The translations under genes and the position numbers were made by a program. A stretch of 64,000 nucleotides of DNA from Candidatus Dormiibacterota bacterium. GTDB taxonomy: Bacteria > Chloroflexota > Dormibacteria > Dormibacterales > Dormibacteraceae. Below are positions 1-64,000 of this stretch, one piece after another. The first letter of the stretch is position 1. Every line of letters starts with the position of its first letter. The notes below the pieces were generated by a model. The model had not been told where the DNA came from, made no database searches, and was given only the letters and a program-made list of their open reading frames with translations. The stretch covers positions 434,001 through 498,000 of the forward strand of contig JAMXLM010000018.1 in the NCBI GenBank assembly GCA_024280995.1. The letters run 5' to 3'.

Positions 1-222
1 CGCAGGTTCGGGTTCGGGAGCCGGCTCAGGTTCAGGCGCCGGCTGCCCGACGCCGATGGTGCTCGAGAGCGTGCGGTGGCACGTCTCGCAAGAGACGATC
101 GTGCGGACAAGCTCTCCGAGGTGATGCTCTTCACGGCGCAGATTGCGGGTGCGCTGACAGAAGTTGCAGAAGCCGACCTCGGTCGTGACGTCGACGTGTC
201 CTGGGTGCTTGCTCTTGCCCAT
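1..222 (-). CDS. Zinc-ribbon-like small protein, C-terminus beyond window edge (partial)
   Basis: Reading from the ATG at 222 toward base 1, the frame is open for 74 codons and leaves the window. The visible protein has two CxxC knuckles, C19-x2-C22 and C45-x2-C48, which look like a treble-clef or zinc-ribbon metal site, followed by a low-complexity tail alternating Pro, Glu and Ala. I do not recognise a named family. A TAACCT box (232-237, minus sense) ends nine nucleotides before the ATG, and there is no Shine-Dalgarno, so the mRNA may be leaderless. The gene is divergent from the pyrimidine operon. Function unknown; metal binding is inferred from the cysteine spacing. Confidence 0.6.
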   Translation of the reverse strand, partial: MGKSKHPGHVDVTTEVGFCNFCQRTRNLRREEHHLGELVRTIVSCETCHRTLSSTIGVGQPAPEPEPAPEPEPA

Positions 223-240
223 CGGCTAGCAAGGTTACGG

Positions 241-246
241 TAGACT
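241..246 (+). promoter_or_regulatory. Candidate -10 box of the pyrimidine operon
   Basis: TAGACT matches the TANNNT pattern seen before many genes here. Transcription would start near 253, so the leader would consist almost entirely of the PyrR hairpin and the ribosome binding site of pyrB. I see no convincing -35 hexamer. Confidence 0.4.
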
Positions 247-258
247 TCGCCCAGCTCG

Positions 259-290
259 CCTTTAAGTCCTGGCCAGAGAGCCAGGGAAGG
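259..290 (+). promoter_or_regulatory. PyrR-binding RNA hairpin overlapping the pyrB Shine-Dalgarno
   Basis: The lower stem CCTT (259-262) pairs with AAGG (287-290). An asymmetric bulge TAAGT (263-267) follows, then a perfect six-pair upper stem CCTGGC (268-273)/GCCAGG (280-285) closed by the hexaloop CAGAGA (274-279). This loop fits the CNGNGA signature of PyrR binding loops. The 3' lower-stem strand is part of AAGGAG, the Shine-Dalgarno of pyrB. Known PyrR proteins bind this element in response to UMP/UTP. Here binding would hide the ribosome site, the translational type of control described in mycobacteria, rather than the attenuation used by Bacillus. The regulator pyrR is the second gene of the operon. 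Confidence 0.85.
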
Positions 291-300
291 AGATTTTTTG

Positions 301-6267
<5,967 letters not shown>

Positions 6268-6281
<14 letters not shown>

Positions 6282-7014
6282 CGCGCCGCTCACTGGCCGC
6301 CGCCAGGTCGCGCGGGGAATGTTCGTCCTCGGCATGCGCGCGCCGGAGATCGCGGCCTCGGTGCGCGCGGGCCAGTTCGTGAATCTCGGCTGGGCGGGGG
6401 GACCGCTGCTGAGGCGACCGTTCTCGGTCTACCGCGCCGAAGGCGATGTGATCGAGGTCGTGCTGAAGGCGGTCGGGGTGGGCACGGCGCAGCTCCTCTC
6501 GATGGAGCCCGGCGACATTGTCAGCTGCCTCGGCCCGCTCGGTCGCGGATTCGAGATCTCCGGGTCGCACGTCGCCCTGATCAGCGGCGGCCTGGGGGTG
6601 GCGCCAATGCCGCTCGCCGCACGCGACGCAATAGCCGCGGGCGCGCGAGTGACCTGGATCCACGGCGCGCGCACCGCTGACGAGCTGTGTGCGGAGGCGG
6701 ACGGCGACGAGGTGGTCTGGGCGACGGACGATGGGTCGCGCGGATTTCATGGGACCGCGGTGGCGGCGGCGCCGGATGTGGATCTGGTGCTCGCGTGCGG
6801 GCCCAACCGAATGCTGGCGGCGGCGGCTGAGCGATGGCCGGATGCCCAGGTGGCCGTTGAGACCTACATGGGCTGCGGCACGGGGGTGTGCCTCGGCTGC
6901 GCGGTGCCCCTTGCGAGGGGTGGCTACGACCGCGCGTGCAAGGAGGGACCCGTCTACCGCGCCGCCGACATCAAATGGTCGATGTTGCCGGCGAACCTGC
7001 ACTACGTCGCATGA
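6268..7014 (+). CDS. pyrK: Dihydroorotate dehydrogenase electron-transfer subunit
   Basis: FAD and [2Fe-2S] subunit that passes electrons from class 1B dihydroorotate dehydrogenase to NAD. The 248-residue protein has the FAD-binding RRPFSVY motif near residue 50, a Gly-rich nucleotide-binding segment (ISGGLGVAP), and near the C-terminus the cysteine cluster [10 protein letters not shown] plus RACKEGP that ligates the iron-sulfur cluster. The best start is TTG at 6268, overlapping the carAB stop by 14 bp; no ATG is in frame near it. It is followed by pyrD through an ATGA overlap, as expected for a PyrK-PyrD complex. Confidence 0.93.
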
Positions 7015-7925
7015 TCGTCGACATGTCGATCGCGGTCGGGGGGGTGAGGCTGCGCGGTCCAGTGATGGCCGCCTCAGGCACGTTTGGCTACGGCACCGAG
7101 GTGCCGCTGCTCGAGCGACGCGCGGTCGGCGCCATGGTCTCGAAGGGCATCTTCCTGCGGCCGCGTGAAGGCACCCCGCCGCCCCGGATCGCCGAGACGC
7201 CGAGCGGAATGCTCAACGCCATCGGCCTGCAGGGGCCCGGCGCGGACGCGCTCGTGCGCGACTACGCGCCGAAGTGGGCAACCTGGGACTTCCCGGTGCT
7301 TGTGAACATCAACGGCGAGTCGGCGGCGGAATACGGTGAGCTGACGGCCCGCCTGGATGGGGTGCCCGGCATCGCCGGTTTCGAGATCAACATCTCCTGC
7401 CCGAACGTCGAGCAGGGTGGCCTGTACTTCGGCAACGACCCACGCGCCGCCGCCGCCGTGACCGAGGCGGTGCGCAGGCGGACGAAGCTCCCGGTGTGGG
7501 TGAAGCTCACCCCGATGGTCGGCGACATCGGCGTGATCGCTCGCGCGGTCGAGGGCGCCGGCGCCGACGCGCTGTGCGCGATCAACACGTTCGTCGGCAT
7601 GTCAATCGACCTCAACGCGTACAAGCCACGCCTGAGCTTCCGCACGGGCGGGCTCTCGGGTCCCGCGATCCGCCCGCTGGCTGTGCACCTCGCCCACCAG
7701 GCGGCTCGGGCCGTGCGCATCCCGGTCGTCGGCATCGGCGGCATCAGCCGGGCCGAGGATGCGCTCGAGTTCCTGGTGGCCGGTTGCAGCGCGGTCCAGG
7801 TCGGCACCGCCACGTTCGTCAACCCGTGCGCGATCGCGGAGGTGCACGACGGGATCGAGTCCTTCCTCCATGCACGGGGTTTCAAGTCGCTCGCCGACCT
7901 GCCGCGCCATCTGCCTCGCGACTAG
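7011..7925 (+). CDS. pyrD: Dihydroorotate dehydrogenase, class 1B catalytic subunit
   Basis: Oxidises dihydroorotate to orotate using FMN. The 304-residue protein has the class 1 active-site segment INISCPNV with C130 as base, a KLTP motif, and a C-terminal IGIGGI...GCSAVQVGTA phosphate-binding region for FMN. A cysteine at the base position, together with pyrK next door, marks class 1B rather than the membrane-bound class 2. The start ATG overlaps the pyrK stop (ATGA). It is the last gene of the operon; pyrC, pyrE and pyrF are not in this window. Confidence 0.96.
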   Translation: MIVDMSIAVGGVRLRGPVMAASGTFGYGTEVPLLERRAVGAMVSKGIFLRPREGTPPPRIAETPSGMLNAIGLQGPGADALVRDYAPKWATWDFPVLVNINGESAAEYGELTARLDGVPGIAGFEINISCPNVEQGGLYFGNDPRAAAAVTEAVRRRTKLPVWVKLTPMVGDIGVIARAVEGAGADALCAINTFVGMSIDLNAYKPRLSFRTGGLSGPAIRPLAVHLAHQAARAVRIPVVGIGGISRAEDALEFLVAGCSAVQVGTATFVNPCAIAEVHDGIESFLHARGFKSLADLPRHLPRD

Positions 7926-7926
7926 A

Positions 7927-8319
7927 TCAGAACGGGATCGGAGAGAGGTCCGGCTCGACCCAGGCGACTCTTGCCTCCGGGCCGAACATCAGGGTGCGGC
8001 TCCAGTGGCGCTGCGCAAGGTTCTTGTCACTCAGCATCGGTACCTGCTCGATCGCCTCGGCGACCTTCGAGGCTCCGGTCGCTTCGCGCACGTGCGCGAT
8101 GAGCCTGATCCAGAACCGCGTCATCGTCTCGTTGTAGAGCGGAGCCACGCCGCGGGCCACTGCCATGGCCTTGAGCCGCGGCCCGATGATCTCGGCCGCG
8201 AGCTCTGGTCCATGCCGCTCGATCACGAGCCAGGCGATGCGCAGGTGGTCGTGGTGGTGAAAGGGTTCGTCATTCGGCCAGCCGGCCAGGAACACGCGGA
8301 GAAATTGCTCGTCGTCCAT
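7927..8319 (-). CDS. Conserved hypothetical protein with FHHHDHLRIAW motif
   Basis: The 130-residue protein has a histidine-rich FHHHDHLRIAW motif near residue 20, a YNETMTRFWI segment in the middle and HWSR...SPEAR-like text ending in VEPDLSPIPF. I recall a family of uncharacterised actinobacterial and chloroflexal proteins of this shape (FHHRDHLRLAW, then a conserved EPDL tail), but no function is known to me. The His/Asp cluster could bind metal. A good Shine-Dalgarno (GAGGAG, minus sense, near 8328-8333) lies eight nucleotides before the ATG. It converges on pyrD with a one-base gap. Confidence 0.75.
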   Translation of the reverse strand: MDDEQFLRVFLAGWPNDEPFHHHDHLRIAWLVIERHGPELAAEIIGPRLKAMAVARGVAPLYNETMTRFWIRLIAHVREATGASKVAEAIEQVPMLSDKNLAQRHWSRTLMFGPEARVAWVEPDLSPIPF

Positions 8320-8390
8320 TCGTCAAACTCCTCAGGAGAAAAGAAAAGACCCCGGCGACGGCCGAGGTCGAAGTTGCAAAGGATAGGCCA

Positions 8391-9071
8391 ATGTCGACCG
8401 AACATCCACCCCAGAAACGTGACTCCGAGGCTCTGCAGATCCTCGCCACCGAGCACTGGAGCCTGCTTGCAACTCGCTCACTGACCTACCAGGAGTCGAT
8501 CGCGCGCGTGAGCATGTTCCTGGCCGTCCTCTCCGGTGCCGTCCTGGCTCTCGCGCTCCTCGCACAGGCCGCCCATGGTCCCGCCTTCGTTTCGATCGCG
8601 ATCTTCATGCTCACCGTGGTGGCTGTCGTCGGCTTCTTCACGGTGGCCCGTCTCATCTCCCTCAACAGGGACGACTACCACTGGGTCATGGCCATGAACC
8701 GGATCCGCAACGCCTACCTGCGAATGCACCCGGAGCTGGAGCCGAATTTCTTCACGAGCCCCAACGACGACCTGCTTGGCGTCGTCCGCTCGATGGGAGT
8801 CGAACCGACGGGCGGCTCGCGGGCCGGCTCGGTAGTCCATGGACTGAGCACGCTCCCAGGGATGGTTTCCGTGATCGAAGCCGCCGTCGTCGGCGCCATC
8901 GCGGGCCTGGCCACCGCCGGATTCGGCGCGCCGGCGGCGGCCATCGTGCTCATCGGCATCGCCGCGTTTGTCGTCGCGCTCGGTTTGCTGGTGGTTTGGC
9001 AGGGCCGCGACATCCGCCGGGGCTCTGCGTTCAAGGCGCACTTCCCGACCCCGACCACGCCACCGTCCTGA
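8391..9071 (+). CDS. Membrane protein of unknown function, paralog 1 of a tandem pair
   Basis: A 226-residue protein with a soluble N-terminal segment (ILATEHWSLLATRSLTYQE), two hydrophobic helices at about residues 42-90, a central soluble part of about 70 residues containing an HWVMAMNRIRNAYL segment, and two more helices at about 155-205. AAAGGA about nine nucleotides before the ATG serves as ribosome site. It is clearly homologous to the next gene along its whole length (shared EHWSLLATRSLTY, MNRxRxAYL, LxTxPG blocks), so the pair arose by tandem duplication. I do not recognise the family. Confidence 0.75.
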   Translation: MSTEHPPQKRDSEALQILATEHWSLLATRSLTYQESIARVSMFLAVLSGAVLALALLAQAAHGPAFVSIAIFMLTVVAVVGFFTVARLISLNRDDYHWVMAMNRIRNAYLRMHPELEPNFFTSPNDDLLGVVRSMGVEPTGGSRAGSVVHGLSTLPGMVSVIEAAVVGAIAGLATAGFGAPAAAIVLIGIAAFVVALGLLVVWQGRDIRRGSAFKAHFPTPTTPPS

Positions 9072-9095
9072 CGGACACGTTATCTTCGCGGCGAA

Positions 9096-9797
9096 ATGAT
9101 CGACTCAGGGCATACGACCGACGAGAAGATGCCGGTCCAGGGACGCGCCGCCGAGGAGATGCAGGTGCTCTCGACCGAGCACTGGAGCCTGCTCGCGACC
9201 CGATCCCTGACCTACTCGGAGATCTTCAGCCGCGTCAGCATCTTCCTGGCCATCCTTTCGGGCTCCGTGATCGCGCTGGCGCTGATCGCGCAAGCCGCGC
9301 ATTTCGGCACAACATTCATGTCGATCGCGATCCTGCTGCTGGCGATCGACCTCTTCGTCGGTGTGACTACGGTCGCCCGCCTGATCGCGCTAAACCTCGA
9401 AAACCTCCGGTGGGTCGTCGGCATGAACAGGGTTCGCCGCGCCTACCTGGAAAGGAATCCCACGCTCGAGCCCTACTTCATCACCGGATCGCACGACGAT
9501 CCGCGCAGCGTCCTGCTGACGATGGGGTTCGACAAGCTGCCCGCGCGCAACGTTGGCTCGGTCTTCGAAGGGCTGCAGACCATTCCTGGCACGATGGGCG
9601 CCCTGGTCGCAGTGGTGGGCGGTGCGCTTGCCGGACTGATTGCGATCGATCTCGCGGCGCCGGAACTAGTCGTCGTGGTTGCCGCGGGAGGGACGTTCGC
9701 GCTGACCTTCGCGCTCTTCAGCATCTGGGGAGGAAGGGCGTTTGCACGCAACATGGCCCGACTCAAGGTGAACTTTCCTCGCGGTAACGAGCCGTAA
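9096..9797 (+). CDS. Membrane protein of unknown function, paralog 2 of a tandem pair
   Basis: A 233-residue paralog of the gene upstream with the same layout: conserved STEHWSLLATRSLTY N-terminus, two transmembrane helices, a soluble WVVGMNRVRRAYLERNP segment, then two helices. The chosen ATG at 9096 has a TATCTT box ending nine nucleotides before it and no Shine-Dalgarno, so this copy may have its own leaderless transcript even though only 24 bp separate it from paralog 1. The central region has diverged (a TGSHDD versus a TSPNDD segment). Function unknown; a membrane sensor or scaffold is only a guess. Confidence 0.75.
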   Translation: MIDSGHTTDEKMPVQGRAAEEMQVLSTEHWSLLATRSLTYSEIFSRVSIFLAILSGSVIALALIAQAAHFGTTFMSIAILLLAIDLFVGVTTVARLIALNLENLRWVVGMNRVRRAYLERNPTLEPYFITGSHDDPRSVLLTMGFDKLPARNVGSVFEGLQTIPGTMGALVAVVGGALAGLIAIDLAAPELVVVVAAGGTFALTFALFSIWGGRAFARNMARLKVNFPRGNEP

Positions 9798-9829
9798 CCC
9801 GGCCGGTCAACCGTCAGAATCCACTAGCC

Positions 9830-10615
9830 GTGCTTCGGGTCGAACATCTGGCAAAGCGCTACGGCGACGTGCTCGCGCTCCAGGAGTTGACCGTCGACGT
9901 CGAGGCGGGCGACTGCCTGGTCCTGCTTGGCCGCAACGGCGCGGGCAAGACCACCGCCCTGCGCTGCATGGCCGGGGTGCTGCTGCCAAGCGGCGGGCGC
10001 GTCACGGTCGACGGGATCGACGCGGCCGAGGACCCCGCGGCGGTCCGCGCCAGGGTCGGGCTGATGCCGGAGGTGCCCGGCCTGTACGAGCGCATGTCCG
10101 CGCGCGCCTACCTCGACTACTTCGGGTCGATCTATGACGTCGAGCCTTCGCTCCGAAAGCGACGCATCGACGACCTTCTCGAGATGTTCGACCTGGCGGA
10201 CGCCGGGGACCGCTGGCTGGGCACGTTCTCGAAAGGCATGCGCCAGAAGGTCGCATTGATCCGCGCCACGCTCCACCGGCCGCGGCTGGTCCTCGCCGAC
10301 GAGCCGACCTCGGCGCTCGACGCGGACAGCGCCCGCCGCGCATGGACGTACCTGAAGGACCTGCAGAAGGATGGTTGCGCGCTCGTCATCTGCACCCACA
10401 GCATGGACGAGGCCGAGACGCTCGCGGGTGAGATCGGGGTCATGTCGGCCGGTCGCGCCCTCGCGGTCGGCAGCCTCGTCGAGCTGCGGCGGGCGTCCGG
10501 CTTGAAGACACGCCAGGAAGTGATCGAGCTTCCGACCCTGCAGGACATCTATCTCGCGATCGTCGGAAATCACGCAGGCAATCGGGATGAGCTGGCCGAA
10601 ACTCGAACCGCGTAA
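9830..10615 (+). CDS. ABC transporter ATP-binding protein
   Basis: Energises the membrane protein encoded next. The 261-residue protein has Walker A GRNGAGKTT near residue 35, a signature SKGMRQK about residue 130, Walker B LVLADEP and a switch His in CTHSMDEAE. The FSKGMRQKVALIRATLHRP wording is typical of ABC-2 drug or lipid exporters. The start is GTG at 9830. The last 29 bp overlap the permease gene, arguing for coupled translation. The same signature recurs in the one-chain exporter at 26.9 kb, so the two are related. Substrate unknown. Confidence 0.9.
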   Translation: MLRVEHLAKRYGDVLALQELTVDVEAGDCLVLLGRNGAGKTTALRCMAGVLLPSGGRVTVDGIDAAEDPAAVRARVGLMPEVPGLYERMSARAYLDYFGSIYDVEPSLRKRRIDDLLEMFDLADAGDRWLGTFSKGMRQKVALIRATLHRPRLVLADEPTSALDADSARRAWTYLKDLQKDGCALVICTHSMDEAETLAGEIGVMSAGRALAVGSLVELRRASGLKTRQEVIELPTLQDIYLAIVGNHAGNRDELAETRTA

Positions 10616-11918
10616 AGCGGCCCTCGTTGCGCGCCGCGACCTGCGCGACGCGACCAGCGAACTGCGGCTCATCGCGGCGATGGTCGCGCTGACTCTGGCG
10701 ATCCCGCTTGCCTCCGGCTCCGGCGTGCGCACGCTGGCGGCGTTCGGCGGCGGGACTGCGGTGGTGAATCGCCTCGCCCTGGTCGGCGCCTTCTTCGTCG
10801 TGTTCATCCCCGCGAGCTTCTCTCTGGTGCTCGCCCTCGAATCATTCGTCGGCGAGCGCGAGCGAACGACCCTCGAGGTGCTGCTCTCGACGCCGCTCCG
10901 TGAGGCGGAGATCTATGCCGGCAAGGTCGCCGCGGTGCTCGCAGTCTCGCTGACGCTTTGCTACGGCGGCCTGATCGTCTACTGCCTCGTCACCTTCCCC
11001 GGGCTCGGATACTTCCCGCTCGCGATCCTGCTCGCGCTGGCGCTGTCCACGATCTGCCAGGTGGCGGCGATGGTGGCGGGGGCCGTGATCATCAGCCTCA
11101 ACGCACGGACGATGCGAGCGGCCAACGTGATGGCCTCGTTCATCATCCTGCCGATGTCGGTCGTCCTCCAGGCCGAGGCGGCCCTCATCCTGGTCGGGCG
11201 CGCCGAGTTTCTATGGGCGTTCGCCGTCTTGATGGCGCTGCTCGCGGTCGTGTTTCTGCGCATGGGCCTCGCGGGTTTCTCGCGCGAAGCGCTGCTCTCG
11301 CGTGAGGTCGGGCTGCGTCATCCGCTGCAGCGCGCGCTCGGCGCGGTGCGCGCGAGCTTCGAACACCGGCCGGCGTTCTTGCAGCTCCTCTGGATGCGCC
11401 GCGAACCGATTCTGATCGCCGCCGCCGGCTTCCCGATCGGCGCCCTGGCCGGTTATCTCGCCGGCTTGACGAGCGCCGTCCCCAGCGGCGTGGTCAGGCC
11501 GGTGCTCACCAGCCTCGTGCACTCCGCCGGGGCCGGCTCCGCATTCGCGGACGCAGTTGCGATCTTCAGCCACAACGTCCTGGCCTTCGTTCTCGTCGCC
11601 GCGCTCGCGGTGCTGACCGCCGGCTTGAGCGGCTTCTTCCTCACATTTGCGCCGGGGTTCATCCTCGGCTTCGTCGCCGCACTCTCCTCGTGGGCGTTCG
11701 CTCTCAGCGGCATCCTGCCCAACGGCCTGGTCGAGATCCCCGCGGCGATCATCGCCGGCGGGCTTGCGATCCAGATCGGGGCCGCGGCGATCCACATGGA
11801 CGGACGTGGAAGCTGGAGCGGGCGCGTTCTGGCCGCGTTCGCGGACTACGTGCGCGCGCTGCGCTGGCTCGTGCCCGCGCTGGCCGTGGCCTCGCTGCTC
11901 GAAGTCTTCCTCGGCTGA
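10587..11918 (+). CDS. ABC-2 type permease
   Basis: Membrane partner of the preceding ATPase. The 443-residue protein has about ten hydrophobic segments and, near residue 90, the ABC-2 hallmark sequence ERERTTLEVLLSTPL between the second and third helices. It begins with a short cytoplasmic stretch rich in Arg and Lys. The ATG at 10587 overlaps the ATPase gene by 29 bp. Its 3' end overlaps the convergent MFS gene by 73 bp. The exported substrate cannot be read from the sequence. Confidence 0.87.
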   Translation: MSWPKLEPRKAALVARRDLRDATSELRLIAAMVALTLAIPLASGSGVRTLAAFGGGTAVVNRLALVGAFFVVFIPASFSLVLALESFVGERERTTLEVLLSTPLREAEIYAGKVAAVLAVSLTLCYGGLIVYCLVTFPGLGYFPLAILLALALSTICQVAAMVAGAVIISLNARTMRAANVMASFIILPMSVVLQAEAALILVGRAEFLWAFAVLMALLAVVFLRMGLAGFSREALLSREVGLRHPLQRALGAVRASFEHRPAFLQLLWMRREPILIAAAGFPIGALAGYLAGLTSAVPSGVVRPVLTSLVHSAGAGSAFADAVAIFSHNVLAFVLVAALAVLTAGLSGFFLTFAPGFILGFVAALSSWAFALSGILPNGLVEIPAAIIAGGLAIQIGAAAIHMDGRGSWSGRVLAAFADYVRALRWLVPALAVASLLEVFLG

Positions 11919-13153
11919 CCAAAGACCTCTGGGCGGATCAAGGTGATCGCCACCGTTGCGGCGCCGGCGATCGCAGCTCCGATCGCGAGAGCCCACGGCG
12001 CCCCCAGCAGGGTGGCCAGGGCGCCGGAGAACACGTTGCCGATGGGTCCAGCCCCGGCCAGCGCCTGCGCGTAGAGCGCGATCACGCGGCCGCGGAGGTG
12101 GTCCGGAGTCATGGTCTGGATCCGGCTGTTGGTCGTGGCCAGGAACGAGATCTGGCAGTAGCCGCTCACGCACAGGGCCACCAGGGAAGGCACGACGACG
12201 CGGGAGATCGAGAAAACGAGGAGCGCCGAGATCCAGATCCCGGCGAGCCACAGCTGACGGCGGGGGTTGGCTCCAAGCGCGGGAAAAAACGCCAGAGTGA
12301 GGGCTCCAAGCAGCGCGCCCGCGCCCTGTGAGCCGAGCAGGAAGCCGTAACCCTGCGGGCCGATGTGCAGCACCTGGTCGGCGAACAAGGGAAGGATCGT
12401 CTGGCGGTTCATCGCAAACAACGAGAACATTGCAACGAGCACGAGAAGCAGTCCGACGGTGGGTTCGCGACGCGCGTAGGCGGCGCCCTCGGTGAGGTGG
12501 GCGACAAAGTTCTGCTCGTGGCTGCGCGGCTCGTGTCGAGGTAGGTCGCGCATCAGTAGAAGGGCGCCGATCGCCGCCAGATAGCTGAGCGAGTTGGCCA
12601 GGAAGCAGATCGGCACGCCGACCACCGCGATCAGCACTCCGGCGATCGACGGTCCGATCACCGCCGCGCCGTTGAAAACGGAGGAGTTGAGGGCGATGGC
12701 GTTGGTGAGATCGCGCTTGCCCACCATCTCGACGACGAAGGACTGCCGCGTCGGGATGTCGAACATCGTGATCGCGCCGGTCGCGAATGCGGCGGCGACG
12801 ATCATCCAGTACTGCGCGTGACCGCTCGCGCTGAGAACGAAAAGGATGAACGAGGGCACCATGAACGCGGACTGCGTGACCAGCAGCACGTTGCGCTTGT
12901 GGAAGCGGTCGGCGACGATGCCGCCGAACTGGCTGCCGAGCAGGACCGGCGTGAACTGGGCCGCGACGACGAGCCCCACCAGCAGGCCGCTGTGCGTGAG
13001 CTCGAGGGACAGCCACGGCATCGCCACGCTCTGCATCCACGTGCCGATCGTGGAGATGATCTGGCCGACGAAGAACAGCCGGTAGTTGCGATGACGGAGC
13101 GCGCCCAGCATGCGCGCCGGGGCTGCCTCAGACACTTGCTGCAATGATTCCAT
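11846..13153 (-). CDS. MFS transporter, EntS-like (MFS_3) family
   Basis: A 435-residue protein with twelve predicted membrane helices. The first-loop motif GGIVADRFHKR, the RNYRLFFVGQIISTIGTWMQ opening and FDIPTRQSF after helix 4 are typical of the MFS_3 group that contains the enterobactin exporter EntS and macrolide pumps. I chose the ATG at 13153, two bases from the divergent GTG of the next gene; an ATG at 13111 (MLGALRHRNY) is an alternative that would leave room for promoters. The 3' end runs 73 bp into the convergent ABC permease gene. Likely a small-molecule exporter. Confidence 0.88.
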   Translation of the reverse strand: MESLQQVSEAAPARMLGALRHRNYRLFFVGQIISTIGTWMQSVAMPWLSLELTHSGLLVGLVVAAQFTPVLLGSQFGGIVADRFHKRNVLLVTQSAFMVPSFILFVLSASGHAQYWMIVAAAFATGAITMFDIPTRQSFVVEMVGKRDLTNAIALNSSVFNGAAVIGPSIAGVLIAVVGVPICFLANSLSYLAAIGALLLMRDLPRHEPRSHEQNFVAHLTEGAAYARREPTVGLLLVLVAMFSLFAMNRQTILPLFADQVLHIGPQGYGFLLGSQGAGALLGALTLAFFPALGANPRRQLWLAGIWISALLVFSISRVVVPSLVALCVSGYCQISFLATTNSRIQTMTPDHLRGRVIALYAQALAGAGPIGNVFSGALATLLGAPWALAIGAAIAGAATVAITLIRPEVFGQPRKTSSSEATASAGTSQRSART

Positions 13154-13154
13154 C

Positions 13155-13616
13155 GTGGCGAAGATCCACGAGGTGATGGACATCGACGCGCCCGCCGAAC
13201 GCGTCTGGGCGGTCGTCGCGGAGGACGTCAAGAACGCGCCCAAGTGGTCGACCAACCTCGATCGTGTCGAGAAGCTCGACCGCGAGCCGCCGGGCAAGGG
13301 CACGCGGTATCGCTATCACCTCGACGTGGGCGGTCAGAAGGTGACGCTCGAAGTCGAGCAGGACGTGTTCAACAAACCCAAGAAGTGCGCCGGCCGATTC
13401 GTCAAGGGTCCGATCAAGGGCACGTGGGCGTACACCTACACGCAGCGCAAGGACGGCAGCACGCGCCTGGTCTACGACATGGATTACGAGCTCGGGGGTC
13501 TCCTGCGTTTCGCCACCGGCGTGCTCGGCCCGCAGTACGCGGCCGGCATCAGGAAGAACATGGAGCGGCTGAAGATCTACGTCGAATCCGGGAAGGGACC
13601 GCAAGCTAAGAGATGA
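13155..13616 (+). CDS. SRPBCC / polyketide cyclase-like protein
   Basis: A 153-residue protein beginning KIHEVMDIDAPAERVWAVV, the standard first strand and helix of the START/SRPBCC fold, with a hydrophobic cavity expected between the sheet and the C-terminal helix (MERLKIYVES). Members bind lipids or polyketides, act as cyclases, or serve as coenzyme-Q-binding proteins; nothing narrows this one. The GTG at 13155 gives the usual short N-terminus; an upstream ATG would add 15 unrelated residues. It is divergent from the MFS gene by only one base and overlaps the convergent RidA gene by 11 bp. Confidence 0.85.
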   Translation: MAKIHEVMDIDAPAERVWAVVAEDVKNAPKWSTNLDRVEKLDREPPGKGTRYRYHLDVGGQKVTLEVEQDVFNKPKKCAGRFVKGPIKGTWAYTYTQRKDGSTRLVYDMDYELGGLLRFATGVLGPQYAAGIRKNMERLKIYVESGKGPQAKR

Positions 13617-13989
13617 CGGCCTCGGCCTCGATCTCGACCTTCCAGCGTTCGTCGATCAGGTCCTTGACCACGACCATCGTGGCGACCGGCCGCGCGCCGG
13701 CCATCGCCTCGCCGTGCGCCCTGCCGACCGCGTCGACCCAGGCCGGCCCTGTGACGAACATTCGGGTCCGCACGACGTGGTCGAGGCTTGCGCCGGCCTC
13801 GGCCAGCGCGGCGCCGATGATCTCGAAGCAGCGCTTAGCCTGCACGTAGGCGTCGGGATCCACGTGTCCGTCGGGCCATACGGGCGCGGTGCCCGCGACC
13901 AGGACCCTGTCGCCGACCCGGATCGCGCGGCAGTAACCGAACGGTTTCTCGAAAGGAGAGCCGGAGCTGACCCGAAGGCGGTCTTTCAG
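13606..13989 (-). CDS. RidA/YjgF family protein, probable CTG start
   Basis: RidA proteins hydrolyse reactive enamines or imines, or act in related small-molecule steps. The homologous region runs upstream of the first in-frame GTG (13863): the 42 preceding codons read VSSGSPFEKPFGYCRAIRVGD and RVLVAGTAPVWPDGHV, exactly the family N-terminus. No ATG, GTG or TTG lies in this stretch; the frame offers CTG at 13989, whose last two bases are in the stop of the upstream gene (CTGA). With it the protein has 127 residues, a normal length. The conserved Arg in RTRMFVT is present. An automatic call would cut it to 85 residues and lose the first strands. Confidence 0.85.
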   Translation of the reverse strand: MKDRLRVSSGSPFEKPFGYCRAIRVGDRVLVAGTAPVWPDGHVDPDAYVQAKRCFEIIGAALAEAGASLDHVVRTRMFVTGPAWVDAVGRAHGEAMAGARPVATMVVVKDLIDERWKVEIEAEAVIS

Positions 13990-14444
13990 GGCCGGCGGAA
14001 CGGCAGCAGCTCGAGCTGCTCGAAGCGATCCCGCACCGCTGATTGGAGCTCGGTCACGAGCGCCGTCAGCCGTTCCTGCTCGGCGCTGTCCGTGACGTTG
14101 ACGACGCGCATGCGACGCAGCGTGGTCTGCAGGGCGTAGAGGCCCGCCGGTTCGTTGCCCGCCATTCGCGCGGCGGAGTTGCGAATGTCCTTCGACGCCT
14201 CGTCCTGGCCGTGGGTTCGCAGCCAGTTCGCAAGCCGCGCGGCGGCCAGCAGCACGCGTTGGGTCTTCGGATTGACGGCTCGCGAAACGACCTGCGGGGG
14301 ACGGCGCGGCTCGAAGAGCGCGTTCACCCCGTTGGGACGGCGGATCGATGCGATTCGAGAGAGCACGTTGCGCGGACCGAGGATGATCAGCATGCCGGTG
14401 GTGATGAGAAGCACCACGACCACTGCCACGATCGCATCCAGCAT
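13986..14444 (-). CDS. Hypothetical single-pass membrane protein
   Basis: A 152-residue protein with one N-terminal transmembrane helix (about residues 3-24, AIVAVVVVLLITTGMLIIL) and a basic, helical cytoplasmic or external part. I find no family signature. The C-terminus contains a likely amphipathic helix (ERLTALVTELQSAVRDRFEQL). Its stop overlaps the CTG start of the RidA gene, so the two are probably co-translated. The upstream neighbour is divergent with a 33-bp gap. Function unknown. Confidence 0.65.
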   Translation of the reverse strand: MLDAIVAVVVVLLITTGMLIILGPRNVLSRIASIRRPNGVNALFEPRRPPQVVSRAVNPKTQRVLLAAARLANWLRTHGQDEASKDIRNSAARMAGNEPAGLYALQTTLRRMRVVNVTDSAEQERLTALVTELQSAVRDRFEQLELLPFRRP

Positions 14445-14477
14445 TTTTTCCTAGGTTACGCTTGGTCGGCCAGGAAC

Positions 14478-15233
14478 GTGAATCCCGTCGCAGTCATCAC
14501 AGGAGCTTCCTCGGGCATCGGCGCAGCGACCGCGATCGCGCTCGGGCGCAATGGCTATCGGATCGTCGTCGGAGCCCGTCGCGTGGAGCGGCTCGAGCGA
14601 GTCGCCGGCGAGGAAGGCCTGGCTCTGCGGCTCGACGTCACCGACGAGCAGAGCGTCGACGATTTCGTCAAGCAGATCGGGAAACGGTTCGGCAGGATCG
14701 ACGTCCTGATCAACAACGCGGGCGGGGCGCTGGGGCTCAACCCGGTGGCAGACGCACACGACGACGAGTGGATCGGCATGTGGAAGACGAACGTGCTCGG
14801 TTTGATGTGGATGACCCGTGCATGTCTTCCGTTGATCAGAAAAGCGAAGCATGGGCACATCGTCAACATCGGCTCGATCGCGGGCTTCGAGACGTACCGG
14901 GGAGGCGCGGGCTACACCGCCGTCAAGCACGCCGTACGCGCGATCACAAGGACGCTCCGCCTGGAGTTGAACGGCGAGCCCATCCGAGTGACCGAGATCG
15001 CTCCCGGCCTGGTCGAGACCGAGTTCAGCGTCGTCCGCTTCCACGGCGACCGCAAGGCCGCAAAGGCGGTGTACGAAGGGATCAAGCCGCTTACGGCCGA
15101 GGATGTCGCCGACTGCGTCGTCTTCGCCGTCACGCGGCCGCCGCACGTCGACATCGACGAGATCGTCGTTCGTCCCGTCGCCCAGGCCAACGCTGTGACC
15201 GTCGCGCGCAAGGCTCCGCGCAATAAGTCCTAG
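14478..15233 (+). CDS. Short-chain dehydrogenase/reductase, YdfG-like
   Basis: NAD(P)-dependent oxidoreductase of 251 residues. It has the cofactor motif TGASSGIG at residues 8-15, the NNAG motif near residue 83, a catalytic Ser in IGSIAG and YTAVK as the YxxxK pair; the APGLVETEF segment matches the YdfG/serine-dehydrogenase-like group that acts on L-allo-threonine or 3-hydroxy acids. The GTG at 14478 places the nucleotide motif at the usual distance; the longer upstream frame has no similarity. Its stop shares CTAG with the convergent quinone reductase gene. The natural substrate is not certain. Confidence 0.9.
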   Translation: MNPVAVITGASSGIGAATAIALGRNGYRIVVGARRVERLERVAGEEGLALRLDVTDEQSVDDFVKQIGKRFGRIDVLINNAGGALGLNPVADAHDDEWIGMWKTNVLGLMWMTRACLPLIRKAKHGHIVNIGSIAGFETYRGGAGYTAVKHAVRAITRTLRLELNGEPIRVTEIAPGLVETEFSVVRFHGDRKAAKAVYEGIKPLTAEDVADCVVFAVTRPPHVDIDEIVVRPVAQANAVTVARKAPRNKS

Positions 15234-16168
15234 GGCGTAAGCAGAATCTTTCCGGTCGTCTTTCGTGCCTGCAGATCGATATGCGCCTGCCGGGCCTCTC
15301 GCAAGGGATAGCGCGCGCCGACCTGGACGTCGAGCGAGCCATTCTTGACCAGCTCGAACACCGCGGCCGCGCGCTCGCGCAGCAGCTCGGGCGTGCGTGT
15401 GTACGTCTGGATCGTCGGTCGCTGAACGTACAGCGATCCATGCCCGGCGAGGATCTGCACGGGCAAGGGATCCGGCTGCCCGCTCGCGGCGCCGTACAGG
15501 ATCATCCGCCCGAACGGCCGGATCGCCTTGAGGCCTTCGTAGAACGTCGTCCTGCCGACGCCGTCGTACACGGCGGCCACGCCCTGGCCGCCGGTGATCT
15601 CGCGAGCCCTCTCCGCGAAGCCTTCGTATCCGAGGACTTCGTCCGCGCCGGCCTCTCGCGCGAGCCGTGCCTTCTCGTCGGTCGACGTGGTGGCGATGAC
15701 CCGGCCGCCCATTGATTTCGCGACCTGGATGAGAAGGCGGCCGACGCCGCCCGCGCCCGCGTGCGCGATCACCCAGTCGCCCTTCTGGATCGGATACGAA
15801 TCGTGCGCGAGGACGTACGCCGTGATGCCCTGAAGGAGTGCCGCCGCCGCCACCTCCGTCGCGATTCCGTCCGGGATGGCCACGAGCTTTTCGCGCCAGC
15901 CGGCGACGAGTTCGGCGTAGCTGTGCGGGACGTCGATCCAGGCCACGCGCTCAGAGGTGCCGGCGACGACGCCGGCGCCCTCGACGCCGATGATCGCGGG
16001 AGGCTTCTGGCCATACCCATGGCCCTCGCGCTCGTAGACGTCACGAAAGTTGACTCCGACCGCCTGCACGTCGATGAGGACCTCGCCGCCCTTTGGCGTC
16101 GGATCGGGAACCTCGCGGTACTCGAGGACCTCGGGACCGCCGTTGCGCTCGAAGACGACCGCCTTCAT
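15230..16168 (-). CDS. NADPH:quinone oxidoreductase, medium-chain family (QorA-like)
   Basis: A zinc-free medium-chain reductase of 312 residues that reduces quinones or enones with NADPH. It opens MKAVVFERNGGPEVLEYREVP, has the quinone-reductase segment VGVNFRDVYEREG, the nucleotide motif HAGAGGVGRLLIQ near residue 140, and no catalytic zinc cysteines. The ATG at 16168 lies four bases after the stop of a 49-codon ORF, so it is the last gene of a minus-strand run from hisA. The 3' end meets the SDR gene within a CTAG. Confidence 0.92.
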   Translation of the reverse strand: MKAVVFERNGGPEVLEYREVPDPTPKGGEVLIDVQAVGVNFRDVYEREGHGYGQKPPAIIGVEGAGVVAGTSERVAWIDVPHSYAELVAGWREKLVAIPDGIATEVAAAALLQGITAYVLAHDSYPIQKGDWVIAHAGAGGVGRLLIQVAKSMGGRVIATTSTDEKARLAREAGADEVLGYEGFAERAREITGGQGVAAVYDGVGRTTFYEGLKAIRPFGRMILYGAASGQPDPLPVQILAGHGSLYVQRPTIQTYTRTPELLRERAAAVFELVKNGSLDVQVGARYPLREARQAHIDLQARKTTGKILLTP

Positions 16169-16172
16169 CGGT

Positions 16173-16322
16173 TCACTTGATCAGTCCGGCCGCACGAGCC
16201 TTTTCGCGGAGGAGGCAGGCCTCCTCCGCGGGCCACCTCGTTCCACGGTCAACGCCAGGAGGCGTCTGGTCGTACGCGCTGGGCGACGGCCCAAGTAAAT
16301 CGGGCCTGCATCTCCACCTCAT
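16173..16322 (-). CDS. Candidate 49-residue micro-ORF ending in ARAAGLIK
   Basis: The ATG at 16322 directly follows the TAG of the 13-codon ORF, and the TGA lies four bases before the qor ATG. The N-terminal half uses several codons that are rare here (AGG, TTA, AGA), while the C-terminal half (RWPAEEACLLREKARAAGLIK) looks coding. The last eight residues repeat the tail of the preceding ORF exactly. It may be a real peptide, the remnant of a duplicated gene end, or the true C-terminus of a frameshifted gene. I do not know its function. Confidence 0.3.
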   Translation of the reverse strand: MRWRCRPDLLGPSPSAYDQTPPGVDRGTRWPAEEACLLREKARAAGLIK

Positions 16323-16350
16323 CTATTTGATCAGTCCGGCCGCACGGGCC
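16177..16350. repeat. 24-bp direct repeat, two copies 150 bp apart
   Basis: Copies at 16177-16200 and 16327-16350 differ at one base (CACGAGCC versus CACGGGCC). On the minus strand both encode ARAAGLIK followed directly by a stop, in the same frame. The 150-bp offset equals fifty codons. The sequence between the copies is not repeated elsewhere. Confidence 0.8.
16205..16230. repeat. 12-bp perfect inverted repeat with 2-bp loop
   Basis: CGCGGAGGAGGC (16205-16216) and its exact complement (16219-16230) flank AG. It lies within the 49-codon ORF. On neither strand is it followed by a T-tract, so it is not an ordinary terminator. It may be a palindromic repeat; it shares GCGGGCCACCTC downstream with the palindromic element in carB. 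Confidence 0.6.
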
Positions 16351-16364
16351 TCATCCTTCGTCAT
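16323..16364 (-). CDS. Candidate 13-residue ORF MTKDEARAAGLIK
   Basis: The ATG at 16364 directly abuts the TGA of the 51-residue cysteine protein, and the TAG abuts the next ATG. The peptide is MTKDEARAAGLIK. It could be a coupling peptide, a leader, or a decayed gene end. Support is only positional plus the repeated ARAAGLIK tail. Confidence 0.25.
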   Translation of the reverse strand: MTKDEARAAGLIK

Positions 16365-16520
16365 TCAACATCCAGGGTCGCCGTAGTTCCCGCAGCAGGG
16401 ATCGCGTGGCGAGCGCCGCGCCAGGTTGGCCGCGACGTGGCGGAGACGCTCGATCGGACCGTAATCCCCGGACACGAGGTTGCGGAGAAACGTCGGTTGC
16501 CAGCCTTTCCGGCGCTTCAT
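16365..16520 (-). CDS. Small cysteine-tailed protein (CCGNYGDPGC), 51 residues
   Basis: A basic 51-residue protein starting MKRRKGWQPTFLRNLVSGDYG and ending in CCGNYGDPGC, a compact three-cysteine tail that suggests metal or disulfide chemistry. I recall small proteins with a CCGNYGxPGC ending in other Gram-positive-like genomes but no assigned function. Its ATG overlaps the stop of the DUF3465 lipoprotein gene (ATGA), so the two are probably co-translated. The frame extends 15 codons further upstream, but that part lies antisense-free inside the lipoprotein gene and is less likely. Confidence 0.6.
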   Translation of the reverse strand: MKRRKGWQPTFLRNLVSGDYGPIERLRHVAANLARRSPRDPCCGNYGDPGC

Positions 16521-16987
16521 TCGTAGTAATTGTTCGCGAACTCGATCCAACCCGGATTCGGACACCCACTCGATGTGTGCGCGTGGGTGCAGTGCACGCC
16601 GTATCGCGGCCCGGGATCGATGTAGAGCTGACCGTGGATCACGAGCCCGTCACCCATGTGCGCGGGCACCTCCTGGGCAAGCGTGGTGTTGTGATCGACC
16701 TCGAGCATCTCGCCGGTCGGAACCCGGACTTCGAAACGTTCGTGACCGCCGCTGTCGGCCGGGGCGGTGACGATGGTGGCGTCGAACGTCACCTCGGCCC
16801 CGCTCATGTTCTGCTGGATGTCGTTGTGAAGGCCCTGGTCGTCGGCGGTGTCACGCCCGCCACACGCGACGAGCACCAGCGTCGCCGCGACCAGCGCCAG
16901 GCCTGCGGCCGAAGACCCTCGGCGAGAGATTCGGCGATCCAGGTGCTCCAGATTCGGGCGAAGCGACGAGCAGCGGAGCGAGCGCAT
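16517..16987 (-). CDS. DUF3465 lipoprotein
   Basis: A secreted lipoprotein. The segment AAGLALVAATLVLVAC gives a hydrophobic signal core and a lipobox (LVAC), followed by a soluble domain of about 110 residues with the DUF3465 features: HNDIQQNMSGAEVTFDATIV, FEVRVPTGEMLEVDHN, a GPRYGVHCTHAH segment and a closing GWIEFANNYYE. The start is unsettled: ATG at 16987 gives a longish N-region, while an ATG at 17092 overlaps the hisA stop (ATGA) but would put about 65 residues before the lipobox. DUF3465 has no known activity. The two His and Cys in VHCTHAH could bind metal. Confidence 0.75.
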   Translation of the reverse strand: MRSLRCSSLRPNLEHLDRRISRRGSSAAGLALVAATLVLVACGGRDTADDQGLHNDIQQNMSGAEVTFDATIVTAPADSGGHERFEVRVPTGEMLEVDHNTTLAQEVPAHMGDGLVIHGQLYIDPGPRYGVHCTHAHTSSGCPNPGWIEFANNYYE

Positions 16988-17088
16988 CAGTCGATTCGTA
17001 AGCGAGCAGCGCAGGAGCTGAGCCCGAAGATGGGCCGCATTGGGCGCCGAAGATCCGCCGAGGGCTCTTCGGTCCGCAGGCCCACGCT

Positions 17089-17793
17089 TCATGTCGCCAG
17101 GGCTTGCTCCAGCGTGATCTTGCCCTCGTACAGCGCCTTGCCGAGGATCACCGCCTCCGCGCCCGCGGCCGAGACGCGCCGCAGGTGATCCACCGACGCC
17201 ACGCCGCCCGAGTACTGGAGCTCGTGCCGGGTCATCTTCCGCACTCTACCGAGCGTGTCGAGGTCGGGGCCGGCCAGCGTGCCGTCGCGATCGATGCAGG
17301 TCAGGATCACGCCCGCGAGCGGGAGGTCCGACCAGCGGCCGACCAGCGCCTTCAATGTCACGGGGTCGGTGTCCAGCCAGCCGCTTACCGCGGCTTTCTC
17401 GTCGCGCACGTCGAGCGCAGCCAGGACCTTGCCCGGATGGCCGAACGCGCACCGCTCGAAAAGGTGCGGATCGCGCACCGCCGCCGTCGCCATCACCACC
17501 CACTGCGCCCCGCCGTCGAGAAGCGCCTTCACCGCCTCCTCGCTGCGCACGCCGCCGGCGACCTGGACCTGAATGTCGGACTGCTCGAGCAGCCGCGCGA
17601 TGACCTCTCGGTTGCTGGCGGAGCCCCGTGCCGCGTCGAGGTCGACGACATGCATCCGCTTCGCGCCAGTGGCGGCAAATTGCTTCGCCATGGCGACGGG
17701 GTCCTCGGAGTACACGGTCGGTTCGTTGTAGTTGCCCTGGGTCAGCCGGACGCAGCGGCCGCCGAGGATGTCGATTGCTGGAATCACGAGCAC
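17089..17793 (-). CDS. hisA: Phosphoribosylformimino-5-aminoimidazole carboxamide ribotide isomerase
   Basis: Histidine pathway isomerase (ProFAR to PRFAR) with a (beta/alpha)8 barrel of 234 residues. The first catalytic Asp is D8 in IPAIDILGG, the second lies in ILTCIDRDGTLAGPDL, and phosphate-binding loops appear at VAGGVRS and YSGGVAS. The TCIDRDG wording is HisA-like rather than HisF-like. There is no his operon around it; hisC is 23 kb away. In some actinobacteria one enzyme (PriA) also serves tryptophan synthesis; whether this copy does cannot be told. It heads a minus-strand run of tightly spaced genes. Confidence 0.92.
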   Translation of the reverse strand: MLVIPAIDILGGRCVRLTQGNYNEPTVYSEDPVAMAKQFAATGAKRMHVVDLDAARGSASNREVIARLLEQSDIQVQVAGGVRSEEAVKALLDGGAQWVVMATAAVRDPHLFERCAFGHPGKVLAALDVRDEKAAVSGWLDTDPVTLKALVGRWSDLPLAGVILTCIDRDGTLAGPDLDTLGRVRKMTRHELQYSGGVASVDHLRRVSAAGAEAVILGKALYEGKITLEQALAT

Positions 17794-17808
17794 GACGAGC
17801 TCCCCGGC

Positions 17809-18300
17809 CTAGCGGTAGTTCGTGAACTGGAGCGGCACCGGGATGTCCTCGGCGTCGCGCAACGACTTGATCACGGACTGCAGCGTGTCCTTGTCCTTGC
17901 TGGTGACACGCAGCTGGTCGCCCTGGATTCGGACTTGAACTTTGGCGGAGACGTTCTGGATCCGCTTGCGGAGGTCGCGAGCCAGGTCGTCGTTGATCCC
18001 TGCGTTCAGGCTGACCTCGATCTGGCCGCGGCCCTTGCCAACCGTCTTCGGGTCGCCCGCCTTGAAGAGCTTGGGTGAGAGCTGCCGGCGTGCCGCCTTC
18101 TCTCTGAGCACCTGCAGCGCGGCTCGCGCCCGGTCCTCCGACGCGGACTCGATGACGATCACCTCGCCCCTGTGGTCGTACGAGGTCGCGGTGTCCTTGA
18201 AGTCGAAACGAGTTCCGACCTCGCGGCGAGCCTGGTCCAGCGTGTTGGTCAGCTCGGCGGGGTTGAACTCGGAGACGACGTCGAAGGAGTACTCAGCCAA
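17809..18300 (-). CDS. YajQ family nucleotide-binding protein
   Basis: A 163-residue UPF0234 protein with two ferredoxin-like halves. It opens with EYSFDVVSEFNPAELTNTLDQARREVGTRFDFKDT in family-standard form and ends with RITSKDKDTLQSVIK-like text and PLQFTNYR. YajQ proteins bind tRNA or nucleotides, and some bind cyclic di-GMP as effectors; a GGDEF enzyme is encoded at 47.5 kb. The only start that gives a standard N-terminus is TTG at 18300, overlapping the stop of the upstream gene by eight bases. Confidence 0.92.
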   Translation of the reverse strand: MAEYSFDVVSEFNPAELTNTLDQARREVGTRFDFKDTATSYDHRGEVIVIESASEDRARAALQVLREKAARRQLSPKLFKAGDPKTVGKGRGQIEVSLNAGINDDLARDLRKRIQNVSAKVQVRIQGDQLRVTSKDKDTLQSVIKSLRDAEDIPVPLQFTNYR

Positions 18301-18661
18301 AGATCGCCCGCAAGCCTTCGATGACGGCGACGATCGCGAGCCCGACGCTGGCCACCGACGAGATCGCCAGGAGCGCCCCGATGCCTGCCGTCCCCTCGTC
18401 CAGCGCCTCGGGCGGCGGCTTGTCGTACGGATCCGGCCCGTAGTCGAGGTCGTAGAGGTCATCGGCCCTGGCGCGCTGGACCAGCTCGTCGACGACGGCC
18501 TTCCCACCCGCCGGCAGGGACTTGCCGTCGAGATTGGCGACCGCGTCCTTGAGGTTGTCTCGCGTCTTGCCCAGCTCGGCGACGACCATGTCGAGCGTCT
18601 GCATGGCCGCAGGCGTGTTGTGCTCGCGGCGCAGGTCGGCGATAACGCCGTAAAGGCTCAC
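18293..18661 (-). CDS. Hypothetical protein with C-terminal membrane anchor
   Basis: A 122-residue protein: a helical, charged N-terminal half (LRREHNTPAAMQTLDMVVAELGKTRDNLKDAV), an acidic Tyr/Asp/Pro stretch (DLYDLDYGPDPYDKPPPE) and one C-terminal transmembrane helix (about residues 95-120). I chose GTG at 18661 because a TACGAT box ends eight nucleotides before it; a longer frame to 18769 would run into the ilvE start. No family recognised. It is probably co-transcribed with yajQ and hisA. Confidence 0.6.
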   Translation of the reverse strand: MSLYGVIADLRREHNTPAAMQTLDMVVAELGKTRDNLKDAVANLDGKSLPAGGKAVVDELVQRARADDLYDLDYGPDPYDKPPPEALDEGTAGIGALLAISSVASVGLAIVAVIEGLRAIFG

Positions 18662-18669
18662 GTCCCGAA

Positions 18670-18675
18670 ATCGTA
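18670..18675 (-). promoter_or_regulatory. Candidate -10 box, leaderless gene at 18661
   Basis: TACGAT in minus sense ends eight nucleotides before the GTG, so transcription would begin at or next to the start codon. Confidence 0.4.
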
Positions 18676-18754
18676 GCTTCAGGGGGGTGCGCCGGGCGCA
18701 GGCTTTGCCGAGCCCCTCGCCCCGAGGGCGGCGTTCACCCTCAAGGCCGACGAA

Positions 18755-18760
18755 TACACT
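18755..18760 (+). promoter_or_regulatory. Candidate -10 box of ilvE, leaderless
   Basis: TACACT ends eight nucleotides before the ilvE ATG, and no Shine-Dalgarno is present. A TTCACC at 18734-18739 could serve as -35 but is only 15 bp away. Confidence 0.4.
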
Positions 18761-18768
18761 TAACCCCA

Positions 18769-19734
18769 ATGGGTGTGGACGCCAAAGCGAAAGCGGCGGC
18801 GAAGAAGCCGTCCGTCCATCCGAACACGTGGGTGTTCTTCGACGGCGAGTTCGCCCGCTACAACGACGTGAAGCTCGGGTTGATGACGCATGCGCTCCAC
18901 TACGGGACCGCCGTCTTCGAAGGGATTCGCGCCTACTGGAACCCGAAGAAGGAGCAGCTCTTCCTTCTCCAGGCGGCGGCGCACTACGAGCGGATGAAGC
19001 GCTCGGCCAACGTGATGCGAATGACGCTCCCGTACTCCACCGAGGAGCTGGTCAACTGCACTCTCGAGGTGCTGCGGCGCAACGGCTTCAAGTCCGACGT
19101 CTACGTGCGGCCGCTGCTGTACACCTCGAGCGAGGAGATCGGTGTCCGGCTGCACAACCTCGACCGAAACTTCTTCATCTACGCAATCCCGTTCGGGAAC
19201 TACGTCGAGGTCGAGTCGGGAATCCGGTGCATGGTGAGCACCTGGCGGCGGGTGCCCGACCAGGCGCTCCCGGCGCGGGCGAAGATCACCGGGTCGTACG
19301 CACAGGCGGCGCTGGCCAAGTCTGAGGCGGTCGAGAGCGGTTACGACGAGGCGATCGTGATGTCGATCGACGGCCACGTGTCCGAGGGCTCGGCGGAGAA
19401 CCTCTTCATGGTCAAGGACGGCGTCTTCGTGACCCCTCCCGTGACCGACGACATCCTCGAGGGCGTGACGCGGCAGCTCTTGATGAAGGTGATCAACAGC
19501 GAGCTCAACCTCCCGGTTGTCGAGCGCAGCATCGACCGCACCGAGCTGTACACGTGCGACGAGCTGCTGCTGTGCGGCACGGGTGCGCAGATCTCGCCGG
19601 TGATCGAGGTCGACCGCCGGCCCGTGGGCGACGGCAGGGTGGGCGAGTTCACGCAGGAGCTGCAGAACATCTACTTCGGCGCCGTGCGCGGCGAGGCGCC
19701 GAAGTACAAGGACTGGACGATCCCCGTCTACTGA
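18769..19734 (+). CDS. ilvE: Branched-chain amino acid aminotransferase
   Basis: PLP enzyme for the last step of valine, leucine and isoleucine synthesis. The 321-residue class IV aminotransferase has the catalytic Lys K172 in ARAKITGSY, the Tyr/Arg residues of HALHYGTAVFEGIRAY, and the phosphate-loop text SEGSAENLF and CGTGAQISPVIEVDRRPVG. The first 15 residues are a lysine/alanine extension. The ATG appears leaderless. It is the first gene of a plus-strand run; PLP for it could come from pdxS-pdxT in the same run. Confidence 0.96.
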   Translation: MGVDAKAKAAAKKPSVHPNTWVFFDGEFARYNDVKLGLMTHALHYGTAVFEGIRAYWNPKKEQLFLLQAAAHYERMKRSANVMRMTLPYSTEELVNCTLEVLRRNGFKSDVYVRPLLYTSSEEIGVRLHNLDRNFFIYAIPFGNYVEVESGIRCMVSTWRRVPDQALPARAKITGSYAQAALAKSEAVESGYDEAIVMSIDGHVSEGSAENLFMVKDGVFVTPPVTDDILEGVTRQLLMKVINSELNLPVVERSIDRTELYTCDELLLCGTGAQISPVIEVDRRPVGDGRVGEFTQELQNIYFGAVRGEAPKYKDWTIPVY

Positions 19735-20843
19735 AAGTAGTCGCGGCGCCGAACGCCTTCAAGGGCACGATGACCGCGACCCAGGCCGCGGCCGCCATCG
19801 CGAGCGGGGTTCACGACGCTTTTCCGGGTGCCGACGTCGTGCAGATCCCGGTCGCGGACGGTGGCGACGGCACTGTCGAGGCGCTGGTCGACGCGCGGCG
19901 CGGCGAGTACCGCACCACCGCGGTCGAAGGCCCCCTCGGCGATCCGGTCGAGGCGCGCTACGGCCTGATCGACGCGGGCAGGACCGCGGTGGTCGAGCTG
20001 GCGACCGCGAGCGGCCTGACGCTGATCGCGCCGGAGCGGCGCGACCCTCGCAAAGCCTCGACCTACGGTTTCGGGCAGCTTCTCGACGCGGCGCGGCGCG
20101 ACGGTGTCGACACGATCATCGCCGGCATCGGCGGCTCGGCGACCAATGACGGCGGCGCGGGGATGGCCCAGGCGCTCGGAGTCCGGCTTCTGGACGCCGC
20201 CGGCAACGACCTTCCTCGCGGCGGCGCCGCGCTTGCCGGCCTGGCGCGGGTCGACGCCTCGGGGCTTGACCCCGGCTGGCGTGCGGTCAAGGTGCGAGTC
20301 GCCACCGACGTCACCAACCCCCTGACCGGGCCACTGGGGGCGAGCGCGGTCTACGGGCCCCAGAAGGGCGCCGACCCGGCGATGGTGGCCGAGCTGGACC
20401 GAGCCCTGAAGCGCTTTGGAGAGGTGGTCGGAGTCGACGATCTGCCCGGCGCGGGAGCGGCCGGCGGCACCGGAGCAGGCCTCGTCGCGTTCCTGGGCGC
20501 GACGCTCGAGCGTGGGGCGCCCCTGATCGTCGAGGCCACGGGCTTCGACGACGCGCTGGCGGGCGCCGACCTCGTCATCACAGGGGAGGGCAGGGTCGAC
20601 GAGCAGACGGCGTACGGCAAGGCTCCCGGCGAGGTTGCCAAACGGGCGAACCGGGCCGGGATCCCGGTCCTCCTGCTGGCCGGCTCCAAGGGCGCCGGCT
20701 GGGAGGCGTTGGAGGGCGCCATGGTCCAGGTGCTCGATTTCGAAGAGCTCGGGATCACGCCGGCGGACGCCCTAAATGACCCAGAAGGGATGCTTCGGCG
20801 GGCCACCGTAGTAGCCTGCCGCAGGCGTTCATGGACGAGGTAG
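19731..20843 (+). CDS. Glycerate 2-kinase (GarK/GlxK family), probable CTG start
   Basis: Phosphorylates glycerate to 2-phosphoglycerate. The protein begins KVVAAPNAFKGTMTATQAA, the canonical family N-terminus, and has the VADGGDGTVEALV and GIGGSATNDGGAG motifs and a C-terminal ITGEGRVDEQTAYGKAP segment. The expected initiator position is CTG at 19731, which overlaps the ilvE stop as CTGA; no ATG, GTG or TTG gives this N-terminus. The CTG start yields 370 residues, normal for the family. A glyoxylate/hydroxypyruvate reductase-like gene at 42 kb could supply glycerate. The 3' end overlaps the sigma factor gene by 13 bp. Confidence 0.9.
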   Translation: MKVVAAPNAFKGTMTATQAAAAIASGVHDAFPGADVVQIPVADGGDGTVEALVDARRGEYRTTAVEGPLGDPVEARYGLIDAGRTAVVELATASGLTLIAPERRDPRKASTYGFGQLLDAARRDGVDTIIAGIGGSATNDGGAGMAQALGVRLLDAAGNDLPRGGAALAGLARVDASGLDPGWRAVKVRVATDVTNPLTGPLGASAVYGPQKGADPAMVAELDRALKRFGEVVGVDDLPGAGAAGGTGAGLVAFLGATLERGAPLIVEATGFDDALAGADLVITGEGRVDEQTAYGKAPGEVAKRANRAGIPVLLLAGSKGAGWEALEGAMVQVLDFEELGITPADALNDPEGMLRRATVVACRRRSWTR

Positions 20844-21613
20844 AGGAGGAGGGGACCGGCGGGGAGGGCGGCGAGCGAAGCGACGTCGAGCTCGTGCGCG
20901 CCTACCGGGCCGGCGAGATCCACGCTTTCGAGGAGCTCCACCGGCGCTACGTCGCCTCGATCTTCAGGCTCGTCCGGCGCAAGCTCGGCGACGCCCTGCT
21001 GGCCGAGGACATCGCCCAGGAGACCTTCATGAAGGCCCTGCGGATGATGGACAGGGTCGACGAGACGTTCAACTTCGGCGGCTGGGTGCACACGGTCGCG
21101 CGCAACCTCTGCTACGACGAGCTGCGCCGCCGCCAGCGGGACCTGCGCGCCGACGGCCCGACCGAGGAAGAGGACGACGAGCTCATGGCGAGCCTTCCGT
21201 CCACGGCCAAAGCGTTCGACCCGGTGCTCGTCCAGGAGTCGAACGAGACCCGGCGGCAGGTATGGGCGGTCGCCCAGCGCCTGCCGGAGAAGTACCGGCT
21301 GGTCCTGACGCTGCGCGAGCTGCAGGACATGAGCTACCGCCAGATCGCGCGCACCTTGAAAATGTCGGAAAGCGCGGTCGAGACACTGCTGTATCGCGCC
21401 CGGCTCCGGTTCAAGGAGGAGTACCTGGCCTCGCAGCGGGAGGGCGAGCTCAGCCACGAGGAGGCGGTGCCGCTCCTGGCGCCCTACCTCGCCGGCAAGC
21501 TGCGCCGCCCACAGGCCGAGGCCGTTCGAGACCACATCGCGTCGTGCGCCAAGTGCGCCCGCCGGGTCGGGCGAAGGCGCCTCAAAGACCAGCGCAGGAG
21601 TGGAGTCACATGA
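20831..21613 (+). CDS. ECF RNA polymerase sigma factor with C-terminal zinc-finger
   Basis: Directs RNA polymerase to alternative promoters. Region 2 is seen at about residues 25-95 (FEELHRRYVASIFRLVRRKLGDALLAEDIAQETFMKAL) and region 4 at about 140-190 (LPEKYRLVLTLRELQDMSYRQIARTL followed by SESAVETLLYRAR). After that comes an extra segment with HIASCAKC, an H-x3-C-x2-C zinc-finger of the anti-sigma (zf-HC2/ZAS) type. So sigma and anti-sigma-like module are in one chain of 260 residues, and no separate anti-sigma gene follows. The ATG at 20831 overlaps the glycerate kinase gene. Confidence 0.92.
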   Translation: MDEVEEEGTGGEGGERSDVELVRAYRAGEIHAFEELHRRYVASIFRLVRRKLGDALLAEDIAQETFMKALRMMDRVDETFNFGGWVHTVARNLCYDELRRRQRDLRADGPTEEEDDELMASLPSTAKAFDPVLVQESNETRRQVWAVAQRLPEKYRLVLTLRELQDMSYRQIARTLKMSESAVETLLYRARLRFKEEYLASQREGELSHEEAVPLLAPYLAGKLRRPQAEAVRDHIASCAKCARRVGRRRLKDQRRSGVT

Positions 21614-21635
21614 GGGTTAGTAGAGTAGGTATGCC

Positions 21636-22193
21636 ATGGCGCGCGTAGTCGTCCGCTTTTTCGACGACGAGACGGTCGAAGGGGCCGCTCGGGACCTCGA
21701 TTTCGACGAGCCCGACTTCCTCGTCGAGGTCGACGACGCGGGTGGTCTCGAGAACAACGAGACGGCCTGGATTCCACTCACCGCCGTGAAGTGGGTCGAG
21801 CTCCAGCGCGACAAGGAGCTCGCCGACACGCCCACGCGCAAGGTCGCGATCCGGTTCCTCGACGGCGAGGTTCTCCGCGGGCACCTCGACGGCACGCTCG
21901 AGCGTCACCGCTACGGCGTGGTGCTTCACCTGCACGCCGAGCAGAGCGACAGCCCGATCCGCAAGCTCGGCATTCCCTTCTCGGCGGTCAAGGCGCTTTT
22001 CTTCGTGCGCGAGTTCGACGCGCGCGGGGAGGAGGCCGGTACGGCGTCGGATGCCTACCTGGCGCGCCGGACGATGGCGCCGCTGCTCGACGTGCTCGAG
22101 GAGATGGACATGCTGACGCGGCTGCACCGCGACGGGCTGCTGTCCGACACCGAGTACGCGAACAAGCGGACGCTGGTGCTGGAAAGGCTCTAA
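21636..22193 (+). CDS. Hypothetical protein with two RVVVRFFDDE-type repeats and a SHOCT-like tail
   Basis: A 185-residue acidic protein. It begins ARVVVRFFDDETVEGAARDLDF, and a similar unit recurs near residue 68 (RKVAIRFLDGEVLRGHLDG), suggesting two small beta domains of the same kind. The C-terminus (LEEMDMLTRLHRDGLLSDTEYANKR) resembles short SHOCT-type helical hairpins, which often sit at protein ends in membrane or secretion contexts. No enzyme motif. A TAGAGT box ends nine nucleotides before the ATG. Function unknown. Confidence 0.7.
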   Translation: MARVVVRFFDDETVEGAARDLDFDEPDFLVEVDDAGGLENNETAWIPLTAVKWVELQRDKELADTPTRKVAIRFLDGEVLRGHLDGTLERHRYGVVLHLHAEQSDSPIRKLGIPFSAVKALFFVREFDARGEEAGTASDAYLARRTMAPLLDVLEEMDMLTRLHRDGLLSDTEYANKRTLVLERL

Positions 22194-22233
22194 ATCGGCG
22201 GGGCGAACGTTGGATTCCGGCCGCCTGAACCCG

Positions 22234-22251
22234 GGATGGTCGCGACCATCC
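22234..22251. promoter_or_regulatory. 18-bp perfect palindrome before pdxS, candidate operator
   Basis: GGATGGTCG-CGACCATCC is a perfect 18-bp palindrome ending 21 bp before the pdxS -10 box, at the place of a -35 element. No T-tract follows. It could bind a dimeric regulator of PLP synthesis; the regulator is unknown. Confidence 0.5.
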
Positions 22252-22272
22252 GGTATCGGTAGAGTCCCCGCG

Positions 22273-22278
22273 TAGAAT
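22273..22278 (+). promoter_or_regulatory. Candidate -10 box of pdxS, leaderless
   Basis: TAGAAT, one base from the TATAAT consensus, ends seven nucleotides before the pdxS GTG. No Shine-Dalgarno is present. Confidence 0.5.
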
Positions 22279-22285
22279 TTCGAAC

Positions 22286-23191
22286 GTGGCCCAGGCGAAC
22301 GGAAACGGCTCGGTGACAGGCTCCTTCAAGGTCAAGGCCGGGCTGGCCCAGATGCTCAAAGGCGGCGTGATCATGGACGTCGTCACGCCCGAGCACGCGC
22401 GCATCGCACAGGACGCGGGGGCATGCGCGGTCATGGCCCTCGAGCGCGTGCCCGCCGACATCCGCAAGGAAGGCGGTGTCGCCCGCATGTCCGACCCCGA
22501 CCTGATCAAGTCGATCATGGCCGCGGTCACGATCCCCGTAATGGCGAAGTGCCGCATCGGCCACTTCGTCGAGGCCCAGGTGCTCGAGGCGCTCGGCATC
22601 GACTACATCGACGAGTCCGAGGTCCTGACGCCCGCCGACGAGGAGAACCACATCGACAAGCACACCTTCAAGGTCCCGTTCGTCTGCGGATGTCGCGATC
22701 TCGGCGAGGCCACGCGGCGAATCGCCGAAGGCGCGGCCATGATCCGGACCAAGGGCGAGGCGGGTACAGGCAACGTCGTCGAGGCCGTGCGCCATGCGCG
22801 CGCCGTCAACGCCGGCATCCGCAAGCTCCAGGGATTGAATCACGCCGAGCTGGTCCACGAGGCCAAGCAGATCGGCGCCCCGGTCGAGGTGCTGGCCGAG
22901 TGCCAGAAGCTCGGTCGCCTTCCTGTCGTGAACTTCGCCGCCGGCGGCATCGCAACCCCGGCCGACGCCGCGCTGATGATGCAGCTCGGTGTCGATGGCG
23001 TCTTCGTCGGCTCCGGCATCTTCAAGTCCGAGGACCCCTTGAAGCGTGCCAAGGCGATCGTCGCGGCGACGACCTACTTCGACAAGCCCGAGGTCATCGC
23101 CGAGGTCTCCGCGGGATTGGGCGAGGCGATGCGCGGCCTCGAGATCCCCGCGATCCCCAAGGAAGAGCTGCTCGCTGCCAGGGGCTGGTAG
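22286..23191 (+). CDS. pdxS: Pyridoxal 5'-phosphate synthase subunit PdxS
   Basis: Synthase subunit that builds PLP from ribose 5-phosphate, glyceraldehyde 3-phosphate and ammonia. The 301-residue barrel protein has the [24 protein letters not shown] opening, [21 protein letters not shown], the two catalytic lysines (VMAKCRIGH and [12 protein letters not shown]) and the closing [12 protein letters not shown]. The GTG at 22286 is leaderless by position. The gene overlaps pdxT, its glutaminase partner. Confidence 0.97.
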
Positions 23192-23777
23192 CACCGGGAA
23201 CTCACCCCTCATCGGGGTCCTCGCGATGCAGGGTGCGTTCGCTGAACATGTCAAGGCGCTCGAGTCCGTGGGCGCGCGCACGAGGCTCGTCCGCACGCGT
23301 GAGGACCTCGATGGGCTCGACGGCATCGTCCTTCCGGGCGGCGAGAGCACGACCATGACGATGCTGATGGAGCGCGTCGGCCTCCTCGAACCGCTGCGCC
23401 GGGCAATCGATCAGGGTCTTGCCACCCTCGCCACGTGCGCGGGCATGATCGTTCTCGCGCGCGACGTGACCGACGGCATGGCCGGCCAGCAAGGGCTCGC
23501 GCTGCTCGACATCGCCGTGCGCCGCAACGGATACGGCCGGCAGGTCGACAGCTTCGAAGCTCCGCTCCACATCGAGGGCATGGACGGCAAGACGTTTCCT
23601 GGCGTGTTCATCCGCGCGCCGCTTGTGGAACGGACCGGCGACGTCGAGGTCGTCGCGAGCTACGACGATCACCCGGTGGCCGTACGCCAGGGCCGCATCC
23701 TCGCGCTTGCCTTCCACCCGGAGCTGTCCGGCGACCTGCGCCTGCACAGAGAGTTCGTGCGCATGGCAAACAAATGA
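23175..23777 (+). CDS. pdxT: Pyridoxal 5'-phosphate synthase glutaminase subunit PdxT, probable CTG start
   Basis: Class I glutaminase that feeds ammonia to PdxS. Family text includes [31 protein letters not shown], the nucleophile Cys in [11 protein letters not shown] and the His-Glu pair in AFHPELSGD. The first in-frame ATG is inside IGVLAMQ and would remove the first beta strand, so initiation must be upstream. The only near-cognate codon is CTG at 23175, with AAGGAAG nine nucleotides before it and a 17-bp overlap with pdxS. This gives 200 residues. Confidence 0.93.
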
Positions 23778-24721
23778 AGATCCGCACCGCCGGCCTGCTC
23801 GACCTCGCCCGTATCGAGGAGATGCACCGCTCGGCCGAGATCAGGCTGAGCGAAGCCGAGCCTCCGGCCGCGCGACTGTGGTCGCTGCTGAGCTCGACGC
23901 TCTCGGCATTGCTGCCCCTGGCCCAGGACACGCTCATCTACGTCGCCGAGGACGGTGGCAAGGTCGTCGGCTTCATCCAGGCGTCGGGGCAGCCACAGGC
24001 CCTGGATCTCCGGATGGCGCGGGTGCTGCAGGTCCTGAACCTACAGGTCGCCGACGAAGCCGACCCGGACGAGGTTGCGCCGAGGCTCGTGGAGCATCTT
24101 TGCCGGCAGGCATTGGAGCGAGGGGCGCTGCGACTGTTCGTCCGCCTTCCCGACCGCGATCCTCTGCTTCCGGCGTTTCGAATGAAGGGATTCCGCCAGT
24201 ACGCGACCGAGCAGGTGCTCTACAGCGAACGGCCGCGGCAGCGCTCAGACGAGTACCCGATGGGGCTCCGCGCGAGCAAGCGCGGCGACGACCGCAAGCT
24301 CTATCACCTGTACCGCAAGGTCACGCCGCAGGGCGTGTCTCAGCTCGAGGCGCCCACCTATCGAGAGTGGAGGCCGCTGCACGCGGGTGAGATCGCCGGC
24401 GGCCAGGTCGTCGACCGGATCGAGGTCGTGGGCTGGGTGCGGATGCAGCGCGGGGGTGCCGCGCGTCCAGACACCCTGCAGTTTCTCGCCCTGCCGGAAA
24501 GCCCGCTGCCGTCGGAGCTCGCCGACTTCGGAATCTCGTTGCTCGGCGACTCGGACCGCCCGGCCTGGTCAAGCCTTCGTCACTACGATTCCCACATGAT
24601 CGAAGCTCTTCGCGGGCGTGGGTTCAGCGTGCTGCTGACGCAGCTGCTCCTGGTCAGGGAGCTCGCGATTCGTGTGCCCAAACCTGTCCGCGAGAAAGGC
24701 CTGGTGCCGTCCTTCGGATGA
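23774..24721 (+). CDS. GNAT-like N-acetyltransferase domain protein
   Basis: A 315-residue protein whose first half looks like a GNAT fold: [23 protein letters not shown], a central strand with VVGFIQASGQ, and a helix after GALRLFVRLPDRDPLLPAF with MKGFRQYATEQVLYSE, the typical last strands. The second half (from about residue 160) starts GLRASKRGDDRKLYHLYRKVTPQGV and may be a second, degenerate GNAT unit. The acceptor is unknown. The ATG overlaps the pdxT stop (ATGA); the 3' end overlaps the next gene as ATGA. Confidence 0.75.
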   Translation: MKIRTAGLLDLARIEEMHRSAEIRLSEAEPPAARLWSLLSSTLSALLPLAQDTLIYVAEDGGKVVGFIQASGQPQALDLRMARVLQVLNLQVADEADPDEVAPRLVEHLCRQALERGALRLFVRLPDRDPLLPAFRMKGFRQYATEQVLYSERPRQRSDEYPMGLRASKRGDDRKLYHLYRKVTPQGVSQLEAPTYREWRPLHAGEIAGGQVVDRIEVVGWVRMQRGGAARPDTLQFLALPESPLPSELADFGISLLGDSDRPAWSSLRHYDSHMIEALRGRGFSVLLTQLLLVRELAIRVPKPVREKGLVPSFG

Positions 24722-26259
24722 GCGCGCAGAGAGAGCCCGCCCGCGTATCGCGCTGGGACGACGAGATCGAGATGCTCGCGCGTGCGCTGCCGCCTGACCT
24801 TGCGCGGGCGCTGCACGAGCGCATCAGCCCGAGCGAGCTGCTCGAGATCGTGCTCGACCTTGGTCGCGAGCCTGAGGCGCGCGTGCCCGGCCGCGAGGTG
24901 CTTCTCGCCGACCATCCGGTCTCGGCCTCCGACCTCGACCACGTCGAGAACAACGTTGGTCAGTTCAGCGACGACAACCGCGCCGGCATCGAGCGCACCC
25001 TGCATCGCGTCTCGGCAATCCGCAACCGCTCGGGCCGCATCGTCGGTCTGACGATGCGGGTCGGACGCGCGGTCACCGGGACCGGCGAGATCATCCGCGA
25101 CATCGTCGTCAGCGGCCAGAGCATCCTTCTTCTCGGCCGCCCGGGCATCGGCAAGACCACGATGCTGCGCGAGTGCGCGCGCCTGCTGGCCGACGAGCTG
25201 CGCAAGCGCGTCGTCATCGTCGACACGTCGAACGAGATAGGCGGCGACGGTGACATCCCACACCCGGGCATCGGCCGCGCGAGGCGCATGCAGGTGAGGA
25301 CCCCGCTCCTGCAGCACGCGGTGATGATCGAAGCCGTTGAAAACCACATGCCCGAGGTGATCGTCATCGACGAGATCGGCACGGAGCTCGAGGCGGCCGC
25401 CGCACGGACGATCGCCGAGCGCGGGGTGCAGCTCATCGCCACCGCTCATGGGCAGACGTTGGAGAACCTGCTCGTCAACCCCACGCTCAACGACCTGCTG
25501 GGCGGAATCCAGAGCGTCACGCTCTCGGACGAGGAGGCGCGGCGCCGCGGCACGCAGAAGTCGGTGCTCGAACGCAAGGCGCCGCCGACGTTCGACGTCC
25601 TCATCGAGATCCAGGATCGTGACCGCGTGGCGATTCACATGCCGCTCGCGGACGTCGTCGACACCGCGCTGCGCGGGCCGATGCAGACGCCGAAGATCCG
25701 CGTGCGCACCCATGAGGGTCGAGTCATCTCCAACGTGGACGCGCCTGTGGAGGTGGTGGCCGAGCCACCCGCGGTCGTGTCCACCACCAAGCCGCTCGGA
25801 ATCTTTCCGTACGGCGTCAGCCGGCACCACGTCGAGCAGTCGATCCGCGAGCTCGACCTTCCCGTCCGGGTTCTCGGCAACCTCGACGGCGCGGGCGCCG
25901 TCCTGACCTTGAAGAACCACTACCGCCGCCGGCCGGACAGCCTGCGCCAGGCTGAGAGTCGCGGGCTGCCGATCCACATCCTCAAGAGCAACTCGGTCAG
26001 CCAGGTGCGTGACGCGCTTTCCCGCATCTATGGCGTCGAGAAGCAGGACGAAGCGACCACCCGCGCGCTCGCCGAGGCCGCCGCCGCGATCCGCCAGGTC
26101 AAGACGACACTGCGGCCGGTCGAGGTGTCGCCCCAGAACGCCTACCTGCGCCGGCTGCAGCACCAGCTGGTCGCCGAGAACGCGCTTTCCGCCCGCAGCA
26201 CCGGCAAAGAGCCGCAGCGCCGTTTGCGGATAACTCCGGCTCCAGAGCAGCCCGCCTAG
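24718..26259 (+). CDS. AAA ATPase with R3H domain (Ycf45/SpoIIIAA-like)
   Basis: A 513-residue protein. The AAA domain, related to SpoIIIAA and the chloroplast/cyanobacterial Ycf45 proteins, has Walker A GRPGIGKTT at 140-148, a VDTSNEIGGDGDIPHPGIGRARRMQV segment and Walker B PEVIVIDEIGTE. The C-terminus has an R3H-type single-strand nucleic acid-binding motif (RRLQH within NAYLRRLQHQLV). Between them lies a region with GIFPYGVSRHHVEQSIRELDLP repeated features. The role is not established; nucleic-acid-linked ATPase is known from domains only. It precedes tmk by 18 bp. Confidence 0.85.
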   Translation: MSAQREPARVSRWDDEIEMLARALPPDLARALHERISPSELLEIVLDLGREPEARVPGREVLLADHPVSASDLDHVENNVGQFSDDNRAGIERTLHRVSAIRNRSGRIVGLTMRVGRAVTGTGEIIRDIVVSGQSILLLGRPGIGKTTMLRECARLLADELRKRVVIVDTSNEIGGDGDIPHPGIGRARRMQVRTPLLQHAVMIEAVENHMPEVIVIDEIGTELEAAAARTIAERGVQLIATAHGQTLENLLVNPTLNDLLGGIQSVTLSDEEARRRGTQKSVLERKAPPTFDVLIEIQDRDRVAIHMPLADVVDTALRGPMQTPKIRVRTHEGRVISNVDAPVEVVAEPPAVVSTTKPLGIFPYGVSRHHVEQSIRELDLPVRVLGNLDGAGAVLTLKNHYRRRPDSLRQAESRGLPIHILKSNSVSQVRDALSRIYGVEKQDEATTRALAEAAAAIRQVKTTLRPVEVSPQNAYLRRLQHQLVAENALSARSTGKEPQRRLRITPAPEQPA

Positions 26260-26277
26260 ATACATTTCCCCAGTCAC

Positions 26278-26886
26278 ATGGCGACACGGGGTCTTTTCAT
26301 CACGTTCGAGGGCACGGAGGGTTCGGGCAAGACCACCCAGGCCGAGCTGCTGGCCGAATGGCTCCGGCCGAAGGACCCGGTGCTCGTGCGCGAGCCCGGC
26401 GGTACGGAGCTGAGCGAGCAGATCCGCGACGTCCTGCTCTACCGCGGGCTCGAGATCGACGCCGAGGCGGAGATGTACCTCTTCATGGCCTCGCGGCGGC
26501 AGTTGATCGCGGAGGTCATCGAGCCCGCGTTGGCGGCGGGCCAGATCGTGATCGCCGACCGCTACCACGACTCGACGCTGGCTTACCAGGGCGGCGCTCG
26601 CGGACTGGCGACGACCTGGCCGCCGAGCTTCCCGCGTCCCGACATCACGTTCCTGCTCATCGGCGACGTCGAGGCGGGGCTCGGCCGGCACGAGGCGGCG
26701 GGCAAGAGCAAGGACCGGATGGAGCGCGAGTCGATCGAGTTCCACCGCAGGGTGGCCGAGGCGTACGACCGCCTCGCGGACTCGGAGCCCGAACGCTTCG
26801 TCCGCCTGGACGCGGCGGGCTCGCGCGACAAGATCCAGTTCGAGGTCCGGGACCACCTGAAGACCCGCATCGAAGGGGTCGAGTAG
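26278..26886 (+). CDS. tmk: Thymidylate kinase
   Basis: Phosphorylates dTMP to dTDP. The 202-residue protein has the P-loop EGTEGSGKTT (residues 11-20), the substrate segment REPGGTELSEQIRD with the DR(Y/H) motif ADRYHDSTLAYQGGARGL, and a lid region near KSKDRMERES. A TACATT box ends eleven nucleotides before the ATG, so a very short leader is likely. The usual partner holB is 13 kb away in another operon. Confidence 0.96.
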   Translation: MATRGLFITFEGTEGSGKTTQAELLAEWLRPKDPVLVREPGGTELSEQIRDVLLYRGLEIDAEAEMYLFMASRRQLIAEVIEPALAAGQIVIADRYHDSTLAYQGGARGLATTWPPSFPRPDITFLLIGDVEAGLGRHEAAGKSKDRMERESIEFHRRVAEAYDRLADSEPERFVRLDAAGSRDKIQFEVRDHLKTRIEGVE

Positions 26887-26897
26887 GGCTCTTTCCG

Positions 26898-29276
26898 ATG
26901 ATCCGGGTGGAGGGCCTGCACAAGAGCTTCGGCGAAGTCCACGCGGTCGCGGGCGTCGACCTGCGCGTCGAGCGGGGTGAGATCCTGGTTCTTCTCGGCC
27001 AGAACGGTGCCGGCAAGTCGACCACCCTGAGGTGCCTGGGCGGCATCCTCAAGCCCGACGCGGGGACGATCGCGTTCGGCGACCTCCGTCTGCCGGACAA
27101 CCTCGACAACGTCCGGGCCAGGCTGGGCGTGGTCCCCGACCAGGCGCGACTTTACGGCCGCAACACCGCGACCGAGTACCTGGACCACTTCGGCTTTCTC
27201 TATGGGGTTCCCGCCGCCGAGAGGCAGCGCAAGATCGCCCAGCTGCTCGAGCGATTCGGGCTGGCCGATCGCACCGACACCGTTCTTGCCGCCTACTCGC
27301 GCGGCATGGCGCAGAAGGTCGCGTTGATACGCGCCACGCTTCACGAGCCCGACTGGATCTTCTGCGACGAGCCGACAGCGGGCCTTGATCCGGTCGCCGC
27401 GGCGGACATGCGCCACTACCTCGTCGAGCAGCGTGAGCGTGGCGCGGCTCTGATCCTTACCACCCACATCCTCGGCGACGCTGAGCTGATCGCGGACCGG
27501 ATCGCGATCATGCGCGGCGGTCGCATCGTCACCTCGGGCACGCTCGACGAGCTCCGTCAGAAGGCGGCGCATGGACGTACTTATGCCGCCAGGCTCGCCG
27601 GCCCACCGGGCGACCCGGTGGTGGTCGGCGCCTGGCTTGCCGAGCACGCGACGAGCCATACGCTCGACGGCGACGGCCTGAGCTTCACGCTCCCGTGGGA
27701 AACCCCGGTCGCCGAGCGTGCGCGGTTTGCGGCTCGCCTCGAGGCGGTGCTCGAGGCGCAGGGATCGCCGTACTTCGAGCTGGAAGAGCGGCAGCCCAGC
27801 CTCGAGGCGGTCTACCTCGACGCCATGTCCCAGCCGCTGCCGGACGCAGACCCCGCGCCGCGCCCGTCGCGATTCGTCGCGGGCATCGGCGCTGCCCGCA
27901 TGTTCGGGTCGATTCGCAACCAGGGCCGGTTGCTCGGTCATGCCCTGCCCTTCTACGTGAGCTCCTGGTGGAGGCGCGGGGACCTGAGCTGGGTCATGTA
28001 CCTGAACGCCTTCGTCCTGCTCCTGGTCGCCGCGACCTCGCTCTTCGGGCAGCTCCCCGGGCCCGCGGGCCAGATCACCGCCCGACTCGCCGGCACCGCC
28101 GCGTTGCAGGCCGGGCTGCTGCTGCCGCTCTTCTTCCTCTCGTTCGCCCTGCTCGAATCGATCAAGAGCTCGATCGGCATCTGGTGGGAGAAGGCGCAGG
28201 GATCTCTCGAGGTCCTGCTCTACACGCCTCTCGACGACCCCTCGCTCGTGTGGCTCGAGGTGCTGCCGGGGGCGATCGTAAGCACCGTCTGGGTGACGGC
28301 GTGGATGGCCGCCGGCATGGCGCTGCTCTCGTTTTTCGGCGAATCCGCGCCGTGGGATCTGCTGCCGGCATTCGCGTTCGTCGCCGCGGTCACGTCGTAC
28401 TGGGCCGCGATGGGCCGGATGCTCGGCTTCATGCTCTTCCCTCGTGAGGGCGCGGCCGGTGGGGCCTGGTCGTTCCTGCTCTCGCCGGTATCGGCGGCCG
28501 TCGCGGACCTACCGCTCGCCCTGTTCGTGTTCCGGTCGCCGCTCGCGATCGCGTCCCTCGCGCTGCCGATCACCGCGTGCTTCGCGCTGACGCTCATCTG
28601 CGGGGTGACCTTCGACCGCGAGCGTTTGATGGAAACCGGCGTGGGACGGCGGCGCAGGCGCGTGTGGTTCCAGCTCACGGTGGTGCGCAGGAACGTCGCG
28701 GCGATCGCGGCCGGACTTCTGATCGCGGCGGCGTCCGCCGGAATCGCCGGGGCGATCACCGCGGGCCAGCAGTGGCACTCATGGTCCGACGTGAGCGCGG
28801 CGGTGAGGGGCCGGACGCCGGATCCGCAACCCGTAGCGGCGGTCCAGCACCCGGCGCAGAACCCGAAGGTCATCGGCGTGACCGTCGCATCGGCCGGGCT
28901 TGCGGGCGTGGTTGCGACGCTGGCGCTGATGCTCGCGACGGTCGTGCTGAGCTTCGCCGCATTCTTCCTCCTGGGCGTGCCCGCGGTCTTGAACCTGGTC
29001 GTGCTCGGCGGGCTGTGGGGGGTGCAGGCCGGCTTCGGCGGAGGAGGCACGCTGCAGCCGTGGCTCGCGGGCGCGGGCGGTGTGGCTCTCCTCGCGCTGG
29101 CGCTGAACACAGGCTCCGCGCTGCCCATCTACTGGTCGCTTGCATTCGGCTCGGGCCGTCGCCTCGACCGGTTGCGCGAGGCGTGGTCGAACTACTGGGC
29201 GCTGTATCGCGCCCTGGTGATCCCCGCCTGCGTGGTTTTCGGTCTCGTGGTGTTCCGCCTGCTCGCGACCGGCTGA
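26898..29276 (+). CDS. ABC-2 exporter with ATPase and membrane domain in one chain
   Basis: A 792-residue protein. Residues 1-240 are an ABC ATPase: Walker A GQNGAGKST near 37, signature YSRGMAQK near 135, Walker B WIFCDEP and a TTHILGDAE switch region. A DUF4162-like regulatory segment follows (TSGTLDELRQKA onward), then from about residue 335 an ABC-2 membrane region with about ten helices, including EKAQGSLEVLLYTPL, the ABC-2 hallmark. The start ATG is 11 bp after tmk. The order ATPase then membrane domain is that of eukaryotic ABCG half-transporters; in bacteria these parts are usually separate, as in the pair at 9.8-11.9 kb. Substrate unknown. Confidence 0.87.
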   Translation: MIRVEGLHKSFGEVHAVAGVDLRVERGEILVLLGQNGAGKSTTLRCLGGILKPDAGTIAFGDLRLPDNLDNVRARLGVVPDQARLYGRNTATEYLDHFGFLYGVPAAERQRKIAQLLERFGLADRTDTVLAAYSRGMAQKVALIRATLHEPDWIFCDEPTAGLDPVAAADMRHYLVEQRERGAALILTTHILGDAELIADRIAIMRGGRIVTSGTLDELRQKAAHGRTYAARLAGPPGDPVVVGAWLAEHATSHTLDGDGLSFTLPWETPVAERARFAARLEAVLEAQGSPYFELEERQPSLEAVYLDAMSQPLPDADPAPRPSRFVAGIGAARMFGSIRNQGRLLGHALPFYVSSWWRRGDLSWVMYLNAFVLLLVAATSLFGQLPGPAGQITARLAGTAALQAGLLLPLFFLSFALLESIKSSIGIWWEKAQGSLEVLLYTPLDDPSLVWLEVLPGAIVSTVWVTAWMAAGMALLSFFGESAPWDLLPAFAFVAAVTSYWAAMGRMLGFMLFPREGAAGGAWSFLLSPVSAAVADLPLALFVFRSPLAIASLALPITACFALTLICGVTFDRERLMETGVGRRRRRVWFQLTVVRRNVAAIAAGLLIAAASAGIAGAITAGQQWHSWSDVSAAVRGRTPDPQPVAAVQHPAQNPKVIGVTVASAGLAGVVATLALMLATVVLSFAAFFLLGVPAVLNLVVLGGLWGVQAGFGGGGTLQPWLAGAGGVALLALALNTGSALPIYWSLAFGSGRRLDRLREAWSNYWALYRALVIPACVVFGLVVFRLLATG

Positions 29277-29279
29277 CGG

Positions 29280-30410
29280 TTAGAGGTCCAGTGCCTCCGC
29301 GACCAGCTCCCGGTGATATGTCGCGTCGCCCAGCGTCACCTCTGAGGACTTGGCGCGCTTGAAGTAGAGATGCATGTCGTGCTCCCAGGTGAACCCGATG
29401 CCTCCGTGCACCTGGATGCCGTCGCCCGCGACCTTGCGATACGCATCGGACACGTAAGCCTTCGCCATCGACGACGCCAGCGAGCGGTCGGGCGCGTCGG
29501 CGTCGACCGTCCACGCCGCGTAATAGGTCGCCGACCGGCCGCTCTCCGACAGCACCAGCATGTCGGCGAGCTTGTGCGACACCGCCTGGTAGATGCCGAT
29601 CGGCTTGCCGAACTGGTGACGCGTCTTCGCGTACTCGGTCGACGTCTCGAGCACCTTCTGCACGCCGCCCACCATCTCGGCGCACAGCGCGGCGGTCGCC
29701 CATTCCAGCGCTCGCTTGAGGTGCGGCCAGGCCTTGTCGGCGGAACCCATGACCGCATCGGCGCCGACCTGCGCACCGTCGAAGCGAATCTCGTACCACC
29801 GCCGCGTCTGGTCGAGCGTCTCAAGCGGCTTGACCTCGAGACGCTTCATGTCGTGATCGACCAGGAACAGCGTGATGCCGTCCTCACCTTCGCCGCGCGT
29901 GCGCGCGGCGACGACGATGTGGTCCGCGACACCGGCGTCAGGAACGAAGGTCTTGACCCCATCGAGCTGCCAGCCTCCGGAGCGCTGATGCGCGCCGAGG
30001 CCGATCGCATGCGCATCCCAGCGTCCTGCCGGCTCAGTCAGCGCGAGCGTCGAGCGTGCGGATCCCTCGGCGATCGCGTTGAGGACCTTCTTCTTCTGCG
30101 CCTCGGTGCCGGCTTCGATGATGGCGGGCACCGCGAGCCCCATGGTGGAGAAGAAGGGCCCTGGAAGGAGCGCCCGGCCGGCCTCCTCCAGGACGACCAC
30201 CAGGTCGAGGAAGGTGCCGACGCCGCCGTACTCCTCCGGTATGCCGAGCGCGGTCCATCCCAGGCCGGCGATCTTCTTCCACAGCGCTTCGTCGTAGGCG
30301 TCGGGCGTATCCATCAGCCTGCGCACGACGGACGGGGGACACTCCTTGGCCAGGAATTCGCGCGCCGAGCGGCGCAGCATCTCCTGCTCTTCGGAGAACG
30401 CGAAGTCCAC
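29280..30410 (-). CDS. Acyl-CoA dehydrogenase
   Basis: FAD enzyme that introduces a double bond in acyl-CoA. The 376-residue protein has the standard order: N-terminal helices (MDFAFSEEQEMLRRSAREFL), a LALTEPAG flavin-binding loop, the ETSTEYAKTRHQFGKPIGIYQAVSHKLADM segment and a HGGIGFTWEHDMHLYFKRAK C-terminal motif. The latter wording is of the FadE type used on longer or branched substrates, including steroid side chains, but chain length cannot be read. GTG at 30410 has TAGACT ending eight nucleotides before it. Confidence 0.93.
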   Translation of the reverse strand: MDFAFSEEQEMLRRSAREFLAKECPPSVVRRLMDTPDAYDEALWKKIAGLGWTALGIPEEYGGVGTFLDLVVVLEEAGRALLPGPFFSTMGLAVPAIIEAGTEAQKKKVLNAIAEGSARSTLALTEPAGRWDAHAIGLGAHQRSGGWQLDGVKTFVPDAGVADHIVVAARTRGEGEDGITLFLVDHDMKRLEVKPLETLDQTRRWYEIRFDGAQVGADAVMGSADKAWPHLKRALEWATAALCAEMVGGVQKVLETSTEYAKTRHQFGKPIGIYQAVSHKLADMLVLSESGRSATYYAAWTVDADAPDRSLASSMAKAYVSDAYRKVAGDGIQVHGGIGFTWEHDMHLYFKRAKSSEVTLGDATYHRELVAEALDL

Positions 30411-30418
30411 GAGACCGC

Positions 30419-30424
30419 AGTCTA
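30419..30424 (-). promoter_or_regulatory. Candidate -10 box, leaderless acyl-CoA dehydrogenase gene
   Basis: TAGACT in minus sense ends eight nucleotides before the GTG at 30410; no Shine-Dalgarno is seen. It overlaps the stop of the upstream gene at 30422. Confidence 0.35.
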
Positions 30425-31063
30425 GTTAGTACTGGGCTCCGACTCGTGTGCTGGAAGCTCGGGCAGCTCCTCCTCGACGTGTGCGGGCAGCTCGGGCTCC
30501 TGTTCCGGCTCGGGGTCCGCCGCTGCGACAGGTGCCGGCTTCGGATCAGCGTGTGGCGCGACCGGCGGGATCCTGCGTGTGGGTGGAATCGAAGGCACCG
30601 GCGCCGTCCGCCGAAACACCACCATCAAGCCGAAGAACCCGATGAACAGCGCCGCGACCGCAAAGCCGGTGGCGAAGCCCATGCCCGTGTTCTCGCTCAG
30701 AGTCAGCGGTCGTTGCAAACCGCCGCCGCAGGGCGCCGGCGGCGCGGCGCAGCTACCGAGCGCCGCGAGCTGCAGCGGCACCGAGAACATCGCCAGCAGC
30801 CCATAGACGAGCGCCAGGCCCGCGATGAAGTAGAGGATCGCGCTCGCGCCGCGTCCCTGCTTGTAGACGAAGCCGCACGCGACGAACGCCAGCGCGGCGA
30901 TCGTGAACGGGATCCCGACCGAGGCGATGCGGCTCGAGGTTCCCCCGATGGCAAGCGGGAGCAGGCCGCCGACGAGCGCCACCGCGCCCGCCGCCCAGAA
31001 CGCCCAGGCAACCCGGTCCTCGGCCAGCTGATTCACGAGCGTGAATTCTGTCCTGCGGGACAC
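30422..31063 (-). CDS. Hypothetical four-helix membrane protein with acidic Pro-rich tail
   Basis: A 213-residue protein with four hydrophobic helices (about residues 18-40, 48-66, 74-98 and 128-150), two cysteines in a loop (GSCAAPPAPCGGG) that could form a disulfide outside, and a 55-residue C-terminal tail of Pro, Glu and Ala (EPEQEPELPAHVEEELPELPAHE). No family recognised. It lies between two acyl-CoA dehydrogenase genes on the same strand, so it may be in their transcript. Confidence 0.6.
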   Translation of the reverse strand: MSRRTEFTLVNQLAEDRVAWAFWAAGAVALVGGLLPLAIGGTSSRIASVGIPFTIAALAFVACGFVYKQGRGASAILYFIAGLALVYGLLAMFSVPLQLAALGSCAAPPAPCGGGLQRPLTLSENTGMGFATGFAVAALFIGFFGLMVVFRRTAPVPSIPPTRRIPPVAPHADPKPAPVAAADPEPEQEPELPAHVEEELPELPAHESEPSTN

Positions 31064-31078
31064 CGCAAGACAAGTGAA

Positions 31079-32236
31079 TTAGCGAGAGCGGGGAAGGCCC
31101 AACACCCTCTCGGCGAGGATGTTGCGCAGCACCTCCGAGGTTCCAGCCTCGATCGTGTTGGCGCGCGAGCGCAGGAACTGGTACTTCCACCCGTCGCCGT
31201 CACCGACCTGCGCGGCCGGGCCGGCCACGTCCATCGCGGTCTCGGTCATGCGCTGGTTGAGCTCGGACCACATGAGCTTGAGGATCGATCCTTCAGGGCC
31301 GGGGATGCCGGTGCGCTTGACCGCGGTCACGGCGCGGTAGCCGTTCAGCTGCAGCGCGCGGGCCTCGATCGTGTGCTGGGCGATCTTCTGGCGCACGAGC
31401 GGGTCAGAGCCGCGCCCAAGCTTCCGCGCCCGCTCCGCCAGCTGGGCGGCCGTGATCTGCGCGCGCGTCGCGAGGGCCAGCCCGAGCGTGCCGCGCTCGT
31501 GCAGCAGGGTCGTCATCGCGACAGCCCAGCCCTGTCCCGGCTCGCCCAGGATCTGCGACTTCGGCACCTTCACGTCCTTGAAGAAGATCTCGTTGAACTC
31601 GGCGTCGCCGGTGATCTGGACCAGCGGCCTGACCTCGATGCCGGGGCTCTCCATGTCGACCAGGAGGTAGGTCAGCCCGTCGCGCGGATTGGTCTCCTTG
31701 CGCTCGCGGGCGACGAGCATGCACCACTTTGCGACGTGGGCAAGCGTCGTCCATACCTTCTGTCCATTGACCAGGTAGTGGTCGCCCTTGTCCTCAGCCC
31801 GGGTCTGCAGCCCCGACAGGTCACTGCCCGCGTTGGGCTCGCTGAACCCCTGGCACCAGATCTCCTCGGCCGAAAGAAGGGGCGCGAGGTAGCGCTTCTT
31901 CTGCTCGTCGGTGCCGTGGGCGATGACGACCGGCCCGCCCATGCCGAGACCGATGACGTTGATCGGCTCGGGCGTGTGCGCCAGGATCATCTCGTCGTTG
32001 AAGATCAGCTGATCCATGAAGCTGCGGCCCTGGCCGCCGTACTCCTTGGGCCAGGTGAGCCCGACGTAGCCCGCGTCGAAGAGCTTTCGCTGCCAGGCAC
32101 GGCGTCGCTCGATGAACGCCCGCATGTCGCCGGCGCCATCGCCTTCGCCGTCTGCGTCCCGCGGCCCGTTTGCCTTCAGCCAGGCGCGGACCTCGTCGCG
32201 GAACTCCTTTTCGGAAGCGCTGAGCTCGAAGTCCAT
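31079..32236 (-). CDS. Acyl-CoA dehydrogenase
   Basis: A second, distinct acyl-CoA dehydrogenase of 385 residues. Landmarks are LTWPKEYGGQGRSFMDQLIFNDEMI, the flavin loop WCQGFSEPNAGSDLSGLQTRA, the GQKVWTTLAHVAKW segment and near the end IEAGTSEVLRNILAERVLGLPR, where the Glu of EAGTSE occupies the usual catalytic-base region. The wording fits long-chain or FadE-like enzymes acting on CoA thioesters in actinobacteria. It is 12 bp from the upstream monooxygenase gene and in the same direction. The two dehydrogenases may form a heteromer, as some FadE pairs do; this is inference. Confidence 0.93.
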   Translation of the reverse strand: MDFELSASEKEFRDEVRAWLKANGPRDADGEGDGAGDMRAFIERRRAWQRKLFDAGYVGLTWPKEYGGQGRSFMDQLIFNDEMILAHTPEPINVIGLGMGGPVVIAHGTDEQKKRYLAPLLSAEEIWCQGFSEPNAGSDLSGLQTRAEDKGDHYLVNGQKVWTTLAHVAKWCMLVARERKETNPRDGLTYLLVDMESPGIEVRPLVQITGDAEFNEIFFKDVKVPKSQILGEPGQGWAVAMTTLLHERGTLGLALATRAQITAAQLAERARKLGRGSDPLVRQKIAQHTIEARALQLNGYRAVTAVKRTGIPGPEGSILKLMWSELNQRMTETAMDVAGPAAQVGDGDGWKYQFLRSRANTIEAGTSEVLRNILAERVLGLPRSR

Positions 32237-32248
32237 CAGGCGCTCAGC

Positions 32249-33163
32249 TTAGGCCACCGCCGAGAGGACCTCTTCGGCCAGCAGCTCGAGCGCGTCTGAG
32301 TCGTCGAGCAGGAAGTGCTGGAGCATGAAGAGGTCGATGCCGAGCTTGCCCATCTCGCGCATCCGCTGAGCGATCTCTTCCGGCGTGCCCACGAACCACG
32401 CGTCCTTGCGGCTCTCGAGCACCTCCTCCGGCGACATCGAGCTCAACGAAGGAATCACCTCCCTCGCTTGCGCCGCCCGCGCGAGCTGCTCGTCGGGGGT
32501 CCGGCCGACGATGAAGCTCGTCATCACGGAACGCTTGACCGTGGACGGGTCGCGACCGGCGTCGCGGCAGCAGCGGTCGAGCTCGGCGCTGAGCTCGCGA
32601 AACTGATCCGCGTCAAGGCGTGACAGGTTCCATTCCGCCGCCTCGCGCGCGACGAGCGGAAGCGTGCGCTTGGCGCCCTTGCCTCCGATGACGAGCGGGA
32701 TCGTGCCGCGCGGCGGCTTCGGGCTCGTCTTCTTCCACAGGTCGCGCATGGCCGGGATGCCGGCCTCGAGCAGGTCGAACCTCTCGCGCTGCGTCAGAAA
32801 CGGGACTCCGAACACCGCGTGCTCGTTCTCGTTCCAGCCGGCCCCCACGCCGAGAAGCAGGCGACCGCCCGACAGTGAGTCGACGCTCGCGGCCATCTTC
32901 GCCAGCACGCCGGGAACGCGGAATGTCATCGGGCTCACCATCGGGCCGAACTCGATCCTCTTTGTCCACTCGGCGGCCAGGGCCAGGGACTCCCAGCATT
33001 CGATGCAGTCGCGTTCGCTGGTGTGCGGGCCCATCAGGGAGATGAGGTGATCGCTTCTGCGCAGCGACGCGAAACCGAGGCGCTCCGCGTCGGCGCAGAT
33101 CCGACGCCAGCGGTCCCAGCTGAGACCCTCCTGGCCCTCGATCATGATCCCGACCTGCGTCAC
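32249..33163 (-). CDS. Luciferase-like (LLM class) oxidoreductase, probably F420-dependent
   Basis: A 304-residue TIM-barrel of the bacterial luciferase superfamily, with GIMIEGQEGLSWDRWRRICADAERLGFASLRRSDH at the start, SGGRLLLGVGAGWNENEH in the cofactor region and IPLVIGGKGAKRTLPLVAREAAEWN later. This layout is common in F420-dependent enzymes, and the window carries F420 genes, but FMN use cannot be excluded. The GTG at 33163 has TACGAT ending six nucleotides before it. It leads an apparent transcript into the acyl-CoA dehydrogenases. Confidence 0.88.
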   Translation of the reverse strand: MTQVGIMIEGQEGLSWDRWRRICADAERLGFASLRRSDHLISLMGPHTSERDCIECWESLALAAEWTKRIEFGPMVSPMTFRVPGVLAKMAASVDSLSGGRLLLGVGAGWNENEHAVFGVPFLTQRERFDLLEAGIPAMRDLWKKTSPKPPRGTIPLVIGGKGAKRTLPLVAREAAEWNLSRLDADQFRELSAELDRCCRDAGRDPSTVKRSVMTSFIVGRTPDEQLARAAQAREVIPSLSSMSPEEVLESRKDAWFVGTPEEIAQRMREMGKLGIDLFMLQHFLLDDSDALELLAEEVLSAVA

Positions 33164-33182
33164 GGATGGATCGTAGGCGGTC

Positions 33183-33878
33183 TCAGGGCTCGGGTTGGAT
33201 GCTCCCCGCGGTCTGCTCGATGCGCTCTCGCGTGGCGCCCAGGTCATCGAGGGCTCGGGCGGCGATCCCTTTGCCCTCCACCGACAGCGCCAGCAGCATC
33301 TGTCCGGTGCTCACGAGCGGGAACCCGGCGGCTCCGCAGATCTTGAAGGCCGTCTCGATGACCGCCTTCACCCGAGACGTCGGCCGGATCTGCGGAGCGG
33401 TGGGTGGCGCGCCGCCCGTCAACAATTCATGCAGCGCCGACCGCGCCGACTCGATGGTCACGGCGAGGGCGGCGAGGATCTGTGCCGACTCGAACCTCTC
33501 GTCGGCAAACGACGCGAGCAGCAGGTGCTCCGTGCCGATGTACGAATGCCCGGCGGACTTCGCCTCGGCCTGCGCGAGCGTGAGGAGCTTCTGCGCGCTC
33601 TGCGTGAACCGGTCGAACGGGTACACGGGTCGCCCTGGCCTCGTCATCGCCAGCTCGACCGCCCGGCGGATCGTCGCCCAGCGCGGCGCGGGGGTCAATC
33701 CCTGCATCGGCAGCGCCCCCGGCAGCGCGAAAGTTCCAGCCTCCGGCGTGTGGCGGTCCATCCACTCGAGGCACGCCGCGACCACGATCGAGTTGACTGG
33801 CATACCTGACCGGGCGGACGCCTGGTCGAGCCGGGCGGAAACCTCGTCCGAGAACCGAACCGTCGTCGCTCGGGCCAT
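33183..33878 (-). CDS. Ribbon-helix-helix DNA-binding domain fused to a Clp N-domain
   Basis: A 231-residue protein. Residues 1-42 are a ribbon-helix-helix fold (ATTVRFSDEVSARLDQASARSGMPVNSIVVAACLEWM). Residues 88-155 and 165-222 are the two halves of a ClpC-type N-domain (FDRFTQSAQKLLTLAQAEAK...SYIGTEHLLLAS, then VKAVIETAFKICGAAGFPLVSTGQMLLALS). No AAA ATPase follows. In ClpC the N-domain binds substrates and adaptors; here it is joined to a DNA-binding module, suggesting a regulator that is controlled by, or competes for, Clp partners. The ATG at 33878 follows a TCTAAT box by eight bases. Confidence 0.85.
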   Translation of the reverse strand: MARATTVRFSDEVSARLDQASARSGMPVNSIVVAACLEWMDRHTPEAGTFALPGALPMQGLTPAPRWATIRRAVELAMTRPGRPVYPFDRFTQSAQKLLTLAQAEAKSAGHSYIGTEHLLLASFADERFESAQILAALAVTIESARSALHELLTGGAPPTAPQIRPTSRVKAVIETAFKICGAAGFPLVSTGQMLLALSVEGKGIAARALDDLGATRERIEQTAGSIQPEP

Positions 33879-33886
33879 CAATGGCA

Positions 33887-33907
33887 ATTAGAGCTCACTT
33901 TGAGCTC
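33887..33907 (-). promoter_or_regulatory. Promoter with tandem GAGCTC operator before the RHH-ClpN gene
   Basis: Two GAGCTC palindromes (33891-33896 and 33902-33907) are centred 11 bp apart, one helical turn, as expected for two adjacent ribbon-helix-helix dimers. The first overlaps TCTAAT (33887-33892, minus sense), the candidate -10 box eight nucleotides from the start. Binding there would silence the gene, so autoregulation is likely. Confidence 0.5.
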
Positions 33908-33911
33908 GCGG

Positions 33912-34904
33912 TCAATCCCAGGCGGGCCGGAAGTTGCGGATTCGCTCCTTTGGAATGCCGGCCCGCCGCGCCATCCACATCGCCATCGGCACGTACGCGA
34001 ACTCGGCCGGCGCGTGGGCGTCCGCGTCGAGCACGAAGTCGCACCCCAGCTCGTACGCCAACCGGGCCATCTCGGGGGACAGGTCGAGCCGCGCCGGGTC
34101 GCAGTCGATCTCGAGCGCGATGCCGTTCTTCGCCGCCTCTTCGAACACGGCCTCGAAGTCATAGGTCGCGCCCTCGCGCGAGCCGGGGCGCCTGCCGGTC
34201 GGATGGCCGATCACGTCGACGTGCGGATTCGAGACCGCCTTCATCATGCGCTCGGTCATCAACGCCGGCTCCTGCCGCAGCTTCACGTGCGGGGAGGCGA
34301 TGACCACGTCGAGTATCTCGAGCACCGCGTCGGGCAGGTCGAGCGCGCCGTCCTCGAGGATGTCGACCTCGATGCCCTGCAGGAGCGTCAAGCCGTCGAC
34401 CTGCTTCTGGACCTCGGCCATCTGACGTGACTGCGCGACCAGGCGTTCCGCGTCGAGGCCGTGCACGACGGTGATCCGCGGCGAATGATCGGTGATGCCG
34501 AGGTAGCTGTAGCCGAGCGCCTGCGCCGCCATCGCCATCTCGAGCATCGTCGCCCTGCCGTCGCTCCACTCCGTGTGGGAGTGGATGTCGCCCTGGTAGT
34601 CGTCGTAATCGAGATCCGACTCGTCGTCGCGCGAGGGCTGGCCCATCTGCTCGCGCAGCCTGTTCAGGTAGCGGCTTTCGCCTGTCTTCACCAGCTCGGA
34701 CAGCACGCGGGCGATGCCTTCGCCGACGCCTTCGATGGAGGTCAGCGAATCCGTTCGCGCCAGCTCGTCCAGGTCGGGACGCTCGAGCGCCAGCTGCCAC
34801 GAGGCCGCGGAGAAGGCGCGCGCGCGGTATCTCTCCTTTTCCTGCTGCCGAAGCAGGTAGCCGATCTCGGAGAGCGCTTGCGAGGCGTCAAGCCAGTCCA
34901 CCAC
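33912..34904 (-). CDS. HhH-PHP phosphoesterase (PolX-like without polymerase domain)
   Basis: A 330-residue protein with a helix-hairpin-helix part (YRARAFSAASWQLAL, then SLTSIEGVGEGIARVLSELV at about 53-72) and a complete PHP phosphoesterase from about residue 103: GDIHSHTEWSDG with H108 and H110, YLGITDHSP, GIEVDI, ASPHV, DVIGHPTG, and DAHAP. This is the C-terminal half of bacterial PolX. The nucleotidyltransferase part that PolX normally has before it is absent. GTG at 34904 (or 34901) fits the family start. A DNA 3'-end processing role is plausible. It is divergent from folE by 16 bp. Confidence 0.85.
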   Translation of the reverse strand: MVDWLDASQALSEIGYLLRQQEKERYRARAFSAASWQLALERPDLDELARTDSLTSIEGVGEGIARVLSELVKTGESRYLNRLREQMGQPSRDDESDLDYDDYQGDIHSHTEWSDGRATMLEMAMAAQALGYSYLGITDHSPRITVVHGLDAERLVAQSRQMAEVQKQVDGLTLLQGIEVDILEDGALDLPDAVLEILDVVIASPHVKLRQEPALMTERMMKAVSNPHVDVIGHPTGRRPGSREGATYDFEAVFEEAAKNGIALEIDCDPARLDLSPEMARLAYELGCDFVLDADAHAPAEFAYVPMAMWMARRAGIPKERIRNFRPAWD

Positions 34905-34905
34905 G

Positions 34906-34911
34906 TAAATT
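34906..34911 (+). promoter_or_regulatory. Candidate -10 box of folE, leaderless
   Basis: TAAATT ends nine nucleotides before the folE ATG, within the 16-bp gap shared with the divergent PHP gene. Confidence 0.35.
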
Positions 34912-34920
34912 GTCTGGGCA

Positions 34921-35502
34921 ATGGCCGCACCGATACCGAAGCCGGGCGACCCGATCCCGGAGCTCGTCGAATCTCTTCTGATCGAGCTGGGCGAGGATCC
35001 TTCGCGCCAGGGCCTCAAGGCGACGCCCGACCGGGTCTCGAGGGCGCTGCGCGAGCTCACCGACGGGTACGGGATCAAGCCCGAGGACGTCATCGCCGGC
35101 GCCGTCTTCGACCAGGACTACGACGAGATGGTCGTGGTCAAGGACATCGCGTTCTACAGCCTCTGCGAGCATCACATGCTGCCGTTCTTCGGCCACATGC
35201 ACGTCGGCTACCTGCCCAAGGGCAAGGTGGTAGGACTGAGCAAGATCCCCCGCCTCGTCGAAGTCTTCTCGCACCGTTTGCAGATCCAGGAACAGCTGAC
35301 CCGCGAGGTCGCGGAGGCGCTCAACTCGACGCTCGGCCCGAAGGGAGTGGGTGTGGTCGCCGAGGCGCGGCATCTGTGCATGGAGATGCGAGGGGTGGAG
35401 ACTCCAGGCGGACGCATGATGACGTCCTGCATGCTCGGCACGTTCCGGCGCGACCCGCGCACACGCGCGGAGTTCTTGAACCTGGTTCGCCCCACCAGGT
35501 AG
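34921..35502 (+). CDS. folE: GTP cyclohydrolase I
   Basis: Converts GTP to dihydroneopterin triphosphate, the first step of folate synthesis. The 193-residue protein has zinc ligands C82, H85 (SLCEHHMLPFFG) and C153 (HLCMEMRGV), the GKVVGLSKIPRLVE active-site segment and the closing MMTSCMLGTFRRD. No other folate genes are near. It is a monocistronic-looking gene: divergent on the left and followed by 65 bp with the ArsR operator region on the right. Confidence 0.96.
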   Translation: MAAPIPKPGDPIPELVESLLIELGEDPSRQGLKATPDRVSRALRELTDGYGIKPEDVIAGAVFDQDYDEMVVVKDIAFYSLCEHHMLPFFGHMHVGYLPKGKVVGLSKIPRLVEVFSHRLQIQEQLTREVAEALNSTLGPKGVGVVAEARHLCMEMRGVETPGGRMMTSCMLGTFRRDPRTRAEFLNLVRPTR

Positions 35503-35526
35503 CCCTCGTCCTGATCGCCGCCAACA

Positions 35527-35569
35527 CATAAGGCAACCTTTATGGGATATTGGATAAAGCCCGCTTTAT
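35527..35569. promoter_or_regulatory. Double inverted repeat, candidate ArsR operator
   Basis: CATAAGG (35527-35533) faces CCTTTATG (35537-35544), and ATAAAGC (35554-35560) faces GCTTTAT (35563-35569). Both sites share a CATAAAGS-type half-site and their centres are 26 bp apart. The second overlaps the likely start codon of the ArsR gene. The arrangement fits autorepression by that regulator and control of the lipid operon behind it. Confidence 0.55.
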
Positions 35570-35924
35570 GTTTCTCCGCGATCCGCGTAAGGAGATCCCG
35601 GACCACTTCCTTGCCTTCGCCAACCCCACCAGGCTGCGCATCCTGCAGCGCCTGGGGGAGATGGGCGAGGTCAACGTCACCGAGCTCGCGGAGCACCTCC
35701 ACATGAGCCAGCCCCGCATCTCGTGGCACGTCCGGATGCTGCGGCACGGCGGCGTCATCCGAGTCCGGCGCGACGGGCGCCAGGTCTGGTGCTCGCTGGA
35801 CGTGGAAAACATCAGGCTGTACCGTCAGCGACTCGACGAGATGCTCGGCATCACTCAGCCGTCGGCCGGCAAACCGAGGGTGCGTGAGGAGGTCGAAGCA
35901 AGTGGAGGAGTTCGACGCGAGTGA
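35568..35924 (+). CDS. ArsR-family winged-helix transcriptional regulator
   Basis: A 118-residue regulator with the ArsR fold: FLAFANPTRLRILQRLGEMGEVNVTELAEHLHMSQPRISWHVRMLRHGGVIRVRRDGRQVWCSLD. The recognition helix is SQPRISWHVRML. No clear metal cysteine pair (ELCVCDL-type) is present, so the signal may be something other than metal. The ATG at 35568 is chosen because the fold starts right after it; TTG at 35550 would add six residues. Its stop overlaps the acyltransferase start (GTGA), so it probably controls that operon. Confidence 0.85.
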   Translation: MFLRDPRKEIPDHFLAFANPTRLRILQRLGEMGEVNVTELAEHLHMSQPRISWHVRMLRHGGVIRVRRDGRQVWCSLDVENIRLYRQRLDEMLGITQPSAGKPRVREEVEASGGVRRE

Positions 35925-36832
35925 TCAGGCGGGAATCGATGGCCGCGACGGGCGCCTCCGCGGCGTCGCCCGAGCGAAAGCGACCGCAGCTGCTCGGCGC
36001 TAGCTACCGGCTCGGAGCGCGGGCGGTGCGGGCCGTGCCGGCGGGATTTCGCCACGCGGCGGCCACGCCTGGCGGTGCTGCGTGGTTCTGGCTGAGCGTG
36101 GCGCAGCGCCGAGCCGCCTTGAACAACTACGCGGCCGCCCTGGGACTCGAGCCCGGCGACCCCGAGGTCGCGTGGGTGGCGCGCCGCGCCTTCCAGAACT
36201 ACGGCCGGATGCTGATGGACTTCCTGCTTCTCGGCAGCCTTTCGCCCGCCGAGATCCTGGACCGCGTGTCGGATGACGGTCGCGAGAGCCTCGACGCCGC
36301 TGTGGCGCGAGGCAACGGTGTGATCCTGGCCGTCCCGCACATGGGCTCATGGGACATGGCCGGTGCGTACGGCGGGGCGCTGGGCTACCGCATGTCGGCC
36401 GTCGCGGAGAAGTTTCCCGGCTCGCTCAACGACGCGGTCGTTCGGACGCGGCAGCACTTTGGCATGCAGGTGATCACGATGGGCCGCTCCGCGGTGAGGG
36501 CCATCACCGAAGCCCTGCGCACCAATCGAGTCGTCGCGCTGCTCTGCGACCTCGAGCAGGGCCCGGGCGTCGATGTGACCTTCTTCGGCCGCCGCGCGGT
36601 CGTTCCCGGCGGGCCGGCGGCGTTCGCGATCAAGACCGGCGCGACGCTCCTGCCTGCGACCCAGTACGCCGTCGGCCCCGGTCGCTATCGGGTCCACATA
36701 GATGCCGCGTTGAATGTCGGCCAGGGCGAGACGAAGGAGTCGCTGATGCAGCGAGTGATCGGAAGGTTCGAGGAATACATCAAGGAGCGGCCAGACCAGT
36801 GGTACGCATTTCGGCCCATGTTCCAACGCTGA
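35921..36832 (+). CDS. Lysophospholipid/PIM-type acyltransferase (LpxL-like fold), first copy
   Basis: Probably acylates a glycolipid at the membrane. The 303-residue protein has the acyltransferase motif H-x4-D in VPHMGSWDMAG, a CDLEQGPGVDVTFFGRRAVVPGGPAAFAIKTGA segment and YIKERPDQWYAFRPMFQR at the end, all typical of the lipid A/PIM acyltransferase family. The next genes (second copy, PimA-like, CDP-alcohol transferase) argue for phosphatidylinositol-mannoside acylation (PatA-like). GTG at 35921 overlaps the ArsR stop; an internal ATG seven codons on is possible. Confidence 0.87.
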   Translation: MIRRESMAATGASAASPERKRPQLLGASYRLGARAVRAVPAGFRHAAATPGGAAWFWLSVAQRRAALNNYAAALGLEPGDPEVAWVARRAFQNYGRMLMDFLLLGSLSPAEILDRVSDDGRESLDAAVARGNGVILAVPHMGSWDMAGAYGGALGYRMSAVAEKFPGSLNDAVVRTRQHFGMQVITMGRSAVRAITEALRTNRVVALLCDLEQGPGVDVTFFGRRAVVPGGPAAFAIKTGATLLPATQYAVGPGRYRVHIDAALNVGQGETKESLMQRVIGRFEEYIKERPDQWYAFRPMFQR

Positions 36833-36835
36833 GGG

Positions 36836-37714
36836 ATGGGCGAATGGACGTGGCGCGCCTTCAAGGTGGTCCAGTCTTTCGTCGCGCGCCTGCCGCGCCC
36901 GTGGGCCTATGCGCTGGCGGTGGCGGCGTCCCGCATCGCCTGGTGGTTCTCACCGCTCGCCAGGCCACGCCTCGAGTACAACCTGACGATCGCGTGCCCC
37001 GAGCTCGCCGACGACCCGAAAGAGCTGCGGCGGATATCGCGACTCAACTTTCGCAACCACGCCAAGGCGTACGCCGACCTGATGCAGCTGCCCCGCGCGC
37101 GAGTCGAGGCGATGAGGCCGCGGCTCAAGGTCCAGGGCTGGGAGCATCTCGAACAGGCACGAACGATCGGCAAGGGCGTATTGGTGGTCTCGTGCCACAT
37201 GGGCTCGTACGAGGAGGTGGCGGCCATCTGGTCGGCCACGCTGGCGCCCGTCAGCTTCTTCGCCGAGGAGCTCGAGCCGCGGGCGCTGTTCGAGTGGTAT
37301 CGCGACACGCGGGCTCGGCTCGGGATCAGCGTGCTGACGCTCGACCACGGAGGCATTCGCAAAGTGCTCGAAGCGCTGCGCGAGCAGGAGATGGTGATCA
37401 CGGCGATCGACCGCGACATCACCGGGACCGGCCACATGATGCCGTTCTTCGGCAAGCCGGCACCCATCCCGCTCGGCCCGGCCGCGATCGCCTTACGGAC
37501 CGGCACCCCTCTTTTCCCGGTCTGCGTGTACCGGTTGCCGGACGACACGTACATGGCGGAGGGCACGGCCCTGGTGATCGCCGAGTCGACCGGCGACGGG
37601 CGGGCAGACCAGGAGCGCACGACCGGGCTGCTGCTGCGCCGCCTGGAGCAGTTCATCCAGGCGCATCCCGAGCAGTGGCATGTGCCGCACCGGATCTGGG
37701 AAGGCGGCCCGTGA
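36836..37714 (+). CDS. Lysophospholipid/PIM-type acyltransferase (LpxL-like fold), second copy
   Basis: A second member of the same family, 292 residues, diverged from the first: its motif is CHMGSYEEV, that is H-x4-E, which also occurs in PatA-type enzymes. Other landmarks are PRLEYNLTIACPEL, FFAEELEPRALFEWYRDTR, MMPFFGKPAPIPLGPAAIALRTGTPLFPV and HPEQWHVPHRIWEGGP. It starts four bases after the first copy. Two acyltransferases in a row suggest two acyl positions are filled by different enzymes. Confidence 0.87.
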   Translation: MGEWTWRAFKVVQSFVARLPRPWAYALAVAASRIAWWFSPLARPRLEYNLTIACPELADDPKELRRISRLNFRNHAKAYADLMQLPRARVEAMRPRLKVQGWEHLEQARTIGKGVLVVSCHMGSYEEVAAIWSATLAPVSFFAEELEPRALFEWYRDTRARLGISVLTLDHGGIRKVLEALREQEMVITAIDRDITGTGHMMPFFGKPAPIPLGPAAIALRTGTPLFPVCVYRLPDDTYMAEGTALVIAESTGDGRADQERTTGLLLRRLEQFIQAHPEQWHVPHRIWEGGP

Positions 37715-37718
37715 AGAG

Positions 37719-38888
37719 ATGAAGGTCGGGCTCGTCTCGCCTTACGACTTCGCCACCGCCGGCGGTGTGAACGACCATGTCCGCCACCTCGCGGTCCAGC
37801 TCCAGAAGGCCGGCCACGAGACGCGCATCTTCGCCCCTTCGAGCCGCTCGGACGTGGGCTTTGAGGCGGCCCGGTTCTATCGCATCGGCACGCCCATCGC
37901 CGTCCCCGCGAACGACTCCGTCGCGCGGATCACGCTGAGCTTCCACCTGGCCAACCAGGTCGATGCAATCGTCGCCGACGAAAAGTTCGACGTACTTCAC
38001 TTCCACGAGCCGCTCATGCCAGCCCTGCCGATGACGATGCTGCGGATGTCGAACACCGCCAACGTCGGCACCTTCCACGCCTTCGCCCGCTCGAACATCG
38101 GCTACTACTACGGCCGGCCCCTGCTCAAGCCCTACCTCGGTCACCTTGACCGTGCCATCGCCGTCAGCGAGCCCGCGCGGGATTTCGTGAATCGCTACTT
38201 CCCGCACTTCGCGATGCGTGTCATCCCGAATGGGATCGACCTCAACGTTTACAGGCCAGGCCTCGCCCCGATCCGGCACCTGCGCGACGAGAACGTCAAC
38301 ATCCTCTTCGTCGGCCGCCTCGAGAAGCGCAAGGGCCTGGGCGACCTGCTCCGCGCCTACCGCGTCCTCAACGAGCGCGTGCCGGAGACGCGGCTGATCA
38401 TCGTCGGCGACGGCCCGCAGCGCGGACGCGTCGAGTCATACGTCCAGCGGCACCGCCTCAACAACGTGATCCTTGCCGGCTTCGTCCCGGACAGGGTGAA
38501 GCCGCGCTACTACAGCAGCGCGGACATCTTCTGCGCTCCGGCCACCGGTGCCGAAAGCTTCGGCATCGTGCTGCTGGAGGCGATGGCATCCCGTTTGCCG
38601 GTGGTCGCGACTGAGGTGCCGGGATACATGTCCGTGCTCGAGCCAGGCAAGGACAGCGTCACGGTGCCACCGAAGAACTGGCGTGAGCTCGCCGCCTCGC
38701 TCGTGATCCTCGCCCGCGACGCCGAGCTTCGTCACCGGCTCGCCGACTATGGCCTGAACAAAGTCCGCCGTTACTCCTGGGAGCGGGTGGCCGCAGACGT
38801 CATCGAGGTTTATCAGCAGGCGCGCAAAGCCCACGCCGCGCAGCCCGCGCGAGAGCTGGAGGTGAGCGGTGTTCACCACGCGGTTTGA
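37719..38888 (+). CDS. PimA-like GDP-mannose:phosphatidylinositol mannosyltransferase (GT4)
   Basis: A 389-residue GT-B glycosyltransferase. It opens KVGLVSPYDFATAGGVNDHVRHLA, as in PimA, has GTFHAFARSN, the ILFVGRLEKRKGLGDLLRAY nucleotide-binding start and the EX7E-type segment ATGAESFGIVLLEAMASRLPVVAT. Together with the neighbouring acyltransferases and CDP-alcohol transferase it mirrors the mycobacterial pgsA-patA-pimA cluster in another order. Mannose to phosphatidylinositol is therefore the best guess; other sugar donors are possible. The ATG is four bases after the previous stop. Confidence 0.85.
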   Translation: MKVGLVSPYDFATAGGVNDHVRHLAVQLQKAGHETRIFAPSSRSDVGFEAARFYRIGTPIAVPANDSVARITLSFHLANQVDAIVADEKFDVLHFHEPLMPALPMTMLRMSNTANVGTFHAFARSNIGYYYGRPLLKPYLGHLDRAIAVSEPARDFVNRYFPHFAMRVIPNGIDLNVYRPGLAPIRHLRDENVNILFVGRLEKRKGLGDLLRAYRVLNERVPETRLIIVGDGPQRGRVESYVQRHRLNNVILAGFVPDRVKPRYYSSADIFCAPATGAESFGIVLLEAMASRLPVVATEVPGYMSVLEPGKDSVTVPPKNWRELAASLVILARDAELRHRLADYGLNKVRRYSWERVAADVIEVYQQARKAHAAQPARELEVSGVHHAV

Positions 38889-39534
38889 GGCCTGGGTCCG
38901 CCGCCACGCCGAGGCGCTGATCACAGCGCTCGGGCGGACGCCGCTCACGCCCAACCAGGTCACGGTCGTGGGTGTCGTCCTCACCTTTCTTGCGGCCGGG
39001 CTGATCGCTTTCGGGCACCTGCGGTGGGCGGGCGTCGTCCTGATCCTGGCCGCGACGTGCGACATCCTGGACGGCGCGCTGGCAAGATCGACGAACGCCG
39101 CGTACCCGTACGGCGCGTTCCTCGACTCCACGCTCGACCGCTACGCGGAGGGCGCCGTCTACCTCGGTCTGGCCGCGTACTTCGTGAGCTTCCACCCACC
39201 GCTCCAGGAGTGGCTGGTGCTGGCCACCCTGGCGGCGCTGGCGGGGTCGTTCCTGGTCAGCTACGTTCGCGCCCGAGCGCAGAGCCTGGGATTCGTCTGC
39301 AAGTCGGGCCTGTTCCAGCGGCCCGAGCGGGTGGTCGCGACGGTCTTCGGGCTGCTGCTCGGCGGGTGGTGGCTCTACGCGATCGTCTTCCTGCTAGCGG
39401 TCGTGACCAACATCACGGCGCTGCAGAGGATTCGCGAGGTCTGGCTGCAGGGCCGCGCCCAGCGCCTGGAGCGGGAGCGCGAGGTGGCGGCGAAGGCAAA
39501 GGCGCCGCGCGCGGCGCCGCCGCAGACTCCGTGA
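38869..39534 (+). CDS. CDP-alcohol phosphatidyltransferase (PgsA/PIP synthase-like)
   Basis: Membrane enzyme that transfers a phosphatidyl group from CDP-diacylglycerol to an alcohol. The 221-residue protein has the full motif D65-x2-D68-G69-x2-A72-R73-x8-G82-x3-D86-x3-D90 and about six helices. The context (PimA-like, PatA-like) favours phosphatidylinositol phosphate synthase. Start GTG at 38869 has the strong ribosome site GGAGGTGA just before it and overlaps the previous gene by 20 bp. The C-terminal 35 residues are basic and alanine-rich. Confidence 0.88.
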   Translation: MFTTRFEAWVRRHAEALITALGRTPLTPNQVTVVGVVLTFLAAGLIAFGHLRWAGVVLILAATCDILDGALARSTNAAYPYGAFLDSTLDRYAEGAVYLGLAAYFVSFHPPLQEWLVLATLAALAGSFLVSYVRARAQSLGFVCKSGLFQRPERVVATVFGLLLGGWWLYAIVFLLAVVTNITALQRIREVWLQGRAQRLEREREVAAKAKAPRAAPPQTP

Positions 39535-40481
39535 GCGATCCGTTCGCGGGCATCGTCGGGCACGCCCAGGCGCTCCGCCAGCTGAGCGCGCAGCTGTCCA
39601 CCGGCCGGCTGGCCCACGCCTACCTGTTCGTCGGCGAGGCGGGGCTCGGCAAGGCGACGGTCGCACGCGCGCTTGCCTCAGCGCTTCTGCCGGAGGCGCC
39701 TTTGACCCGCCACCCCGACTACTGGGAGGACGACCGGAACAAGCTCATCCACGTCAACGAGATCCGGCTGATACCCGACAAGCCCGCCGAGTTCCACGAG
39801 CTCACGCTGCAGCAGTTCATCAACCTGAAGCCCGCGGTCGGCGGCCATCGCGTCGTCCTGGTGACCAACGTCGGGAGGCTGCGCGACGAGTCGCAGGGCG
39901 TCCTCCTCAAGACGCTCGAGGAGCCGCACCCGCACCGCGTCATCGTCCTGACGACGCCGAGCCTCAACCCGTTCGTCGTCCTTCCCACCGTGGTGTCCCG
40001 CTGCCAGCGCGTGTTCTTCCATCCCGTGCCGGCGCCGGAGATCGAGGCGCTGTTGACGGCGCACGGGACGGAGCCGAAGCGCGCGAAGCTGCTGGCCGAG
40101 CTGTCGAGCGGCCGGCCGGGTTGGGCCATGCGGCGCGCGGGCGATGAGCGGGTCATCGAGCTCCACCATTCGTGGACTCGACGGCTCGAGGAGATATTCG
40201 GCGCGCCCGCGGACGTTCCGCTGGTCGTGGCCGCGCAGCTGGACGCGGAGCAGATGGGATGGCGGCGCAGCGAAGGCGGAGAAGAGGATCCGGCGCTGTT
40301 CGCGATGGCGAGCTGGCAGATCGAGCTGCGCAGGCGGATGCTGGCCAGCAGCGGTCGCGAGCAGGGTCGTTGGGCACGGTTGCTCGAGCTCTCGTATGAC
40401 ACGCTGGGCTACCTCGAGCAGAACGTCTCGCCCCGGGTCGCGCTGGAAACTTTTCTGCTCGAATGCCGAAAGGCGTCGTAA
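39531..40481 (+). CDS. holB: DNA polymerase III subunit delta' (HolB-like)
   Basis: Clamp-loader subunit. The 316-residue protein has DPFAGIVGHAQALRQLSAQLSTGRLAHAYLFVGEAGLGKAT at its start, the ESQGVLLKTLEEPHPHRVIVLTT segment and PTVVSRCQRVFF. The P-loop reads GLGKAT, slightly degenerate, as is common for delta'. The zinc module with four cysteines that normally follows the P-loop is missing: SALLPEAPLTRHPDYW joins directly. GTG at 39531 overlaps the previous stop (GTGA). A replication gene in the lipid operon is not rare; it is usually next to tmk. Confidence 0.85.
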   Translation: MSDPFAGIVGHAQALRQLSAQLSTGRLAHAYLFVGEAGLGKATVARALASALLPEAPLTRHPDYWEDDRNKLIHVNEIRLIPDKPAEFHELTLQQFINLKPAVGGHRVVLVTNVGRLRDESQGVLLKTLEEPHPHRVIVLTTPSLNPFVVLPTVVSRCQRVFFHPVPAPEIEALLTAHGTEPKRAKLLAELSSGRPGWAMRRAGDERVIELHHSWTRRLEEIFGAPADVPLVVAAQLDAEQMGWRRSEGGEEDPALFAMASWQIELRRRMLASSGREQGRWARLLELSYDTLGYLEQNVSPRVALETFLLECRKAS

Positions 40482-41509
40482 GGAAGGCCCTGGAGGGCTT
40501 CCGGCCGTACGTCCCCGGCGAGCAGCCGCCCGACGGCGAAGGCTGGATCAAGCTCAACACCAACGAGTCGCCGCTTCCGCCTTCGCCAAAGGTGCTCGCG
40601 GCGATCAAGGCTGCCGCCGACGAATCGCTGCGTCTGTATCCGAGCGCAACGGCGCGGCCCGCACGCGAGGCGATCGCGCGCCACTTCGGGCTCGATCCTT
40701 CGCGCGTCGCCGTCGGCAACGGCGGCGATGAGCTGATCGACCTCTGCTTCACCGCGTTCGCGGGTCCGGGCGAGACCGTGGCTTATCCGATGCCGACGTA
40801 TCCGCTGTTCGACCCGCTGTGCCGGATCCACGAGGCGCGCGCATCGACGCATCCGACCGAGACCTTCGACGAGCTGCCACCCAGCCTCGGCGCCGACCCG
40901 GCGCGGTTGAAGTTCATCGTCAACCCGAACTCCCCGACCGGGGCGTTGTTCGACGCGCAGGACGTGGAGGCGGTGGTCACCGCTTCGAGCGGCGTCGTCG
41001 TGGTCGACGAGGCCTACGTCGACTTCGCACCGCGCTCGGCCGTCGACCTGCTCGAGCGGCACGGCAACGTGCTGATCCTTCGCACCTTCAGCAAGTCGTA
41101 CGCGCTGGCCGGAATGCGTGTCGGCTTCGCGCTCGGCGCGCCCGAGCTGATCGAGGCGCTCGACTCGGTGAAGGACTCGTACAACGTCGACCGTCTCGCC
41201 GTCGTCGCCGCCGTGGCGGCGATCGAGGACGATAGCTACCACCAGGCCCTGGTCGATGAGGTCGTGCGCAACCGCGGTGAGCTCGCGAGCGCCCTCGCCG
41301 AGCTCGGCTTCGAGGTCGTGCCGTCAGCGACCAACTTCGTCTTTGCGCGGCCGCCGAAGCCCGCATTCGAGGTTGCGACGGCCCTCCGCGAGCGAAAGAT
41401 CCTGGTCCGCCATTACGATCGAGACCCGATCGCCGGTTGGATTCGGGTGACGGTCGGCACGCGTGAGCAGCACGACAAGCTGCTCGCCGCCTTGAAGGAG
41501 ATCTTGTGA
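40463..41509 (+). CDS. hisC: Histidinol-phosphate aminotransferase
   Basis: PLP enzyme of histidine synthesis, 348 residues. It has LNTNESPLPPSP, VGNGGDELIDL, the PNSPTGALF loop, VVVDEAYVDF and the Schiff-base lysine in TFSKSYALAGMRVGF. The family is close to aromatic aminotransferases, so dual use is possible. The ATG at 40463 overlaps the delta' gene by 19 bp. With solitary hisA elsewhere, the histidine genes of this organism appear scattered. Confidence 0.93.
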   Translation: MPKGVVRKALEGFRPYVPGEQPPDGEGWIKLNTNESPLPPSPKVLAAIKAAADESLRLYPSATARPAREAIARHFGLDPSRVAVGNGGDELIDLCFTAFAGPGETVAYPMPTYPLFDPLCRIHEARASTHPTETFDELPPSLGADPARLKFIVNPNSPTGALFDAQDVEAVVTASSGVVVVDEAYVDFAPRSAVDLLERHGNVLILRTFSKSYALAGMRVGFALGAPELIEALDSVKDSYNVDRLAVVAAVAAIEDDSYHQALVDEVVRNRGELASALAELGFEVVPSATNFVFARPPKPAFEVATALRERKILVRHYDRDPIAGWIRVTVGTREQHDKLLAALKEIL

Positions 41510-42072
41510 CGGTACCGACGCGGGACGAGACGTGGGAGCTGGTCACCTCGATGACGCAGTCGGAGCAGCTGCGCCGGCACATGCGCAGCGTGTCCGCGGC
41601 GATGGAGGCCTACGCGCGGCGCTTTGGCGAAGATCCCGAACGCTGGGCCGTGCTCGGCCTGATCCACGACTGGGACTACGAGACGGGGCCGACCAAGGAA
41701 CAGCACCCGATGCGCGGGATCGAGATGCTGCGCGAGAAGGGCTGGCCGGAGGACATCCTCGACGACATCGCTTCGCACGCCGATTACCTGGACGTGCCTC
41801 GCGACACCAACGCGCGCAAGGCGCTTTACGCGGTCGACGAGATGTGCGGATTCATCATCGCGTGCGCGCTGGTCAAGCCCGACAAATCCCTGAGCGCCGT
41901 CGAGCCCAGCACCGTGCGCAAGAAGATGAAGGACAAGGCGTTCGCGCGCGGCGTGCACAGGGAGGAGCTCGTCGCGGGCGCCGAGGTCCTCGGGGTACCC
42001 TTCGACGAGCACGTGGAGTTCGTCCGCGACGCCCTGAAACCAATCGCCGGCGAGCTGGGCCTGAACCCATGA
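41506..42072 (+). CDS. HD-domain hydrolase
   Basis: A 188-residue metal-dependent phosphohydrolase-like protein. The HD fold shows H25 in RRHMRSVS, the HD pair H54-D55 in GLIHDWDYE, then HPMRGIEML and SHADYLDVP; a distal VDEMCG Asp completes the set. This is the layout of HDIG-type hydrolases related to HD superfamily proteins found near histidine or nucleotide genes. Substrate unknown. GTG at 41506 overlaps the hisC stop, and the stop overlaps the next ATG. Confidence 0.85.
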   Translation: MTVPTRDETWELVTSMTQSEQLRRHMRSVSAAMEAYARRFGEDPERWAVLGLIHDWDYETGPTKEQHPMRGIEMLREKGWPEDILDDIASHADYLDVPRDTNARKALYAVDEMCGFIIACALVKPDKSLSAVEPSTVRKKMKDKAFARGVHREELVAGAEVLGVPFDEHVEFVRDALKPIAGELGLNP

Positions 42073-43037
42073 GCCGGATCTTGTTGATGCATCCGATCCT
42101 CGATCCCGGACCTCAGATCCTGGCCGAGGCGGCCGAGGTAATCGCCTATCCCGCTGGAGGTCCGCTCGACGAGGCGAGCATCCGTCAAGCCGCGGAAGGA
42201 TGTGTCGGCATCGTCAGCCAGCTGATGGATCCGATCCGCGAGACCGTTCTTTCCACTCCGGGTCTCAAGTGCGTGAGCAACGTTGCCGTCGGCTTCGACA
42301 ACATCGACGTCGCCGCGGCGACTGCGCACAAGGTGATGGTCACCAACACGCCGGGGGTGCTCGACGATGCCACCTCCGACTTCGCCTTCACGTTGCTGAT
42401 GACCACCGCGCGGCGCGTGGTCGAGGCGGACCACTTCATTCGCTCGGGCCAGTTCCACGGCTGGGCGATCGACATGATGCTCGGCCAGGACATATACGGC
42501 GCCACGCTCGGCATCATCGGCATCGGCCGCATCGGTCGCGGTGTGGCGCATCGAGCGAAGGGTTTCAACATGCGCATCCTCTACTACGATCCCCAGCCGC
42601 TCCCCCAGGAGGCGGAGGAGCAGCTTGGCGCGACGCGCGTCGACCTGAACCGCTTGATCGCCGAGTCGGACTTCATCTCCGTCCACGTGCCTCTGACGCC
42701 GGAGACGCAGCACCTCATCAGCACGCCACAGTTCAACGCGATGAAGCGCAACGCGATCCTCGTCAACACATCGCGAGGCCCCGTGATCGACGAGGCCGCC
42801 CTCGTCGAGGCGCTCAACGCCAAGAAGCTTGCCGGCGCGGGCCTGGACGTTTACGAGCGCGAGCCGGCAGTGCACCCGCACCTGATCCCGATGGCCAACG
42901 TCGTCCTGGCGCCTCACATCGCGAGCGCCACCGTGCGCACACGCTCCGAGATGTCGGCGATGGCCGCCCGCAACATGGCGACCGCGGTCCGTGGCGGACG
43001 CCCGCCGAACTTGTTGAACCCCGAGGTCAAGCGATAG
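42069..43037 (+). CDS. D-isomer 2-hydroxyacid dehydrogenase (glyoxylate/hydroxypyruvate reductase-like)
   Basis: NAD(P)-dependent reductase of 322 residues. Motifs: VSNVAVGFDNIDVAAAT with TNTPGVLDDATSDFAFTLLM, the cofactor fold GATLGIIGIGRIGRGVA, VHVPLTPETQHLI, the catalytic Arg in NTSRGPVIDEAAL, Glu in GLDVYEREP and His in LAPHIASAT. The wording is closest to GyaR-type glyoxylate reductase, which yields glycolate or glycerate. Glycerate kinase at 19.7 kb may act downstream. ATGA junction with the HD gene. Confidence 0.92.
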   Translation: MSRILLMHPILDPGPQILAEAAEVIAYPAGGPLDEASIRQAAEGCVGIVSQLMDPIRETVLSTPGLKCVSNVAVGFDNIDVAAATAHKVMVTNTPGVLDDATSDFAFTLLMTTARRVVEADHFIRSGQFHGWAIDMMLGQDIYGATLGIIGIGRIGRGVAHRAKGFNMRILYYDPQPLPQEAEEQLGATRVDLNRLIAESDFISVHVPLTPETQHLISTPQFNAMKRNAILVNTSRGPVIDEAALVEALNAKKLAGAGLDVYEREPAVHPHLIPMANVVLAPHIASATVRTRSEMSAMAARNMATAVRGGRPPNLLNPEVKR

Positions 43038-43057
43038 CCGTCTCACTTAAGTACAAG

Positions 43058-43837
43058 CTGCTCGCGTTGGACCTCGACGGCACGATCCTGGCCATGGACC
43101 TCACGCTCGATCCTCGCGACGTCGACGCGGTCCAGCGCCTGGTCGGCGCAGGCATGACGGTGATCGTGTGCACGGGGAGGCCGTACCCAGGCGCGGTGCC
43201 ATGGGTGACGAGTCTGGGGCTGACCGGGCCGATCGTCTGCTACCAGGGCGCGCAGGTGCGCACGCTGGAGGGTGGGACTCTCCTCGACCACGGCATCCCG
43301 CACGACGTGGCGATGGAGGTCATCCGCTTCGCCCGCGCCCGCGATCTGCACATCCAGGCCTACCGCGATGACAAGCTCATCGTCGAGCGCGACCGGCCCG
43401 AAGCGCACATCTACGCCGAGCACGCGAGCATGCAGGTGCACGTCGTCGGCGACCTCGACGAGGCGATGGGACCGACGACTCCGAAGCTCGTGATCGTGGC
43501 GGCGCCGGCAACGCTGGAAGTCCTGCTGCCGGAGGCGCGCGAGAGCTGGAAGGGGCGTCTCAACGTCGCCACCTCGACGCCGGACTACCTCGAGTTCACG
43601 AGCGTGGAGAGCGACAAGGCGTCGGCGCTGCGTTTCCTGTCCGAGCGTTTGGGTGTCGCACAGGGCGAGGTCGTCGCGGTCGGCGACGGCCGCAACGACG
43701 CCTCGATGATCGCGTGGGCGGGGCTCGGAGTGGCGGTCGACGGTTCGCCCGCGGAGGTGATCGCGGCGGCCGACAGGACCATTCCCGGACCGGGCCAGGG
43801 CGGAATCCCCGAGCTCGCGTCGCTGTTGCTTTCGTAG
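43058..43837 (+). CDS. Cof-type HAD family phosphatase, probable CTG start
   Basis: A HAD-superfamily phosphatase of about 259 residues. It has the nucleophile motif LLALDLDGTI, VIVCTGRPYPGAV (motif II), DKASALRFLSERLG (Lys of motif III) and VGDGRNDASMIAWAGLGVAV (motif IV). The family start is the strand KYKLLALDLDGT. No ATG, GTG or TTG precedes it in frame; the choices are CTG at 43058, a later TTG at 43067 that loses the strand, or an ATA that overlaps the upstream TAG at 43034. I favour CTG. Substrates are typically sugar or nucleotide phosphates. Confidence 0.85.
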   Translation: MLALDLDGTILAMDLTLDPRDVDAVQRLVGAGMTVIVCTGRPYPGAVPWVTSLGLTGPIVCYQGAQVRTLEGGTLLDHGIPHDVAMEVIRFARARDLHIQAYRDDKLIVERDRPEAHIYAEHASMQVHVVGDLDEAMGPTTPKLVIVAAPATLEVLLPEARESWKGRLNVATSTPDYLEFTSVESDKASALRFLSERLGVAQGEVVAVGDGRNDASMIAWAGLGVAVDGSPAEVIAAADRTIPGPGQGGIPELASLLLS

Positions 43838-44644
43838 ATGGGCACCTTGTTTGTCGTCTACGCGCATCCCGACGACGAGATCGGAAACAGCGGCGCGATG
43901 ATGAAGGCGAAAGCTCAGGGCCACCGCGTCGTGCTGGTGACCGCAACGCGCGGCGAGGTCGGCGAGATCTACAACATGGACGAGGCCGCGTCGCGTCCCC
44001 GTCTGGGCGAGATCCGCGAGGCTGAGCTGCGGGCGGCCGGCGAGATCATCGGCGTCGACCGGCAGGAGTTCCTCGGCTATCGCGACTCCGGCATGGTCGA
44101 CACGCCGGACAACAAGGACCCTCGCTCTTTTCAGCAGGCAAGGCTCGACGAATCCGCGGGAAAGCTGGCCGCGATCCTGCGCGAGGAACGGCCGGACGTC
44201 GTCGTGACCTTTGGCGACGACGGCATCTACGGGCACCCTGACCACATCAAGGCGCACCACGTCACGAACGCCGCACTCGACCTGCTGGAGCGTGAGGGTT
44301 CGCCGGTGAAGAAGCTGTACTACATGGCGATTCCGCGGTCGTTGATGCAGGCCTTCGTCGATCAGTTTCCCGACCAGGCGCAGGAGCAGGCGGGGCGGAA
44401 CATGCGGGTGGCCGGAACGCCTGACGAGCTGATCACCGCGCAGGTTGACGTCCGCGATTACGTGGCGCGGAAGCGCGAAGCCTCGGCCGCTCACGTCAGT
44501 CAGAACGACCCGAACTCGTGGTTCGCCAAGATCCCGGAACAGATCTACGAGACCGCGTTCGGGACCGAGTACTACCAGCTCGCGAGGGGCAAACCGGGAT
44601 CGAGGCTGCCGGAGTCAGACCTCTTCGCGGGGGTCGACTCGTAG
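43838..44644 (+). CDS. LmbE/PIG-L family deacetylase
   Basis: Zinc-dependent N-deacetylase or amidase of 268 residues. The zinc motif is H10-P-D-D-E14 (VVYAHPDDEIGNS), with the third ligand in YGHPDHIKAHH. The family includes MshB and Mca of mycothiol metabolism and the GlcNAc-PI deacetylase. In the present operon, next to PIM-type genes, a GlcNAc-inositol substrate is tempting but not shown. The ATG follows the HAD stop directly. It is the last gene before a pair of palindromes. Confidence 0.88.
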   Translation: MGTLFVVYAHPDDEIGNSGAMMKAKAQGHRVVLVTATRGEVGEIYNMDEAASRPRLGEIREAELRAAGEIIGVDRQEFLGYRDSGMVDTPDNKDPRSFQQARLDESAGKLAAILREERPDVVVTFGDDGIYGHPDHIKAHHVTNAALDLLEREGSPVKKLYYMAIPRSLMQAFVDQFPDQAQEQAGRNMRVAGTPDELITAQVDVRDYVARKREASAAHVSQNDPNSWFAKIPEQIYETAFGTEYYQLARGKPGSRLPESDLFAGVDS

Positions 44645-44668
44645 GGCGGGGCCGCCTTCCCCTTTTTT

Positions 44669-44732
44669 CGCCATTCGGGCACGAATGGCCCGAATCAGGC
44701 CCGTGCCCCTCGCCATTCGGGCACAAATGGCG
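44669..44732. repeat. Palindrome pair A (two 22-bp units)
   Basis: Unit A1 at 44669-44690 has the perfect core GCCATTCG-GGCA-CGAATGGC; unit A2 at 44711-44732 has the same core with AAATGGC as 3' arm. Unit starts are 42 bp apart, with a 20-bp spacer. No T-tract follows a hairpin in the direction of transcription, so these are not ordinary terminators. Confidence 0.85.
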
Positions 44733-44784
44733 GAGGTTAACGACCTGGGTTGCTCTTTGAGGCACGTCGCCGGATCGTGGTCGG

Positions 44785-45660
44785 GTGTCTTCGAGACGCG
44801 TGCCCGCAGCGCTCAAGCAAGGTCCATTCACGATCGCCGAAGCCCGCGAACTCGGCGTGACCCGCTCCCGGCTGCGCGGAGCTGACTACCGTCCGCTGGG
44901 TGCCGGCTTATATCGCTGGGCCGGCCTCGAGCTGAGTCCGGAGCTCCTCCTCGCCGCGGTTTGGCGGCGACTCCCAATGGAGGCAGCCTTCTGCGGCTGG
45001 ACCGCGGCCTGGCTGCATGGTCTCGACTGTGCGCCTTGCAATCCGATCGAGGTCAACATGCCCGAGCCGACCGGCAGCAGTCGTCGTTCGGGCGCGGCCG
45101 TTCGCCGATACGAGATGCAGCCGGACGAGATCGTGTCCCGGCGCGGCATGCCGTGCACCGCGGCGTTGCGCACAGTTGTGGACCTTGGCGGACGCATCGC
45201 ATTGACGGATGGAGTCATTGCCGCGGATCTGTTTCTACACAGGCGACTGGTCAGCCTGGAGGAGCTTCACGCGTACGTTCGCGGACACGCAGGCAAGAAG
45301 GGCGTCGCGCGGCTCCGCCGTGTCCTTCGCTATGTCGAGCCTAAGTCCGAGTCGGCCATGGAGACCCGACTGCGGATGCTGCTCGAGCTAGGCGGATTGC
45401 CTCGGCCGGAATCTCAGGTTCCCATCCACGACGACCAGGGTCGGTTCCTCGGACGGCCGGACTTGCTTTACCGCCAACAGCGATTGGCGATCGAATACGA
45501 CGGCGCCAATCACCGCGAGCGGTTGACCAGCGATGACCAGCGCCAGAACGGCCTCGTCGGGGCCGGATACCGGCTCCTTCGTTTCACGGCCCCCGACGTG
45601 CTGGCCACGCCCGAATCGGTCGTGACGCAGGTGCGCCAGGTCCTCGGCCGCGCCGCCTGA
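44785..45660 (+). CDS. DUF559 nuclease-like protein with AbiEi-like N-terminal domain
   Basis: A 291-residue protein. The N-terminal part (QGPFTIAEARELGVTRSRLRGADYRPLGAGLYRWAG) is a winged-helix like that of AbiEi-type antitoxins; a middle part has LPMEAAFCGWTAAWLHGL and TAALRTVVDLG. The C-terminal 100 residues are a DUF559/Vsr-like PD-(D/E)xK fold: GRPDLLYRQQRLAIEYDGANHRE, then LVGAGYRLLRFTAPDV. Family members are widespread in actinobacteria but uncharacterised. GTG at 44785. It is alone between two mirrored palindrome pairs, unlike the operons on both sides. No AbiEii toxin gene is next to it. Confidence 0.85.
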   Translation: MSSRRVPAALKQGPFTIAEARELGVTRSRLRGADYRPLGAGLYRWAGLELSPELLLAAVWRRLPMEAAFCGWTAAWLHGLDCAPCNPIEVNMPEPTGSSRRSGAAVRRYEMQPDEIVSRRGMPCTAALRTVVDLGGRIALTDGVIAADLFLHRRLVSLEELHAYVRGHAGKKGVARLRRVLRYVEPKSESAMETRLRMLLELGGLPRPESQVPIHDDQGRFLGRPDLLYRQQRLAIEYDGANHRERLTSDDQRQNGLVGAGYRLLRFTAPDVLATPESVVTQVRQVLGRAA

Positions 45661-45675
45661 CCGGGGCGCGAATCG

Positions 45676-45738
45676 CGCCATTCGGGCACAAATGGCGGCG
45701 GTATGCATCCGAAACGCGCCATTCGGGCACGAATGGCT
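45676..45738. repeat. Palindrome pair B (two 22-bp units)
   Basis: Unit B1 at 45676-45697 has the AAATGGC form and unit B2 at 45717-45738 has the perfect core, the mirror order of pair A. Starts are 41 bp apart with a 19-bp spacer of unrelated sequence. Confidence 0.85.
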
Positions 45739-45774
45739 GAAGGGGGTGACCTCTCGTAGACTCGACCCCGAGTC

Positions 45775-46647
45775 ATGGAAGTCCTCAAGATCACCCCGCG
45801 CGGGTACTGCCACGGCGTGGTCGACGCCTTCCGCATCGCCAAGCGCGTGCGTGAGGAGACGACCGGGCCGGTGCACATGCTGGGGATGCTCGTCCACAAC
45901 ACGCACGCCACCGACGACCTGCAGGCTCAAGGCATAGCGCTCGTGGATCAGCCCAACCGCCTGCAGGGCCTCGAGCACATCAAGGAAGGCACCGTGATCT
46001 TCACGGCTCACGGCGTTTCGCCGCAGGTGAAGGAGCGCGCGGTCGAGCTCGGTCTCACCCCGGTCGACGCGACGTGCTCCGACGTCGTGCGCACGCACGA
46101 GCTCGTCGCCGACCTGGCTCGCAAGGGCTACGAGGTCGTCTACATCGGCCGGAAGGGGCACCCGGAGCCTGAGGGCGTGATGGGAGAGGCGCCCGGCAGG
46201 GTGCACCTCGTCCAGGAACCTGCGGACATCGACGCCCTCGACCTGCACGGCGACCGGATCGCGGTCACCTGCCAGACGACGCTGTCGGTTTGGGACACCG
46301 AGGACCTGATCGGGCGCGTGCGCGCTCGCTATCCGCAGGCCGAGGTCTACAACGAGATCTGCCGCGCGACGCAGGAGCGCCAGGAGGCGGCCGTCGAAGC
46401 GGCCAAGGAGGTCGACGTCGTCATCGTGGTCGGCAGCCCGCGGTCATCCAATTCCCTTCGCCTGGTCGAGGTGGTGAAGAAGCTCGGGCACAAGCCGGCC
46501 TACCTGGTCGATCGACTGGAGGACCTGCAGGTCGAGTGGTTCCGCGGCGCCAAGCGGGTCGGGGTGACCAGCGGGGCTTCGACGCCGACGCAGCTCACGC
46601 GTCGGGTGATCGAGCACCTGGAGGCACTGGAGGGAGTCACCTCCTAG
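45775..46647 (+). CDS. ispH: 4-hydroxy-3-methylbut-2-enyl diphosphate reductase
   Basis: Last enzyme of the MEP isoprenoid pathway. The 290-residue protein has three cysteine ligands of the [4Fe-4S] cluster, C12 (GYCHGV), C101 (DATCSDV) and C196 (NEICRAT), plus LVHNTHATDDL, FTAHGVS and KGHPEPEGVMGE. A TAGACT box lies at 45757-45762, 12 nucleotides before the ATG. The 3' end overlaps the convergent MaoC-like gene within CTAG. Confidence 0.97.
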   Translation: MEVLKITPRGYCHGVVDAFRIAKRVREETTGPVHMLGMLVHNTHATDDLQAQGIALVDQPNRLQGLEHIKEGTVIFTAHGVSPQVKERAVELGLTPVDATCSDVVRTHELVADLARKGYEVVYIGRKGHPEPEGVMGEAPGRVHLVQEPADIDALDLHGDRIAVTCQTTLSVWDTEDLIGRVRARYPQAEVYNEICRATQERQEAAVEAAKEVDVVIVVGSPRSSNSLRLVEVVKKLGHKPAYLVDRLEDLQVEWFRGAKRVGVTSGASTPTQLTRRVIEHLEALEGVTS

Positions 46648-47456
46648 GCGTCGTTGCCGCGCAGGCGGCGGAGCACGCCTCCGATTCCCTTGCGGGAAGC
46701 AGAGGTCTTGGCGGGGGCGGCGGGTTCAGGTGCGGAAGGCGGCGCCGAAACCTCTTGCACGTGCGCGGCACGTGGTTCGTGCTCCTCGTCCTTCTGCGCC
46801 CCGGATCCTGACGAGCGCCGGCGTCTGCGCCGCCGTGAGGAGCTCGAGGTTCGCTCCGGCTTGGCCGCGGCCGCCGGCGGAGCCGCCACCGGGGGAGTCT
46901 CCGGCAGCGCGGTGGGTGCGGCGGGGGTGCCTCCGTTGGTTCGCGACCGACGCCCGCGACGCCGGCGAGACGCCGTTCCCGTCGCCGCGGCCGCCTGCTC
47001 GCCAGTCTGCTGCTGACGCGGTGCGCCGCCGGCGCTCCGCGTGACTTTCGCGCCGATCTCGCCTTCGGCCGCAAGCGCGCCGTCCGCCGTGTGCACGTCC
47101 ACCCGCCAGACCACGATCGCCGAAGGCGCGCCGGCGACGGGCGGACGCTTCTGGGTCAAGGTCCAGCGCGCGTAGATCGTGTCCCCGGCATGCACCGAGC
47201 GCGGGAACTTCCAGTTCAGCCACTCCCACTCCGCCACGGACGGCACGGGCATGTCGACCGAGCCAAGCCCGACCGCCATCGCCACGACGAGGGACGGAGG
47301 CGCGGGGCGGGGGCCGTTGTTGGCCGCCTCGATCGTCAGCGGGGACAGGTCGCCGGCAACGCCGGCGAACAGGGCTATCTCGGCTTCGGTGACCGTCCGG
47401 CGGCGGGTAGTCCACTCGCCGCCAAGCGGGAGATCGTCAAAAGAAAGCGGCTCCAG
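46644..47456 (-). CDS. MaoC-like hotdog protein with basic disordered tail, probable CTG start
   Basis: The first 130 residues are a hotdog fold of the MaoC dehydratase group: PLSFDDLPLGGEWTTRRRTVTEAEIALFAGVAGDLSPLTI, then PPSLVVAMAVGLGSV and NWKFPRSVHAGDTIYARWTL. The usual catalytic His after GDxNP is Thr here (GDLSPLT), so activity is doubtful. A tail of about 140 residues, rich in Arg, Pro, Ala and Ser with runs of Arg, follows. The fold requires a start upstream of the first ATG at 47285; CTG at 47456 gives MEPLSFDDLPLGGEW, and a TATACT box ends nine bases before it. 270 residues. Confidence 0.8.
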   Translation of the reverse strand: MEPLSFDDLPLGGEWTTRRRTVTEAEIALFAGVAGDLSPLTIEAANNGPRPAPPSLVVAMAVGLGSVDMPVPSVAEWEWLNWKFPRSVHAGDTIYARWTLTQKRPPVAGAPSAIVVWRVDVHTADGALAAEGEIGAKVTRSAGGAPRQQQTGEQAAAATGTASRRRRGRRSRTNGGTPAAPTALPETPPVAAPPAAAAKPERTSSSSRRRRRRRSSGSGAQKDEEHEPRAAHVQEVSAPPSAPEPAAPAKTSASRKGIGGVLRRLRGNDA

Positions 47457-47465
47457 ATCGGGCCG

Positions 47466-47471
47466 AGTATA
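47466..47471 (-). promoter_or_regulatory. -10 box TATACT of the MaoC-like gene
   Basis: TATACT (minus sense) matches the TATAAT consensus at five of six positions and ends nine nucleotides before the CTG at 47456, which supports leaderless initiation at that CTG. Confidence 0.5.
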
Positions 47472-47514
47472 GATCGATCTCTGATGATGCCGCGTTAACC
47501 TATCCGGACTTTAG

Positions 47515-48672
47515 ATGGAACCGGCAGGCATTCTGCTCATCGTCTCGGTTCTCCTGGTCGCCGCCCTGTTTCTCCTGACGCTGTCCCTGATGCGCTATCG
47601 CGGCACGGCCCGCGAGCTCGAGGCGGCGCTTGCGGACCAGACCGGGGCGCGCGACCGAGCCGATCTTTTGCTCGCGCTGGCCTCGGCGGTCAACTCCACC
47701 CTGGCGCTCGAAGAGGTACTGAACGTCGCGCTCACCCACGTCGGCCGGCTGATGGGCTCGGTCGCGGGCGCGATGTACCTCGTCCGGCCCGGCAAGGCCG
47801 AGCTCTACCGCGAGTCCTCTTACAACCTGACGACTCGAGCTCGCGGCGGAGCGCGAAAGCTCGACGAGGAACCGATCCGGTCGGCGGTGGCGGCGATGCG
47901 TCCGCTGGTGGTCAATCTCGATGAGCGCTCGGCGCCGGGTCTCGACCAGGGCGGCCATCCCCAGCATGCCCTGGTGGTTCCCATCCAGCGCTCCGGCCAG
48001 CTGATGGGAGCGATGGAGCTGTACCTCAACGCGTGGCGTGAGCTGACCGACGACCAGGTCGAGCTTCTGAACGGCGTTGCCGCTCAGGCGGCCATCGCGA
48101 TCCGCCACGCGCAGCTCTTCGAGGCGCAGGAGGAGAACGCACTGACCGACGAGCTGACCAGGCTCCCCAACCGTCGCGCCCTTGCGCAGCGGTTCTTGCA
48201 GGAGATGCAGCGCGCGCGCCGGCACCGCGCCGGCATCACGTTCGTGATGATCGACCTCGATCACTTCAAGCAGGTGAACGACACCTACGGGCACCTCAAC
48301 GGCGACGCGGTCCTGGCCGAGCTTGCCTCGATCCTGTCGTCTGGACTTCGCGAGTCAGACGTATGCGCCCGGTACGGTGGCGAGGAGTTCGCCTTGATCC
48401 TGCCCGAGACGAACGAGTCCGGCGCGCGAGTCCTGGCGGAGCGCATCCGGGCGAAGGTTGCCGCCGCCACCTTCCCGGGCGGGCTCAAGCTCACCATCAG
48501 CGTCGGGGTCGCGGCGACCGACGACGCCGCCATCTTCACCCAGCTGATCGACCGCGCCGACCAGGCCCTGTACGCCGCGAAGCAGGGAGGGCGCAACCAG
48601 GTGCGGGTTGCGGACATGAGCGCTCCAGCGCCCAAGCCGCACGCGACCAGGACCGAGCCCGAGCCGGTCTAG
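47515..48672 (+). CDS. Diguanylate cyclase with GAF domain
   Basis: Makes cyclic di-GMP. The 385-residue protein has one N-terminal transmembrane helix (about residues 5-27), a GAF domain (about 45-205, LLALASAVNSTLALEEVLNVA to AAIAIRHAQLF) and a GGDEF domain (about 215-370) with TDELTRLPNRRAL, DHFKQVNDTYGHLNGD and YGGEEF. The inhibitory RxxD site (RESD) is present five residues before it. The GAF part would sense a small ligand. A YajQ protein, a possible effector, is at 17.8 kb. Monocistronic by position. Confidence 0.94.
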   Translation: MEPAGILLIVSVLLVAALFLLTLSLMRYRGTARELEAALADQTGARDRADLLLALASAVNSTLALEEVLNVALTHVGRLMGSVAGAMYLVRPGKAELYRESSYNLTTRARGGARKLDEEPIRSAVAAMRPLVVNLDERSAPGLDQGGHPQHALVVPIQRSGQLMGAMELYLNAWRELTDDQVELLNGVAAQAAIAIRHAQLFEAQEENALTDELTRLPNRRALAQRFLQEMQRARRHRAGITFVMIDLDHFKQVNDTYGHLNGDAVLAELASILSSGLRESDVCARYGGEEFALILPETNESGARVLAERIRAKVAAATFPGGLKLTISVGVAATDDAAIFTQLIDRADQALYAAKQGGRNQVRVADMSAPAPKPHATRTEPEPV

Positions 48673-48681
48673 GGATTACAC

Positions 48682-49899
48682 CTAGGCGACGCGGCCTTCG
48701 GTCGCCCGAGCGCTTCGCCGGCGTGACATCTCGCTCTGCATCGCCGCCATGACCAGCACCAGGACCACCGAGGTTGCGGCGCACGCGGTGAAGCCGGGTG
48801 CGTAGCCGAAGCCCTGGACGATCGGACCGAAGAGCAGCGGCCCCGCCGACAGCCCGAGAAACAGGATCGAGCCGTATGCGCCCATCGTCACCCCGCGGGT
48901 CGATCCGGTAGACAGGTCCGCGAAGACGACGCCGATGGCGACGAATGCCGCGGCCATGAACGGCGTGCCGATCGCCAGCACGACCGCGGGCGCGGCAAAA
49001 CCGCCGAGGTGCCCGATCACCGCCAACGCGATCGACCAGACGAGGCCTCCGACGAAGATGACCGGCCAGCGCTGCCGCATGCGGTCGACCAACCAACCGG
49101 CGGGTATACGAGACGCGCCGTTGAAGACCGCCTGCAGGGCGAGAAGGTATCCGACCTGCGAGCTCGGAAGCTGTAGCGACTCCTTGCCGAAGACCGGCAA
49201 GAAGGCGCTGATCGTGCCCCATCCCAGCGTCATCGCGATCAGCCCGACCGTCACGGGCGCGAACGCCGGCTGCGCGGCGAGGGCGCGAAGCGGCTCCCGA
49301 AGTGCCAGGCCGCGCGCCGAGCGCTGGGTGGTGTTGCCGGCCGCGATCGCGCCCGGCACTGACAGGATCAACAACGCGGTGGTGATCGCTATGTCCGCCC
49401 GCAGGTCGATCCAGCGCAGGGCCACTCCCGCGATCGAGGGACCGAGGAAGAACCCCGCCTGCATCGAGAACGTGAGCCAGCCCAGCGCGCGGCCGCGCCG
49501 CGATGGCGCAACCGACTCGGTGACCGCGCTGAACACGGCCGACTGCTGGATGCCGGCCGCCAGGCCGCCGACGACCTGCCAGAGGAAAAGTGGGGCCACA
49601 GTCGTCGTGGCCGCGGTTGCGAGCTGCGACCCGGCGGCCAGCACCAGCGAGACGACGATCAGCGTGCGGGCCCCAAAACGGTCGACCAGCACTCCCGAAG
49701 GGAGCGAGAGAACTGCCGCTGCCAGCGTCGAGACGGCGAACAGCGCGCCGACCGCGAACCGGTTTGCACCGATCTCGTGCGCGTAGAGCGGAACGGTAAG
49801 GCCGCGCGCCGCGAGGGCTGCAAAGATGGCCGCCGCAGCGAGGTACAGCCACAGACTCCGGCCCGACTGACCGACCGGCCGGCTCACGGCTCCTACCAT
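48682..49899 (-). CDS. MFS transporter
   Basis: A 405-residue protein with twelve predicted helices. The first loop carries SGVLVDRFGARTLI (motif A) and the matching loop between helices 8 and 9 reads AGWLVDRMRQRW. It has a PSRRGRALGWLTFSMQAGFFLGPSIAG segment, like sugar or drug efflux members. The ATG at 49899 is chosen since the helix begins about 15 residues later; an upstream start would add 17 residues. Substrate unknown. It converges on the GGDEF gene with a nine-base gap. Confidence 0.87.
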   Translation of the reverse strand: MVGAVSRPVGQSGRSLWLYLAAAAIFAALAARGLTVPLYAHEIGANRFAVGALFAVSTLAAAVLSLPSGVLVDRFGARTLIVVSLVLAAGSQLATAATTTVAPLFLWQVVGGLAAGIQQSAVFSAVTESVAPSRRGRALGWLTFSMQAGFFLGPSIAGVALRWIDLRADIAITTALLILSVPGAIAAGNTTQRSARGLALREPLRALAAQPAFAPVTVGLIAMTLGWGTISAFLPVFGKESLQLPSSQVGYLLALQAVFNGASRIPAGWLVDRMRQRWPVIFVGGLVWSIALAVIGHLGGFAAPAVVLAIGTPFMAAAFVAIGVVFADLSTGSTRGVTMGAYGSILFLGLSAGPLLFGPIVQGFGYAPGFTACAATSVVLVLVMAAMQSEMSRRRSARATEGRVA

Positions 49900-49991
49900 A
49901 CCGGCGACATGGGGAGCGAACGGGTGATCCTGGTCATCGCGATACCTCAAACCGGTGGGACGGCCGGCGCATTCGACGCGGACCCGGGACC

Positions 49992-50735
49992 ATGACGGCG
50001 GAGCGCGCTGCCGAGCTGCTGCGCGGGGCGCGTCACGGGCTCGCGCTCACCGGTGCGGGCGTGTCCGCGGAGAGCGGCATCCCGACGTTTCGAGGCGAGG
50101 GAGGGGTCTGGACCCGGTACGACCCCGTCAAGGTTGCTTCGATCGAGGCCTTCCTCGCCGATCCCGCCGAGTACTGGCGTGTGTCGAAGGAGCGCGGCCG
50201 CGTCGCCCTGGCGGCCAGGCCCAACCCCGGACATCTCGCGCTCGCTTCGCTCGAGCAAGGCGGCCATCTCGTCGCGGTCGTGACGCAGAACACCGACGGG
50301 CTGCACCGAGATGCGGGGACGAGGCGCCTGATCGAGCTCCACGGGTCGGGCCGCACGGTCGAATGCCTGACGTGCGGGCGAACCGAGCCGCGCGCTGACG
50401 TCCAGGCGCGACTGGACGTGGAGATGCCGCCGCGCTGCAAGCACTGCGGCGGCGCCATCCTCAAGCCGACGGTCGTTCTGTTCGGGGAGCAGATGCCGGC
50501 GGCAGCGACGCGTGAGGCCTTCGAGCTGGCGGCTAAGACCGACGTGATGCTGGTCGTGGGGACCTCGCTTGTCGTCTACCCGGCGGCCGAGGTGCCGCTG
50601 CTCGCGTTGCGCTCGGGCGCTCGCATGATCGTCGTGAATGCCGAGGCGACGCCGTTCGACGCACTGGCAGAGGTCGTGATCCACGGCCGCTCCGGCGAGG
50701 TGCTGCCCGAGATCGTCCGCCTCATAGATGGGTGA
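49992..50735 (+). CDS. NAD-dependent protein deacylase, sirtuin family
   Basis: Removes acyl groups from lysines with NAD. The 247-residue protein has ALTGAGVSAESGIPTFRG, TQNTDGLH, the catalytic His in IELHGSG and a zinc site of two CxxC pairs (ECLTCGR and PPRCKHCGG), then GTSLVVYPAAEVP and VVNAEATPFD. The residues that mark class III desuccinylases (Tyr and Arg after the GAGxSAESGIPTFRG segment) appear as WTRYDPVKVAS, so acyl preference is not decided. It converges with birA, overlapping 14 bp. Confidence 0.94.
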   Translation: MTAERAAELLRGARHGLALTGAGVSAESGIPTFRGEGGVWTRYDPVKVASIEAFLADPAEYWRVSKERGRVALAARPNPGHLALASLEQGGHLVAVVTQNTDGLHRDAGTRRLIELHGSGRTVECLTCGRTEPRADVQARLDVEMPPRCKHCGGAILKPTVVLFGEQMPAAATREAFELAAKTDVMLVVGTSLVVYPAAEVPLLALRSGARMIVVNAEATPFDALAEVVIHGRSGEVLPEIVRLIDG

Positions 50736-51321
50736 CGCTGCCCGCGACGAACGCGCGGCCGTCGACGATCAGCTCACCGCGCGGCCCGAGATCCTGCGCG
50801 ACGCCCTCCGTGCCGTCGATCCGCACCTTCCGGCCTAGCGTCGCCGACAGTTTGCGCCAGCGCGCGAGCACGTCGTCGGTGGGCCTGACGGTCCACTCCT
50901 CGATCTTCGACCGCAGCCGTTCAAGGACCTCGTCCCGAGGCCGATCCAGCTTCGCGGCGCCGTCCGGCGCCCACGTCAGGTTGATGCCGATGCCGCAGAT
51001 CGCCTTGTGCGCCGTCGCCTCGACCAGGATCCCGCCCAGCTTGCGATCGTCGAGCAGCAGGTCGTTCGGCCACTTGAGCCGCACGTCCGGGCCGCACGCC
51101 TCCGCGGCCGCAACCCCGGCGGCGAGGCTGAGCACCGGGTTTGGATGCAGCACGAACGACACGAGCAGCGCGGTGCCAGGCGGCGCCTCCCAGCGTCGAT
51201 CCATGCGCCCACGACCTTCGGTCTGGTGATCCGCGACGACAACGGATCCGACAGGCATGTCGCGCGCAACGTCCTGGGTGGATCTCACCGACTCGAGCCG
51301 CACGACTTGCCCATGACTCAT
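50722..51321 (-). CDS. birA: Biotin-[acetyl-CoA-carboxylase] ligase
   Basis: Attaches biotin to carboxyl-carrier proteins. The 199-residue protein has VRLESVRSTQDVARD, the biotin loop ADHQTEGRGRMDRRWEAPPGTALLVSFVL and the catalytic lysine in RLKWPNDLLLDDRKLGGILVE. There is no N-terminal helix-turn-helix, so it is the non-regulatory group I type. The ATG at 51321 has TAGCTT ending seven nucleotides before it, a leaderless arrangement. Confidence 0.93.
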   Translation of the reverse strand: MSHGQVVRLESVRSTQDVARDMPVGSVVVADHQTEGRGRMDRRWEAPPGTALLVSFVLHPNPVLSLAAGVAAAEACGPDVRLKWPNDLLLDDRKLGGILVEATAHKAICGIGINLTWAPDGAAKLDRPRDEVLERLRSKIEEWTVRPTDDVLARWRKLSATLGRKVRIDGTEGVAQDLGPRGELIVDGRAFVAGSVTHL

Positions 51322-51345
51322 GCTCGGTAAGCTACATCCAGCCCA

Positions 51346-51534
51346 ATGAAGGTTCACCGAGCGATCGTGCTCGTGGTGATGATGCTGATCGGGGTGGGCG
51401 CGCTCATCCTCCTGACAGCGGCCGGGATCGCGACCTTCGACAGCCGCAGCCTCATCGCGCTGGTGGTCGTGGTCGTCGCGGCGGTGATCGGCGGAGTTGC
51501 GTTTAGCTGGCAGCGCTACAACCGTCGCTCGTGA
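51346..51534 (+). CDS. Small two-helix membrane protein
   Basis: A 62-residue protein of two hydrophobic helices (about 6-28 and 36-53) with a short TFDSRS loop and a basic end (WQRYNRRS). Its stop overlaps the fgd start (GTGA), so it may be the first gene of the F420 operon. No family recognised. Confidence 0.6.
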   Translation: MKVHRAIVLVVMMLIGVGALILLTAAGIATFDSRSLIALVVVVVAAVIGGVAFSWQRYNRRS

Positions 51535-52544
51535 AGCCGCCGCTTCGGTTGGGGTACAAGGCGAGCGCAGAGCAGTTCAGCGCGCGCGAGCTTCTCGAGT
51601 TCTCCGTCGAGGCCGAGGCCAATGGTTTCGACTCCGTCTTCATCAGCGACCATTTCCAGCCCTGGCGGCACTCCGACGGCCACGCGCCCTTCGCCTTCTC
51701 ATGGCTCGGCGCGGTGGGCGAGCGGACCTCGCGCGTTCTGCTCGGCACCTCGGTAAGCACCCCGACTTTCCGTTTCCACCCGGCGCTGGTCGCGCAGGCT
51801 TTCGGCACGCTGGGTGAGCTGATCCCCGACCGGATGATCCTCGGCGTCGGCACCGGCGAGCACCTGAACGAAGGCGCGCTCGGCATTCCCTGGCCCGACA
51901 ACAAGGAGCGGTTCGCTCGCCTGCGCGAGGCCGTCAAGCTCATCCGCATCCTGTGGAGCGAGGACTCGGTGACGTTTGACGGCGACTACTTCCACACGCG
52001 CAACGCGACCATCTACGAAAAGCCCGACCGGCCGATCCCGATCTACATCGGCGCGGGCGGTCCGCAGGTCGCTAAGTACGCCGGCCGGGCGGGCGACGGG
52101 CTCATCGTCACCTCCGGCAAGGGAATGGAGCTCTACTCCGACCAGTTGCTTCCGGCGTTCTCCGATGGTGCCAGGGACTCCGGACGCGACCCCGACGAGC
52201 TCGACAAGATGATCGAGGTGAAGGTCTCGTTCGACACAGATCGGTCCCGCGCGATGGAGGACACCAAGATCTGGGCGGCGCTCGCGCTGCCCGGCGAGAG
52301 CAAGGCCGGGATAGACGACCCGCGTGAGATGGAGCGACTTGCCAAAACGGTGGAGGACGTGGCGCATCGTCGCTGGCTCGTCTCGGACGATCCCGACGAG
52401 CACCTCGAGCAGCTGCGCCCCTACCTCGAGCTGGGCTTCACGCACCTCGTCTTCCACTCGCCGACAGACTCGCAGTCGCGATTCCTCGAGCTCTATGGCG
52501 CGCAGATCCTGCCGAAGATCCGCGAGCGGTGGGGCAAGGCATGA
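51531..52544 (+). CDS. fgd: F420-dependent glucose-6-phosphate dehydrogenase
   Basis: Reduces coenzyme F420 with glucose 6-phosphate. The 337-residue protein matches the mycobacterial FGD closely in landmarks: LGYKASAEQFSARELLEF, SDHFQPWRHSDGHAPF, GTSVSTPTFRFHPALVAQAFGT, GVGTGEHLNE, ERFARLREAV, IYIGAGGPQVAKYAGRAGDG and a C-terminal THLVFHSP segment. These include the F420-contact residues D and H of SDH and the active-site W and E of that family. It is followed by three F420 biosynthesis genes, which supports the assignment. GTG at 51531. Confidence 0.95.
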   Translation: MKPPLRLGYKASAEQFSARELLEFSVEAEANGFDSVFISDHFQPWRHSDGHAPFAFSWLGAVGERTSRVLLGTSVSTPTFRFHPALVAQAFGTLGELIPDRMILGVGTGEHLNEGALGIPWPDNKERFARLREAVKLIRILWSEDSVTFDGDYFHTRNATIYEKPDRPIPIYIGAGGPQVAKYAGRAGDGLIVTSGKGMELYSDQLLPAFSDGARDSGRDPDELDKMIEVKVSFDTDRSRAMEDTKIWAALALPGESKAGIDDPREMERLAKTVEDVAHRRWLVSDDPDEHLEQLRPYLELGFTHLVFHSPTDSQSRFLELYGAQILPKIRERWGKA

Positions 52545-53131
52545 AGACCTGGGTGATCGTCCTCGTCAAGGACTTCGACTCTGCCAAGGAGCGGCTGCGT
52601 CCGGCCCTCGGCGCGAAGTCGCGGCGCGCGCTCGCGCGCAACAACGCCCGGCTTGCGGTCAACGCCGCGGCCGCGGGCGATCACGTCCTGGTGGTCACCG
52701 GGTCGGACGAGGTCGCCGACATGGCTGTGTCGTGGGGCGCCGACATCTTGCTGGAGCCCCATGAGGAGGGCCAGAACGTCGCCGCACGTCGCGGGATCGA
52801 CCGCGCGATGACGGGCGGTGCGGACTCTGTGCTGTTGCTGTCGAGCGATCTGCCACTGGTGACCGAGGCCGCCGTGCGCGAGATGCTGCTCGCGGCGGCG
52901 CGCCACCCGGCGCCGATCGCCGTCGCCGCACCGGCGACCGGCAGAGGCGGCACGAACGCTCTCTACCTGCGCCCACCGGACGTCATCGGCCTTCACTTCG
53001 GCGACAAGTCGCTGGCTCAGTTCCGGGCCGACGCGCAGGCCAAGGGAGTGAAGTTCGCGGTGTTTCAGTCCGACGCGATGGCGCTTGACCTCGACGAGCC
53101 CTCAGACCTGGCCCGCGTCCACGCGGTGTGA
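52541..53131 (+). CDS. cofC: 2-phospho-L-lactate/phosphoenolpyruvate guanylyltransferase (CofC/FbiD)
   Basis: Activates the three-carbon phosphate for F420 synthesis by adding GMP. The 196-residue protein has TWVIVLVKDFDSAKERLRPAL, VVTGSDEVADMA, LLLSSDLPLVTEAAV and a C-terminal LDLDEPSDLARV, a standard CofC layout. Whether it uses phosphoenolpyruvate, as in actinobacteria, or phospholactate, as in archaea, cannot be told. ATGA overlap with fgd. Confidence 0.92.
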   Translation: MKTWVIVLVKDFDSAKERLRPALGAKSRRALARNNARLAVNAAAAGDHVLVVTGSDEVADMAVSWGADILLEPHEEGQNVAARRGIDRAMTGGADSVLLLSSDLPLVTEAAVREMLLAAARHPAPIAVAAPATGRGGTNALYLRPPDVIGLHFGDKSLAQFRADAQAKGVKFAVFQSDAMALDLDEPSDLARVHAV

Positions 53132-53862
53132 AGGTACAGCTCCTTCCGGTCGAAGGGCTGCCCGAGGTGCGGCCCGGCGACGACCTTGGACACCTCATCG
53201 CTTCCCGCGCCTCGCTGCAGGCTGGCGATGTCGTCGTGGTCGCCCAGAAGGTCGTATCCAAAGCGGAAGGCCGCATGGTCGACCTCGACTCGGTACGCGC
53301 GAGCGACGAGGCTGTGCGCATCGCGCCCGGGCTGGTCGCGCAACCTGACCCGCGTTTCGTCCAGGTCGTGCTCGACGAAAGCGCTCGCGTCTTGCGTTCG
53401 GAGAGAGTGCTCATCACCGAGACGCGGCACGGATTCGTCTGCGCGAACGCCGGCGTCGACCACTCCAACACCGGTGAGGCGAACGTGGTCACGCTGCTTC
53501 CGCTCGACCCGGACGCCAGCGCCGCGGGGATGCGCGAGCGGATTCGCGGCATCGCCGGTATCGACGTCGGTGTGATCGTCTCCGACACCTTCGGCAGGCC
53601 CTGGCGCCTGGGCATCCAGAACGTCGCTCTCGGCCTCGCCGGCCTGCCCGCGGTCCTCGACCTCCGCGGCACGCCGGACGACAACGGGCGTCCGATGCAG
53701 GCAACGGTGCTTGCGGTCGCCGACGACGTGGCAGCTTCGGCGGGCCTGGTCATGGGCAAGACCGCGCGCACGCCGGCGGTGATCGTCCGCGGCCTGGCGC
53801 TCACCGGCGATGGCTCAGGTCACGACCTCATACGCCCGGCGGCGGAGGACCTCTTTCGATGA
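53128..53862 (+). CDS. cofE: F420-0:gamma-glutamyl ligase (CofE)
   Basis: Adds glutamates to F420-0 in a GTP-dependent reaction. The 244-residue protein has LPEVRPGDDLGHLIA, VVVAQKVVSKAEGRMVDL, the metal-binding ETRHGFVCANAGVDHSNTGE, VIVSDTFGRPWRLGIQNVALG and a closing RGLALTGDGSGHDLIRP. It is the CofE domain alone. In mycobacteria the same domain is fused to an FMN reductase part (FbiB); that part is absent here. GTGA overlap with cofC. Confidence 0.94.
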   Translation: MKVQLLPVEGLPEVRPGDDLGHLIASRASLQAGDVVVVAQKVVSKAEGRMVDLDSVRASDEAVRIAPGLVAQPDPRFVQVVLDESARVLRSERVLITETRHGFVCANAGVDHSNTGEANVVTLLPLDPDASAAGMRERIRGIAGIDVGVIVSDTFGRPWRLGIQNVALGLAGLPAVLDLRGTPDDNGRPMQATVLAVADDVAASAGLVMGKTARTPAVIVRGLALTGDGSGHDLIRPAAEDLFR

Positions 53863-54770
53863 GGGTCGTGATCCTGGCGGGCGGGACTGGCGGCGCGGCG
53901 CTCGCCGCGGGCATCCAGGCGGTGGCGCCGCAGCACGAGCTGACCGTGATCGCAAACACCGCCGACGACGACGAGTTCTGGGGAGTGCTGGTCTGCCCGG
54001 ACATCGACGCCGTGATCTATCGGTTGGCCGGAGTCTTCAACGACCAGGCCGGATACGGCCTGCGGTACGACACGTTTCACGTGCTGGACGCGATGGACCG
54101 GATCGGCGAGGCGGCCTGGTTTCGCATCGGCGACAAGGACCTCGCAACGCATCTCGTGCGCACCGGCATGCTCCGGCGTGGCTGCACCCTGACGGAAGCG
54201 ACCCGCGAGCTGTGCGCGCGATTCGGCGTCCGCGCCCGCGTGCTGCCCATGTCGGACGCGGACGTTCGCACCAGGTTTACGACCGACGCGGGCGAGCTCT
54301 CGTTTCAGGAGTACTTCGTGCGCGAGCGGCTCTCACCGCGGCTTCGGAACATCGCGTTCGCCGGCATCGATACGGCGCGTGCCACGCCCCAGGTCGTGTC
54401 GGCGCTGAACGACGCCGACCTGGTCGTCATCGGCCCGTCGAATCCTTTGATCTCCATCGCACCGATCCTCGCCTTGACTCGCGAGCACGTCGCGCGAGAG
54501 CGGGCTGTAGCGGTGACGCCCATCGTCGCGGGAGCGTCGTTGAAGGGGCCGACGGTGGACATGATGCGCGCGCTCGGCCACGACCCGAGCCCGGTCGAGG
54601 TCGCGCGAATGTACGAGGCCGTAGCCGCGAGCTTCGTCCTCGACAGCCGGGACGCCGGCCTGGCCGGCGCCATCACCAAGATGGGTTATCGGGTGCTGAT
54701 CGCCGACACCGTGATGCGCGACGGCGGCCGTGCGCTGGCCGAGATGGTGCTGAGCGCCGTCGCTAGGTGA
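53859..54770 (+). CDS. cofD: 2-phospho-L-lactate transferase (CofD/FbiA)
   Basis: Joins the activated three-carbon unit to Fo, making the F420-0 or dehydro-F420-0 core. The 303-residue protein opens RVVILAGGTGGAALAAGIQAV, has NTADDDEFWGVLVCPDIDAVIYRLAG, RIGDKDLATHLVRTGML and IGPSNPLISIAPILAL, all CofD landmarks. ATGA overlap with cofE. fbiC, which makes Fo, is not in the window. Confidence 0.95.
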   Translation: MRVVILAGGTGGAALAAGIQAVAPQHELTVIANTADDDEFWGVLVCPDIDAVIYRLAGVFNDQAGYGLRYDTFHVLDAMDRIGEAAWFRIGDKDLATHLVRTGMLRRGCTLTEATRELCARFGVRARVLPMSDADVRTRFTTDAGELSFQEYFVRERLSPRLRNIAFAGIDTARATPQVVSALNDADLVVIGPSNPLISIAPILALTREHVARERAVAVTPIVAGASLKGPTVDMMRALGHDPSPVEVARMYEAVAASFVLDSRDAGLAGAITKMGYRVLIADTVMRDGGRALAEMVLSAVAR

Positions 54771-55659
54771 CGTGCGAGTTGGCGACCATGACGAGCACGC
54801 CGATGAGCACCATCACCAACCCCACGACGAAGATGGCGTACTGAACGACCGCCACGACGCCGCCGCTCGGTCGCCGGGCCTGGGGCTCGTCGGCATCGTC
54901 TTCACCCGGCGCGCTGCCTGACGCGAGCGACCAGTCTCCGCTTGCCGTCGCAGACCCGGCCTTGTCCTTCTTCTTCTTGCCATCGGACCTGGAGTCGGGC
55001 GCGGGCTCAGAGCCGGTGGGGTTGACGATCGACCAGCCCCCGGCTGATGTTGACGAAGCGGACGCCGCCGCCGGCTCGAGCTGGGCCGCCGGTTCGACGG
55101 CCGGGGCGGGCGCGGGCGTCCACCCGGGCTCGCCGGACGTGGCCGGCGCCACCTCCGCGGCAGACTGATACGGCGCGGACGCGGGAGGCTCATAGGAAGG
55201 TGGCTCATACGCCGGCGCCTCGTAAGCGGGCTGTTGGGCGGCGGGAGGGTAGTCGAAGGTCGGAGTCGGCGCGGCCGGAGCGTCCCACGGCGTCGTCGCG
55301 GGCCCTTCCGTGGACGGCGGAGGAGGCGGCGGGGGAGGTGGAGCGGACGGCTCGGCAAATGGCGGAGCGCTTGGAGGAGCGGAGGTCGGCGCCTCGTATG
55401 CGGGCGTCGCCCAGGTGACTGTCGCTTGCGGGGCCTGCGGCGCGAAGGTGGGCGCGGCGCCGGGGATCGTCTCCTCTTGCGGCTTCCCCGCGTGACCGCG
55501 CGGCGCGAGTGTTCGCTGGCGCGCGGCCCGCACCTTGTGCTCGATCTGCGAGCGGCGCGCCGAGTACATGGACCGCTTCTCGACGGACTTCCGGCGCATC
55601 ACGAAAAACACCGCGACGATGCCGATCACCACAGCCAGCGGCCCCACGACCAAAGCCAT
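54763..55659 (-). CDS. Hypothetical membrane protein with long Pro/Ala-rich centre
   Basis: A 298-residue protein with a transmembrane helix at each end (about residues 3-21 and 272-292) and about 200 residues of low-complexity Pro, Ala, Glu and Tyr between, including a run of nine prolines and repeated YEAP/YEPP units. A CATAAT box ends eight nucleotides before the ATG. No family recognised. The disordered centre could span or scaffold at the envelope. It overlaps the end of cofD by eight bp, convergently. Confidence 0.6.
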   Translation of the reverse strand: MALVVGPLAVVIGIVAVFFVMRRKSVEKRSMYSARRSQIEHKVRAARQRTLAPRGHAGKPQEETIPGAAPTFAPQAPQATVTWATPAYEAPTSAPPSAPPFAEPSAPPPPPPPPPSTEGPATTPWDAPAAPTPTFDYPPAAQQPAYEAPAYEPPSYEPPASAPYQSAAEVAPATSGEPGWTPAPAPAVEPAAQLEPAAASASSTSAGGWSIVNPTGSEPAPDSRSDGKKKKDKAGSATASGDWSLASGSAPGEDDADEPQARRPSGGVVAVVQYAIFVVGLVMVLIGVLVMVANSHVT

Positions 55660-55667
55660 AGGCGCCG

Positions 55668-55703
55668 ATTATGCCCGATGGGTACGCTTTCTCGAATCGG
55701 GCA
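55668..55703. promoter_or_regulatory. Divergent promoter region with 8-bp inverted repeat
   Basis: TGCCCGAT (55672-55679) and ATCGGGCA (55696-55703) form an inverted repeat with a 16-bp spacer, between the divergent genes. CATAAT (55668-55673, minus sense) is the likely -10 box for the gene at 55659; TACGCT at 55683-55688 may serve the plus gene. Confidence 0.4.
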
Positions 55704-55704
55704 A

Positions 55705-56154
55705 ATGGCACTTTATGACCGCGTCCAAAGTGAGATGGTCGACGCCCGCGTTCGCCGAGACGACGTGGCGCTGGGCACGCTTTCACTTCTGAAGAGCGAG
55801 CTGGTGCGCGCGAGCAAGGAAGGCTCCGCCGGCGGCCGGATCGACGACGAGCTCGTCGTGCGCATCGCGCGCAAGGAGGTCAAGAGGCGCGAGGAGGCCA
55901 TCGAGGTCTATCGCAAGGCGGGGCGTGAGGAATCGGCCCTTCGCGAGGAGGCCGAGATGAAGATCCTGCGTGAGTTTCTGCCGGCGACGATGTCCGAGCA
56001 GGACATCGAGGCCGAGGTTCGCGCCGTGATCGACGAGGTCAAGCCCGACGGCCCCAAGGGTTTCGGCATGGTCATGAAGGCGGCGACGGCGCGACTCGCG
56101 GGCCGCGCCGACGGCAACCAGATCGCCGCGGTGGCGCGCCGGCTGCTTGGTTAG
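55705..56154 (+). CDS. GatB/YqeY domain-containing protein
   Basis: A 149-residue YqeY protein: LYDRVQSEMVDARVRRDDVALGTLSLLKSELVRA, then KREEAIEVYRKAGREESALREEAEMKILREFLP and a C-terminal GKGF-type GPKGFGMVMKAA segment. YqeY is a stand-alone version of the C-terminal tRNA-associated domain of GatB; the role is unknown. The ATG at 55705 is used. The end overlaps nth by eight bp. Confidence 0.92.
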   Translation: MALYDRVQSEMVDARVRRDDVALGTLSLLKSELVRASKEGSAGGRIDDELVVRIARKEVKRREEAIEVYRKAGREESALREEAEMKILREFLPATMSEQDIEAEVRAVIDEVKPDGPKGFGMVMKAATARLAGRADGNQIAAVARRLLG

Positions 56155-56899
56155 AACCGCCTCGAAGACCAGACCGAGGAACTGGAACGTTCCGAAGTCG
56201 CCGCGCGGCGCTCGCAAGCGCGCGCTGCTGACCATCGACCGGCTGCGCGATCTCTACACGGCCGAGACCGAGCTGATCAACGCGAGCCCGTTTCAGCTGC
56301 TGATCGCGACGATCCTCTCGGCGCAGACCACCGACCGCTCGGTCAACCTGGTCACGCCCGAGCTCTTCCGCCGCTATCCGACCCCTCACGATCTGGCCGC
56401 GGCCGACCCGGCGGAGATCGAAAAGCTCATCAAGATGACCGGCTTCTTCCGCCTGAAGACGAAACGGATCATCGCCGCCAGCCGCGCTCTTGTTGAGCTG
56501 TTCGGAGGCGAGGTGCCGACGACGATGGAGGACATGGTCAAGATCCCGGGGATCGGGCGCAAGACCGCGAACGTCATCCTCGGCGCCGGTTTCGACGAGC
56601 CGGGGTTTGCGGTCGACACACACGTGACCCGGCTGACGAACCGCATTGGCCTGGTGGCGACTCGCGACCCGGTGAAGATCGAGTTCCAGGTCACGGCGAT
56701 GGTGCCGGCGGAGGAGTGGACCGCGATGTCGTTGCGCCTGATCCTCCACGGCCGCCGCGTATGCGATGCGCGCCGGCCGAACTGCGGGGGCTGCGTGCTC
56801 AACGACTTCTGCCCTTCGTCATTGCTGCGGCCAGGGCGCCGGTTGCGCAAGGGCCGGCCGATCGGCGAGGCGCCGAACTCCGACATCAGGGTCGTCTGA
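56147..56899 (+). CDS. nth: Endonuclease III
   Basis: DNA glycosylase/AP lyase that removes oxidised pyrimidines. The 250-residue protein has the helix-hairpin-helix MVKIPGIGRKTANVILG with the catalytic Lys, the catalytic Asp in VDTHVTRLTNR and the [4Fe-4S] set C-x6-C-x2-C-x5-C (CDARRPNCGGCVLNDFC). TTG at 56147 overlaps the YqeY gene. The C-terminus carries a short basic tail. It is followed by palindrome pair C and an SOS-type gene. Confidence 0.95.
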   Translation: MVRTASKTRPRNWNVPKSPRGARKRALLTIDRLRDLYTAETELINASPFQLLIATILSAQTTDRSVNLVTPELFRRYPTPHDLAAADPAEIEKLIKMTGFFRLKTKRIIAASRALVELFGGEVPTTMEDMVKIPGIGRKTANVILGAGFDEPGFAVDTHVTRLTNRIGLVATRDPVKIEFQVTAMVPAEEWTAMSLRLILHGRRVCDARRPNCGGCVLNDFCPSSLLRPGRRLRKGRPIGEAPNSDIRVV

Positions 56900-56911
56900 G
56901 CCGGTTTCCCG

Positions 56912-56975
56912 CGCCATTTGTGCCCGAAGGGCGGCAGTCACCGGGTCGGTTCGCGCCATTTGTGCCCGAATGGCG
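56912..56975. repeat. Palindrome pair C (two 22-bp units), reverse orientation
   Basis: Units at 56912-56933 and 56954-56975 are the reverse complement of the A2/B1 form; the first has one changed base (AAGGGC). Starts are 42 bp apart with a 20-bp spacer unrelated to the other spacers. Confidence 0.85.
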
Positions 56976-57006
56976 ATAAGGGGCCTCCTCGATGGGCCGC
57001 ACGACC

Positions 57007-57024
57007 GAACGTTTGTTCTACAAT
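57007..57024 (+). promoter_or_regulatory. LexA (SOS) box and -10 box of the radical SAM gene
   Basis: GAAC-GTTT-GTTC (57007-57018) fits the Gram-positive LexA consensus GAAC-N4-GTTC. It is directly followed by TACAAT (57019-57024), a near-perfect -10 box, so LexA binding would block the promoter. A GTG at 57032, seven bases after the box and in frame, could then be the leaderless start. Confidence 0.6.
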
Positions 57025-57952
57025 GACGGAGGTGGCTGCGGTCGAACCTCGCCTCGCAGACGTGGCTTACGAGCAGGTCGAGTGCAAGTCGGCGCTCAAT
57101 CCGGTCAAGAACATGATGTTCAGCTGGTCGCTCAACCCCTACACCGGCTGTGAGCACCGCTGCGCCTTCTGCTACGTCCGCGCCTTCGAGCGCCGCGCCG
57201 ACCGCCCGTCCGACGATCGGTATGGCCGCACCATCCGTGTGAAGGTCAACGTCGCCTCGGTGCTGCGGTCCGAGCTCGCGCGAAAGTCCTGGAAGAAGGA
57301 GACCGTTGTCGTCGGAGCGGCGACCGATCCGTACCAGCCCGCCGAAGGCCGGTTCAAGCTCACCCGGCAGTGCCTCCAGGTCCTGCGGGAATTCTCCAAC
57401 CCGACGGCGATGATCACGCGCGGGCCGATGATCATCCGCGACGTCGACGTCCTCGGCGAGCTGGCACGACGGGCTGAGCTCCACATCACGTTCAGCATCC
57501 CGACCCTCGACGACGAAATCTGGCGCAGGACCGAGCCTGGCACGGCACACCCGCGACAGCGGCTGAAGGCGGTCGAGAAGCTGGTCACCGCGGGGATCGA
57601 CGTCGGCGTCGGCATGGCGCCGATCCTTCCCGGACTCTCAGACCGCCCGGAGCTCATCGAGGACGTTGTCAAGGCTGCTCGCGCAGCGGGCGCGACCGGC
57701 CTCTGGGCGGCGATGCTCCATCTCAAGGACGGCACGCGGGAGCACTTCATGTCGGTGCTCGACCGGCACTGGCCGGAGCTGGTGCCGCGCTACGAGCGCG
57801 CCTACCGCGATCGCGCGTACCTGCCGCAGTTCTTCGGCGAGAGCACGATGCACGAGGTGGCGCGCCTGCGTTCGCTTCACGGTGTCTCGGACCGCCGGCG
57901 CGTGATCCTGAAACCGCCACCGGAGCCGGAGCAGCTCTCACTGCTCAATTAG
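57023..57952 (+). CDS. SPL-like radical SAM protein (Rv2578c family)
   Basis: A radical SAM enzyme of 309 residues related to spore photoproduct lyase. The cluster motif is C43-x3-C47-x2-C50 (TGCEHRCAFCYV), preceded by MMFSWSLNPY and followed by VVVGAATDPYQPAE, ITRGPMIIRDVDVLGEL and MAPILPGLSDRPELIEDVV. The wording is that of the actinobacterial Rv2578c group, whose reaction is not established. The promoter carries a LexA box, tying it to DNA damage, and nth lies upstream. ATG at 57023 is annotated; GTG at 57032 is an alternative because the ATG sits in the -10 box. Confidence 0.9.
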   Translation: MTEVAAVEPRLADVAYEQVECKSALNPVKNMMFSWSLNPYTGCEHRCAFCYVRAFERRADRPSDDRYGRTIRVKVNVASVLRSELARKSWKKETVVVGAATDPYQPAEGRFKLTRQCLQVLREFSNPTAMITRGPMIIRDVDVLGELARRAELHITFSIPTLDDEIWRRTEPGTAHPRQRLKAVEKLVTAGIDVGVGMAPILPGLSDRPELIEDVVKAARAAGATGLWAAMLHLKDGTREHFMSVLDRHWPELVPRYERAYRDRAYLPQFFGESTMHEVARLRSLHGVSDRRRVILKPPPEPEQLSLLN

Positions 57953-57967
57953 CATTTCCATTCGCAC

Positions 57968-58264
57968 ATGCGCGGTCCAATCGACGTCCTCAAGGGGCGC
58001 GTCGGCGGCTTCACCAAGATGGAGATCGCGCGCCGCACCGTGCCCTGCTACAAGCACGTGATCGAGAAGGACGGCGAGAAGCTGTCGGTGTGCCTGCTCG
58101 TCGACTCAGGCAAGCTTTACCGCTTTCCATACGAGACGGCGAAGGGCATCAAAGGGCTCGCGCTGAAGGCTCGCTTCCTGCGCGGCGAGATGGAGCACCT
58201 GCGTCTGCGTGAGTTCCAGCCCGGTCTCTGCCGCTATGTCGAAAGAGCCGACCAAGCCGTCTGA
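57968..58264 (+). CDS. Hypothetical protein
   Basis: A 98-residue basic protein with no domain I recognise. It begins MRGPIDVLKGRVGGFTKMEIARRTVPCYKHVIEK and has one LSVCLLVDSGKLYRFPYETAKG segment. Two cysteines are present, not in a metal-like pair. It overlaps the next gene by 29 bp and lies 15 bp after the radical SAM gene, so it may be in the same transcript and thus under the same control. Confidence 0.65.
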   Translation: MRGPIDVLKGRVGGFTKMEIARRTVPCYKHVIEKDGEKLSVCLLVDSGKLYRFPYETAKGIKGLALKARFLRGEMEHLRLREFQPGLCRYVERADQAV

Positions 58265-58532
58265 ATCACTCGTCCAGGACCTGCTGGCCGAGCGTCGCGA
58301 GTTGAAGGTTGCGGTCGAGCGGCTGAAGCTGCAGCTGGCCGACGCTGAGGCGGCCGGCGGCGGTGGTGGACCCGATCCGCGCGTCAAGGAGCTGCAGGAC
58401 GAGGTCGAGCGCCTTCGCTACCAGCTGGCCTCGGCACGCGCCGAGGCGACGAACCTGCGCGAGGAGCGCGACCACTTGAGAGGTGGAATCGAAAAGGCGC
58501 TGGCGCAGCTCAGCGCGGACGAAGAGGAATAA
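58236..58532 (+). CDS. Small coiled-coil protein
   Basis: A 98-residue, mostly helical protein with leucine heptads (ESLVQDLLAERRELKVAVERLKLQLADAE, then KELQDEVERLRYQLASARAEATNLREERDHL) split by a GGGGG hinge. This suggests an antiparallel or dimeric coiled coil. The ATG at 58236 is chosen over one nine codons upstream because it begins the charged segment. The stop lies inside the A-tract of the convergent terminator. Confidence 0.7.
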   Translation: MSKEPTKPSESLVQDLLAERRELKVAVERLKLQLADAEAAGGGGGPDPRVKELQDEVERLRYQLASARAEATNLREERDHLRGGIEKALAQLSADEEE

Positions 58533-58558
58533 AAAAAGCCCCGCCCGAAGGCGGGGCT
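58531..58558 (-). terminator. Intrinsic terminator of the DUF4870-like gene
   Basis: In minus sense AGCCCCGCC pairs with GGCGGGGCT around a TTCG loop, and the stem runs straight into seven T residues (58537 down to 58531). It stands 16 bp after the stop at 58575, so it ends that transcript. Confidence 0.9.
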
Positions 58559-58574
58559 GTTGGAAACGACTCTG

Positions 58575-58979
58575 TTACTTGATGGCGTCAGCCAACTGGG
58601 TGGTCAGCTGGTCCGTGAACTGGCCGATGCCAGGTGCCGCGATACGACCGCCCTGGTAGTTGATGGCGCCGATCAGGAAGATGATCCAGTAGACGACACC
58701 AACCAGGTAAAGCAGAATCGACACCGGGAAGAAAACGAATCCGACGATGAATGAGATCAGCCAGATCCCGCCAAGGACTACCACGGACTGAGCTGCGTTC
58801 CACTTCACGTCCGGGTTGTCTTTGCCGACGAACAGGAAGATCAGGCCAGTGACCCACCACAGCAGGTAGGCGAGGATCACATTGGTCTTGGCGGCGCTTG
58901 CAGCCGTGGACTGTGGAGTGCCCCCCGGAGCCGGAGCCGGTTCGGGGCTGGCTGGAGGCGGGGGTGGCATCTGCGACAT
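58575..58979 (-). CDS. DUF4870-like membrane protein
   Basis: A 134-residue protein with a 30-residue Pro/Ala N-terminus (SQMPPPPPASPEPAPAPGG) and three to four helices, the first reading TNVILAYLLWWVTGLIFLFVG and followed by KDNPDVKWNAAQSVVV, a DUF4870/Tic20-like hallmark. The ATG at 58979 is supported by a strong AGGAGGAGA ribosome site at 58985-58993. It has its own terminator. The function of these proteins is unknown. Confidence 0.85.
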   Translation of the reverse strand: MSQMPPPPPASPEPAPAPGGTPQSTAASAAKTNVILAYLLWWVTGLIFLFVGKDNPDVKWNAAQSVVVLGGIWLISFIVGFVFFPVSILLYLVGVVYWIIFLIGAINYQGGRIAAPGIGQFTDQLTTQLADAIK

Positions 58980-59092
58980 GGACAATCTCCTCCTGAAGCT
59001 GGCTGGTGCGGCCAGATTATCGACGGAATGACCGCAAAACGCCATAGCCGGCGCGACTTCCGCACTTCCCTGCTAGGCTCGGACGAATCTAG

Positions 59093-60358
59093 ATGACCGA
59101 CTCCGGTCAGCCGCCGGTTCCAGGGTGGGCGCCTAAGCACGAGGGAGACGAGCCGCAGCCGGATCAGGCACGTCCGACGCCGCCTGACCAGACCGCGCCA
59201 TTCGCCGGTGACTACAACGCGACCATGCGGCTGATCCCGGTTCCACCGCCTTCGACCCCGCCGCCGCCGATTCCAAGCGAGCGGTACATCGGCAAATACC
59301 GTGTCCGCGGCCAGCTCGGTCGCGGTGGCATGGGCTCGGTGTATCTCGCCGAGCAGCCGGGCCTGGGCCGCGAGGTCGCGATCAAAGAGCTCATCCTGTC
59401 CGCCGACCCCGTGGCGTTGAAGCGCTTCACCCAGGAGGCGCAGGTGATGGCGCGCACGAGCCATCCCAACCTGGTCCAGGTCCACGACATGGAGCTCCAG
59501 GGGGACGTGAACTACCTCGTCATGGAGTTCGTCCGCGGGCGGTCGTTGCGTGAATGGCTGAACGAGAAACGTGTCCCGCCGCCGCAGGCCTTCGCCGTGA
59601 TGCACGGCGTCCTCCAGGCGCTCGACTACGCCCACCGGCACGCGATCGTGCACCGCGACATGAAGCCCGAGAACGTGCTCATCTCCGACGAGGGGATGGT
59701 CAAGGTCGCCGACTTCGGCATCGCGCGGCTGATGGACGACACCGGCGCGGGCAGCACCGCCACCAAGACCGGAACCACCGTGGGCACGCCCCAGTACATG
59801 TCGCCCGAGCAGGTCTCCTCGAGCAAGGTCGACGGCCGGAGCGACCTCTACTCGGCAGGAATCATGTTCTACGAGCTGGTCGCCGGGCAGCCGCCATTCA
59901 CCGCAACGGAGGCTGACGGGCCCTTCACCCTCATGGCCAAGCACGTGCAGGCTCCGCCCAGGCCGCCTTCCGTCTTCGTGCCCGGGCTTAACCCCGAGCT
60001 GGAGCGGGTCATCCTCAAGTCGCTCGCCAAGCGGCCCGAAGACCGGTTCCAGACCGGCGCCGAGTTCGACGAGGCGATGTCGCGGATCGCAGACCAGATG
60101 TGTCCGGGCTGGCAGAGAAGCCTCGAGCCCGGCGCCGATCTATCCCGAATGGTGCCCACCGCAACGCCCGCGGTGCCGATCCCGGTGATGGCGCAGCATG
60201 CCGCGGGCGTCGTGTCGCCGCCGCAGCACGTGATCTACAACCCGGCGCCTCCCGCCAGGTCGGTGGCAAAGAGGTCGATGAGCTGCCTCAGCCTGCTTGT
60301 GCTGGTCCTCGTCGCTGCGTCAGTTGTTGGAGCCCTGGGCGCGAGCCTGATCCGCTAG
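59093..60358 (+). CDS. Serine/threonine protein kinase, membrane-anchored
   Basis: A PknB-type kinase of 421 residues. A Pro-rich N-terminal 65 residues precede the kinase domain: glycine loop G76-R-G-G-M-G81, ATP lysine K98, catalytic HRD at 187-189, DFG at 207-209 and SPEQ in the activation segment. A Thr-rich stretch before it (STATKTGTTVGTPQYM) is the likely autophosphorylation site. A single helix at about 394-417 is at the very C-terminus, with almost no outside domain, so it lacks PASTA-type sensors. The 3' end overlaps the convergent cyclase gene by 39 bp. Confidence 0.93.
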   Translation: MTDSGQPPVPGWAPKHEGDEPQPDQARPTPPDQTAPFAGDYNATMRLIPVPPPSTPPPPIPSERYIGKYRVRGQLGRGGMGSVYLAEQPGLGREVAIKELILSADPVALKRFTQEAQVMARTSHPNLVQVHDMELQGDVNYLVMEFVRGRSLREWLNEKRVPPPQAFAVMHGVLQALDYAHRHAIVHRDMKPENVLISDEGMVKVADFGIARLMDDTGAGSTATKTGTTVGTPQYMSPEQVSSSKVDGRSDLYSAGIMFYELVAGQPPFTATEADGPFTLMAKHVQAPPRPPSVFVPGLNPELERVILKSLAKRPEDRFQTGAEFDEAMSRIADQMCPGWQRSLEPGADLSRMVPTATPAVPIPVMAQHAAGVVSPPQHVIYNPAPPARSVAKRSMSCLSLLVLVLVAASVVGALGASLIR

Positions 60359-62509
60359 CGCCCGCTCGGCGTCGTCGCCGACGAGGATTTCGGTCGACCC
60401 GGTGTTCGCGGCCGCGAGCACGGTCTGCTGTGTGTACTGAGAGGTGAAGTCGCTGTGGGTTTGGGTCGCCATCTGGGTCGGCCACGGCACCCACGGTGCG
60501 TCGATCGACTCACGGATGGCCGTCACCTCGTAGATGCGGAACGTCTCGGCGGACTTGCCTTTCAGCTGCACGCCCGGCACGAGGTCGACGGCGATGTAGT
60601 CCTTGCACGCCTGGTACGTCTGCTCGCCGATGAGGACCTGGAACGCCGGCGCGTGCGTGCAGAACCGCGCGGCGGTGTTCACGGTGTCGCCCAGCGCTGT
60701 GTACTGCAGGCGGCTGCGCGAGCCCATGTTGCCGACGACGGCCGGCCCGGTGTTGATCCCGATGCCCCAACGGATCGGCGGCAGGCCTTTCGCGATCAAG
60801 CGCTGCTGAAGCTCGGGAGCGCGATTGATGCAGTCGTAGGCGCAGCGCACGGCGAGCAATGCGTGGTTCTCCTGCAGTCGGGGCGCGTTCCAGAAGGCCA
60901 TGATCTCGTCGCCGACGTACTTGTCGACGGTGCCGTCCCAGGTGAAGATGATCGCGCTCAGGTGGTCGAGGTACATCTGCACCACCTCGGTGACGTCGCT
61001 CGCCGCCATCGATTCCGACATGGACGTGAATCCACGAATGTCGACGAACAACAGCGTGATGTCGCGACGCTCGCCGCCGCGCAGGATGTCGTCGATGCCG
61101 CCCCGCGTTTTCGCCAGCTCCTCGACGATCTCCGGCTTGAGGTAGTGGCCGAAGATGTCGGTGACCTTGCGCTTCTCGCGGTCCTCGTACAGGAAGCGAT
61201 ATGCGGTCACGCCCGAGTAGGTGAGGGCGATTGCAAGCCAGACATGGAACAGGTCCGGGACCCAGTTCTGGAAAGCAGCGAGCGCGGCCATGCCGACGGT
61301 GAAGATGCCGAGCGCGATGACGGTCCCGACCAGGCCCCACAACACGGTGACCCTCGCGACGCCGACGGCGGTCGCCAGGCCGAGAACCAGGATGATCAGC
61401 AGCAGAACCCAGGGCGGCTCCGCCACCAGGAAGCGTGAGGGATTGGGTGGGATGGGCACCGCGTTGAGCAGCATCTGGACGACGTTGGCGTGGATCTCGA
61501 CTCCTGCCATCGGCAGGGTCCCGTTGTGGCCGAAGCTCGTCGTCACAGTCTTCTCGTCGTTGACGCCCGTCAGTCCGTAGGCGCCGATGAGCACGATCTT
61601 GTCTTTGAACAGAGCCGGCGATGCGCTCCCGTCGAGGACCTTATCGAAGCTTACGTAGTGCCCGAAGTCGTTGAAGTTCCCCGGCGGCCCCGAGAAGTTG
61701 ATCAAGACCTGGCCTGAGGCATCCACCGGCGTGTGCCACGCCGACCCGAACGTCGCCACTCCGTTCGAGATCTCCACGTCGGCCCCCGTCTGGTAGCCGG
61801 GACCGAGCTCGAACGCTCGGTAAGCCTGCAGGCCCAGAGTGTCGATGACAGGCGTGCTGCAGGTTTGCCTGGCGAAGCAGACAGGTTGCACCGCGAGCGG
61901 GATCCGGCGCACTACCCCGTCGGCGTCAAGCACCAGGTCGGTCGATGCGATCGTGACGTTCGGTATCTCGGCCGAGCAGGGCGCGGTGACGTCGGTATTT
62001 GCGTCGAGGCAGCGGAAATCGTGGATCGGGCGTTCGTCGATCCCTTTCTGGACGATCTGGCCATCGGTGCTCTGCGTGTCGCCGCCGCCGGAGGCCAGGA
62101 CGACCGGGATCTTGCTCTTGGCCAGGGCGTCGTGGAGCGCGGCGTCGCCCGCGGGTGTGCTCGGATCCGGGAAGCCGATGTCGAAGGCGACCACCGCCGC
62201 CCCGGCGTTCTCGAGGTTCCGCAGCGCCGTCGCATAGTCCTCGCGTGGGATCGGGTAGCGGCCGATCGCTCGCAGCGAAGAGTCGTCAAGACCGACGATC
62301 GTCACCGAGTCCTGGGGCTTGCCGGGGTCGTACTGACCGGCGAAACGATCCTCGGGATGGACGGAAACGTTCGCGTAGCAGCCCGTGGCGTGGGCGTCGC
62401 AGGTCAGCTGCTGGGTGTAGAGCCAGAACATCGACCCGGCGAGGACGAGCGACATCAGAACCGCCACCGCCGTTCGGTACGTGTACCAGTAGCGGATGTA
62501 TCTCGGCAA
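60320..62509 (-). CDS. CHASE2-domain class III adenylate cyclase
   Basis: A 729-residue receptor. An N-terminal helix (about 12-31), an outside CHASE2 sensor (about 65-340, VTIVGLDDSSLRAIGRYPIPREDYA to FKDKIVLIGAYGLTGVNDEK), three helices (about 365-435) and a class III cyclase domain from about 470. The cyclase has metal aspartates in LLFVDIRGFTS and KYVGDEIMAFWN, the ATP-selecting lysine before VGDE and aspartate in ALGDTVNTAARF, and the N/R transition-state pair. These residues predict adenylate cyclase. TTG at 62509 with TATGAT at 62522-62527. Substrate sensed by CHASE2 unknown. Confidence 0.92.
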   Translation of the reverse strand: MPRYIRYWYTYRTAVAVLMSLVLAGSMFWLYTQQLTCDAHATGCYANVSVHPEDRFAGQYDPGKPQDSVTIVGLDDSSLRAIGRYPIPREDYATALRNLENAGAAVVAFDIGFPDPSTPAGDAALHDALAKSKIPVVLASGGGDTQSTDGQIVQKGIDERPIHDFRCLDANTDVTAPCSAEIPNVTIASTDLVLDADGVVRRIPLAVQPVCFARQTCSTPVIDTLGLQAYRAFELGPGYQTGADVEISNGVATFGSAWHTPVDASGQVLINFSGPPGNFNDFGHYVSFDKVLDGSASPALFKDKIVLIGAYGLTGVNDEKTVTTSFGHNGTLPMAGVEIHANVVQMLLNAVPIPPNPSRFLVAEPPWVLLLIILVLGLATAVGVARVTVLWGLVGTVIALGIFTVGMAALAAFQNWVPDLFHVWLAIALTYSGVTAYRFLYEDREKRKVTDIFGHYLKPEIVEELAKTRGGIDDILRGGERRDITLLFVDIRGFTSMSESMAASDVTEVVQMYLDHLSAIIFTWDGTVDKYVGDEIMAFWNAPRLQENHALLAVRCAYDCINRAPELQQRLIAKGLPPIRWGIGINTGPAVVGNMGSRSRLQYTALGDTVNTAARFCTHAPAFQVLIGEQTYQACKDYIAVDLVPGVQLKGKSAETFRIYEVTAIRESIDAPWVPWPTQMATQTHSDFTSQYTQQTVLAAANTGSTEILVGDDAERALADQARAQGSNN

Positions 62510-62532
62510 CTTGTGGCGCGGATCATATCCGC

Positions 62533-63438
62533 GTGACCGTGAAATGCGGCATCGCCGGCTGGGCCGACAAGTCGCTCATCGACTCCAGGCTCTTCTACCC
62601 GATGTCGGTCAAGACATCGATCGACCGACTGCGCTTCTACGCGTCGCAGTTCCCCCTCGTCGAGGTCGACTCGACCTACTACGGCATCCCAAAGCCGGAG
62701 ACGGTCGAGGCGTGGGTGGCGCAGACGCCGCCGGAGTTCGTCTTCGACGTCAAGTCGTTCGCGCTCTTCACCAACCACCCGACGCGCCCGATGTCCATGC
62801 CTCCGGATCTTCGGGCCGACCTGCCGGCCGCGCTGCGGGAGAAACGCAACCTCTACCTCGAGCAGCTGCCGGACGACGTCGTCGACGAATCATGGGAGAG
62901 GTTCAGAGCTGCCCTCGAGCCTCTGCGCGCTGCGGGGAAGCTGGCGGCCGTCTTCTTCCAGTTCCCGCCATGGTTCCTGCCGTCGTCCCGTTCGCTCGCC
63001 TACGTGGAGCAGGTCCAGGAGAGGATGTTCGGATTCCAGGTCGCGGTCGAGTTCCGGCGCCCGGAGTGGCTCGACGGACGTCACCGCGACGGGACGCTTG
63101 CCTTCCTGCGCACGCGCGACATCCCTTACGTGGCGGTCGACGTCCCACCGGGTCACACGACCAGCATGCCGTCGGTCCACGACGTGACGTCGTCGAAGCT
63201 CGCGGTCATCCGCTTCCACGGCCGCAACCACCACACATGGGACATGAAGGGAGTCCCGCCCAACGTCCGCTTTCGCTGGGACTACACCGACGAAGAGCTT
63301 TCGGAGTGGGTGCCGAAGATCCAGGAGATGGAGCGGTCGGCGGGTCAGGTCCACGCCCTTATGAACAACAACTACTCGAACTACTCGGTCAAGAACGCCC
63401 AGCAGCTGGAGAAGCTGATGGAGGCCTGGCAGAAATAG
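62533..63438 (+). CDS. DUF72 domain protein (YecE-like)
   Basis: A 301-residue TIM-barrel protein of the DUF72 family: VKCGIAGWADKSLIDSRLFYP, FPLVEVDSTYYGIPKPETVEAW, FVFDVKSFALFTNHP, AAVFFQFPPWF, VAVEFRRPEWL and a closing HALMNNNYSNYSVKNAQQL. The role is unknown. GTG at 62533 gives the usual start. It is divergent from the cyclase gene by 23 bp and followed by an alcohol dehydrogenase. Confidence 0.9.
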   Translation: MTVKCGIAGWADKSLIDSRLFYPMSVKTSIDRLRFYASQFPLVEVDSTYYGIPKPETVEAWVAQTPPEFVFDVKSFALFTNHPTRPMSMPPDLRADLPAALREKRNLYLEQLPDDVVDESWERFRAALEPLRAAGKLAAVFFQFPPWFLPSSRSLAYVEQVQERMFGFQVAVEFRRPEWLDGRHRDGTLAFLRTRDIPYVAVDVPPGHTTSMPSVHDVTSSKLAVIRFHGRNHHTWDMKGVPPNVRFRWDYTDEELSEWVPKIQEMERSAGQVHALMNNNYSNYSVKNAQQLEKLMEAWQK

Positions 63439-63458
63439 GGCCTAATCTTGGTGCCAGC

Positions 63459-64000
63459 ATGAAAGCGCTGACGTTCCAGGGCGAAGGCGACGTCAAGGTC
63501 ATGGACGTGCCCAAACCGTCGATCGCGGGCTCCCGCGACGTGCTGGTGAGGGTCACCCTCGGCGCGGTTTGCGGCTCCGACCTCCACATCCTCCACGGCC
63601 ACACACCGATGAATCCGGGTGCGGTGCTGGGTCATGAGTTCGTCGGGGTCGTCGATGACGTCGGACCGGAGGTCGCCCGCTTCAAGCCAGGCGATCGAGT
63701 CGTCTCGAGCTTCTTCACCGCGTGCGGGCACTGCGCCCTGTGCCGTAAGGGTTGGTTCAACCAGTGCGTGGACAAGGGCACGTTCGGCCACGGCGAGTAC
63801 TTCGGCGGGCTGGGCGGCGGGCAGGCTGAGTACGTGGTCGTGCCCAATGCCGACAGCACAATGGAGCCCATCCCCGACGGGATGGATGACGAACAGGCCA
63901 TCTTCGTCGGCGACATCCTGTCGACCGGCTTTTTCGGCGCCGAGCGCGCCGAGATCAGGCCAGGCGACGTGGTCGCAGTGGTCGGCGCTGGACCGGTCGG
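63459..64000 (+). CDS. Zinc-dependent alcohol dehydrogenase, medium-chain (partial, 3' end beyond window)
   Basis: The visible 180 residues start MKALTFQGEGDVKVMDVPKP and carry the catalytic zinc site C and H of VCGSDLHILHGH and GHEFVG, a structural zinc lobe TACGHCALCRKGWFNQC (C-x2-C-x2-C-x7-C) and the start of the cofactor fold (VVAVVGAGPVG). The group acts on alcohols, polyols or formaldehyde conjugates. TAATCT ends ten nucleotides before the ATG. The rest is outside the window. Confidence 0.9.
   Translation, partial: MKALTFQGEGDVKVMDVPKPSIAGSRDVLVRVTLGAVCGSDLHILHGHTPMNPGAVLGHEFVGVVDDVGPEVARFKPGDRVVSSFFTACGHCALCRKGWFNQCVDKGTFGHGEYFGGLGGGQAEYVVVPNADSTMEPIPDGMDDEQAIFVGDILSTGFFGAERAEIRPGDVVAVVGAGPV

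Follow-up and report, generated by a model that had tools for sequence, protein, structure and literature searches.

The paired palindromes described here and the DUF559 genes that they accompany suggest a bacterial mobile repeat of a kind not yet described. Many DUF559 genes bear their own version of the repeat, and the repeat tracks the protein. Repeats flank about half of the loci tested, are lineage-specific, diverge together with the protein, keep a 42-bp spacing, occur also as solo copies and are present at some orthologous sites and absent from others. We consider it fairly probable that the palindromes form a system resembling REP/RAYT, a dispersed repeat that arose from the two-site operator of an AbiEi-nuclease.

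Palindrome Pairs of the Window

In the stretch of 64,000 nucleotides that was analysed (the window), the palindrome has the 20-bp core GCCATTCGGGCACRAATGGC. An ungapped search with this core recovered the six units and three pairs of the preliminary description, five units without mismatches and one with a single mismatch, the starts within pairs being 42, 41 and 42 bp apart; at up to three mismatches, with both strands counted, 11 matches were obtained versus a mean of 0.05 and a maximum of 2 in shuffled sequences. The upstream pair of the cassette discussed below consists of unit 1 (GCCATTCGGGCACGAATGGC, positions 44670–44689, plus strand, 8 of 8 arm pairs) and, 42 bp after it, unit 2 (GCCATTCGGGCACAAATGGC, 44712–44731, plus strand, 7 of 8 arm pairs). 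According to the core search, the downstream pair is made up of unit 3 (45677–45696, plus strand) and, 41 bp further on, unit 4 (45718–45737, plus strand), and the third pair, a solo one on the minus strand flanked by the endonuclease III gene nth and a radical-SAM gene, of unit 5 (56913–56932), with one arm altered, and unit 6 (56955–56974).

The spacers between the cores (22, 21 and 22 bp) had been taken for unrelated sequences; the first and third are alike at 12 of 22 positions, and the other two comparisons gave 4/21 and 5/21 positions alike. Renewed inspection again found no T-tract after the window pairs, and an Rfam search of the window gave nothing above the gathering score. The pairs are intergenic, as proposed, in the sense that they sit between genes backed by Pfam or homology, though longer open frames of the mechanical ORF list overlap them. 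When the window was scanned for additional palindrome pairs at 40–44 bp, none came up; the filter also misses the window's own pairs, so that this result carries little weight.

The Cassette and Its Protein

The whole cassette (44670–45737, plus strand), composed of a pair, a motif, a gene and a second pair, lies between a gene of the PIG-L family, which ends at 44644, and ispH, which starts at 45775. Both this bracketing of a DUF559 nuclease gene and the occurrence of other palindromes at other such genes had been missed in the preliminary description. The gene (44785–45660, plus strand) encodes a protein of 291 aa, the candidate cognate protein of the pairs, with matches to Pfam DUF559 (E 7.8e-10) and PADLOC AbiEi (E 1.6e-14); its AlphaFold2 model has a mean pLDDT of 90.6. 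The AbiEi-like half (residues 8–167; 44806–45285, plus strand) is delimited by the PADLOC profile PDLC02249, which matches these same residues, and Foldseek relates it to AbiEi (6y8q) and Rv2827c (1zel). The nuclease half (about residues 185–288; 45337–45648, plus strand) includes the DUF559 match at residues 226–287 and has a predicted fold resembling that of I-Bth0305I (3r3p), a Vsr-like homing endonuclease, the Foldseek match being weak by its E value (1.4e-2), with a TM score of 0.76 by target length. Among 40 aligned proteins the columns E193, D226, E237, H243 and D250 of this half are invariant; in our reading E193, D226, H243 and D250 are the residues of the EDxHD motif. The dN/dS values of one set of DUF559 orthologues (0.16–0.50 in 21 comparisons) show it to be under purifying selection.

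Directly after the upstream pair stands TTAACG (44737–44742, plus strand), a promoter-like motif conserved across DUF559 loci: in 45 of 77 such loci TTAAC[AG] stands no more than 130 nt before the aligned start, at 64–68 nt in 28 of these, and none of 274 control windows contains it. The motif is probably a promoter.

As to known relatives, the promoters of the genes for AbiEi and Rv2827c contain paired inverted repeats to which these proteins bind; the repeats are 23 bp long, with a gap of 3 bp for AbiEi and of 13 bp within the Rv2827c pairs, as given in the part of the article consulted (PMC7319586). The present protein resembles these type IV antitoxins in the fold of its N-terminal half and in the two repeats near the promoter of its gene, and differs from them in the added nuclease domain, in the wider spacing, in a site that occurs also downstream and genome-wide, and in having no toxin-like neighbour in the window, where no DUF1814 toxin gene adjoins it and the neighbours are the PIG-L gene and ispH. 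I-Bth0305I, according to the portion consulted of PMC3943268, dimerises on nearly 60 bp of DNA. This length is close to the 62 bp of the pair, and the predicted catalytic-domain fold is also alike, whereas the protein discussed here has an AbiEi-like DNA-binding half and is encoded, in the window, outside any intron or intein. Excerpts of an intein study place one DUF559 gene in the EDxHD family (PMC9403480), and those of a study of Caulobacter report that VsrA, a DUF559 protein, acts on DNA in the living cell; VsrA differs in being tied to cytosine methylation and mismatch repair, with flanking repeats unmentioned in these excerpts (PMC12907096).

Repeats at Other DUF559 Loci

From 80 DUF559 loci, 75 were tested after five with too little flank had been left out, a repeat being accepted when a 20-mer had at least 17 matches between the 5' and 3' flanks. 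A repeat common to both flanks was found in 41 of the 75 loci, and 34 loci were below the threshold; the controls gave 14 of 375 with shifted windows and 2 of 225 with shuffled sequence. Since at least five positives (L145, L148, L149, L162 and L167) are apparently orthologues at one site, the independent cases are fewer than 41. In two positives (L136 and L191) the repeats lie outside the usual position. The supposition that the DUF559 genes of the organism's own genome generally have flanking repeats failed, 2 of the 12 tested being positive and 10 below the threshold. At least two repeat copies at both ends were present in 27 of the 42 loci listed, and the end repeats stand in direct order around the gene, not inverted.

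The similarity of the repeats correlates with the identity of the proteins (r 0.48 over 741 pairs, with none of 999 permutations as high; r 0.30 for pairs below 70% identity). Partial correlation with the repeat was 0.28 for the AbiEi C-part given the nuclease and 0.04 in the reverse case, the respective values for the winged helix being 0.18 and 0.14.

A distance of exactly 42 bp between palindrome centres occurred 16 times in 151 DUF559 flank windows and not once in 533 control windows. Unrelated palindromes repeatedly show this spacing, which equals four turns of the helix; some of them are dyads without a loop (e.g. CGGATAGTCCGGACTATCCG), and arrays reach up to seven units. The same orientation of units within a pair, from which a contrast with REPINs had been drawn, holds in the window and for the seven pairs of the window family in the organism's own genome; across the family the contrast fails, as the partner unit matches better when inverted in L016, L028 and L032, and the 11 pairs of a Planotetraspora strain are all inverted.

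Dispersed Copies and Orthologous Sites

A search of the organism's own genome (at most one mismatch in an 18-bp core, partners counted at up to three) revealed eight loci of the window family, of which seven are same-orientation pairs at 41–42 bp; the eighth is an unpaired unit located in an ORF. Single copies are thus not as common as pairs, nor is the spacing random elsewhere, the best partner standing at 40–43 bp for 19 of 28 units in relatives; in both respects the pairing first described proved durable. Of the three guesses offered then, a putative array of protein-binding sites fits together with a non-autonomous mobile repeat, while a CRISPR-like mini-array is, as far as the arrays themselves are concerned, unsupported and was set aside. 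Spacers vary, and several are alike within one array.

In other genomes the copies may be far more numerous. In one of them (G014) there are 278 repeat sites versus 4 in the control, with a neighbour at 42–43 bp for 14 of 15 tool-chosen loci. Another (G007) contains 75 sites of the GATAGTC type, which are few in the organism's own genome (18 versus 8 in the control). A link between the cognate gene and the copy number of the repeats was not established, as none of the 75 sites falls inside the fetched DNA around the DUF559 genes of G007 (L018, L061 and L086) and none of these three loci matches.

Comparison of orthologous sites revealed presence or absence of pairs at several places. The interval between the PIG-L gene and ispH has neither cassette nor palindrome pair in 11 of the 17 relatives displayed, and the site between nth and the radical-SAM gene has no pair in any of the 12 same-genus genomes displayed. 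At the site of an HD-GYP gene, read by eye in 21 genomes, seven have the cassette, five a solo pair, one (G007) a single palindrome and eight no palindrome. Presence or absence likewise varies among genomes at the sigA site and for two more arrays. Pair-bearing sites are longer than their orthologues without a pair, different palindrome families occupy one place in different species, and some pairs are located downstream of genes, e.g. after sigA and after the HD-GYP gene. In five relatives the ispH site holds a different insert of about 0.8 kb, and in one of three alignments, that of the G001 element (L334, 13070), the relatives have other sequence and no clean empty site. Attempts to fix a target-site duplication or an exact boundary at these sites failed, the former because the species are too diverged. 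Inverted pairs, of interest for a comparison with MITEs and their terminal inverted repeats plus target-site duplication, occur in some families.

Possible Nature of the System

The pair, about 62 bp long, could be a two-site operator consisting of two dyads of about 20 bp whose centres are 42 bp apart and which, given this distance, would both face the same side of the helix. The AbiEi-like domain of the cognate DUF559 protein may bind each half of the pair, and the Vsr/EDxHD-like nuclease domains may then act on DNA between or beside the dyads. As in AbiEi, the upstream pair probably also autoregulates the gene, since it lies just before the conserved promoter-like motif. The pair would by now have become a dispersed repeat: solo pairs and arrays of 42-bp period stand at places where relatives have neither. 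Cassettes appear to decay into pairs or single palindromes, and the DUF559 protein is presumed to multiply or move the pairs, in a mode of action like that of REP/RAYT carried out by an unrelated protein.

The likeness to REP/RAYT, as outlined in the part consulted of PMC2817692, concerns a gene between its own palindromes, co-divergence of repeat and protein, many solo copies and composite paired layouts. The first feature applies to the 41 positive loci, about half of those tested; the abundance of solo copies applies to G014 and to the Planotetraspora strain, the window family having only its eight loci. The differences are an AbiEi-plus-DUF559 protein in place of a Y1 tyrosine transposase, direct end repeats where RAYTs are described with inverted flanking REPs, and 42-bp phased dyads, some of them loop-free, in arrays of up to seven units. 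A profile search for Y1_Tnp (PF01797), which gave matches in 5 of 14 known genomes used as a control, found nothing above the cut-off in 37 genomes (Planotetraspora not among them), with one sub-cut-off fragment in G037.

A purely regulatory role, in which an AbiEi-like regulator uses the upstream pair as operator, the scattered pairs are regulated or architectural sites and nothing is mobile, would agree with the AbiEi-type fold and its operator precedent in the excerpts of PMC7319586, with the motif adjoining the upstream pair and with dN/dS below 1. We find it unlikely in view of the same pair at the 3' end of the gene, the pairs downstream of sigA and the HD-GYP gene, the extra length of pair-bearing sites and the different families at one place. 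A homing gene normally disrupts its own site. The persistence of pairs at both ends of the cassette, so that the element leaves its target intact and a homing enzyme should go on cutting its own carrier, therefore makes us doubt, slightly more strongly, that solo pairs are the target of a homing endonuclease whose gene invades by break repair while they spread otherwise; the gene-less multiplication of pairs and arrays would also stay unexplained. For such a cassette speak the resemblance of the C-terminal half to the catalytic domain of I-Bth0305I, the near-60-bp target reported in the consulted part of PMC3943268 and the mixture of states at the HD-GYP site.

Paired transcription terminators or RNA-processing hairpins, suggested by several pairs after stop codons and by 8-bp stems able to fold, are very improbable given the missing T-tracts, the lack of Rfam matches above the gathering score in the window, the pairs upstream of DUF559 genes, a 42-bp spacing kept though spacers vary, and the many orthologous sites without a pair. 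That a RAYT tyrosine transposase moves these repeats as REP elements and DUF559 genes lie between them by chance is already disfavoured and hardly credible: REP-like size, palindromes and scatter (excerpts of PMC2817692) are outweighed by the lack of PF01797 above the cut-off in the 37 genomes, by a repeat sequence that follows the DUF559 protein and by loop-free dyads, which fit double-stranded binding better than a hairpin.

Returning to the operator turned dispersed repeat, retention of the cassette at one orthologous site together with purifying selection suits domestication as well as active movement. A bolder version, which we put forward tentatively as possible, is that AbiEi-Vsr-like nucleases serve as the enzymes of a REP-type mobile system of Dormibacterota and Actinomycetes that is the second of its kind and not homologous to the first. 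Each nuclease would copy its own two-dyad site, helically phased and 62 bp long, as double-stranded DNA, expand it by 42-bp steps and ride between two copies.

In the open-licence literature, covered by titles and the beginnings of abstracts, we found no link between DUF559 genes and palindromic repeats, subscription journals lying outside this scope and absence being therefore unproven; REP-type repeats are tied to one enzyme family in the literature examined. If our reading is true, DUF559/AbiEi-like proteins and scattered paired palindromes, both without a known role, explain each other. The system is present in Planotetraspora A-T 1434, a named strain without the label of a MAG, and may therefore be testable in culture. 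A second, unrelated enzyme family would mean that the REP-type life style arose more than once.

Paired palindromes and their spacing

The six palindromic units listed in the preliminary description are all present in the window, five being exact to the 20-bp core GCCATTCGGGCACRAATGGC and one carrying a single mismatch; shuffled controls gave a mean of 0.05 matches (100 shuffles, up to 3 mismatches). The fixed period proposed there was confirmed by measurement, the spacings within the three pairs being 42, 41 and 42 bp. The first two pairs enclose a 291-codon gene (44785-45660), and the third (56913-56974) lies on the opposite strand to them. As to the claim that units occur only in pairs, a search of the whole source genome (3.02 Mb in 46 contigs, window included; 18-bp core, at most 1 mismatch) returned eight loci, seven of them pairs at 41-42 bp and one a single unit. 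This single unit (L009 1500-1519; G000:C44:55541-55560) lies within a long ORF that, from its translation, appears to encode a glycosyltransferase fusion. With up to 2 mismatches allowed, the family was matched in 16 of 61 genomes, the source genome counted. A lone GGATGGTCGCGACCATCC at 22234-22251 of the window is 2 mismatches off another palindrome family and has no visible 42-bp partner.

In relatives, the best partner of a window-family unit stood at 40-43 bp for 19 of 28 units (at most 7 mismatches in 18). The spacing was also examined motif-free, from distances between palindrome centres with 7 of 8 arm pairs, a filter that the pairs of the window itself are too imperfect to pass. Flank windows of DUF559 genes (151) yielded 16 distances of exactly 42 bp and 2 of 41 bp, as against 0 and 1, respectively, in 533 control windows; a pair at 41-43 bp was held by 16/151 flank and 1/533 control windows. 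Since 42 bp corresponds to four turns of B-DNA, the two dyads should lie on the same helix face.

The bracketed gene and its relatives

The 291-aa product was assigned to DUF559 by Pfam (E 7.8e-10) and, over residues 8-167, to AbiEi by PADLOC (E 1.6e-14). Its AlphaFold2 model (40 aligned proteins, mean pLDDT 90.6) matched in the PDB, according to Foldseek, the AbiEi antitoxin (6y8q, E 1.8e-4), Rv2827c (1zel, E 2.9e-4) and the catalytic domain of the homing endonuclease I-Bth0305I (3r3p, E 1.4e-2, TM 0.76 by target length, rmsd 2.5). Mitoribosomal chains at ranks 3 and 5, with rmsd above 15, were disregarded. A profile search of PDB sequences returned a single chain, 3hrl, "Endonuclease-Like Protein" (E 2.5e-5).

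Repeats at other DUF559 genes were sought by comparing the 5' and 3' flanks without a predefined motif, a common 20-mer with at least 17 matches being scored as positive. In the first set (43 loci listed, 2 too short) 16 of 41 loci passed, including 2 of the 12 tested in the source genome. A separate scan of 80 named loci from Candidatus Dormiibacterota, Chloroflexi MAGs and some Actinomycetes, which overlaps the first set (several contigs agree in length and coordinates), gave 41 positives among 75 loci with enough flank, 33 of them at 18 or more matches, versus 14/375 for windows displaced along these loci (3 with 18 or more matches) and 2/225 for shuffles (none at 18). L136 and L191 are among the passing loci, with repeats that are not where they usually lie. 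Independent insertions are fewer than the positives, since at least five of these (L145, L148, L149, L162, L167) seem to be orthologous copies at one site.

The repeat sequence varies from gene to gene (TAGTCCGGACTA, GCGTTAGGCGCCTAACGC, TTTGTATACAAA and others), and 27 of the 42 listed loci carry at least two copies at both ends; the script found a single copy per flank at L119, L128, L134 and L135. The cassette arrangement (pair, gene, pair) recurs in Frankiaceae MAGs and Planotetraspora (L178, L180, L182, L188), and other Actinomycete loci (L181, L183-L187, L189, L190, L192) fell below the flank-test threshold. Near-identical cassettes with similar flanks were found in two genera (L090 in G011, L091 in G017), reflecting either recent transfer or mixed bins. 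Another cassette (L041 953-1494) retains palindromes on either side of a gene that seems to have lost its 5' half.

Dispersal and occupied sites

The GGATAGTCNNGACTATCC (GATAGTC) family was found in 17 of 37 genomes. One relative, G014, holds 194 sites when up to 2 mismatches are allowed and, with 3 allowed, 278 versus 4 in the control. Of 15 tool-picked loci there, 14 had a neighbour 42-43 bp away, the rows comprising two to six units; a further, hand-picked stretch has a row of seven. In the source genome the family is scarce (18 versus 8 in the control), its matches including a cassette on contig C43 and pairs on C34 and C18. Planotetraspora sp. A-T 1434 gave 34 matches versus 0 in the control (both strands, up to 3 mismatches): 22 belong to 11 inverted pairs, of which nine have a spacing of 41 bp and two one of 48-49 bp, and 12 have no partner, 11 of these being at 3 mismatches. 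Two inverted pairs bracket its DUF559 gene.

Orthologous sites were compared by eye, divergence being too high for exact junctions to be fixed. Between PIG-L and ispH (30 loci fetched, source genome included), 11 of the 17 relatives displayed have neither cassette nor pair, and G014 has a solo pair that belongs to a different family; a different insert of about 0.8 kb occupies this site in five relatives (L195, L202, L205, L209, L210). The pair at the nth site of the source genome is present in 0 of 12 same-genus genomes displayed, and two more arrays are missing in relatives. Downstream of sigA, among 11 genomes displayed, the GATAGTC family occurs in G010, G001 and G002, CCGGC-type pairs in G008 and G005, a GCGTTTTGCGC-like pair in G007, the window family in the source genome and an indistinct one in G003; G012, G004 and G009 have no pair.

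The HD-GYP site shows, in 21 genomes, a cassette start in 7, a solo pair in 5, a single palindrome in 1 and no palindrome in 8. To the left of the lone palindrome (L314, G007) the sequence is like the cassette's upstream end, and to the right like its downstream end, as though by recombination between the outermost palindromes. The DUF559 gene at this site is under constraint, with dN/dS between 0.16 and 0.50 in the 21 comparisons among seven copies; the copies of G013 and G001 are shortened to 241 and 199 aa, and that of G002 runs off its contig. A further, GC-rich repeat of CTCCCCTTCAGGGGAGAGGGTCAGGGTGAGGGG type was observed at the sigA-downstream or HD-GYP site of some relatives, in L267, L269 (in tandem) and L319.

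Possible function and origin of the pairs

Repeat similarity (best 14-mer) correlates with protein identity in 39 cassettes (741 pairs; r 0.48), also below 0.8 (r 0.42) and below 0.7 identity (r 0.30), each value being reached in 0 of 999 permutations. The partial correlation with the AbiEi C-part given the nuclease is 0.28, and with the nuclease given that part 0.04; for the winged helix the respective values are 0.18 and 0.14. Hence repeat specificity seems to reside more in the AbiEi-like half, with some shared ancestry left in these correlations.

AbiEi is described as repressing its own promoter through two repeats, with cooperative binding and bending; the repeats of Rv2827c are spaced wider, which its authors tie to a larger C-terminal domain (PMC7319586). 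I-Bth0305I binds nearly 60 bp as a dimer (PMC3943268). In our loci, AbiEi and nuclease parts would be joined in one protein, next to a 62-bp two-dyad site and the conserved motif TTAAC[AG] (45/77 DUF559 loci, 0/274 controls). By analogy with the AbiEi operator and the I-Bth0305I target, we read the upstream pair as a candidate operator and putative nuclease target.

The system resembles REP/RAYT, where inverted REPs flank the RAYT genes and co-diverge with them (PMC2817692), in that flanking repeats track the protein. It is no member of that group, since no Y1 transposase exceeded the cut-off in any of 37 genomes. In searches of an open-licence library, no title or abstract opening among the matches listed links DUF559 with palindromic repeats.

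The pairs could instead be purely operator or regulatory sites, with nothing mobile, which we regard as unlikely; no GATAGTC site was found in the DNA retrieved around the three G007 DUF559 loci, which makes us slightly more confident in this reading and slightly less in the following one. The best explanation, and in our opinion a fairly probable one, is an AbiEi-DUF559 nuclease whose two-site operator has turned into a dispersed REP-like repeat, the scattered pairs presumably being copies of the upstream pair.
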